34,893 bases of DNA from Vitreoscilla sp. (GTDB lineage: Bacteria; Pseudomonadota; Gammaproteobacteria; Burkholderiales; Burkholderiaceae_C), in the NCBI GenBank assembly GCA_018780145.1, contig JADMKA010000188.1:1-34893 (forward strand), in the 5' to 3' direction. The notes beneath the pieces are model-generated. The model searched no databases. It worked only from the letters and a program-made list of their open reading frames with translations, and was not told the origin of the DNA. Each line of letters starts with the position of its first letter. The first letter of the stretch is position 1. This document shows positions 1-34,893 of this stretch, piece after piece. Position numbers and translations under genes: made by a program.

Positions 1-779
1 TGGTCTACTACCCGTTGAGCGCGCTGCTGCTGGCCGGCATCCGCGACATCCTGCTGATCAGCACGCCGCAGGACACGCCGCGCTTCGAGCAGTTGCTCGG
101 CGACGGCACGCGCTGGGGCATCCAGCTGCGCTACGCCGTGCAGCCCAGCCCGGACGGCCTGGCGCAGGCCTTCCTGATCGGCGAGCACTTTCTGGGCACC
201 GACCCCAGCGCCCTGGTGTTGGGCGACAACATCTTCTACGGCCATGACCTCGGCCGGCGCCTCGCCGCGGCCTCGGCGCGACCCAGCGGCGCCACGGTGT
301 TCGCCTACCCGGTGACCGACCCCGAGCGCTATGGCGTGGTCGAGTTCGACGCTGCCGGCCGCGCGGTGAGCCTGGAAGAGAAGCCGCAGAAGCCGAAGAG
401 CCGCTATGCCGTCACCGGCCTGTACTTCTACGACGACCAGGTGGTGGAGCATGCAAAGGCATTGCGCCCCAGCCCGCGAGGCGAACTGGAAATCACCGAC
501 CTGAACCGCCGCTACCTGGAGGCCGGGCAACTCGACGTGCAGATCTTCGGCCGTGGCGACGCCTGGCTGGACACCGGCACCCACGACAGCCTGCTGGAGG
601 CCGGCGCCTTCGTGCAGACTCTGGAGAAGCGCCAGGGGCTGAAGGCCTGCTGCCCGGAGGAAATCTGCTGGCGCCAGGGCTGGATCAACGACGCGCAGCT
701 GCAAGCCCTGGCCGCACCGCTGGCCAAGAGCGGCTACGGCCAGTACCTGCAGCAGGTGCTGAGCGACCGGGTGTTCTGA
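1..779 (+). CDS. rfbA: glucose-1-phosphate thymidylyltransferase RfbA/RmlA, 5'-truncated by window edge
   Basis: Makes dTDP-glucose from glucose-1-phosphate and dTTP in the cytoplasm, the entry step to dTDP-rhamnose and other dTDP-6-deoxysugars. The frame is open from the first base and reads [21 protein letters not shown], the segment that in RmlA follows the N-terminal nucleotide-binding loop; about 30-40 residues (including GxGTRL) lie outside the window. Visible family motifs are [13 protein letters not shown], the sugar-binding VVEFD...[22 protein letters not shown], and [14 protein letters not shown] near the C-terminus. The TTG at 15 is an internal codon, not the start. rmlB and rmlD are not in the window and would be expected upstream. 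A methyltransferase follows after 19 bases. Confidence 0.95.
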
Positions 780-798
780 GCGCGGCGGCGCAGCCCGG

Positions 799-1773
799 GT
801 GTCCACCCCCGCCGACCTCCGCCCCTGGACCGCGCGCTGGCGCATGGCCTGGTGGCTGCGCACCGGCCGCGTCGTGCGCGGCTTCGACCCCGGGGAGCTG
901 CCGGGCCTGACGGCCAGCCACCCGCTGGTCGACACGCCGCCGGACGAGGTCGACGAGCACGCGGCCCTGGAGGGCCGCGACCCCTGGTTCCACAACCACC
1001 TGGTGGTGGCGTCGCGTGCGGTGGCTGCCGCGCTGGGCAACACCTGCCGGCCTGGCGCGAGGGTGCTGGATTTCGGCTGCGGCGAGGGCGTCACCGCGCT
1101 GGGGGTGGCGCGTCGCACGGGCGCCGAGGTGTGGGGTGTGGACCTGACGAGGGCCTTCGATGCTCTGCCGGCGCGTGCCGAACAGGCCCTCGGGCCGGGG
1201 GCCTGCCCCCCGTCGCTGGCCTTCGGGCAGGCGGCCGCCGGTGAGCCACTTCCCGCCCCCGATGCCGTGTTCGACGCCGGTTATGCCTGGTCGGTCTTCG
1301 AGCACCTGGACGACGTGCCGGGCACCTTGCGCGAGCTGCACCGCGTGCTCAAGCCCGGCGCTCCCTTCCTGCTGCAGATCGAGCCGCTGTACTTCTCGCC
1401 CTACGGCTCGCACCTGCGCCGCCTGATCGACGAGCCCTGGGCCCACCTGAAGGGGGGCGACGCCGCCTACCTGGCGCGGGCGCAGGCGGCGGCCGACCAC
1501 AGCCGCGTGGTCGAGCGCGACCTGCTCTACCAGCAGAACGACTTCGAGGAAGTGCGCCGTTACCTGCTGGGCGAGTACCGCAGCCTGAACCGCATTCGCA
1601 CCGTGGATCTGGTGCGGCAGGTGCGGGAGGGAGGCTGGCAGATCGAGGACTGCGCACTGAGGCAGATTTCTGCACGGCGCCTGGAGCCTGATCTGCTGCG
1701 CAGGCACAGTGCGCACGACCTGCGAACCCGCGAGATCCGCCTGCTGCTGAAGCGGCCCGTGACCCCGCGCTGA
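799..1773 (+). CDS. class I SAM-dependent methyltransferase
   Basis: Predicted cytoplasmic methyltransferase of 324 residues. Motif I is VLDFGCGEG at residues 89-97, followed by an acidic residue at the end of strand 2 (GVDLT) and a post-motif segment WSVFEHLDDVPGTLRELHRVLKPGAPFLLQIEP, typical of the Methyltransf_11 type fold. The GTG at 799 gives the longest frame free of rfbA; an in-frame ATG at 844 is an alternative, and neither has a good ribosome binding site. It lies 19 bases after rfbA, so is probably cotranscribed. Sugar O-methylation of the polysaccharide is an inference from context; the substrate cannot be read from the sequence. It converges on the LuxR-type gene with a 12-base gap. 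Confidence 0.85.
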   Translation: MSTPADLRPWTARWRMAWWLRTGRVVRGFDPGELPGLTASHPLVDTPPDEVDEHAALEGRDPWFHNHLVVASRAVAAALGNTCRPGARVLDFGCGEGVTALGVARRTGAEVWGVDLTRAFDALPARAEQALGPGACPPSLAFGQAAAGEPLPAPDAVFDAGYAWSVFEHLDDVPGTLRELHRVLKPGAPFLLQIEPLYFSPYGSHLRRLIDEPWAHLKGGDAAYLARAQAAADHSRVVERDLLYQQNDFEEVRRYLLGEYRSLNRIRTVDLVRQVREGGWQIEDCALRQISARRLEPDLLRRHSAHDLRTREIRLLLKRPVTPR

Positions 1774-1785
1774 CCGAAGCCGCGC

Positions 1786-2460
1786 TCAGCGCGGGGCGGT
1801 CTTCAGCGCTGTCACCAGCGGCGGCAGCAACGCGACCTGCTTGACCAGTTCCACCATGCTGCGGCAGTGGGTCTTCTCCTTCAGGTTGTGCACATGGCTG
1901 CGCACGGTGGCCACGGCCACGCCCAGCCGCTCGGCGATCTGGTTCGGGCGCAAGCCCTCGCACAGCGCGGTCAGCACCTGCTCCTCCCGCCGCGACAGGC
2001 CGCGGGCTCGCGCATAGGCGCCGGCCGAGAGCTTCTCCACCAATTGGGTTCGCTGCAGCGTGACCAGCGTGGCGTTGCCGGCGTGGCGCCGCGACAGCGC
2101 GAGCGGCAGCGGCACGATGGACAGGCCGGTGCGTTCGTCGCCGCCGCCGAGGTTGACTAGGCTGCGCGCACCCCGATGGCGGGCACCCTCCAGGGCATCG
2201 GTGAGCGCCAGCTGGTCCTGGCGGTGGCGGGCGCGCAGGCGGCGGCCGCGCAACTCCAGCGGATGCCCGGGGCCGAGTTCGCGCCGGGCCGCATGGTTGG
2301 CATGCACCAGCAGGCCGTCGGCCGAGAGCAGGACCAGGCCGTAGTCCACCTCGTCGAGCACACAGGCCATCAGCCTGACGAGGCCAGCGCTCTCCGTGCC
2401 GCGGCGCTCAGGGCCCTGGTAGGCCAGTTCGCTCTCCAGGTGGGCGAGTTCGGTGTTCAT
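1786..2460 (-). CDS. LuxR-type transcriptional regulator with PAS-like N-terminal domain
   Basis: A 224-residue DNA-binding regulator. Residues about 30-140 look like a PAS-type sensor (VDYGLVLLSADGLLVHANHAARREL). Residues about 155-205 are a GerE/LuxR helix-turn-helix: LSRREEQVLTALCEGLRPNQIAERLGVAVATVRSHVHNLKEK. No receiver domain is present, so it is not an ordinary response regulator. The start ATG at 2460 (MNTELAHLESEL) was chosen because the upstream open frame reads low-complexity sequence through the intergenic region; no clear ribosome binding site is visible. It is divergent from the PEP-CTERM gene and shares a 235-bp control region with a perfect palindrome, so it may regulate that gene or the EPS operon. 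That role is inference. Confidence 0.85.
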   Translation of the reverse strand: MNTELAHLESELAYQGPERRGTESAGLVRLMACVLDEVDYGLVLLSADGLLVHANHAARRELGPGHPLELRGRRLRARHRQDQLALTDALEGARHRGARSLVNLGGGDERTGLSIVPLPLALSRRHAGNATLVTLQRTQLVEKLSAGAYARARGLSRREEQVLTALCEGLRPNQIAERLGVAVATVRSHVHNLKEKTHCRSMVELVKQVALLPPLVTALKTAPR

Positions 2461-2583
2461 CGATGAAGGAGGGTGGGCGAGGGGGCAAGGGCTGCGGATG
2501 ATCGGACCAGAGCGGTCCCCGGCTGGGCCTTGATCGGCACAAACCGTGAACAACTTGAGCTTTTGCGTGGCCCCGTCGCACAA

Positions 2584-2599
2584 CTCAACATTTGTTGAG
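2584..2599. promoter_or_regulatory. perfect palindrome between luxR-type and PEP-CTERM genes
   Basis: CTCAACA-TT-TGTTGAG has 7-bp perfect arms and a 2-bp centre. It lies in the divergent intergenic region, 97 bp upstream of the PEP-CTERM start and 124 bp from the regulator start. Size and symmetry fit an operator for a dimeric regulator, with the adjacent LuxR-type protein the obvious candidate. No second copy was noticed. The function is inferred. Confidence 0.45.
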
Positions 2600-2651
2600 G
2601 GCCGCAGCGTGGGTTGACGATCCAATGCCGTTGCAAACACGTCATCCGGTG

Positions 2652-2667
2652 TGGCGTGCGCACCGCT
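2652..2667 (+). promoter_or_regulatory. possible sigma-54 type -24/-12 element before PEP-CTERM gene
   Basis: TGGCGTGCGCACCGCT has the GG-N10-GC spacing of sigma-54 promoters, with TGGC at -24. The -12 half is CCGC rather than TTGC. It would start transcription near 2678, just before the GAGGAA ribosome binding site at 2685-2690. PEP-CTERM genes are often under PrsK/PrsR and sigma-54 control, which makes the match worth noting. GG-N10-GC is common in DNA this GC-rich. Confidence 0.2.
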
Positions 2668-2695
2668 GCCCGCACCGGGCCGCTGAGGAATCCCC

Positions 2696-3313
2696 ATGAA
2701 ACGACACATGCATCGACTCGTCACCATCGCGGCCCTGGCCGCACCGCTCGGGGCGCTGGCTGCCACCGAACTCGTCGGCAACGGCAGTTTCGAGGCCAAT
2801 GCACAGGCCGCCGGCAGCTGGTCGATCTACCCCTCGCTGAACAGCTGGACCGGTGGCGCCGGCGGCATCGAGCTGCGCAACAACGTGGCGGGCACGGCTT
2901 ACGACGGCAGCAATTTCGTCGAGCTCGACACCACCGGCAACAGCACCATGTCGCAGGATCTGGCCGGCAACAACACCGGCTGGGTCACGCTGAGCTTCTG
3001 GTACTCGGCACGCGAGTACACCCGTGCCGGATCCAACGGCCTGCAGCTGAGCTTCGGCGGCCAGTCGATCGATCTGCTGGGCACCGACAACCTCGGCCCC
3101 GGCCACCAGTGGCTGCAGTACACCGGCAGCTTCCTGTTGAACGGCGGCAACGACACGCTGACCTTCACCGCCCTGGGCACCAGCGACAGCTACGGCACGT
3201 CTCTGGACAAGATCTCGGTCACGGCGGTGCCCGAGCCGGCGAGCACGGCGATGCTGCTGGCCGGGCTGGGGGTGCTGGGCGTCGTGTCTCGCCGCCGCCG
3301 GCCACAGAGCTGA
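2696..3313 (+). CDS. PEP-CTERM sorting domain protein
   Basis: A secreted protein of 205 residues. It has a cleavable signal peptide (IAALAAPLGALAA, cleavage near residue 23), a beta-rich central domain resembling carbohydrate-binding folds (ELVGNGSFEAN...SWSIYPSLNSWTG), and a PEP-CTERM tail at residues 178-205: VPEPAS, then the hydrophobic TAMLLAGLGVLGVV, then RRRRPQS. Such tails are recognised by an exosortase and are found in bacteria that make exopolysaccharide. No exosortase is encoded in the window. A ribosome binding site TGAGGAA precedes the ATG. It sits between the LuxR-type gene and rfbC, so it is probably co-regulated with EPS synthesis. The function of the central domain is unknown. 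Confidence 0.88.
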   Translation: MKRHMHRLVTIAALAAPLGALAATELVGNGSFEANAQAAGSWSIYPSLNSWTGGAGGIELRNNVAGTAYDGSNFVELDTTGNSTMSQDLAGNNTGWVTLSFWYSAREYTRAGSNGLQLSFGGQSIDLLGTDNLGPGHQWLQYTGSFLLNGGNDTLTFTALGTSDSYGTSLDKISVTAVPEPASTAMLLAGLGVLGVVSRRRRPQS

Positions 3314-3325
3314 ACCGCTGACCTG

Positions 3326-3350
3326 CCATCGCCGGTGCGGGCCGGCATGG
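3326..3350 (+). other. hairpin between PEP-CTERM gene and rfbC
   Basis: CCAT-c-GCCGG-tgcggg-CCGGC-ATGG can form a 9-bp stem with one bulged base and a 6-nt loop. It lies in the 50-base gap after the PEP-CTERM stop. There is no T-run, so it is not a classical terminator; it could limit read-through or stabilise the upstream message. Confidence 0.3.
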
Positions 3351-3363
3351 GAAAATCGCCGCC

Positions 3364-3909
3364 ATGAAAATCGACAGGACGGCGATCGAGGGCGTGCTGG
3401 TGTTCGAGCCGAAGCTGTTCGGCGATGAACGAGGCTTCTTCATGGAGAGCTTCAACCAGCGCCTGTTCGAAGACGCCGTCGGCCACCCGGTGGCTTTCGT
3501 GCAGGACAACCACTCGCGCTCGGCGCGTGGCGTGCTGCGTGGCCTGCACTTCCAGCGCGCGCCGCATGCCCAGGGCAAGCTGGTCCGCGTCAGTGCGGGC
3601 GTGGTGTTCGACGTGGCGGTGGACATCCGGCCAGGCAGCAGCACCTATGGACGCTGGGTGGGCGTGGAGCTGAGCGCCGCGAACCACCGCCAGCTGTGGA
3701 TCCCGCCCGGCCTGGCGCATGGCTTCCTGGTGCTCAGCGACAGCGCCGACTTCCTCTACAAGACCACCGACTACTATGCCCCGCAGGCCGAGGGCAGCCT
3801 GCGCTGGGACGACCCGGAGCTGGCCATCGCCTGGCCGGACGCCGGCGTGCCACCGCTGCTGTCGGCCAAGGACTCGGCGGCCCCGGGCCTGCGCGACCTG
3901 AAACTCTGA
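3364..3909 (+). CDS. rfbC: dTDP-4-dehydrorhamnose 3,5-epimerase RfbC/RmlC
   Basis: Epimerises dTDP-4-keto-6-deoxyglucose at C3 and C5 on the way to dTDP-L-rhamnose; cytoplasmic. At 181 residues it has the usual family length. Seen motifs: [12 protein letters not shown] (21-31), [19 protein letters not shown] with the catalytic histidine at H62, the conserved [14 protein letters not shown], and [28 protein letters not shown] with Y132 at the position of the catalytic tyrosine. It starts at ATG 3364, 50 bases after the PEP-CTERM gene, and is followed 13 bases later by ugd. With rfbA near the window start it indicates a dTDP-rhamnose route; rmlB and rmlD must lie elsewhere. Confidence 0.96.
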
Positions 3910-3922
3910 GAACGGGCATCCC

Positions 3923-5266
3923 ATGAAAGTCACCGTCATCGGCACCGGCTACGTGGGGCTGGTCACCGGAGCCTGCCTCGCCGAAATGGGCAACCACGTG
4001 GTGTGCCTGGACATCGATGCCCGCAAGATCGAGATCCTGCAAAGCGGCGGCATCCCGATCCATGAGCCCGGCCTGCAGGAGATCGTTCACCGCAATGCCG
4101 CCGCCGGCCGGCTGGAATTCACCACCAGCGTGGAACGGGCGGTTGCCCATGGCACACTGCAGTTCATCGCCGTGGGCACGCCGCCGGACGAAGACGGCTC
4201 GGCCGACCTGCAGTACGTCACCGCGGCAGCGCGCAACATCGGCCGCCTGATGACCGACCACAAGGTCATCGTCGACAAGAGCACGGTGCCGGTGGGCACG
4301 GCGGACAAGGTGCGCGCGGCCGTGGCCGACGAGCTTGCCAAACGTGGCGTCGAGCTGGCGTTCTCGGTCGCCTCCAACCCCGAGTTCCTGAAGGAGGGCG
4401 CGGCGGTCGAGGACTTCATCAAGCCCGACCGCATCATCATCGGCACCGACGACGAGCGCGCCACCTTGCTGCTTCGGGCGCTGTACGCCCCGTTCGTGCG
4501 CAACCGCGACCGCCTGCTGGTGATGGACATCCACAGCGCCGAGTTCACCAAGTACGCCGCCAACGCGATGCTGGCCACCCGCATCAGCTTCATGAACGAA
4601 CTGTCGCGCCTGGCCGAGGCGGTCGGGGCCGACATCGAGCAGGTCCGGGTGGGCATCGGCTCCGATCCGCGCATCGGCACGCATTTCCTCTACGCCGGGG
4701 CGGGTTATGGCGGCAGCTGCTTCCCCAAGGACGTCAAGGCCCTGGCACGCAGTGCGGCGGATGCCGGGCTGCCCAGCAAGATGATGGCTGCTGTCGAGGC
4801 GGTCAACGAGGAACAGAAGCGGGTGCTGGTGAAGAAGATCGTGGCCCGCTACGGCGACGACCTGAGCGGCAAGACCTTCGCCCTCTGGGGTCTGGCCTTC
4901 AAGCCCAACACCGACGACATGCGCGAAGCCCCCAGCCGGGTGGTGGTGGCCGAGCTGCTGCGCCGCGGTGCGCGCCTGCGTGCCTACGACCCGGTGGCCA
5001 TGGACGAAGCCCGGCGCGTGCTCGCCCTGGATCTGGGGGCCGAGGCCATCGATCGGTCGGTGCATTTCGCCCCTTCGGCAATGGCCGCCGTGGCCGGGGC
5101 CGACGCGCTGGTGATCGTCACCGAATGGAAGGAGTTCCGCACGCCCGATTTCGAGGGCCTGGCCGCCGTGTTGACCGATCGGCGGGTCTTCGACGGCCGC
5201 AATCTCTACGACCCGGCCTTGATCAGGGGCTTCGGACTGGACTACCAATCGATCGGCCGAGGCTGA
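3923..5266 (+). CDS. ugd: UDP-glucose 6-dehydrogenase
   Basis: Oxidises UDP-glucose to UDP-glucuronate with two NAD+; cytoplasmic. At 447 residues it is normal for the bacterial Ugd/RkpK/TuaD type. N-terminal NAD-binding [21 protein letters not shown] (1-21), VGTPPDEDG (85-92), STVPVGT (120-126), SNPEFLKEG (151-159), and the active-site segment [10 protein letters not shown] with catalytic C266. The C-terminal UDP-binding domain has [13 protein letters not shown]. It follows rfbC by 13 bases and so is in the same operon. The product gives acidic sugar for the polysaccharide. Confidence 0.97.
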
Positions 5267-5409
5267 CGCACCCGGCTGGCGCGTGACTTGCGTATCGCCT
5301 TAGGGGGTCTGCGAGGGCGGGCGCCCGGTTGTTCTTTGCCACAATACTTCGATACGCTGCCCGGCAACGCCAGGGCTGACAGTCCCTGATTCCATCTGAG
5401 GTGTCGAGC

Positions 5410-6858
5410 ATGTCCAAATCGATTTCGGTGTTGCCGGTGATCATGGCCGGTGGCAGCGGTACGCGGCTGTGGCCGCTGTCGCGCGCCGGCTATCCCAAGC
5501 AGTTTCTCGTTCTCACCGGCGAGACCAGCCTGTTCCAGCAGGCCGCCGAGCGCCTGGCGGGCCTGGCCACCACCGACATCGAGGTGGCGCCGCCAGTCGT
5601 CGTCGGCAATGCCGATCACCGCTTCCTGGTGCTCGAGCAACTGCGCGAGCTCGGCATGGACAGCACCGCCGTGGTGCTGGAGCCCTCGGGCCGCAACACC
5701 GCACCGGCCCTCACGCTCGCGGCGCTGCAGGCCGAGGAGGGCGGCTCGGATCCGGTGCTGGTCGTCACACCGGCGGACCAGACGGTGGCCGACGCCGCCG
5801 CCTTCAACGACGCCGTGCAGCGCGCGGTGCGCGGCGCGGCCCAGGGTGCCATCGTGATCCTGGGCGTCACGCCCGATCGCCCCGAGACCGGCTACGGCTA
5901 TATCCGCACCACCAGCGGCGCCGGGGAGCTGAACCGTGTGGCCCAGTTCGTCGAGAAGCCCGATCTGGCCACCGCCGAGCGCTACCTGAAAGAGGGCGGC
6001 TACTTCTGGAACAGCGGCATGTTCGTGCTGCGCGCCTCGGTCTGGCTGAAGGCGCTGAAGGCGTTCCGCCCCGACATCCTCGATGCCACCCGGGCCTCCT
6101 GGGACGCCAAGCGCTCGGACGCCAAGTTCGTGCGCCCGGGCAAGAAGGAGTTCGAGCAGGTGCCGGCCGATTCGGTCGACTATGCGGTGATGGAGCGCTG
6201 CCCCGGCAGCGACTTCGACATCCGGATGGTGCCCCTGTCCGCCGGCTGGAACGACCTGGGCGCCTGGGATGCCGTCTGGCAGGTCTCCGGCAAGGACGCC
6301 TCGGGCAACAGCAGCGTCGGCGATGTGATGCTGGAGGATTCGCGCAACACCTTTGTCCACGCTTCGGGCCGCCTGGTCACCACGGTGGGGGTGGACAACC
6401 TGGTGGTCGTCGAGACCGCCGACGCGGTGTTGGTGGCCGACGGCAGCCGCAGCCAGGACGTCAAGAAGATCGTCAACCGCCTGGCCGCCAAGGGCCGCGG
6501 CGAGGGCCTGCTGCACCGCAAGGTGCACCGCCCCTGGGGCTGGTACGACAGCATCGATGCCGGCCCGCGCTTCCAGGTCAAGCGCATCATGGTGCGCCCG
6601 GGCGCCAGCCTCAGCCTCCAGATGCACCACCATCGCGCGGAGCACTGGATCGTCGTCACCGGCACCGCCGAGGTCACCTGCGGTGAACGCAAGATCATGC
6701 TGACCGAGAACCAGAGCACCTACATCCCGTTGGGCGAGGTGCACCGGCTGGCCAACCCGGGCAAGGTGGATCTGGAGATCATCGAGGTCCAGTCCGGCAG
6801 CTACCTCGGCGAGGACGACATCGTGCGCTACGAGGATACTTACGGGCGGACGGCCTGA
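5410..6858 (+). CDS. manC: mannose-1-phosphate guanylyltransferase / mannose-6-phosphate isomerase (ManC/AlgA type)
   Basis: Makes GDP-mannose from mannose-1-phosphate and GTP, and in the bifunctional type also interconverts fructose-6-P and mannose-6-P. The nucleotidyltransferase signature GGSGTRLWPLSR is at residues 14-25, FVEKP at 180-184, and the C-terminal type II isomerase cupin has SLQMHHHRAEHWIVVTGTAEVT (QMHHHRAEHW at 404-413). The start ATG at 5410 has TGAGG eight bases upstream; a GTG at 5401 is less likely because it overlaps that site. The 134-base gap after ugd contains TTGTTC (5329-5334) and GATACG (5351-5356), 16 bases apart, at most a weak promoter. Phosphomannomutase is not encoded here. 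Confidence 0.95.
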   Translation: MSKSISVLPVIMAGGSGTRLWPLSRAGYPKQFLVLTGETSLFQQAAERLAGLATTDIEVAPPVVVGNADHRFLVLEQLRELGMDSTAVVLEPSGRNTAPALTLAALQAEEGGSDPVLVVTPADQTVADAAAFNDAVQRAVRGAAQGAIVILGVTPDRPETGYGYIRTTSGAGELNRVAQFVEKPDLATAERYLKEGGYFWNSGMFVLRASVWLKALKAFRPDILDATRASWDAKRSDAKFVRPGKKEFEQVPADSVDYAVMERCPGSDFDIRMVPLSAGWNDLGAWDAVWQVSGKDASGNSSVGDVMLEDSRNTFVHASGRLVTTVGVDNLVVVETADAVLVADGSRSQDVKKIVNRLAAKGRGEGLLHRKVHRPWGWYDSIDAGPRFQVKRIMVRPGASLSLQMHHHRAEHWIVVTGTAEVTCGERKIMLTENQSTYIPLGEVHRLANPGKVDLEIIEVQSGSYLGEDDIVRYEDTYGRTA

Positions 6859-6902
6859 GGCGCTTTCGCGCGACGGCCGCGGCTGCCGACCCTGCCTGCT
6901 GA

Positions 6903-8297
6903 ATGTTCGAAGAACGCTCTGCCCGCAAACAGTTCCTGAGCGCACCGCCCAGTGTGTCGGCCGCCATCGCGTCGGTGCTGGAGCCGGTGCTGGCGGCGGT
7001 CGGCCTGGCGATCTTCCACGCCTTCTTCGGTGAGCCCTTCGACGGCCCGGCGATGACGCTGGCCATCCTGCTGCTGGTGCTGATGTTCCCGGGCGTCAAC
7101 CGCTTCGGCAAGACCGGCATCGGTGTCGGCATCGACATCGTGTTGTCCTGGGTCAGCGTGCTGGCGGTGCTGTTCCTGGTGGGCTACGCCACCGGCGGCC
7201 TGGGTGAGTTCGACGCCCGCATGCTGGCCGGCTGGGCGATCGCCACACCCCTGGTGCATTGGTTGTGTGTCATCCTGGGCACGGCCTTCATGCGCCACCG
7301 CGCGACGCTGCCCGAGTACCGCCGGCCGGCGGTGATCATCGGCGCCAACCGCATGGGCATCCGGGTGGCAGCCATGCTGCGCGAGCGGCGTGGCTATGGC
7401 CACGACCTGCTGGGCTTCTTCGATGACCGCTCCGCACTGCGCCTGGATCTGCCCGGCGGCGACGCCCTGATCGGCTCGCTCAACGACCTGTACGAGTTCA
7501 TCGAGCGGCATGCGGTGAAAGATGTCTTCATCACCCTGCCGCTGACCTCGCAGCCGCGCATCCTCCAGCTCATGGAGAGCCTGCAGAACACGACCGCCTC
7601 GGTGCACTTCGTGCCGGACGTGTTCGGCGTCAGCATCATCCAGGGCCGCCTGGAGGACATGGGCGGCGTGCCGGTGGTCGGCCTCCTGGTCACGCCGTTC
7701 ACCGGCATCAATGGCCTGCTGAAGCGGGCCAGCGACGTCGCGTTGTCGCTGCTGATCCTGCTGCTGATCTCGCCCGTGCTGGCGGTGGTGGCGCTGGGCG
7801 TGAAGTTCAGTTCCCCCGGCCCGGTGATCTTTCGCCAGCGCCGCACCGGGCTCGACGGTGAAATCATCGAGGTCTTCAAGTTCCGGTCGATGACCACCCA
7901 GGACAACGGCAACACGGTCCAGCAGGCCACGCGCGACGACCCGCGCATCACCGCCTTCGGCGCCTTCATCCGCAAGACCTCGCTGGATGAGTTGCCGCAG
8001 TTCGTCAACGTGCTGCAGGGGCGCATGAGCATCGTCGGCCCGCGCCCGCACGCGGTGGCCCACAACGAGCAGTACCGCAAGATCGTCAAGGCCTACATGG
8101 CGCGCCACAAGGTCAAGCCGGGCATCACCGGCTGGGCCCAGGTCAACGGCCTGCGTGGCGAGACCGACACGGTGGACAAGATGGCCCGCCGCGTCGAGTA
8201 CGATCTGGAGTACCTGCGCAACTGGTCGCTGGGACTGGACCTGCTCATCATCGCCCGCACGGCCAAGCTGATGTTCTTCGACCGCAAGGCGTACTGA
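6903..8297 (+). CDS. undecaprenyl-phosphate sugar phosphotransferase (WcaJ/polyprenyl glycosylphosphotransferase family)
   Basis: Membrane enzyme that transfers a sugar-1-phosphate, commonly glucose, to undecaprenyl phosphate and so starts each repeat unit. 464 residues: four hydrophobic segments within about residues 20-140, a CoA_binding_3-like middle part (PAVIIGANRMGIRVAAMLRERRGYGHDLLGFFDD), and a C-terminal bacterial sugar transferase domain from about residue 274 (KRASDVALSLLILLLISPVLAV...). The catalytic domain shows KFRSM, RKTSLDELPQFVNVL, MSIVGPRPH, KPGITGWAQVNGLRGET and VEYDLEYLRNWS. It follows manC by 44 bases. Its presence points to lipid-linked repeat-unit assembly, but no flippase or polymerase is in this window. 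Sugar specificity cannot be read. Confidence 0.93.
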   Translation: MFEERSARKQFLSAPPSVSAAIASVLEPVLAAVGLAIFHAFFGEPFDGPAMTLAILLLVLMFPGVNRFGKTGIGVGIDIVLSWVSVLAVLFLVGYATGGLGEFDARMLAGWAIATPLVHWLCVILGTAFMRHRATLPEYRRPAVIIGANRMGIRVAAMLRERRGYGHDLLGFFDDRSALRLDLPGGDALIGSLNDLYEFIERHAVKDVFITLPLTSQPRILQLMESLQNTTASVHFVPDVFGVSIIQGRLEDMGGVPVVGLLVTPFTGINGLLKRASDVALSLLILLLISPVLAVVALGVKFSSPGPVIFRQRRTGLDGEIIEVFKFRSMTTQDNGNTVQQATRDDPRITAFGAFIRKTSLDELPQFVNVLQGRMSIVGPRPHAVAHNEQYRKIVKAYMARHKVKPGITGWAQVNGLRGETDTVDKMARRVEYDLEYLRNWSLGLDLLIIARTAKLMFFDRKAY

Positions 8298-8302
8298 ACT
8301 CT

Positions 8303-8320
8303 GGTGGCCGCCCGGCCACC
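8303..8320 (+). other. perfect hairpin between sugar transferase and epsL-like gene
   Basis: GGTGGCC-GCCC-GGCCACC has a 7-bp perfect stem and a 4-nt loop, starting six bases after the upstream stop. No T-run follows, so intrinsic termination is not supported. It may act as an mRNA 3'-end stabiliser or attenuator separating the inner-membrane enzyme from the outer-membrane gene. Confidence 0.35.
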
Positions 8321-8341
8321 CACACTTCATCGAGGCGCTCC

Positions 8342-9562
8342 ATGAACGGCATGCGGACCCTGCGCGACCTTCCCCTCGGCGCCCTGCTCGCGCTGCTCTC
8401 CATGGGCGGCCTGGCCCAGGCCCAGCAGACGGCCTCGTCGACGCCCCTCGCGTTCGGCGTGTCGGAGACAGTGACCCACGACTCGAACCTGTTCCGTGCG
8501 GTCGACGGGTCCGAGCAGGCCGACTGGCTCTCGCTGACGGCGCTCAACCTGACGCTCGACCAGCCCCTGGGCCGGCAACGCCTGCGTGGCAACGCCAGCC
8601 TCAACCTCAGCCGCTACCGCGACAACGACCAGCTGAACAATGCCGGCCACGACCTGCAGCTGCAGCTCGATTGGGAAACCGCGGGCAACCTCTCCGGAGG
8701 CCTGGGTGTGCAATCGACCCGGCAGCAGTACCGCTACGGCTTCGACAGCGTGCAACCTTTCGACGGCCTGAACGCCGAGTCCACGCAGTCGGCTTTCGCC
8801 CGCGCGCGCTGGGGCGGCATGGGCGAATGGGGCCTGATGGCCGGCATGAACACGCTGCGACGCGACTATTCGGCGGCCAGCTTCGCCGCCAACGAACTGT
8901 CCCAATGGAGCGCCGATGTCGGCGGCAGCTACCGGCCCGGCCCCGACCTGATGTTCTCGCTGGTCACCCGGCACACCGAGATCGCACGCCCGGACGTCGG
9001 TGCCCTGATCGGCGACGACCTCGGCCGAGACGACCTCGAGCTCGGGGCCCAGTGGCAGGCCAGCGGGGCCAGCCGCTTCGAGCTGAGCGTGGCGCGCTCC
9101 AACGAGGCGCACGACCTGTCGGCTGACCGCCAGTTCTGGACCGGCTCACTGACCTGGAACTGGGCACCTTCGGCCAAGTTGAAGTTCAGCACACGGGTGC
9201 TGCGCGACACCGCTGGCAGCAGCGGCGTCAGTGCCGACCCGGCGGCGGTGGCGGCCGGATCGCAGCTGCGCGACGCGGCCCTGTGGTCCGCGGTCTGGGA
9301 GGTGAGTGCCAAGGTCTCTGTCGACGCCGGTGTGCAATGGTCCAAGCGCCGTTTGAGCGGCGTGGTCGGTGGCAATGCGCTGACGGCCGAGGACCGCACC
9401 CTGGGCCTCAACCTCGGGGCACGCTACAGCCCGACCCGTTCGCTCGACCTCAGTTGCAGCGTGCTCAACGAGCGCCGCGAGGTCGATGCCGCCTCGCTGT
9501 TGCTGACCCGGCCCTACGACGATCTGGCCGTGCGCTGCGCGCTGCAGTTCTGGATCCGTTGA
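8342..9562 (+). CDS. EpsL-like outer-membrane beta-barrel for exopolysaccharide export
   Basis: Predicted outer-membrane protein of 406 residues. It has an N-terminal signal peptide (LPLGALLALLSMGGLAQAQ, cleavage near residue 27) and then many alternating-hydrophobicity strands with aromatic girdle residues, for example FGVSETVTHDSNLFRAVDGSEQADWLSLTALNLTLDQPLGRQRLRGNASLNLSRY. The SETVTHDSNLFR opening and overall layout resemble EpsL of PEP-CTERM/exosortase-linked EPS loci. The start has GAGG six bases upstream. The C-terminus ends FWIR rather than in the usual aromatic residue. Export of the polysaccharide is inferred from family resemblance and from its neighbours; a general beta-barrel of other function remains possible. 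Confidence 0.75.
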   Translation: MNGMRTLRDLPLGALLALLSMGGLAQAQQTASSTPLAFGVSETVTHDSNLFRAVDGSEQADWLSLTALNLTLDQPLGRQRLRGNASLNLSRYRDNDQLNNAGHDLQLQLDWETAGNLSGGLGVQSTRQQYRYGFDSVQPFDGLNAESTQSAFARARWGGMGEWGLMAGMNTLRRDYSAASFAANELSQWSADVGGSYRPGPDLMFSLVTRHTEIARPDVGALIGDDLGRDDLELGAQWQASGASRFELSVARSNEAHDLSADRQFWTGSLTWNWAPSAKLKFSTRVLRDTAGSSGVSADPAAVAAGSQLRDAALWSAVWEVSAKVSVDAGVQWSKRRLSGVVGGNALTAEDRTLGLNLGARYSPTRSLDLSCSVLNERREVDAASLLLTRPYDDLAVRCALQFWIR

Positions 9563-9572
9563 CGCGCTGCCG

Positions 9573-10355
9573 ATGATCCACCCCACCGCCGTCGTCAGCC
9601 CCCAGGCGCGGATCGACCCCAGCGCGCAGATCGGCCCCTGGTGCGTCATCGATGGCGAGGTGAGCATCGGCCCGCGCACCCGGCTGGTCAGCGGTGTCAC
9701 GGTACTCGGCCGGGTCACGATCGGGGCCGACAACCTGTTCGGCGCCCATGCCGTCATCGGTGGCGAGCCGCACGACCCACGCTACCGGCAGGAGCCGACC
9801 GAGGTGATCATCGGCGACCGCAACCAGGTCTTCGAGTTCGTCACCATCCACCGTGGCACCACCCGCCGCTGTGGCCAGACGGTGCTGGGCAGCGACAACA
9901 TGGTGATGGCCTATGTGCATCTGGCGCACGACGTGGTGGTGGGCGACCACTGCCGCATCACCAGCTACAGCGGCATCACCGGCCTGTGCACCATCGAGGA
10001 CCACGCCATCATTTCCGGCATGGTCGGCATGCAGCAAGGCGTGCGCGTGGGCGCCTACGCCTTCATCTCCGGCCACACGGCCATCACCCAGGATGTGCTG
10101 CCCTACTCGATCGCCTATGGCACCGAGGGGGCCACGCACCTGCGCGGCGCCAACCTGATCGGGCTGAAGCGGCACGGCTTTGCGCGGGACGACATCCAGA
10201 TCGCGCGCCGGCTGATGGCCGCCTTCCAGGGCAGCGCGCGGCCCTTCGAGCAGGTGCTGGCCGAGGTCGAGACCGGGTTCGACACCCAGCACCCGATGGT
10301 CCGGCGCGTGCTCGACTTCGCGCGCGGCCCGTCGCTGCGTGGCGTGCTGCGCTAG
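9573..10355 (+). CDS. LpxA-like acyl-ACP--sugar acyltransferase
   Basis: A left-handed beta-helix protein of 260 residues, the length of LpxA (UDP-GlcNAc 3-O-acyltransferase of lipid A synthesis). Hexapeptide repeats run over about residues 1-190 (MIHPTAVVSPQARIDPSAQIGPWCVID...). The LpxA-type active-site segment is YVHLAHDVV, with H119 at the catalytic histidine position, and a C-terminal helical part follows (LIGLKRHGFARDDIQIARRLMAAF). Canonical lpxA sits in an lpxD-fabZ-lpxA-lpxB cluster; this copy sits in an EPS operon, 10 bases after the EpsL-like gene. It could therefore acylate a different nucleotide sugar. Calling it true LpxA or a paralogue needs the rest of the genome. Confidence 0.82.
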   Translation: MIHPTAVVSPQARIDPSAQIGPWCVIDGEVSIGPRTRLVSGVTVLGRVTIGADNLFGAHAVIGGEPHDPRYRQEPTEVIIGDRNQVFEFVTIHRGTTRRCGQTVLGSDNMVMAYVHLAHDVVVGDHCRITSYSGITGLCTIEDHAIISGMVGMQQGVRVGAYAFISGHTAITQDVLPYSIAYGTEGATHLRGANLIGLKRHGFARDDIQIARRLMAAFQGSARPFEQVLAEVETGFDTQHPMVRRVLDFARGPSLRGVLR

Positions 10356-10368
10356 GGCCCTGAGCGCC

Positions 10369-11328
10369 TTGGCCGAGCCCTTCGAGTTCACCCCCTACCG
10401 CGACGCCGACGAAGCCGCGTGGAACACGCTGGTCGCGGCCAGCCCCAACGGCACCTTCCTGATCGACCGGCGCTTCATGGGCTACCACGCCAGCCGCTTC
10501 GAGGACGCGTCGCTGTTGATCCACCGTCGGGGGCGCCTGGTGGCCGTGCTGCCGGCCAACCGGGTGGGCGCGAAGGTGGCCAGCCATGCCGGCCTGAGCT
10601 ATGGCGGCCTGATCCTGGCCGACACCCTGGGTGCACAGGCGACCTGGGACCTGCTGGCCGGGTTGCAGGCCCATTGGCGTGCCCAAGGCGTCGAAGAGTT
10701 GCTCTACAAGACCGTGCCCTCGATCTACCACCGCCTGCCCTGCGAGGACGATCGCTACGCCCTGCTGCGCTGCGGCGCCCAGCTGGTGCGGCGGGACGCG
10801 CTGTCGGTGATCGGCCCGACGCCGGCGCACTGGTTGCCGCGCCGCCGCCGCGCCATCACCCAGGCCACGCGGCAGCGGGCAGGGCTGGCCTTCAGCTCGC
10901 AGCAGGGTGCCGGCGCCGGCTGGTCGGCCTTCTGGCCGCTGCTGGCTGCCGAACTGCAGGCACGCCATGGCAGCCAACCGGTCCACGACGCCGAGGAGAT
11001 CGCGCTGCTGGCGTCACGCTTCCCGGCCGAGATCGGGCTTCACACGGCGCGTCTCGGCGGGCAACTGGTCGCCGGCCTCGTCACCTTCGACACGCCGGTG
11101 GTGAGCCACCTCCAGTACATGGCCGCCAACGAGGACGGCCGGCGCTGCGCGGCGCTGGATCTGCTGCTGGAGCAGGCCATCGCCCGGGCCCAGGCGGCGG
11201 CGCGGTGGTTCGACTTCGGCCACTCGAACGAAGACCAGGGCCGGGTGCTCAACGCCGGCCTGGCGTTTTACAAGGAGAGCTTCGGCGCCAGCACGGTGGT
11301 GCATGATCACTACCTCCTGCCCTGTTGA
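10369..11328 (+). CDS. FemAB/GNAT-like acyltransferase
   Basis: Cytoplasmic protein of about 319 residues resembling the large GNAT/FemAB-like proteins of O-antigen and capsule loci. The N-terminal EPFEFTPYRDADEAAWNTLVAASPNGTFLIDRRFMGYHASRFED is characteristic, and the C-terminal half has ALDLLLEQAIARAQAAARWFDFGHSNED and the family-typical NAGLAFYKESFGA. The start is uncertain: TTG 10369 fits where family conservation begins, and GTG 10339 would overlap the lpxA-like gene by 17 bases. Beside the FdtA-like gene, it is a good candidate for N-acylating the 3-amino sugar made by the FdtA and DegT pair, but that is inference. Confidence 0.75.
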   Translation: MAEPFEFTPYRDADEAAWNTLVAASPNGTFLIDRRFMGYHASRFEDASLLIHRRGRLVAVLPANRVGAKVASHAGLSYGGLILADTLGAQATWDLLAGLQAHWRAQGVEELLYKTVPSIYHRLPCEDDRYALLRCGAQLVRRDALSVIGPTPAHWLPRRRRAITQATRQRAGLAFSSQQGAGAGWSAFWPLLAAELQARHGSQPVHDAEEIALLASRFPAEIGLHTARLGGQLVAGLVTFDTPVVSHLQYMAANEDGRRCAALDLLLEQAIARAQAAARWFDFGHSNEDQGRVLNAGLAFYKESFGASTVVHDHYLLPC

Positions 11329-11341
11329 GGCCTTGCTCACG

Positions 11342-11776
11342 ATGGAAAGACCTGCCGTGCCCCATGTCGAAGATTGCCGCTCGGTCGAACTGCGCACCGT
11401 GTTCGACCACCGCGGCTCGATCTCCTTCGTCGAGTCGGGTGTCGATTTCAGCTTCCCGATCAAGCGCGCCTACTGGACCTACGACGTGCCCTCGCGCGCC
11501 TCGCGCGCCGGCCATGCCCACCGCGGCCTGCGCCAGCTCTACGTGGCGATCTCGGGCTCTTTCCAGGTGCACCTGGATGACGGCGTGCACCAGAGGGTGA
11601 TCACGCTCAGCCAACCCAACGAAGGGCTGCTGATGGTGCCGGGCATCTGGCGCGAGCTGCACGGCTTCTCGTCCAACGCCTGCCTGCTGGTGCTGGCCTC
11701 GGAGTTGTTCGACGAGGCCGACTACATCCGCGAGCACACCGATTTCATGCGCTGGGTCCAGGCCGGGCGGCCCTGA
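11342..11776 (+). CDS. FdtA/QdtA-type sugar 3,4-ketoisomerase (WxcM-like cupin)
   Basis: Converts dTDP-4-keto-6-deoxyglucose to the 3-keto isomer, the substrate for 3-amination. It has 144 residues, the length of single-domain FdtA/QdtA. It opens CRSVELRTVFDHRGSISFVESGVDFSFPIKRAYWTYDVP and carries the active-site histidine pair in RAGHAHRGLRQL (H58 and H60), then GSFQVHLDDG and the cupin strand MVPGIWRELHGFSSNACLLVLAS. ATG 11342 was chosen over ATG 11303, which overlaps the upstream gene and adds non-conserved sequence. Whether the product has galacto (Fuc3N) or gluco (Qui3N) configuration cannot be decided by eye. Its aminotransferase partner is on the opposite strand at 12580-13680. Confidence 0.9.
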   Translation: MERPAVPHVEDCRSVELRTVFDHRGSISFVESGVDFSFPIKRAYWTYDVPSRASRAGHAHRGLRQLYVAISGSFQVHLDDGVHQRVITLSQPNEGLLMVPGIWRELHGFSSNACLLVLASELFDEADYIREHTDFMRWVQAGRP

Positions 11777-11800
11777 ACGCACTCTGTTGAGCGCCTCGAC

Positions 11801-12583
11801 TCAGCCCTTCCGGGCGAGCAGGCAGATTTCGGCCGATTGCATCGGGAAGGCCCGGCCCAGCTCGATCAGGCCCTGCACGCCGCGTTCACCCAACGAGGGC
11901 AGCAGCATCGCCATCTGCGCATGGGTGAAGGGCTTGAACAAGTAGCCCTCCAGCGAGACCTCCGCCAAGCCCAGCCCCGACACCATGTCGCGCAGATCCT
12001 GCGGCCTGAACACACGCGGCTGGCCCAGCTGGCGGTTGCGCTCGCTGAGCGCCTCGGGCGCCTCGATCAGGCCCATCTGCACGGCCAGCAAGCGGTGGAA
12101 GCTGAGGGCGTTGGGCACGCTGACCAGCAGGTGCCCGCCGGGCCGGAGCCAGCGCAGGCCGGCCCGCAGCAAGGCCTCGGGCTCGGCGGTCTCGTGGATC
12201 ACGCCGGAGACGATCAGCAGATCCGCCGCTGGCCCGTCGGGCCAGGCCGTGGCCAGCGCCGTGCCGGCGTGCTCGATGTAGTCGGTGGTCACCCGCAGGC
12301 GTGGCTCGCTGGCCGCGAAGGCGCGGGCGATGTCGGCATAGCGCAGCGCGGGTTCGACGACCTGCCAGTCGGTGACCCGGTTCGGCGAGGCCAGCACCTG
12401 GGCCGCCAGCAGTTCCGGCCCGCACCCCACCTCCAGCACCACGGCGGGCTGCAGGGCCCGGACCTGGGCGAGGTTGTGCTGCTGGCGCGCCAGCAGGCAG
12501 ACGGTCTCGAAATCGAGGTCGGCATCGTGGCGCGCCGCATACTCGTCAGCCGCCAGCGGCTTGCCCAGGGGCGGGATGTTCAT
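11801..12583 (-). CDS. class I SAM-dependent methyltransferase
   Basis: 260 residues with the Rossmann methyltransferase motif VVLEVGCGPE (48-57), an acidic motif II region (WQVVEPALRYADIARAF), and ADLLIVSGVIHETAEPEALLRAGLRWLRPGGHLLVSVPNALSFHR, close to Methyltransf_23-type enzymes of polysaccharide loci. Its ATG at 12583 overlaps the aminotransferase stop by 4 bases (ATGA), so the two are translationally coupled. It may methylate the amino sugar or a neighbouring residue; the substrate is unknown. It converges with the FdtA-like gene, leaving 24 bases without a visible T-tailed terminator. Confidence 0.85.
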   Translation of the reverse strand: MNIPPLGKPLAADEYAARHDADLDFETVCLLARQQHNLAQVRALQPAVVLEVGCGPELLAAQVLASPNRVTDWQVVEPALRYADIARAFAASEPRLRVTTDYIEHAGTALATAWPDGPAADLLIVSGVIHETAEPEALLRAGLRWLRPGGHLLVSVPNALSFHRLLAVQMGLIEAPEALSERNRQLGQPRVFRPQDLRDMVSGLGLAEVSLEGYLFKPFTHAQMAMLLPSLGERGVQGLIELGRAFPMQSAEICLLARKG

Positions 12584-13680
12584 GTGCCAGCTCCGTCGAT
12601 CACCGCCTCGGCCACGGTGTCGATCTGCTCCAGGCTGAGGTGTGGGCCGATCGGCAGGCTCAGCACCTCGTCGGCGAGGCGGTCGCTGGGCGTGCGCCCG
12701 GCCGGGCCGAAGGCGGCGAACGGCGGGTAGCGGTAGACGGCACGGGGGTAGTGGATCAGCGTCTCGATGCCGCGTTCCGCCAGGGCCGCCTGCAAGGCGT
12801 CGCGGCGTGTGCTGCGCACGACGAACAGATGCCAGACCGGCTCGTCGCCTTCAGGCACCTGCGGCAGCACCAGGCCTGGCACGCCTGCCAGGCGTTCGAG
12901 ATAGCGCGCCGCCTGGGTCTTGCGCTGCACGTTGTGGGCGTCCAGGCGCGCCAGCCGCACGCTGAGCCAGGCGGCCTGCAGTTCGTCGAGCCGGCTGTTC
13001 ACGCCCTCGCTGTCATGGGCATAGCGCGTGTGGCTGCCGTAGTTGCGGCGCGCGCGCAGGGCCTGGGCCAGGGCATCGTCGTCGGTGACCACCGCACCGG
13101 CGTCGCCGAAGGCACCGAGGTTCTTGCCAGGGTAGAAGCTGTAGCAGGCCAGGCGGCCGAAGCTGCCGATGGCCTCGCCCCGGTGGCGGGCACCGTGCGC
13201 CTGGGCCGCGTCCTCGACCATCAGCAGGCCGCGTTCGGCGCACAGCGTGCGCATCGCCGCCGGGTCCGCGGGCTGGCCGTACAGGTGCACCGGCAGCACG
13301 GCGCGCGTGGCTGGCGTGAGCGCTGCGGCCACACCGGCGGTGTCGATGCAGAAGCTGCCCTCGGCGGGCTCCACGGCGCGTGGCGTGGCGCCGCACTGGC
13401 GCACCGCCAGCCAGGTGGCGATGAAGGTGTGCGCCGGCACCAGCACCTCGTCGCCGGGGCCGATGCCGCACACCTGCAGCGCCAGGGTCAAGGCGTCCAG
13501 CCCGTTGCCCACGCCGATCGCGTGGCGCCGGCCCAGGTAGCTTGCGAACGACTTCTCGAAGGCCAGCAATTCAGGCCCGAGGATCCAGCGCCCGCTGTCC
13601 ATCACGCGCCGGTAGGCGGCGTCGTAAGCGGCCTGGTCCTGGCGATAGATCGCCTGCAGGTCGAGGAAGGCAATGCCCAT
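12580..13680 (-). CDS. DegT/DnrJ/EryC1/StrS aminotransferase (FdtB/QdtB type)
   Basis: PLP-dependent sugar aminotransferase of 366 residues. The N-terminal MGIAFLDLQAIYRQDQAAYDAAYRRVMDSGRWILGPELLAFE is typical of 3-aminotransferases acting on dTDP-3-keto-6-deoxyhexoses. The cofactor region has VGNGLDALTLAL, VEDAAQAHG with D157, and the lysine motif SFYPGKNLGAFGDAGAVVTDD with K186 for the Schiff base. ATG 13680 has GGGAG eight bases upstream; a longer frame runs to 13848 but reads the repeat element and non-conserved sequence. With the FdtA-like gene (11342-11776) it should make dTDP-3-amino-3,6-dideoxyhexose. Confidence 0.92.
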   Translation of the reverse strand: MGIAFLDLQAIYRQDQAAYDAAYRRVMDSGRWILGPELLAFEKSFASYLGRRHAIGVGNGLDALTLALQVCGIGPGDEVLVPAHTFIATWLAVRQCGATPRAVEPAEGSFCIDTAGVAAALTPATRAVLPVHLYGQPADPAAMRTLCAERGLLMVEDAAQAHGARHRGEAIGSFGRLACYSFYPGKNLGAFGDAGAVVTDDDALAQALRARRNYGSHTRYAHDSEGVNSRLDELQAAWLSVRLARLDAHNVQRKTQAARYLERLAGVPGLVLPQVPEGDEPVWHLFVVRSTRRDALQAALAERGIETLIHYPRAVYRYPPFAAFGPAGRTPSDRLADEVLSLPIGPHLSLEQIDTVAEAVIDGAGT

Positions 13681-13801
13681 GTCAGCCGCTCCCATGCGAG
13701 GCGAACCAATCGAAATGCGTGAGTCCGGGGCGGTCAGCTGGCTGCATGCGGCCTGTTGCGGGCAGTCGAATTGCCAGAAGGTTGGCGCGAGCCGAGGCTG
13801 C

Positions 13802-13884
13802 CGGGTGACCGGCTCCGCGAATGTCCCCCGGCGCTGGCCTTCGGCCATCGCCTCCTCCTAATATTTCGCTGCGCCGGTCACCCG
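13802..13884 (-). repeat. 83-nt two-stem element, copy 1
   Basis: Outer arms CGGGTGACCGG (13802-13812) and CCGGTCACCCG (13874-13884) pair over 11 bp. A conserved GCGAA/TTCGC stem (13817-13821 with 13865-13869) follows. Then comes an asymmetric 8/12-nt internal loop and an inner hairpin (13830-13852) of 4 bp, one mismatch, 5 bp and a 3-nt loop. Read on the - strand the loops are ATATTAGGAGGA and GGGGGACA, and the triloop is GAA closed by C-G. Compare copy 2. Confidence 0.85.
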
Positions 13885-13951
13885 ACATCCTCGGCAGTCC
13901 ACCAGTCTTCCCCCGCGTTGCAGAACTCCGGCCGTGCCGGATCAGGACGGT

Positions 13952-14034
13952 GGGGTGCTCTGCGCAGCGAAATATTAGGAGGAGCCGGCAGCCGCAGGCT
14001 GACGGCGGGGGACATTCGCGGAGCAGAGTACCCC
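13952..14034 (+). repeat. 83-nt two-stem element, copy 2, inverted relative to copy 1
   Basis: It has the same length and architecture as copy 1, on the other strand. Outer arms GGGGTGCTCTGC (13952-13963) and GCAGAGTACCCC (14023-14034) pair with one G-T. The GCGAA/TTCGC stem is at 13967-13971 with 14015-14019. Loops ATATTAGGAGGA (13972-13983) and GGGGGACA (14007-14014) are identical to copy 1. The inner hairpin GCCG-g-CAGCC-GCA-GGCTG-a-CGGC (13984-14006) differs in sequence but not in shape. A 67-bp spacer separates the copies and contains a small palindrome CCGGC-CGT-GCCGG (13928-13940). Confidence 0.85.
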
Positions 14035-14118
14035 GGCGGCCTGATCGCGCTCCAACCACTGCGAAGGAGACTGTCCGCAACGGGCTGACAGACAACATTC
14101 TGGACGTGCGCCTTTTCC

Positions 14119-16995
14119 TCAACGCCCATCCCCATCACGCACCCACAGCAGCTCGCGGCGCGCCAGATCCAGGTCGACCGAGAACGGTGAGGTCACCACC
14201 GACACGCCGTCGAAACCGGCGATGCTGCGGGCCTGCAGCCAACGGTGGTGCTGGCCGCGCAGGAAGGACAGGTCGAAGAAGGTCGGGCCGTTGATGTCCT
14301 GCTTGAAGATCGTCAGCACCCGGGTGCCGGCGGGCGCCCACATCAGGTTGGTGAAGGCCGCTCCCGGCGGGCCGGCGATGCCGCGTGCGCTGGCGAACAG
14401 GCGCACCTGGTCGAGCAGGCTCAGGCTTTCGGCGGCAACGATCTCGAAGCCCAGCGACTCGGCCAGGTCGATCACTGTTTCGGCCTCGACCATCGGGCGG
14501 CGGGTCTCGCCGCGCCGGGCAAGGTAGATCAGGCGCTCGCCCGGCGTGGTGGCCGAGGGGTCCAGGCCGGCGGCCTGCATCAGGCGGCGGCGCAGGCCCT
14601 CCACACCGGTCGGGCTGGCGAACTCGGCCGGCGAGGCCACCCAGGCGTTGCCGAGCTTCAGGTCCTCGAAGGCCGTGTACCAGTGCACCCGGTCTTCGGC
14701 GAGGCCGATGTCGCGCAAGGAGCTGAGCATCCAGCCGGTCAGTTCGCGCGGCAGCAGCAGCCGCCGTTCGGCCAGGTGGCCGGCGGTGCGCAGGGCCTCG
14801 ATGCGGGCCAGCGTCAGCACCATCCAGTGGTAGTAGTTGCGGTGGAAGGGCGCGTCCATGTTGGCCAGCACCACCAGCGGCTCGTCCACCTGGCGCCAGG
14901 TGGTGGGTTGGCGCAGCACCGCGCCGGCTGCTCCCCGGTTCAACACATTCGGGTGCGGGTAGGGGAACTCACCCATCTGCAGGTGCCAGGGGTGGGGCCG
15001 CAGGATGCCAGCGTGTTCGCCAATCAGCAGGTGCACATTGCGCACGCGCAGGTTCGGCACCGGCACCAGGCTCAGCTCGGTGGCGACGGCCGCGTGGGCT
15101 TCGCTGCGCAGGTGGCCATGGACGTCGACCACCTCGAACCGCCCGGGGCAGGGCGGGTCCTGGATCACGGCTCGTGGGCTCACGCCCTCGCGGGCCAGCC
15201 AGCCGGCCCAGTCTCGCATCGGCCACGCCTCGCAGGCAGGTTCGGCTGGGCGCTCGGCGCGCACGCGGTCGATGTCGCCCGCGGCCAGCAAGGCCTGTTC
15301 GCGCAGCGGCGCCAGCGCGCCGGCAGCGAGTGTGCCGAGGCGCTCGCTGACCTCGGTCAGGTCGGCCAGAGCCGCCTGGGGCTGTTTCATCGCCAGGTGG
15401 GCGTCGGTCTGCTGGCGGACCAAGTCCAGCCACACGGCCAGGCTGGCTGCGGCCGGTGCGCCACGCAGCAGCCGTTCGCGCCGGCCGAGGTGGCGCACCA
15501 GCGCCACCAGGTGGGCCAGCACGCCGAAACTCTGTGCGCGGCAGCGGTGGCCGTCCAGCGTGCCGAAGGCCGGGCCGACTTCGAACGGGAACACGCCGTG
15601 CCAGTGCGCCAGGTCCAGCGCACCGGCGTTGGCCATCTCCCACAGCTGGCTGGCCGTGGCGGCGGCGTCGCCGAGGGTCAGCGCGTCGATGCCGGGCAGG
15701 GCCGATTCGAAGGCAGCCAGGGCCGATTCGCAGCGGCGCGCCAACTCGTCGGTGCCCACTGGGCTGTCGTGGCGCGGGGTGACCGCCAGCACGGCGCCCA
15801 GCGGCGCCAGGGCCTCCTCGAGCGGGCCGGCGGCCTCGGTGTCGATGCGTTGCGGCCCGGCCTCGGCCAGCACGCCACGGCCGGCTTCCGGTGTGGTGCT
15901 GCGCACTGCCAGGTGGGCCAGCCGCATCTGCGACTGCGCGTCGAGGGCGTCGAGGCCCGCCAGACGTTCATAACACGTTGTGGCCAGGGCCAGGTCGCCG
16001 TCATGGAAGGCGTACTCGGCGAGCAGTTGCCAGGCGGCGGCGGTGTCAGGCAGCGCGGGGTCCAATGCCAGCAAGGGCTCGGCGAGAGCCTGCACGGTGG
16101 CACCGTCGGCCCGGGCGAGCCGGGCCCGCTCCACCTGAACGCCGGGCTGGCCTGGGAATGCCACGGCGGCGCGCTCGATCTGGCGGCGGGTCGTGGCACC
16201 CGGTCGATACAGGGCCAGCGCCTCGAGCGCACTGGCCAGGGTGGGGCCGTGGTCGGCGCTCGGTGGTTCCTCGGCCAGGATGAACTCGGCCAACTGCGCC
16301 AGCACTGGCAGCGACAGGCAGCGCACCGCGGCCGCGCCCAACGGGGCCAGCCAGCCGGTGGCGTTCAGCTGGCCTGCGTGCGCAGCGAGGCGGCTGAGCC
16401 AGTGATCGACCCGGCGCAGCTCGGCCAGATCCTCGGACCATCGCGCCACCATCGCCAGGCTGCCGGCGATGTCGGCCGTCCACGGGGCGTCGGGCGTCCA
16501 TCGGGTGCCGAGGCGGTCGATCAGGTCCAGGCTGCCGGCCACGGCGTCGGGGCCACGCAGGCGGCGCAGGTGGCGCAGCAGCGCCAGGGCCAGCTCCTCG
16601 TGCACGGGATGGGCCAGGTGGTCGCCCCAGGCGGCCACGGCCTGGCGCAGGCTCGCCGCCCGCCCCAGAGCGGTTTGGGCCCGGACCCAGGCCGGCGCGA
16701 GGCCGGCGCCGATCGGGTCGACGCCGTCGGGCAGCGCACGCCACCAGCCTTCGATGGCCTCGGACAAGGCCAGCCACTGCCAGGCCGGCACCTCGGGGTG
16801 GCCCTTGACCCAGTGGTTCAGCAACAGCTGCGCCAGCGCCCGGCGGGTGGTGAGATCCGGCGCCGGCTGGGCCAGGCGCTTCTGCAGCAGCCGGTCGGCG
16901 GGCCAGGCCACGCCCTCGGTGGCGCAGCGCTCGGCCAGGGTCTTCAGCCACCCCGGTTGGTGCGAGGCGTCAGACAGTGGCAGCAGCGCCGTCAC
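14119..16995 (-). CDS. GT61-type glycosyltransferase with long helical N-terminal region (paralogue 2)
   Basis: About 958 residues. The last 340 or so resemble glycosyltransferase family 61 (DUF563): NMDAPFHRNYYHWMVLTLARIEALR (HRNYYHW at 718-724), LLLPRELTGWM, RLIYLARRGETRRPMVEAE and, from about residue 875, GPPGAAFTNLMWAPAGTRVLTIF. The first 550 or so are Ala/Leu-rich helical repeats of TPR-like character (LLAEYAFHDGDLALATTCYERLAGLDALDAQSQMRLAHLAVRS). The start is GTG 16995, overlapping the preceding gene's stop by 4 bases (GTGA), so translation is coupled. Sequence similarity to that neighbour extends over the whole length, as in a tandem duplication. The longer upstream open frame is antisense-like noise inside the neighbour. 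Donor and acceptor are unknown. Confidence 0.85.
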   Translation of the reverse strand: MTALLPLSDASHQPGWLKTLAERCATEGVAWPADRLLQKRLAQPAPDLTTRRALAQLLLNHWVKGHPEVPAWQWLALSEAIEGWWRALPDGVDPIGAGLAPAWVRAQTALGRAASLRQAVAAWGDHLAHPVHEELALALLRHLRRLRGPDAVAGSLDLIDRLGTRWTPDAPWTADIAGSLAMVARWSEDLAELRRVDHWLSRLAAHAGQLNATGWLAPLGAAAVRCLSLPVLAQLAEFILAEEPPSADHGPTLASALEALALYRPGATTRRQIERAAVAFPGQPGVQVERARLARADGATVQALAEPLLALDPALPDTAAAWQLLAEYAFHDGDLALATTCYERLAGLDALDAQSQMRLAHLAVRSTTPEAGRGVLAEAGPQRIDTEAAGPLEEALAPLGAVLAVTPRHDSPVGTDELARRCESALAAFESALPGIDALTLGDAAATASQLWEMANAGALDLAHWHGVFPFEVGPAFGTLDGHRCRAQSFGVLAHLVALVRHLGRRERLLRGAPAAASLAVWLDLVRQQTDAHLAMKQPQAALADLTEVSERLGTLAAGALAPLREQALLAAGDIDRVRAERPAEPACEAWPMRDWAGWLAREGVSPRAVIQDPPCPGRFEVVDVHGHLRSEAHAAVATELSLVPVPNLRVRNVHLLIGEHAGILRPHPWHLQMGEFPYPHPNVLNRGAAGAVLRQPTTWRQVDEPLVVLANMDAPFHRNYYHWMVLTLARIEALRTAGHLAERRLLLPRELTGWMLSSLRDIGLAEDRVHWYTAFEDLKLGNAWVASPAEFASPTGVEGLRRRLMQAAGLDPSATTPGERLIYLARRGETRRPMVEAETVIDLAESLGFEIVAAESLSLLDQVRLFASARGIAGPPGAAFTNLMWAPAGTRVLTIFKQDINGPTFFDLSFLRGQHHRWLQARSIAGFDGVSVVTSPFSVDLDLARRELLWVRDGDGR

Positions 16996-19856
16996 GCCCC
17001 GGCCACCCAGCGCAGCTCGCGTTCGGCCAGCGCCAGGTCGACGCTGAAGGGCGCGTTGACGACCGACATCAGGCCGTAGCCAGGCAGGTTGCGGCCCAGC
17101 AGCCAGCGGTGCTGCTGGCCGCGGATGATGGAGATGTCGACGAAGGTCGGCAGATGAACCTCTTCCTTGAAGATCGACAGCACCCGCGTGCCGGCACCGG
17201 CCCATGCCAGGTTGGTGTAGGCCGCACCCGGCGGGCCGGCGACGCCGCGCGCCTCGGCGAACAGGCGCACCTGGTCGAGCAGGCTCAGGGTTTCCGGGGA
17301 CACCACCTCGAAGCCCAGCGACTCGGCGATGCCCTGGATCTGGGCCTCCTCGACCAGCGGCCGGCGGCCCTCGCCGCGGCGCGAGATGTAGAGCAAGCGG
17401 TGTGCCGCCGGCGGGGCTTCCGGGTCCAGCCCCGCGCGCTGCCACAGCGTGCGGCGCAGGCCTTCGACCAGCGCCGGGCTGGCGAACTCGATGGGCGACA
17501 CCAGCAGCGCGTCGCTCAGGTGCAGTTCCTCGTCCTGGCTGTATTCCAGGCACTGCGCCGGGCTCACCCCGATGTCGGCCAGCGACGAGCGCATCCAGCC
17601 CGACAGCTCGCTCGGCAGCAACAGCTGGCGGCCGCCGTCGAGCAGGCCGCGCAGGCGCAGCCGCTCGATGCGCGCCAGGATCAGCAGCATCCAGTGGTAG
17701 TAGTTGCGGTGGTAGGTGGCGTCGAGGTTGCCCAGTACCAGCACCGGCACGTCGATCCGCTGCGGGCGCGGCGAGCAGCGCAACACCGCGCCCTGCGCGC
17801 CGCGCAGCCGCACGCGGGGGTGCTCGTAGGGATACTCGCCCATCGACAGGTGCCAGGGCTCGGGCAGCAGGATGCCGCCACGCGCGCCCAGCACCAGGTG
17901 CGAGTGCCTCACCTGCAGCGAGGCGCAATGCACCAGCGACAGGGCGGTCGGTGCCAGCCGGTGGGGGTGGCTGCGCAACTCGCCATCCGGGCCAACCGTC
18001 TCGAAACGGCCCTCGACCGGCGTGTCGATCACCAGGCCCAGGGCGGTCAGCTCCTCGGCAGCCAGCCAGGCGTACCAGCGCTGCATCGGCAGGACCTCGT
18101 GCGGCGCTTCGGTGGCCACGGCCTCGGCAGCGGCCCAGCCGCGCACCGCACGCAGCTCGCCGAGTGCCAGGCGGGCCCGCGCCTCCAGCGCACGCAGCGG
18201 CTCGCGCCCCATCAGGCCCAGCCGGCCTTGCAAGGCATGCAGTTCGGCCAGGCCGGCGCGCCCTTCGCCCAACGCGAAGCGGGCCTCCCAGCGCAGCTCG
18301 GCCAGATCCAGCGCCTGGCGCAGGCTGGCCTGGGCCGGCGCGTTGCGCAGGGCGTCCGGCCGCTCCAGCGCATGGCCGCACAGCGCCGCGACATGCGCCT
18401 GCACCGCCTGACCGAGCGCGCGGCAGCGCTCGGCGTCCACCCGTCCATAGGCCGGGCCGAGCGGGAACGGGAAGGCCTGCAGCCACTGCGTGTGGCTGGC
18501 GAAGGCACCGGCGTCGAGTTGGGCCAGCTCGCGGGCCACCTGAAGGCAGACCTGCATCGTCGTGGCCGGCATCCGCGACAGGCTGTCGCGCAAGCCCGCG
18601 GCGGCCGCACGGCCGCGCTCGACCAATGTGGCCGGGTCCAGCGCGGCGCCGTGCGCCGGCATCTCGGACCACAGCGCCGCCAAGGGGGCCAGCGGCTCGG
18701 CCAAGGGGCCCAACAGTTCGGCGGCCAAGGGCGCCTCGGGGGCCGGCGCGGCGTCGGCCGTGGGCGCGTCGCGGACGGTCAGGTGGCCCATGCGCAGGCG
18801 GTCGGCCGGCGTCAGCGCGTCGAGGGACGCGAGTTGGGTGTACAGCGCCAGTGCGCGGGCCTCGTCGCCACCATGGAACAGGGTGCCGGCCCACCAGCTC
18901 AAGGCGCCGGTGTAGCCCGGGCCCTGCGGGTCCATCGGCTCCATCAGTGCGGTGATCTCGCCCAGCTCGGCGCCTTGCGCGTGCGCGATGCGGGCACGCC
19001 CGAGGGCGATGGCCGGGTGCCTGGGCGCGACCGTGGCCGCCTGTTCGAGCAGGGCCCGGGTGCGGGTGTCCGGGGCGAACTGCGCGAGCAGGGTCAGCAG
19101 CTGGATCATCACCGGCTGGGTTTCCGCGGGCAGGCTGTCGGCGGCCAGCACGCTGCGCACCACGCGCTGCATGGCGGTCACATCCAGGCAGCGCTGGGCC
19201 AGCTTGCCGAGTTCCCGCCAGGTCGCGGGGTCGCCGCCGCGGGTCTCGGCATCGGTCAGCAGCGGGTCCAGCCAGTCGGCGGCCACGCGCAAGCCAGCAA
19301 ACGAATCGGCCTCGCGTGCGAGCGCGAGGGCGGAGGTCAGCAACTGGCCGGCCCAGGCGCGCCCGGGCTGCCAGGCCGGGCGCAGCAAACGCAGCAACTC
19401 GGTGCTGGCCGGGACCAGCTCCAACTGGCGCAGCTGGCGCATCAGGGCGCCCAGCGGGGGGGCGGCGTCGGGGTCGTCCGCGCAAGCCGCAAGATCGGGC
19501 ACCAGCGCGGCAAGCTCACTGTGCCGGTGCCGGGCCGCAAGGGCCCGGATCAGCGCCGGCAGCAGCCCGCTGGCCAGCCGCTCGGCGGGTGACTTGCCGT
19601 TCCAGGCCACGGCCACGGCATCGATGAAGGTGTCCAGGGCATCGTCGCCTGGGTGCTCACGCCCCTTGAGCCATTCGGCATGCAGCACATGGGCCAGCCG
19701 CGACCACGCGGCAGCGGGCGCGTCGGCCCGCTGCAGCTTGGCCTTGAGGGCGGGGCCGCCGGGCCAGGGGCGCGACAGCGCGAGGGCCAGCGACTGCACG
19801 CGCAGCACCAGTTGGGCCGGCGTGATGGGCGGGGGTGGGGACTCGGTGTTCGTCAC
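16992..19856 (-). CDS. GT61-type glycosyltransferase with long helical N-terminal region (paralogue 1)
   Basis: About 954 residues with the same plan as its downstream neighbour. A helical, TPR-like N-terminus (WAGTLFHGGDEARALALYTQLASLDALTPADRLRMGHLTVRD) is followed by a GT61/DUF563 domain with LGNLDATYHRNYYHWMLLILARIERLR (HRNYYHW at 716-722), LLLPSELSGWM, RLLYISRRGEGRRPLVEEA and GPPGAAYTNLAWAGAGTRVLSIF from about residue 874. GTG 19856 (VTNTESPPPP) was chosen because further extension would overlap the DUF1501 gene. No good ribosome binding site is visible, so the start is uncertain. It follows the DUF1501 gene by 50 bases on the same strand. No membrane segment or signal peptide is seen, so it is probably cytoplasmic. 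Confidence 0.85.
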   Translation of the reverse strand: MTNTESPPPPITPAQLVLRVQSLALALSRPWPGGPALKAKLQRADAPAAAWSRLAHVLHAEWLKGREHPGDDALDTFIDAVAVAWNGKSPAERLASGLLPALIRALAARHRHSELAALVPDLAACADDPDAAPPLGALMRQLRQLELVPASTELLRLLRPAWQPGRAWAGQLLTSALALAREADSFAGLRVAADWLDPLLTDAETRGGDPATWRELGKLAQRCLDVTAMQRVVRSVLAADSLPAETQPVMIQLLTLLAQFAPDTRTRALLEQAATVAPRHPAIALGRARIAHAQGAELGEITALMEPMDPQGPGYTGALSWWAGTLFHGGDEARALALYTQLASLDALTPADRLRMGHLTVRDAPTADAAPAPEAPLAAELLGPLAEPLAPLAALWSEMPAHGAALDPATLVERGRAAAAGLRDSLSRMPATTMQVCLQVARELAQLDAGAFASHTQWLQAFPFPLGPAYGRVDAERCRALGQAVQAHVAALCGHALERPDALRNAPAQASLRQALDLAELRWEARFALGEGRAGLAELHALQGRLGLMGREPLRALEARARLALGELRAVRGWAAAEAVATEAPHEVLPMQRWYAWLAAEELTALGLVIDTPVEGRFETVGPDGELRSHPHRLAPTALSLVHCASLQVRHSHLVLGARGGILLPEPWHLSMGEYPYEHPRVRLRGAQGAVLRCSPRPQRIDVPVLVLGNLDATYHRNYYHWMLLILARIERLRLRGLLDGGRQLLLPSELSGWMRSSLADIGVSPAQCLEYSQDEELHLSDALLVSPIEFASPALVEGLRRTLWQRAGLDPEAPPAAHRLLYISRRGEGRRPLVEEAQIQGIAESLGFEVVSPETLSLLDQVRLFAEARGVAGPPGAAYTNLAWAGAGTRVLSIFKEEVHLPTFVDISIIRGQQHRWLLGRNLPGYGLMSVVNAPFSVDLALAERELRWVAGA

Positions 19857-19906
19857 CCCGGAAGTACACCACAAGCCCGTGGCGAGTTCGGTCGCGGAGC
19901 GGCCGT

Positions 19907-21448
19907 CTACGCCATGAAACCGAGGTTGCGCTGGCTCGGGTTCCACGCTGCGAGGCCAGGCAGCACATCCATCAGCTCGGTGTCGGACAGGCCGAACCAC
20001 TTGCCCAGGGTGGCGGCATAGCTTTCGACGCCGATCGACGGCAACAGCGCGCCGCCGGCGAGTTGGTCGTCGCTGTTGAAGCCGCCCTTGCCGTCTGCGG
20101 AGCCGTACACCGGCAACCGACCGTACACGTCACCACCACGCACCGCGCCACCCATCACGAGCTGGTGGCCGCCCCAGCCATGGTCGGAGCCGTCGCCGTT
20201 GCCGGCCAGGCTGCGGCCGAAGTCGCTGGCGGTGAAGGTGGTGATGCGGTCGCTCACCGCCATCTGGGTGGTGACGCTGTCGAAATAGGCCAGCGCGTGC
20301 GACACCTGAGCCAGCAGGCGGGTGTGGCGCGAGGCCTGTGTGTCGTGCGTGTCGAAGCCGCTGACGCCGACGAAGAAGATCTGGCGCGACATGCCCAGCG
20401 CGCCGCGGGCGGCCACCATGCGGGCCACGGCCTGCAGCTGCTGCGCCACCGGGTTGGCCATCATCAGGCCGGTCTCGGGATCGAAGTACTGCAGCAGCGG
20501 GTCGGGCTGGTTGAGCCCCAGTCCACCGGTGCCCCAGGGGCCGTCGCCTGCGCCCGGCATGGCCGTGGCCAACAGGGCCTCGGCATCGGCCGAACGCCCC
20601 ACCGTGGCGGCGTGTTCGCGTTCGAGCACGTTGTTGTTGCGGGTGCCTCGCATCAGCGCCAGCATCTTCTGCTGGGCCACCGCGGAACCGAACAGCGTGC
20701 CCTCGGGGCCGCCGATGTGGATCGCGCCGGTGGGTGCCAGCTGGTACATGCGGGCACCCTGGCCGCTGGGCCACACCGCGTTGCCGCTCAGGGCCACGCT
20801 GGTGAACATCGAGCGTGTGTTGGCCGACAGCACCAGATCGGCCATGCGGCCGCCCCAGCCTCGGGTGCCGCCCTCGGCGGTGAAGGATTGCCAGACCGAC
20901 TGCTGGTCGTTGTGCGAGAACAGCTTGGGCGGCTTGGGCGCGGTGCCGGCCAGGTAGGCGGCCTTGGTGGTCGGGCCGATCAGCGGGCCGACGTTGCTGA
21001 TGAACGCCAACCGGCCACCCGTGAACAGCTCGCGTGCGCCGGCCATGGCCGGGTGAATGGCCATGGTCCGGCCTTGCGAGGTCTGGGGCGTGATGGGCAG
21101 CACGCCGCCCAGTCGGGCGTGCAGCGGGGAGCGGAGGTTGCCGGAGGGCGGGGTGCCGACGCTGGCCAGCGCGATGCTGTCGGGCATCGCGGCGTTGCGG
21201 GCGGTGCCGTAGGCGGACCAGGACGCGCTGTCGGTCGCCAGCAAGGTGTTGTAGGCGTCGTTGCCGCCCACCAGGAACAGGCAGACCAGTGCCTTGTAGC
21301 CGGAGGTGCTGGCCGCGGCCGCGGGGCCCATCGCGGCCAGGCTGAGGCCCAGGCCGCCGAGCCCGGCCAGGGCCGGTTGGGTCAGGCCAAGCGCGGCGCC
21401 GCGGCGCAGCAGTTCACGGCGGGTGGGGTTCGAAAGCGGGCGGGTCAT
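19907..21448 (-). CDS. DUF1501 family Tat-exported protein
   Basis: 513 residues. The N-terminus MTRPLSNPTRRELLRRGAALGLTQPALAGLGGLGLSLAAMGPAAAA has a twin-arginine motif (TRRELL) and a hydrophobic stretch ending in AAAA, as in Tat signal peptides. The mature part fits DUF1501 (sulfatase/alkaline-phosphatase-like fold): ALVCLFLVGGNDAYNTLL, GVSGFDTHDTQ, TFTASDFGRSLAGNGDGSDHGWGGHQLVMGGAVRGGDVYGRLP. ATG 21448 has GAGG seven bases upstream; an ATG further upstream at 21490 would overlap the DUF1800 gene. DUF1501 genes usually pair with DUF1800, as here with a 28-base gap. The biochemical role is not established. Confidence 0.9.
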   Translation of the reverse strand: MTRPLSNPTRRELLRRGAALGLTQPALAGLGGLGLSLAAMGPAAAASTSGYKALVCLFLVGGNDAYNTLLATDSASWSAYGTARNAAMPDSIALASVGTPPSGNLRSPLHARLGGVLPITPQTSQGRTMAIHPAMAGARELFTGGRLAFISNVGPLIGPTTKAAYLAGTAPKPPKLFSHNDQQSVWQSFTAEGGTRGWGGRMADLVLSANTRSMFTSVALSGNAVWPSGQGARMYQLAPTGAIHIGGPEGTLFGSAVAQQKMLALMRGTRNNNVLEREHAATVGRSADAEALLATAMPGAGDGPWGTGGLGLNQPDPLLQYFDPETGLMMANPVAQQLQAVARMVAARGALGMSRQIFFVGVSGFDTHDTQASRHTRLLAQVSHALAYFDSVTTQMAVSDRITTFTASDFGRSLAGNGDGSDHGWGGHQLVMGGAVRGGDVYGRLPVYGSADGKGGFNSDDQLAGGALLPSIGVESYAATLGKWFGLSDTELMDVLPGLAAWNPSQRNLGFMA

Positions 21449-21476
21449 GGGTGAGCCTCGTCGATGCGCGTGGGCA

Positions 21477-23285
21477 TCACTTTTGGACAATGAATTCGGG
21501 CGTGACCAGGGTCACCGTCACGGCGGTCAGCGCACGGTTGATCTTGGCCTTGTCGATCAGGGCCTGGCCGCCACCGTTTTTCTTCAGCGGCGGGATCACC
21601 ACCGAGCTGACGGCGGCGAGCTGCTCGGCGCGCATCTCGGGCCCGACGAAGCCACCCAGCAGCTTGGAGTTGACCAGATCGACCAGGACCTCGGGCTGGT
21701 CGGCCAGCGCGATCTCGCCGCTCAGATCCACCTGCAGATCGGGCCTGGCGGCCTTGCCGTCGACACCCTTCTGGCCGACGCCGTTCATCACGACATAGCG
21801 CATGAAGTTGGCGTAGCCGGCCACGCTGGACTCGTCGGTGATCTGCATCTCCGGCAAGGTCAGGCCGAGGCTGGCGGCTTCGCCGCCGGCCGGCACGTAG
21901 CCAGGCCGGAAGAAGTTGAACACGCTGGGCGAACGCAGCGGGGTCTGAGCCAGTTGCAGGCCCGGATCGTCGGTCGACACCATGAGCACCTTGCCGCTGT
22001 CCGAGCGGGCATCGAAGGCGCGCAGGAAAGCCGTCAACCTCAGTACCGGTTCGCGGACCTTGCCGTAGGTGGGGCCGTTGGCGAACTTGGGCAGGCGGGC
22101 TTCGTTGTCCAGCAGGATGGCGCGGACCACGGCCTTGAGGTCGCCGCGCACACCGCTGCCGTTGTTGGCGAACACGCGGGCAACACGGGCCACATAGGCC
22201 GGGCTGGGCGCGCTGGTGACCAGGCGCTGGATCAGCTGGCGGCTGATGAAGGGGCCGACGTTGGGGTGCGCAAACAAGGTGTCCAGCGCGACCTTCAGGC
22301 TGGCTGCCGGGTCGGCCGTGGCCTGAACGGGAATGGTGACGCCGAGGAAACGCTTCTCGTTGGTGGCGTGGAATTGCGGGTAGCCCTGCATCGCCTTGGT
22401 CATGCGCTGCGGGTCGCGCCAGCCGTCCACGCCGTTGAAGCGCTCGTTGGAGGTGTCCGGGCCGCCCCAGGAGAAGCCGGTGAACACCTTGGACATGCCG
22501 ACGATGTCGGCCGCGCCATAGGACTCCAGCGGCTTGCCATTGGCATCCACACGGACGCTGCCGTCGGTGTTGAGCTGGTGCAGGCCGATCGTGAACAGCT
22601 GCATCACCTCGCGGGCGAAGTTCTGGTCGGGCACGCGGCCGATGACCAGATCCTCCTTGCGGTTCTTCAGGTGCGACAGGTACTGGCCCATGGCCGGGTG
22701 CATGGCCACCTCCTGCAGCAGTGTGCGGAAGTTGCCGAAAGCGTTCCTGGCCAGCATGTCGTTCCAGCCGGCCACGGACTGCGCGCGCTCGTTACCCAGA
22801 TCGGCCAACGAGACGACGAAGATCTGCGACAACGCGAAGACCATGCGTTGGCGCAACTGGTCGTCGGCCTGCAGGGCTTGCTGGTAGAAGGAAGAGATCA
22901 CGCTGGGCGCGCCGGCTGAATCGCCCGGGCGCCTGGCCTTGGCGGCAGCGTCGTCGGCATTCCAGCGAGCCAGGTGCACGGCACGGGCCGGTTTGGCCAG
23001 TTGGTCGTCGATCCAGGTGGCGGCACCCAGCCCGGTGACACGGTTGATCTCGGCCTCGGTGGGGCCGAAGCTGGCCTGGGTCAGCAGGCGGTAGGCATCC
23101 AGGCGGGTCGTGCCTTGCGGCCTGACCGCCTGGGCGGTGGCCGTGCGTTCGGTGTCGGCCGTGGTTTCGGTGGCGGCGGGGTCGCCGGCACCGCCGCAGG
23201 CCGCCAGCCAGATCGAGGCGGCGAGGGCGCTCAGGCGGCCGGCGCGCGTCGCCGGGCCTCGCGCCGTGGCGAGGAATTGATGCAT
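21477..23285 (-). CDS. DUF1800 family lipoprotein
   Basis: 602 residues. The N-terminal LSALAASIWLAACGGAGD is a lipoprotein signal with lipobox LAAC and lipidated C30. The body matches DUF1800: LLTQASFGPTEAEINRVTGLGAATWIDDQL, NFAREVMQLFTIGLHQLNTDGSV, PFISRQLIQRLVTSAPSPAYVARVARVF and SPSVFNFFRPGYVP. It is the first gene of the run that continues with DUF1501 and the two GT61 genes. Upstream of it, 23286-23414 contains a small odd palindrome CTTGA-A-TCAAG (23329-23339) but no convincing promoter. Its function is unknown; location in the cell envelope is supported by the lipobox. Confidence 0.92.
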   Translation of the reverse strand: MHQFLATARGPATRAGRLSALAASIWLAACGGAGDPAATETTADTERTATAQAVRPQGTTRLDAYRLLTQASFGPTEAEINRVTGLGAATWIDDQLAKPARAVHLARWNADDAAAKARRPGDSAGAPSVISSFYQQALQADDQLRQRMVFALSQIFVVSLADLGNERAQSVAGWNDMLARNAFGNFRTLLQEVAMHPAMGQYLSHLKNRKEDLVIGRVPDQNFAREVMQLFTIGLHQLNTDGSVRVDANGKPLESYGAADIVGMSKVFTGFSWGGPDTSNERFNGVDGWRDPQRMTKAMQGYPQFHATNEKRFLGVTIPVQATADPAASLKVALDTLFAHPNVGPFISRQLIQRLVTSAPSPAYVARVARVFANNGSGVRGDLKAVVRAILLDNEARLPKFANGPTYGKVREPVLRLTAFLRAFDARSDSGKVLMVSTDDPGLQLAQTPLRSPSVFNFFRPGYVPAGGEAASLGLTLPEMQITDESSVAGYANFMRYVVMNGVGQKGVDGKAARPDLQVDLSGEIALADQPEVLVDLVNSKLLGGFVGPEMRAEQLAAVSSVVIPPLKKNGGGQALIDKAKINRALTAVTVTLVTPEFIVQK

Positions 23286-23414
23286 TCGATCTCTCGATTC
23301 AGTAATGCCGAAGCGCAGAACGCGCCAGCTTGAATCAAGTATCGACGGACCGAATAGGCTGTTTAGCAGGCCCCGCCGTTGAAATTGTGACCGTCTGCGC
23401 CAGTCGTGAACCTG

Positions 23415-25148
23415 TCAACGGAACGGGAAGTAGACCGGGATCGCCAGCAAGGCCACGGCCAGAAAGGCCACGGCCACCGGCAGGCCGGTACGCACGAAAT
23501 CGCCGAAGGTGTAGCGCCCTGGCGCCATGATCATCAGGTTGGTCTGATAACCATAGGGTGTGATGAAGCTGCAGCTGGCGCCGTAGAGTACCGCCATGAT
23601 GAAGGGCATGGCCGACAGGCCCAGCTGCTCTGCCACGCCGAGAGCCACCGGGAAGGCCAGCGCGGCGGCGGCGTTGTTGCTCATCAGCTCGGTCAGGATC
23701 CAGGTCACCAGCAGCAGCATGGCCAGCGCGCCGTAGGGGCCGAACTGTTCGGCGCCGCTCAACAGGCCGCCTGCCATCAGCTTGGCCACGCCGGTGTTGA
23801 TCATCACCTCCGAGATGACCAGCGACGACGCGATGATCATGATCAGTTCCCACGGCACGTTGCGCCGCAGGTCGGCGACCTTGGCGAGGCCAGAGAACAG
23901 GAACAGGGCCAGCAGCAGCAACATGCCCTTGAGGAAATCGAACACGCCGAACGCCGACAGGCCGATCACGGCGATGAAGCCGATCATCGAGAGCCAGCCC
24001 TTGCGAGGGTTTACAAACTTTTGCACCTCGCGTCGCCGCACGATGACGAAGTTGCGACCCAGGTTGTTGCGCTTGTCGAAGTCCTGGCCAACGGCCAGCA
24101 CCAAGGCATCGCCGACCTCGAGCCGCGTGTTGCCGATCGAGCCACCCAGACGCTCGCTGCCCCGGCGAACGGCGATCACCGCGGCGTCGAAGTTGGAGCG
24201 GAAGTCCACCTCGCGGATGGTCCGGCGGGCCAACATCGAGCCGGCCGCGACCACGACCTCGATCAGGTTGTCCAGTGGCAGGTCGTCGTGGTGGCCGTGG
24301 GTCTTCAGGCCGTTGAACTGCGCGAGCAGGTCGACCCGGGTGACGTCGCCGGTGAACACCAGCAGATCACCGGCCTGGATGAAGCGGTCGGGGTCGACCG
24401 GAGCGATCAGGTGCTCGCTGCGCACGATCTCGGTCAGGAACAGATGACCCAGGTTGCGCAGGCCGGCCTCCTCGACGGTCTTGCCGATCAGCGGAGAACC
24501 GGCGAGCACCTCGGCCTCGAGAAAATAGTCGCTCGGCGTGTCCTCGGCAGGGGGCTGTGCCTTGAGCAGGCGCGGGTAGAGCACGACCATCACCGCACCA
24601 CACGCCACGACGATCAGGATGCCGACCGGGAACAGATCGAACAATTTCAGTTCAGGCAGCTGGCGGCCCACCATCAGGCTGTTGACCAGCAGGTTGGTGC
24701 TGGTGCCCACGAGGGTCAGGATGCCGCCCAGCGAAGCAGCGAAGCACATCGGCATCAGCAAGCGTGACGCGCTGTGCTCCCGGTTGCCCTTCAGCGGGCC
24801 CAGCAAGGATGCGACGACCGCCGTGTTGTTCAGGAACGCTGAGTACAGCGCGGTCGCACCGTACAACTTGACCAACGCCCAACGGTAGGGCCCGCGCACC
24901 AAGCCGTTGGCCAGCAGCTCCAGCATGCGCGACTTGTCCAGCACGATGGTCAGCAGCAGCAGCACGACCACCGTGACCAGCCCGTTGTTGGTGAACTGCT
25001 TCAGCGCGTTGGGCAGGCTGATGTAGTCCAGCATCACGTACAGGAGGGCCACGATGGCGAACAGCACGCCAGGTGACTTCTTGTCTCTCACAAGTTCCAC
25101 GATCAGCCAGGTCAGGCTGACGAAGACGATGATCTGGGCAATGGTCAT
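23415..25148 (-). CDS. SLC13/DASS-family permease with two TrkA-C domains, probable sulfate transporter
   Basis: 577 residues of inner-membrane protein. Hydrophobic segments cover about residues 1-195 and 395-577; between them is a soluble part with two RCK_C/TrkA_C-like units (LEAEVLAGSPLIGKTVEEAGLRN... and LIEVVVAAGSMLARRTIREVDFRS...LEVGDALVLAVG). The two family Asn-rich motifs are SAFLNNTAVVASLL and ELMSNNAAAALAFP, with LTLVGTSTNLLVNSLM. This is the layout of SAC1-like sulfate transporters. It lies 62 bases downstream of cysNC on the same strand, and ATG 25148 has GGAG seven bases upstream, so sulfate uptake for CysDN is the likely job. Other anions remain possible. Confidence 0.85.
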   Translation of the reverse strand: MTIAQIIVFVSLTWLIVELVRDKKSPGVLFAIVALLYVMLDYISLPNALKQFTNNGLVTVVVLLLLTIVLDKSRMLELLANGLVRGPYRWALVKLYGATALYSAFLNNTAVVASLLGPLKGNREHSASRLLMPMCFAASLGGILTLVGTSTNLLVNSLMVGRQLPELKLFDLFPVGILIVVACGAVMVVLYPRLLKAQPPAEDTPSDYFLEAEVLAGSPLIGKTVEEAGLRNLGHLFLTEIVRSEHLIAPVDPDRFIQAGDLLVFTGDVTRVDLLAQFNGLKTHGHHDDLPLDNLIEVVVAAGSMLARRTIREVDFRSNFDAAVIAVRRGSERLGGSIGNTRLEVGDALVLAVGQDFDKRNNLGRNFVIVRRREVQKFVNPRKGWLSMIGFIAVIGLSAFGVFDFLKGMLLLLALFLFSGLAKVADLRRNVPWELIMIIASSLVISEVMINTGVAKLMAGGLLSGAEQFGPYGALAMLLLVTWILTELMSNNAAAALAFPVALGVAEQLGLSAMPFIMAVLYGASCSFITPYGYQTNLMIMAPGRYTFGDFVRTGLPVAVAFLAVALLAIPVYFPFR

Positions 25149-25210
25149 GGCAAGGCTCCGCCCACCGTGCGCCTGTCAGGGCGCACCATGGGTTCCGGGA
25201 CGCAGAAGGA

Positions 25211-27115
25211 TCAGTCGATCAGGCCCAGCTGCTTCATCCGCGAGATCACCGCGTCGGCGGCCTGCTCGGGGTTCAGCAGCGTGGTGTCGACGCGCAGTTC
25301 CGGCGCCTCCGGGGCCTCGTACGGGCTGGTGATGCCGGTGAAGTTGGCGATCTCGCCGCGGCGGGCCTTCTTGTACAGACCCTTGACGTCGCGGTCTTCG
25401 GCCACGTTCAGCGGCGTGTCGACGTGCACCTCGATGAACTCGCCCGCACCCAGCAGGCTGCGTGCCATCGCTCGCTCCGAGCGGAACGGCGAGATGAAGG
25501 CGGTGATCACGATCAGGCCGGCATCGACCATCAGGCGCGAGACCTCGGCCACGCGGCGGATGTTCTCCACCCGGTCGGCCTCGGTGAAGCCCAGGTCCTT
25601 GTTCAGGCCATGGCGGATGTTGTCGCCGTCCAGCAGGTAGGTGTGGCGGCCCATCGCGTGGAGCTTCTTCTCGACCAGGTTGGCGATGGTCGACTTGCCG
25701 GCACCCGACAGGCCGGTGAACCACAGCACGCCAGGGCGCTGACCCTTGGCGGTGGCGCGGGCGGCCTTGTCCACGTCCACATGCTGCATGTGGATGTTGT
25801 GCGAGCGGCGCAGCGCGAAGTGCAACATGCCCGCGCCAACCGTGTTGTTGGTCAGCCGGTTGATCAGGATGAAGCCGCCGGTGTCGCGGTTGACCGTGTA
25901 CGGGTCGAAGGCGATCGGGCGGTCCAGCGCCAGGTTGACGACGCCGATTTCATTGAGGCCCAGCTGCTTGGCGGCCAGGTGCTCCATGGTGTTGACGTTG
26001 ACCTTGTACTTCGGCTCGGTGATCGAGGCGGTCACGGTCTGGGTGCCGATCTTCATCAGGAACGAGCGGCCCGGCATCATCGGCTCGTCGTGCATCCAGA
26101 CGAGCGCGGCTTCGAACTGGTCGGCCACTTCGGCCGGCGAGTCGACGCCCGAAATCACGTCGCCGCGCGAGATGTCGATCTCGTCTTCCAGCGTCAGGGT
26201 CACCGACTGGCCGGCCACCGCCAGCGGCAGGTCGCCATTGAGCGTGACGATGCGCGCCACCTTGCTCTCGCGGCCCGACGGCTGGGCGCGGATCTTGTCG
26301 CCCGGCTTGACCATGCCGGCGGTGATCACGCCGCAGAAGCCGCGGAAGTCGAGGTTCGGGCGGTTGACCCACTGCACCGGCAGGCGGAAGGCTTCCTTCT
26401 GCAGGCGTTCTTCGTCGACTTCGCAGGTTTCCAGGAAGCCCATCAGCGTGGGGCCGTGGTACCAGGGCGTCTTCTCGCTGGCCACCAGCATGTTGTCGCC
26501 CTTCAGGCCGGACAACGGGATGCTGGTGACGTCGTTCAGGCCGATCTGCTTGGCGAACTCGCGGTACTCCTCGTTGATCTGGTCGAAGACCTTCTGCGAG
26601 TAGTCGACCAGGTCCATCTTGTTGATGGCCAGCACGACCTTGCGCACGCCGATCAGGCTCACGAGATAGCTGTGGCGGCGGGTTTGCGTGAGCACGCCCT
26701 TGCGCGCGTCGATCAGCACCACCGCCACGTCGGCGGTCGAGGCGCCGGTGATCATGTTGCGGGTGTACTGCTCGTGGCCCGGGGTGTCGGCGACGATGAA
26801 CTTGCGGCGATCGGTCGAGAAGAAGCGGTAGGCCACGTCGATCGTGATGCCCTGCTCGCGCTCGGCGGCCAGGCCGTCGACGAGCAGCGCGAAGTCGATG
26901 TCACCGCCCTGGGTGCCCCACTTCTTGGAGTCGTTCTCGATGGCGGCGAGCTGGTCCTCGAAGAGCATCTTCGATTCATACAGCAGGCGGCCAATGACGG
27001 TGGACTTGCCGTCGTCGACCGAGCCGCAGGTGATGAAGCGCAGCAGGCTCTTCTTCTCGTGCTGCTTCAGGTACTTTTCGATGTCGGTGGAGATCAGGTC
27101 CGATTGGTGGGCCAT
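25211..27115 (-). CDS. cysNC: bifunctional sulfate adenylyltransferase subunit 1 / adenylylsulfate kinase (CysN-CysC)
   Basis: 634 residues in two enzymes. Residues 1 to about 440 are CysN, the GTPase subunit of ATP sulfurylase, with G1 GSVDDGKST (31-39), DTPGHEQYT (110-118) and NKMD (165-168). Residues about 460-634 are APS kinase with Walker [10 protein letters not shown] (468-476), [12 protein letters not shown], and FISPFRSER with the serine usually phosphorylated near residue 542. The pair turns sulfate to APS and then PAPS. AAGGA six bases before the ATG is a good ribosome binding site. It lies 116 bases after cysD. The fusion is the NodQ-like arrangement. PAPS is needed by sulfotransferases and some reductases; the permease, cysD and cysQ are all neighbours. 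Confidence 0.96.
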
Positions 27116-27160
27116 GACAGTTCCTTAAATGTGCGGTGTGTCTTCAACCAAGTGGCGTGC

Positions 27161-27206
27161 GCGGATCCGGCTCCGCCGGTCCGCTGCGCGAGCCCCCTCG
27201 GGGGGC
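27161..27206. repeat. double palindrome between cysD and cysNC
   Basis: There are two adjacent hairpins. GCGGATCCGGC-TCC-GCCGGTCCGC (27161-27184) has one unpaired base, and GCCCCC-TCG-GGGGGC (27192-27206) is perfect, flanked by CGCT (27182-27185) and AGCG (27207-27210). This style of C-run/G-run palindrome is, as I recall, a common intergenic repeat in Burkholderiales genomes. It could also stabilise or attenuate the cysD-cysNC message. A second copy is not seen in the window. Confidence 0.5.
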
Positions 27207-27231
27207 AGCGACCGGCAGGGAGCGTGGGGGC

Positions 27232-29121
27232 CTAGAAATACCCTTCTTGTTTCTTCTTCTCCATCGAGGCCGCAGCGTCGTGGTCGATCATGCGGCCCTG
27301 GCGCTCGGAGGTCTTGGTCAGCAGCATCTCCTGGATGATCGAGGGCAGCGTATCGGCCTCGGACTCGACAGCGCCCGACAGCGGGTAGCAGCCCAGGGTG
27401 CGGAAGCGCACGCTCTTCATCATCGGCACCTCGCCATCGCGCAGCGGCATGCGGTCGTCGTCGACCATGATCAGCGTGCCGTCACGGTCCACCACCGGGC
27501 GCTTGGCCGCGAAGTACAGCGGCACGATGGGCACGTTCTCCAGGTAGATGTACTGCCAGATGTCGAGCTCGGTCCAGTTCGAGATCGGGAAGCAACGGAT
27601 CGACTCGCCCTTCTGCTTGCGGCCGTTGTACAGGCGCCAGAGCTCGGGGCGCTGGTTCTTCGGGTCCCAGCGGTGCTGGGCCGAGCGGAACGAGAAGATG
27701 CGCTCCTTGGCGCGACTCTTTTCCTCGTCGCGGCGTGCACCGCCGAAGGCGACGTCGAAGTTGTACTTGTCCAGCGCCTGCTTCAAGCCCTGCGTCTTCC
27801 ACATGTCGGTGTGGATCTGCGAGCCGTGGGTGAAAGGGTTGATGCCCAGTTCCATCGCCTCGGGGTTGTGGTGGACCAGCAGATCCATGCCCAGTTCCTT
27901 GGCCATGCGGTCGCGCATCTCGTACATCGCGCGGAACTTCCAGGTGGTGTCCACGTGCAGCAGCGGGAAGGGCGGCGGCGAGGGAAAGAAAGCCTTCTTG
28001 GCCAGGTGCAGCATGACAGCCGAGTCCTTGCCGATCGAGTACAGCATGACGGGGTTGTCGGCTTCGGCGACGACCTCGCGCATGATGTGAATGCTCTCGG
28101 CCTCCAGGCGCTGCAGGTGGGTCAGGTTCATGGGTGTGGCGTCCGTTGAATCAGGCGGATGGGAGTGAAAGGGGGCCGAGCGTTCGGCGGTCGGCGCGAT
28201 GATCGCAGCCGCTGCGGGTTTCTCCGCTGTCGGCTCGGGGGAAAGCGTGATGGATGTGGGCGGCGGCGCAATTTCCGCGCCAGGCGCTGGGGTGAACTCG
28301 TCGAGCGATCTGGCCACGGCGTCGTTCTGCAGCGTTTCTGCCGGCCTTCTCGCTCGGGGTGCCACCGGGCACGGCAGCAGTTGCAGATCCGTCTGGCCGA
28401 CCAGCCAGTGTTGAACAGCCGGTACCCGCCGGAAATCCGGCCCATGCAGGAAGACCCGCCAGGGCCCGGGCGCACTGCGCAGCAGCCGTTGCAGGAAGTC
28501 GAGATGGCTGTCGGCGGTCGCCAGCGAAGGCACCGGCAGCCAGGCCAGGCTGCCCCGTGGGCTCGAGGCGACCAGCAACCCGCCCGGCGAAGGCACGCCC
28601 GGATGCGACAGGCTGCCCGCCCAGGCGACGTGGCTGCCGCCATCGCGTGCTGCTTGCACGGCCGGCGCCCAGTGCTCTGCCACCCAGGCGGCTGCAGCGG
28701 GCGCCGTCTGCCCGCGCAGCGGCGCCAGGGCCAGCCCCCACCGTTCCAGCAGGCGCGAGATGGCACGGGGTTCCAAGAGCACGCCGAAGTGCCGCTGCGC
28801 CAGTTGGCGCAAGGCATCGCCGGTCCACCAGGGGTCGGTGAGGCCCCAGCGCTCCGGCGGCCCGGCCAGGGCGGCCTGGCGCAGGGCTTGCTCCTGTTCG
28901 GGCGTCAGCACCCGCCCACCGCCCCGCGGCCGGCCCCGGGGCGCTACGTCGATCGCCGCCCAGCCGCCCGCCTCGAAGGCTTGCGCGGACCGGATGATCG
29001 TCGGGACGCTCAGACCGGTTGCCTCCCTGATCTGCGTCAGGCTCAGCCCGTCGATGCGCAGCTGAACCGCCCGCCGACGGCGGGCATTCAGCGCAGCGAT
29101 ATCGAGGGAAGAGCGAGTCAC
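27232..29121 (-). CDS. cysD: CysD (sulfate adenylyltransferase subunit 2) in frame with an N-terminal transposase-derived domain
   Basis: Residues 331-629 of this 629-residue frame are a complete Cys[45 protein letters not shown] with the PP-motif SIGKDS at 362-367, [16 protein letters not shown], and [21 protein letters not shown]. With CysN it makes APS. A normal CysD start is ATG 28131 (299 residues). Upstream of it the frame stays open for 330 more codons to GTG 29121, with no stop, encoding helix-turn-helix and degenerate transposase sequence and a Pro/Ala-rich linker. Either one fusion protein is made, or CysD is also initiated internally at 28131, where only a weak GGA lies upstream. 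The gene is first in the cysD-cysNC-permease operon and divergent from cysQ. Confidence 0.9.
28132..29121 (-). other. IS630-like, apparently domesticated transposase domain fused to CysD
   Basis: This marks the 330-residue N-terminal part of the cysD frame. Residues 11-60 hold a homeodomain-like HTH ([41 protein letters not shown]). Residues 61-69 are a PRGRPRGGG hook. Residues 72-132 hold a second winged HTH of the IS630 kind ([33 protein letters not shown]). Residues about 160-262 follow the IS630 DDE domain outline, but the usual aspartates are replaced (HVAWAGS, VFLHGPD, RARRPAE). No terminal inverted repeats were seen. Residues 274-330 are a Pro/Ala-rich linker. DNA binding is plausible and transposition is not. 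Start GTG 29121 lies in a symmetric context with cysQ. Confidence 0.7.
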
Positions 29122-29207
29122 AAATCACGGTCAGAAAATGTTTTAGGGGGTTTGATTGTGGCACGGTGCGGGCACAATGGCGTATCCCTCATATCGAAAT
29201 GTGATTT
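29122..29207. promoter_or_regulatory. divergent cysD/cysQ control region with inverted repeat at both starts
   Basis: AAATCAC (29122-29128) abuts the GTG start on the - strand, and GTGATTT (29201-29207) abuts the cysQ ATG on the + strand. Read outward, each strand shows GTGATTT directly followed by the start codon and GAC (GTGATTTGTGAC and GTGATTTATGAC). Between them lie TTGATT (29152-29157) and CACAAT (29173-29178), a possible + strand promoter with a short 15-nt spacer. No Shine-Dalgarno sequence precedes either start. An operator reaching both initiation sites, or short-leader transcripts, would fit. Confidence 0.5.
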
Positions 29208-29987
<780 letters not shown>

Positions 29988-30004
29988 GCTTCCGCGCCGC
30001 GACC

Positions 30005-32062
30005 GTGGTCGCCACGCCCCTGTCTGATCCGCTGGCCGGGTGCACCGGCGCGGTCTTGCATGGGCCCGGCGTGGCAGCGGTGGCCACGCTGCCGGCCTTG
30101 CTGCCGGGGTTGCGCCTGCTGCGCCCGCGCGATGCCGCCGATTCGCCAGCCGATGTGGTGCTGGCCTGGGGCCGCAAGCCCAGCGCGCAACGCGCCGAGG
30201 CCTGGGCCCGCTCGCAGGGCCTGCCGATGCGGTGGCTGGAAGATGGGTTCCTGCGTTCGGTGGGCCTGGGGCCGGACGAGCCGCCGTTGTCCATCGTCGT
30301 CGACGACCAGGGCATCTACTACGACGCCTCGGCGCCGTCGCGCCTGGAGAGCCTGGTGGTGGCCGGGGTGGACGCCGCCGGCCAGGGCCGCGCCGACGCC
30401 CTGGTGGGCCGCTGGCGTTCGGCGCGTGCTTCCAAGTACAACCAGGCGCGCGAAACGCCGGGGCTGGTACACGACGGCGATGTGCTGGTGGTGGACCAGA
30501 CCTTTGGCGACGCCTCGATCGCCTTTGGCGCTGCCAGCCCGGCCAGCTTCACCCGCATGCTGGAAGCCGCGCTGGACGAGCACCCCGGTGCCCGTATCCT
30601 GCTCAAGGTTCACCCGGACGTGCTGGCCGGGCGCAAGCGCGGCCACTTCGCCGCGCTGCCACCCGGCGCCGCGGCGCGGGTGCTCATGGTGGCCAGCCCG
30701 GCCCACCCGCCCGGGCTGCTGGAGCGTGCAGCGGCCGTCTACACCGTGACCTCCCAGATGGGCTTCGAGGCCTTGTTGTGGGGCCGGCCGGTGCGCTGCT
30801 TCGGCATGCCCTTCTACGCCGGCTGGGGGCTGAGCCAGGACGAGCTGGCCGCACCGGCGCGCCGGGTGGCGTCGACGCTGACCAGCCTGGTCCACGCCGC
30901 GTTGATCGGCTATCCGCGCTACATCGACCCAGAGGCCCGCGTACGCTGCGAGGTCGAGCAATTGCTCGATTGGGTCGGCCTGCAGCGGCGCCAGCGCGAG
31001 CGGTTTCCGGCGCGCATGGTGGCGGTCGGCTTCTCGCGCTGGAAGCGGCCCATTGCCCGGGCCTTCTTCGCCGGCAGCGAGCTGCGGTTCCAGGGGCCGC
31101 GCCAACCCGTGCCAGACGGCGCCGGCCTGGTGCTGTGGGGGCGCCGGCCGGTGCCTGCGGGTGCACAGGGCCTGGCCGCCGAGCGCCTGGTGCGCCTGGA
31201 GGACGGCTTTCTGCGTTCGGTCGGCCTCGGTGCCGATCTGGTGCGGCCCCTGTCCTGGGTGATGGAGCGGCGCGGCATGTACTACGACGCGACGGGCCCG
31301 TCCGATCTGGAGGTGCTGTTGTCAGTGGCCGACTTCTCCGAGGCCGACCTGATGCGCGCCCGGGCCTTGCGCGAAAGGATCCTGGCGCTCGGCCTGACCA
31401 AGTACAACGTCGGCCACCAGGCTTGGCGCCGTCCGGAGACGACCCCCCATGTGGTGCTGGTGGTCGGGCAGGTCGAGGGCGATGCGTCCATCAAGCTCGG
31501 CGCGCCCGACATCCGCACGAACATGGGCTTACTGCGCGCTGTTCGTGCATGGCGCCCCGATTCGTACCTGGTCTACAAGCCGCACCCCGACGTGGTGGCC
31601 CAGCTCCGCGAGGCTGGGCAGGGGGAGGGCGGGGCCCTGCGCTGGTGCGACGAGATCGTCATCGATGCGCCCATGGATCAGGTTCTTCGGGATGTTGACG
31701 AAGTGCATGTACTCACTTCACTGGCGGGTTTCGAGGCGTTGCTGCGCAGCCGGCCGGTGGTGACATGGGGCCAGCCGTTCTATGCGGGTTGGGGGCTGAC
31801 GGATGACCGGGTCCCGCTGGCACGTCGGCAGCGGCGTTTGTCGCTCGACGAATTGGTGGCGGGTGTACTCTTGCACTATCCGACCTATGTCAGTCGGGTG
31901 ACTGGGCACTTCACCACGCCGGAAAGAGCCCTCACCGAGTTGCAGGCCTGGCGTCGCGAAGACGCCACCGGCCCCACCGTCTCCCTGGCGCGTCGCACCT
32001 GGCGCTGGGCGTTGCGATGGGGCGTCCAGCTGCGGCGTCGGCTCACCGGAGAGGCCGCCTGA
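30005..32062 (+). CDS. kpsC: KpsC-type capsular polysaccharide Kdo transferase, two-domain
   Basis: 685 residues. KpsC builds, with KpsS, the beta-Kdo linker on which ABC-exported capsules are assembled at the inner membrane. Two homologous modules are visible. Near residues 76-89 is RWLEDGFLRSVGLG, followed by SIVVDDQGIYYDASAPSRLESL. Near residues 396-409 is VRLEDGFLRSVGLG, followed by SWVMERRGMYYDATGPSDLEVL. Each ends in a block like VTSQMGFEALLWGRPVRCFGMPFYAGWGLS (first) and LTSLAGFEALLRSRPVVTWGQPFYAGWGLT (second). GTG 30005 was chosen since the frame upstream overlaps cysQ; an ATG-led start is not available nearby. No kpsM or kpsT exporter is in the window. Confidence 0.92.
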   Translation: MVATPLSDPLAGCTGAVLHGPGVAAVATLPALLPGLRLLRPRDAADSPADVVLAWGRKPSAQRAEAWARSQGLPMRWLEDGFLRSVGLGPDEPPLSIVVDDQGIYYDASAPSRLESLVVAGVDAAGQGRADALVGRWRSARASKYNQARETPGLVHDGDVLVVDQTFGDASIAFGAASPASFTRMLEAALDEHPGARILLKVHPDVLAGRKRGHFAALPPGAAARVLMVASPAHPPGLLERAAAVYTVTSQMGFEALLWGRPVRCFGMPFYAGWGLSQDELAAPARRVASTLTSLVHAALIGYPRYIDPEARVRCEVEQLLDWVGLQRRQRERFPARMVAVGFSRWKRPIARAFFAGSELRFQGPRQPVPDGAGLVLWGRRPVPAGAQGLAAERLVRLEDGFLRSVGLGADLVRPLSWVMERRGMYYDATGPSDLEVLLSVADFSEADLMRARALRERILALGLTKYNVGHQAWRRPETTPHVVLVVGQVEGDASIKLGAPDIRTNMGLLRAVRAWRPDSYLVYKPHPDVVAQLREAGQGEGGALRWCDEIVIDAPMDQVLRDVDEVHVLTSLAGFEALLRSRPVVTWGQPFYAGWGLTDDRVPLARRQRRLSLDELVAGVLLHYPTYVSRVTGHFTTPERALTELQAWRREDATGPTVSLARRTWRWALRWGVQLRRRLTGEAA

Positions 32063-32072
32063 TTCGCCCAGA

Positions 32073-32089
32073 GAGACCACAATTGTCTC
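32073..32089. other. small hairpin after kpsC
   Basis: GAGAC-cacaatt-GTCTC has 5-bp arms and a 7-nt loop containing CAATTG, ten bases after the kpsC stop. There is no T-run. It is at best a weak attenuator or an operator-like site. Confidence 0.25.
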
Positions 32090-32189
32090 AAGGGTTAGCT
32101 CCAGGCGCCGATTCCATCAACAACCGTCAACTCCGGGGCAAGAGCCACCTATTCGTGGGATCGTTCACGGGAGGTACACCGCATAGAGT

Positions 32190-32225
32190 GTCACAGTGAC
32201 GCATCACACTGGAACGATGCGTCAC
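32190..32225. promoter_or_regulatory. overlapping inverted repeats upstream of kpsS
   Basis: GTGACGCATC (32196-32205) and GATGCGTCAC (32216-32225) are perfect 10-bp arms with a 10-nt spacer, so their centres lie two helical turns apart. The left arm also belongs to a second palindrome, GTCAC-A-GTGAC (32190-32200). A further TGTGAC occurs at 32292-32297. The cluster lies 101-137 bases before the kpsS start, in the 264-base gap after kpsC. It looks like a regulator-binding array or a stem-loop in the leader; the regulator is unknown. Confidence 0.55.
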
Positions 32226-32326
32226 AAGGCGGGAACGCAGGTTGCTTAGACAAGTGGCCTACCGCGGAGTCCCGAGGCTTGTTGCCAAGAGATGTGACAG
32301 GTTGCAAGTCAGAAATTACCAAACCC

Positions 32327-33622
32327 ATGATTCCCACCTCCCTCGATCGACTCCTTTGCCAGCGTCGCACGCTGATGCTGCAAGGGCCGATGGGGCCGTT
32401 CTTCCAGCGGCTCGCGGGAACCCTGCGCGCCCATGGCCAGCAGGTGTGGAAGGTCAATTTCAACGCGGGCGACGATTGGTTCTTCGACGACGAGCAGGTG
32501 ATCCGCTTCCAGGATCCGCTGGAGCAGTGGCCCGCCCGACTGCGGCGCCTGGTCACTGAATTGCGAATCGATGCACTGGTTTTGTTCGGTCAGTCGCGCC
32601 ACATGCACCAGGCGGCGATCCGCGAGGCCAAATCGCTCGACGTGCAGGTGTTCGTGTTCGAGGAGGGCTATGTCCGCCCCGATTACGTCACGCTGGAGGT
32701 GGGGGGGGTCAATGCCGAGTCCCCACTGCCGCGTGACCCTGCCTTCTACCGCGATCTGAACGCCGAACCCCTGCCTGCACCGCAGCCCACCGGCCAGCGT
32801 TTCGGCGCGGTGGCCGCCGCCGCCATCACCTACTCGCTGGCGCGCAGCTTCGGCCACCACCGCTACCCGCACTACCGCCACCACCGCTCGATCGCACCGA
32901 TCAAGCAGGGCCTCAAGTGGGCCAACGGGGCTTGGCGCAAGTGGTGGTACCGGTTGACCGAAAGCCGCATGCAGGACTTCCTCGGTGCACCGGCGCAGCA
33001 CAAGCGCTTCTTCCTGGTGCCGCTGCAGGTCTACAACGACAGCCAGATTCGCCGCCATTCGCCCTACAAGGATGTGCCTGCGTTCATCCGAGAGGTGATG
33101 GCGTCGTTTGCCCAGCACGCCGAGACCGACAAGCTGCTGGTCTTCAAGCACCACCCGCTGGACCGGCCGTACAACGACTACACCGGCCTGATCGCCCGGG
33201 CGGCGCGCTCGTTGGGCATCGCGGACCGGGTGCACTACATCCACGACCAGCACCTGCCGACCTTGCTCAAGCATGCCGCCGGCGTGGTCACGGTCAACAG
33301 CACCACCGGTCTGCAGTCCCTCTACCACGGCACCCCGGTGATCCCGCTGGGCGAGTGCATGTATGCGATCGAGGGCCTGGTCCATCCCGGCCCGCTGGAA
33401 TCCTTCTGGCGCAACCCGGGCCCGGTGGACGCCGAGTTGTTCCACAACTTCCGCACCTATCTCGTGCGTGAATCCCAGCTCAACGCCAGCTTCTACGGCG
33501 CTGCGCCGGGGTTGCCGTCGATCACCGAGACCAAGCGCCGCCGCGCTTCGTCGCTGGACAGCCCGAGCGCGTTGCCCCAAGCGGCCAACTGGTCGGCCCC
33601 CACGCGCCCCACGTTGAAGTAA
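32327..33622 (+). CDS. kpsS: KpsS-type capsular polysaccharide biosynthesis protein
   Basis: 431 residues. KpsS adds the first Kdo to the phosphatidylglycerol acceptor of ABC-dependent capsules, and KpsC extends it. Seen: LMLQGPMGPFFQRLAGTLRAHGQQVWKVNFNAGDDWFF at the N-terminus, FGQSRHMHQAAIREAKSLDVQVFVFEEGYVRPDYVTLE, FFLVPLQVYNDSQIRRHSPY, LLVFKHHPLDRPYNDY and TVNSTTGLQSLYHGTPVIPLGECMY. ATG 32327 starts just before conserved sequence; a TTG at 32279 would add 16 unconserved residues. The conserved part ends near ESQLNASFYG. The last 40 or so codons run antisense to the 3' end of metH, a 130-base convergent overlap. Confidence 0.92.
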   Translation: MIPTSLDRLLCQRRTLMLQGPMGPFFQRLAGTLRAHGQQVWKVNFNAGDDWFFDDEQVIRFQDPLEQWPARLRRLVTELRIDALVLFGQSRHMHQAAIREAKSLDVQVFVFEEGYVRPDYVTLEVGGVNAESPLPRDPAFYRDLNAEPLPAPQPTGQRFGAVAAAAITYSLARSFGHHRYPHYRHHRSIAPIKQGLKWANGAWRKWWYRLTESRMQDFLGAPAQHKRFFLVPLQVYNDSQIRRHSPYKDVPAFIREVMASFAQHAETDKLLVFKHHPLDRPYNDYTGLIARAARSLGIADRVHYIHDQHLPTLLKHAAGVVTVNSTTGLQSLYHGTPVIPLGECMYAIEGLVHPGPLESFWRNPGPVDAELFHNFRTYLVRESQLNASFYGAAPGLPSITETKRRRASSLDSPSALPQAANWSAPTRPTLK

Positions 33623-34893
33623 GCCGCCTGCGGGTGGGCCAGGTAGAAGCCGCTGACACTCGCGGCCGGCGTCATGGCCAGGCTCTCCGTCAGCGCCATG
33701 CCGATCTCGTCGCAGCCCAGCACCCGGAACATCTCGGCCTTGACGCCATGGTCCGGGCAGGCCGGGTAGCCCGGCGCCGGTCGGATGCCGCGGTACTTCT
33801 CGGCGATCAGTTCCTCGGGTGTCAGCTTCTCGTCCGCGGCGTAGCCCCACAACTCGGTGCGCACCCGCTGGTGCAGCCGCTCCGCAAAGGCCTCGGCCAG
33901 CCGATCGGCCAGCGCCTTGAGCATGATGGCGTTGTAGTCGTCGTGGGCGGCCTCGAACTGCGCCGCCTTGCTGTCGGCGCCGACACCGGCGGTGACGGCG
34001 AACAGGCCGATGTAGTCCGGCTGCGTGCCCTTGGGCGCGATGTAGTCGGCCAGTGAGCGGTTCGGCCGCTGGATCTTCTCGCCCTGCGGGCCGTCGACCA
34101 CCGGCCGCACGCTCTGCATGCGCAGCGGCGCCCAGCGCAGCAGCACCTGGCTGCGCGACTCGTCCGCGTAGACCTCGATCACGTCGTCGTCCACCGTGTT
34201 GGCCGGGTACAGGCCCATCACGCCGTGCGCCTGCAGCCAGCGGCCCTCGATGATCTTCTTCAGCAGCGCCTGGCCGTCGGCCAGCACCTTGCGGGCCGAG
34301 TCGCCGACCACGGCGTCCTGCAGGATGGCCGGGTACGGGCCGGCCAGGTCCCAGGTCTGGAAGAAGGGCGCCCAGTCGATGCTGGCGGCCAGCTCGGCCA
34401 GGTCGTACTGGCGGAACAGGCGGCGGCCGAGGAAGCGCGGCTTCACCGGGGCGACCGACCAGTCGAGCGGGGTCTTGTTGGCGCGGGCCTCGGCCAGCGT
34501 GACCAGCGGCGTGGCCTTCTTGCCGGCGTGCAGCGTGCGCACGCGGTCGTAGTCGGCCTTCAGCTCGTCGATGTAGGCTGCGGCGCGGTCGTCGGACAGC
34601 AGCTCCGAGCACACGCCCACCGCGCGCGAGGCGTCCGGCACATAGACCACCGGGCCCTCGTAGTGGGGCGAGATCTTCACCGCGGTGTGCACGCGGCTGG
34701 TGGTGGCGCCGCCGATCAGCAGCGGCAGTTTCTTCTCGCGGAACCAGGGGTCGCGCTGCATTTCCGCCGCCACGTGCTGCATCTCCTCCAGGCTGGGCGT
34801 GATCAGGCCGGACAGGCCGATCAGGTCCGCGCCTTCGGTGCGCGCCTTTTCGAGGATGTCCTGGCAGGGCACCATCACCCCCATGTTGACGAC
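33493..34893 (-). CDS. metH: methionine synthase MetH, C-terminal part (5' end outside window)
   Basis: Cobalamin-dependent methionine synthase transfers a methyl group from methyltetrahydrofolate to homocysteine. The frame is open to the last base, reading VVNMGVMVPCQDILEKA, so the gene continues beyond the window. Present are the end of the B12-binding domain (DLIGLSGLITPSLEEMQHVA, LPLLIGGATTSRVHTAVKI) and the complete reactivation domain, with WAPFFQTWDLAGPYPAIL and the AdoMet-binding segment RGIRPAPGYPACPDH. The DxHxxG cobalt-ligand motif lies upstream, off the window. It is a housekeeping gene unrelated to the polysaccharide region. Its stop at 33493 lies inside kpsS on the opposite strand. 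Confidence 0.95.
   Translation of the reverse strand, partial: VVNMGVMVPCQDILEKARTEGADLIGLSGLITPSLEEMQHVAAEMQRDPWFREKKLPLLIGGATTSRVHTAVKISPHYEGPVVYVPDASRAVGVCSELLSDDRAAAYIDELKADYDRVRTLHAGKKATPLVTLAEARANKTPLDWSVAPVKPRFLGRRLFRQYDLAELAASIDWAPFFQTWDLAGPYPAILQDAVVGDSARKVLADGQALLKKIIEGRWLQAHGVMGLYPANTVDDDVIEVYADESRSQVLLRWAPLRMQSVRPVVDGPQGEKIQRPNRSLADYIAPKGTQPDYIGLFAVTAGVGADSKAAQFEAAHDDYNAIMLKALADRLAEAFAERLHQRVRTELWGYAADEKLTPEELIAEKYRGIRPAPGYPACPDHGVKAEMFRVLGCDEIGMALTESLAMTPAASVSGFYLAHPQAAYFNVGRVGADQLAAWGNALGLSSDEARRRLVSVIDGNPGAAP

Follow-up and report, generated by a model that had tools for sequence, protein, structure and literature searches.

An IS630-type transposase remnant fused in frame to CysD and a candidate operator before the fused gene

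The fused gene and its surroundings

The 34,893 nucleotides of contig JADMKA010000188.1 (Vitreoscilla sp., assembly GCA_018780145.1) that were analysed, hereafter the window, encode on the minus strand a CysD protein, the ATP sulfurylase subunit, that is preceded in frame by the remains of an IS630-family transposase. The features of this locus, with the evidence by which each was recognised where this applies, are as follows.

23415–25148, minus strand: CitMHS/TrkA-C type anion permease, after cysNC
25211–27115, minus strand: cysNC, the next gene downstream of the fused cysD (named from sequence reading)
27232–29121, minus strand: fused gene of 629 amino acids with a GTG start, consisting of an IS630-derived, predicted DNA-binding part, a linker and CysD (35 distinct fused proteins)
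27232–28131, minus strand: CysD part with an internal ATG at 28131–28129 (TIGR02039, 1zun_A)
28132–28329, minus strand: Pro/Ala-rich linker, about residues 265–330 (pLDDT, alignment, dN/dS)
28357–28701, minus strand: remnant of an RNase H-like DDE domain, about residues 141–255, catalytic residues lost (hhalign, catalytic columns, Foldseek)
28717–29121, minus strand: bipartite, predicted DNA-binding part, residues 1–135, with HTH1, an AT-hook-like segment and HTH2 (Pfam HTH_29 and HTH_33, IS630 model, helices of the predicted model)
28912–28938, minus strand: AT-hook-like segment RGRPRGGGR, residues 62–70 (sequence and invariant columns; low-confidence in the predicted model)
29130–29147, minus strand: candidate operator CCTAAAACATTTTCTGAC, ending 8 nt before the start codon
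29155–29163, minus strand: extended -10-like element TGCCACAAT (14 of the 29 loci were aligned, and TG, A, A and T do not vary among them)
29208–29987, plus strand: cysQ-like inositol-phosphatase family gene, divergent

The region between 29121 and 27232 on the minus strand was a single open frame of 629 codons, which confirmed the claim of an earlier note on this DNA that the cysD frame runs without a stop into a 330-residue N-terminal part. As a TGA lies two codons 5′ of the GTG (29127–29125), the GTG at 29121 is the first possible start; inspection of the sequence before it revealed no clear Shine-Dalgarno. The N-terminal part, which we refer to as the N part, comprises about 265 residues and is followed by the linker of about 65. 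The Pro/Ala-rich character of the linker (residues about 265–330) had been recognised earlier; it has low pLDDT and is the most variable part of the fused protein.

Residues 336–629 matched the CysD model TIGR02039 with 503.7 bits against a cut-off of 396.6 (full-length), and the best solved structure for this part was 1zun_A (1.7e-149). The CysD part is complete, with the YSIGKDS loop and many invariant columns, so that the protein resembles known CysD and 1zun_A in this half and differs from them in bearing an extra 330-residue, predicted DNA-binding extension. The partner of CysD, cysNC, is encoded adjacent to it. Among the best 80 of 92 related loci there were 26 with an intact fused gene; a cysNC homolog followed cysD in 25 of these, the sequence of the 26th (L065) ending inside cysD, and a cysQ-like gene occupied the same place in 18. 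The fused gene was the only cysD found in the genome of the window. An APS reductase was also present, and was found in 14 of the 16 genomes of the window's genus, in eight of them above the family cut-off. Past cysQ (window positions 29798–33622), two long frames resemble capsule polysaccharide export genes by sequence reading, and activated sulfate might therefore also serve capsule sulfation.

A start codon was present at the beginning of the CysD part in 31 of the 35 fused genes (29 ATG, 2 GTG), and no start codon lay within six codons of this point in L047, L056, L155 and L163. Pairing with 16S RNA was on average stronger for the stretch before the internal start than for in-frame positions of the linker (mean fraction 0.19, kinship uncorrected), but was absent in L061 and L108 and slight in L143 and L157. 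A second, short CysD product is thus plausible in many lineages.

Ancestry, spread and descent of the N part

Residues 14–140 of the N part matched the NCBIfam IS630 model (4e-16, 59 bits), at 57.5 bits for the whole protein and 59.2 bits for the N part against a curated cut-off of 100, which was not reached. The Pfam models HTH_29 and HTH_33 scored above their cut-offs and HTH_32 and HTH_28 below. With hhalign, the profile of 27 fused N parts aligned to that of five intact IS630 transposases of related genomes over residues 3–254 (probability 100, E value 1.8e-40). Together with the helices of the predicted model, these matches bear out the two helix-turn-helix units in IS630 layout that had been read from the sequence.

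An AlphaFold2 model built on the 27-row alignment had a pLDDT of mostly 87–98 across residues 11–260, dipping to 56 at residues 61–70, which include the AT-hook-like segment, and falling to about 42–59 in the linker. The order of the predicted fold was the helices of two HTH units, an RNase H-like sheet and the low-confidence linker. The full-length model was poor (pTM 0.41) and was left out of any reading of domain packing. Foldseek analysis of the N part model revealed integrase-core matches (probability 0.99–1.0, E about 0.02–0.1) and a match to the Pax5 paired domain (probability 0.90); there was no match at E ≤ 1e-3, and the best rows were TnsB of a CRISPR-associated transposon. A search of PDB chains with the sequence profile gave none at E ≤ 1.

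The bipartite N-terminal HTH of IS630 transposases was present and their D, D, E triad was not. In the column of the first aspartate, 25 of 29 fused proteins had G and none had D; in that of the second, 24 of 29 had H and none had D; the column of the catalytic glutamate was empty in 29/29. The earlier description of a DDE region lacking the expected acidic residues extends to all 29 aligned fused proteins.

In the ISY100 transposase (PMC2170065) the order is HTH, AT-hook-like segment, HTH, and a relatively weak DNA binding is retained by the first HTH together with the AT-hook; the bipartite layout of residues 1–135 was compared with this arrangement. The window protein shares with IS630/Tc1-mariner transposases (ISY100, IS1471) the two N-terminal HTH units flanking an AT-hook-like segment and followed by an RNase H-like domain, and IS1471, which is found on plasmids, was 29% identical. 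Unlike IS630 elements, it is without the catalytic D, D, E and without the C-terminal part, and its N part has a single match in the window's genome; the N part is found fused to or just before cysD. Across the 27-row alignment of fused N parts, G63 and R64 of the AT-hook-like segment were invariant, as were the HTH columns R15, A18, V19, L21, R22, G25, T35, G36, L37, S38, P40 and T41.

Comparison of CysD N-termini among relatives, suggested earlier as a check, revealed the fusion to be conserved. In all, 35 distinct fused proteins were assembled; their sources are Ideonella, Azohydromonas, Rhizobacter MAGs, Oceanimonas and other genomes, including type strains of Ideonella and Azohydromonas as well as Oceanimonas smirnovii. 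This set consists of 29 proteins (the 26 intact fused loci among the best 80 of 92 related loci, and three from same-genus genomes) and six from wider profile searches; L038 and L065, two genes of one MAG, were counted separately, and L027/L048, with a cut N part, was excluded. The open frames of these 35 are not independent evidence, since fusion was the selection criterion. A search of 149 relatives with the N part alone gave 16 matches under the E value of 1e-30. Every one of them lay in a frame that had no stop and was 599 residues or longer, and 16/16 of these frames contained CysD. A chance opening in GC-rich DNA is excluded by these 16 matches, and a chance open frame was rejected as an explanation.

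Within the window's genus, 14 of 16 genomes (its own included) carried an intact fused gene and one (G002) a cut version; no cysD was found in G010. The wider profile searches of 399, 369 and 398 genomes (partly overlapping, E ≤ 1e-20) yielded at least six further fused proteins, and the other examined matches were IS630 transposases. A profile search of the frames in 53 unfused loci among the best 80 of 92 related loci revealed no N part.

Two variants of the arrangement were found. In G846, G923 and G1196, all of one other family in the same class as the window, the N part was a gene of its own just before cysD. A stop between the two parts, which by the earlier note would tell against its reading, does occur in relatives, but in the form of two adjacent genes and in these three genomes only; this fits a regulator gene. 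In G740 only HTH1 and the AT-hook were fused to CysD and the DDE remnant was gone; G835, of the same genus, kept the longer form. The G740 locus (L163:1-3201) has no start codon near the CysD beginning. When the profile search was extended to further loci, it detected in L132 (G025), at a profile E of 4e-7, a diverged fused case: one of the two CysD copies of this genome is preceded by a long N part whose HTH is hard to recognise. The cut N part of G002 was recovered as well. The same-genus MAG locus L048:1935-3089 (= L027) encoded the N part only from about residue 219 onward; its upstream DNA does not match, owing to a rearrangement or to a misassembly.

The 29 fused N parts formed one clade against the five IS630 transposases (support 100/100). 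In the CysD tree (28/29 fused, 82 rows), eight changes were needed and at least four were forced, so that a single origin of fused CysD is unsupported although the N parts form one clade. The fused CysD of O. smirnovii differed from the unfused CysD of the same genome by 0.0045 changes per site, and its N part was only 33% identical to that of the window. Because the N parts form one clade and the CysD parts do not, and because O. smirnovii combines a near-identical CysD with a diverged N part, the N module and CysD have probably recombined; the near-identical CysD parts of O. smirnovii (L045, L058) suggest gene conversion or a fresh fusion.

Ratios of dN/dS were obtained by Nei-Gojobori counting, with codon bias uncorrected, for the 14 closest pairs listed. 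In the five closest of these, dN/dS was 0.04–0.25 for the HTH part, 0.21–0.31 for the DDE remnant, 0–1.5 for the linker and 0.03–0.10 for CysD; some of the more distant pairs reached 0.80 in the HTH part and 1.06 in the DDE remnant. Across the five closest pairs, purifying selection is evident in the HTH part and in CysD. Neutral evolution of the N part, which would speak against exaptation, is ruled out by close pairs as far as the HTH part is concerned, and less clearly so for the DDE remnant. The preference of the earlier note for an old exaptation over a recent insertion is upheld by the single N-part clade (100/100), the catalytic residues gone in 29/29 and the purifying selection in the five closest pairs.

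An A/T-rich site before the fused gene and in front of a sulfur permease

The DNA directly 5′ of the fused gene contained an A/T-rich motif, CTAAAACATTTNNTGWC. The best 18-mer model scored 577 bits over 29 loci, compared to 253–271 bits in six mononucleotide-shuffled sets. A search matrix built only from eight distinct Ideonella words recovered the site in 10/15 other fused loci of the main set at ≤ 1/300 shuffles. The five misses were L045 and L050, with no significant site (15 and 26 of 300 shuffles), and L041, L061 and L108, with a weak one (7–12 of 300). At unfused cysD loci (51 loci, L051–L110 minus the fused ones, with 160 bases upstream) the site was present in 2/51 at ≤ 3/300 shuffles. 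The difference in frequency between fused and unfused loci gave a Fisher value of 8e-7, although this and the shuffle values overstate independence, as the loci are related; collapsed to clades, 6/8 have at least one member at ≤ 1/300 shuffles. For the nine loci that are more distant, whether fused or two-gene, ≤ 3/300 shuffles was reached in L143 and L165 only, the L165 word lying close to or inside the gene. The motif as modelled therefore belongs mainly to the wider group of the window, and an operator universal among fused genes was rejected (5/15 misses in the main set, 7/9 among distant loci).

In the 5.57 Mb genome of the window, allowing up to two mismatches, there was one site, at the fused gene. 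Within the genus the site stood at the fused gene in 13/14 genomes with an intact gene, the exception being G007. A further 12 pattern matches in the genus lay away from the fused gene, against 17 for a reversed control, so that off-gene matches with two mismatches are at chance level. The Azohydromonas lata variant, CATTAAATGCTTAATG, occurred once in 7.2 Mb, at the fused gene, and there was no match to this variant in G074, which also has a fused gene. The palindromicity of the operator was modest (4.7 of 8, compared to 4.23 in shuffles).

The pattern TGnnAnAnT preceded the site in 14/14 loci that were aligned (out of 29). If TGCCACAAT is a promoter, transcription would start at about the first operator base (+1). 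A sigma-70 scan before the fused gene found nothing, and the motif could instead serve the start of transcription or translation. As regards origin, the operator being a relic of an IS end stays speculation: in a test for which 5/25 IS630 loci had a suitable start and were kept, only 1/5 upstream regions reached ≤ 2/200 shuffles. The inner end at L017 resembles the operator.

The proposal that the fused enzyme regulates its own operon is helped by this conserved motif just before the gene and held back by the motif not being recognisable in most distant relatives.

Elsewhere in the genus, the operator is found again a short way ahead of a gene for a TauE/SafE sulfur permease (L177:1501-1517, L184:1501-1517 and L185:1501-1517). 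Of the off-gene matches, 3/12 have 0 or 1 mismatch and lie within about 50–110 bases before a TauE/SafE gene; the other nine have two mismatches. The G005 site overlaps the last part of the xdhC frame that precedes it, and those of G011 and G015 are intergenic. Among 13 same-genus genomes with a TauE/SafE gene, six had the site (0/300 shuffles), four a weak one (5–10/300) and three, namely the window's own genome, G012 and G013, none. The TauE/SafE gene of Azohydromonas lata was also without such a site, and on these counts a universal TauE site was rejected. The permease was found in only 4/110 family genomes at E ≤ 1e-70. In G061, which has an unfused cysD, it follows cysNC, and it is thereby tied to the sulfate-activation pathway.

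A proposed regulator of sulfate activation

We consider it fairly probable that an IS630-family transposase, now catalytically dead, was domesticated as the N part, which is fused to CysD in most lineages found and regulates the cysD-cysNC operon. Judged from sequence, its two HTH units and AT-hook would bind the A/T-rich site just before the start codon of cysD-cysNC. It would most likely repress its own operon and, in some relatives, the TauE/SafE permease as well, repression being our preference over activation as the sign is unreadable from sequence. A flexible linker would tie the regulator to CysD in most lineages found, and transcription could then respond to how much enzyme there is or to its state, free or in a complex with CysNC; the sensed state of the enzyme would in this case be the signal. 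In many lineages the internal start would probably also yield CysD without the regulator, if, as the codon counts and 16S pairing suggest, it is in use.

These elements can be joined into a more specific scheme of sulfate-flux switching, which we put forward tentatively and hold to be doubtful as a whole. A long HTH-CysD repressor would exist beside short CysD from the internal start; free HTH-CysD would bind the operator and CysD engaged with CysNC or substrate could not, so that the enzyme would count its own active complexes. Recombination would have carried the regulator module from one CysD lineage to another, and some genomes would have the sulfur permease under its command as well.

Among other explanations, the one that survives best, which we nevertheless regard as rather unlikely, is that the motif is the site of another sulfur regulator (e.g. 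CysB), a promoter or an AU-rich translation-start element, the N part serving a different purpose, for instance bringing the enzyme to DNA or acting as a scaffold for CysD-CysNC. With no sigma-70 promoter recognised and no clear Shine-Dalgarno, an A/T-rich leader might aid initiation; a general sulfur regulon would also give a site before TauE in some genomes, and the distant fused genes are mostly without a recognisable site. Against this, the site is sequence-specific, rare in the searched genomes and nearly absent at unfused cysD (2/51), including in Rubrivivax of the same NCBI family, and HTH1 and the AT-hook are what G740 retains.

It is improbable that the N part is baggage, an old in-frame fusion that is tolerated and drifts, with CysD made from the internal start. 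The HTH residues are invariant across deep divergence (27 rows) and HTH dN/dS is low in close pairs, however fast the evolution of the linker and, for several pairs, of the DDE remnant. Similarly, the CysD start codon in 31/35 genes, with a Shine-Dalgarno-like signal on average above in-frame linker positions, is what baggage would lead one to expect, but 4/35 have none in the six codons around the point where CysD begins, no stop interrupts any of the 16 best N-part matches from the 149 relatives, and three genomes retain the N part as a separate gene. A still mobile or recently inserted IS630 element that landed in frame by chance is, for all the clear IS630 ancestry, rejected as vanishingly unlikely on the single match in the window's genome with no intact copy seen elsewhere there, cysNC downstream in 25/26 fused loci (among the best 80 of 92), the clade support (100/100 against IS630) and the catalytic acids absent in 29/29.

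Enzymes that regulate their own genes are known as trigger enzymes; PutA and NadR are examples with a DNA-binding domain. The regulation of cysD-cysNC by the fused protein, as proposed here, would resemble them in pairing a metabolic enzyme that has its own DNA-binding part with a site before its own gene; the DNA-binding domain is here recognised by homology and predicted fold, and the conserved site is present in the window's group, most distant relatives being without a recognisable one. It would differ in the transposase origin of its DNA-binding part, in the enzyme being a sulfate-activating subunit and in the regulation being a proposal. TldR proteins are derived from TnpB. They are RNA-guided transcription factors according to PMC13418256, and are thus another case of a transposon-derived protein reused as a transcription factor, of another protein family and RNA-guided, whereas in our case the source is a DDE transposase and its remnant is joined to an enzyme. 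The PAPS reductase of truffle, a sulfate-assimilation enzyme of CysD-related fold (Pfam PAPS_reduct), acts as a transcription factor with activation via a C-terminal peptide; this enzyme is fungal, and the available part of PMC4848566 reports no fused HTH. A review of recruited mobile-element proteins in prokaryotes covers co-opted phage and antitoxin regulators, and the terms 'IS630' and 'sulfate' are absent from its main text (PMC8987985). Among the papers listed in literature searches on this gene or on domesticated bacterial transposases, most subscription journals being outside the scope, none described the fusion.

If the proposal is true, a bacterial DDE transposase has taken on the role of a transcription factor dedicated to a core metabolic operon and has been joined to the very enzyme under its control. 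As the cysD that bears it is the only one found in the genome of the window, the regulator would be placed where sulfate assimilation begins. Autoregulation of sulfate activation would be directly testable, since a candidate site, a minimal unit for binding and natural variants with two genes or with the HTH only are at hand.
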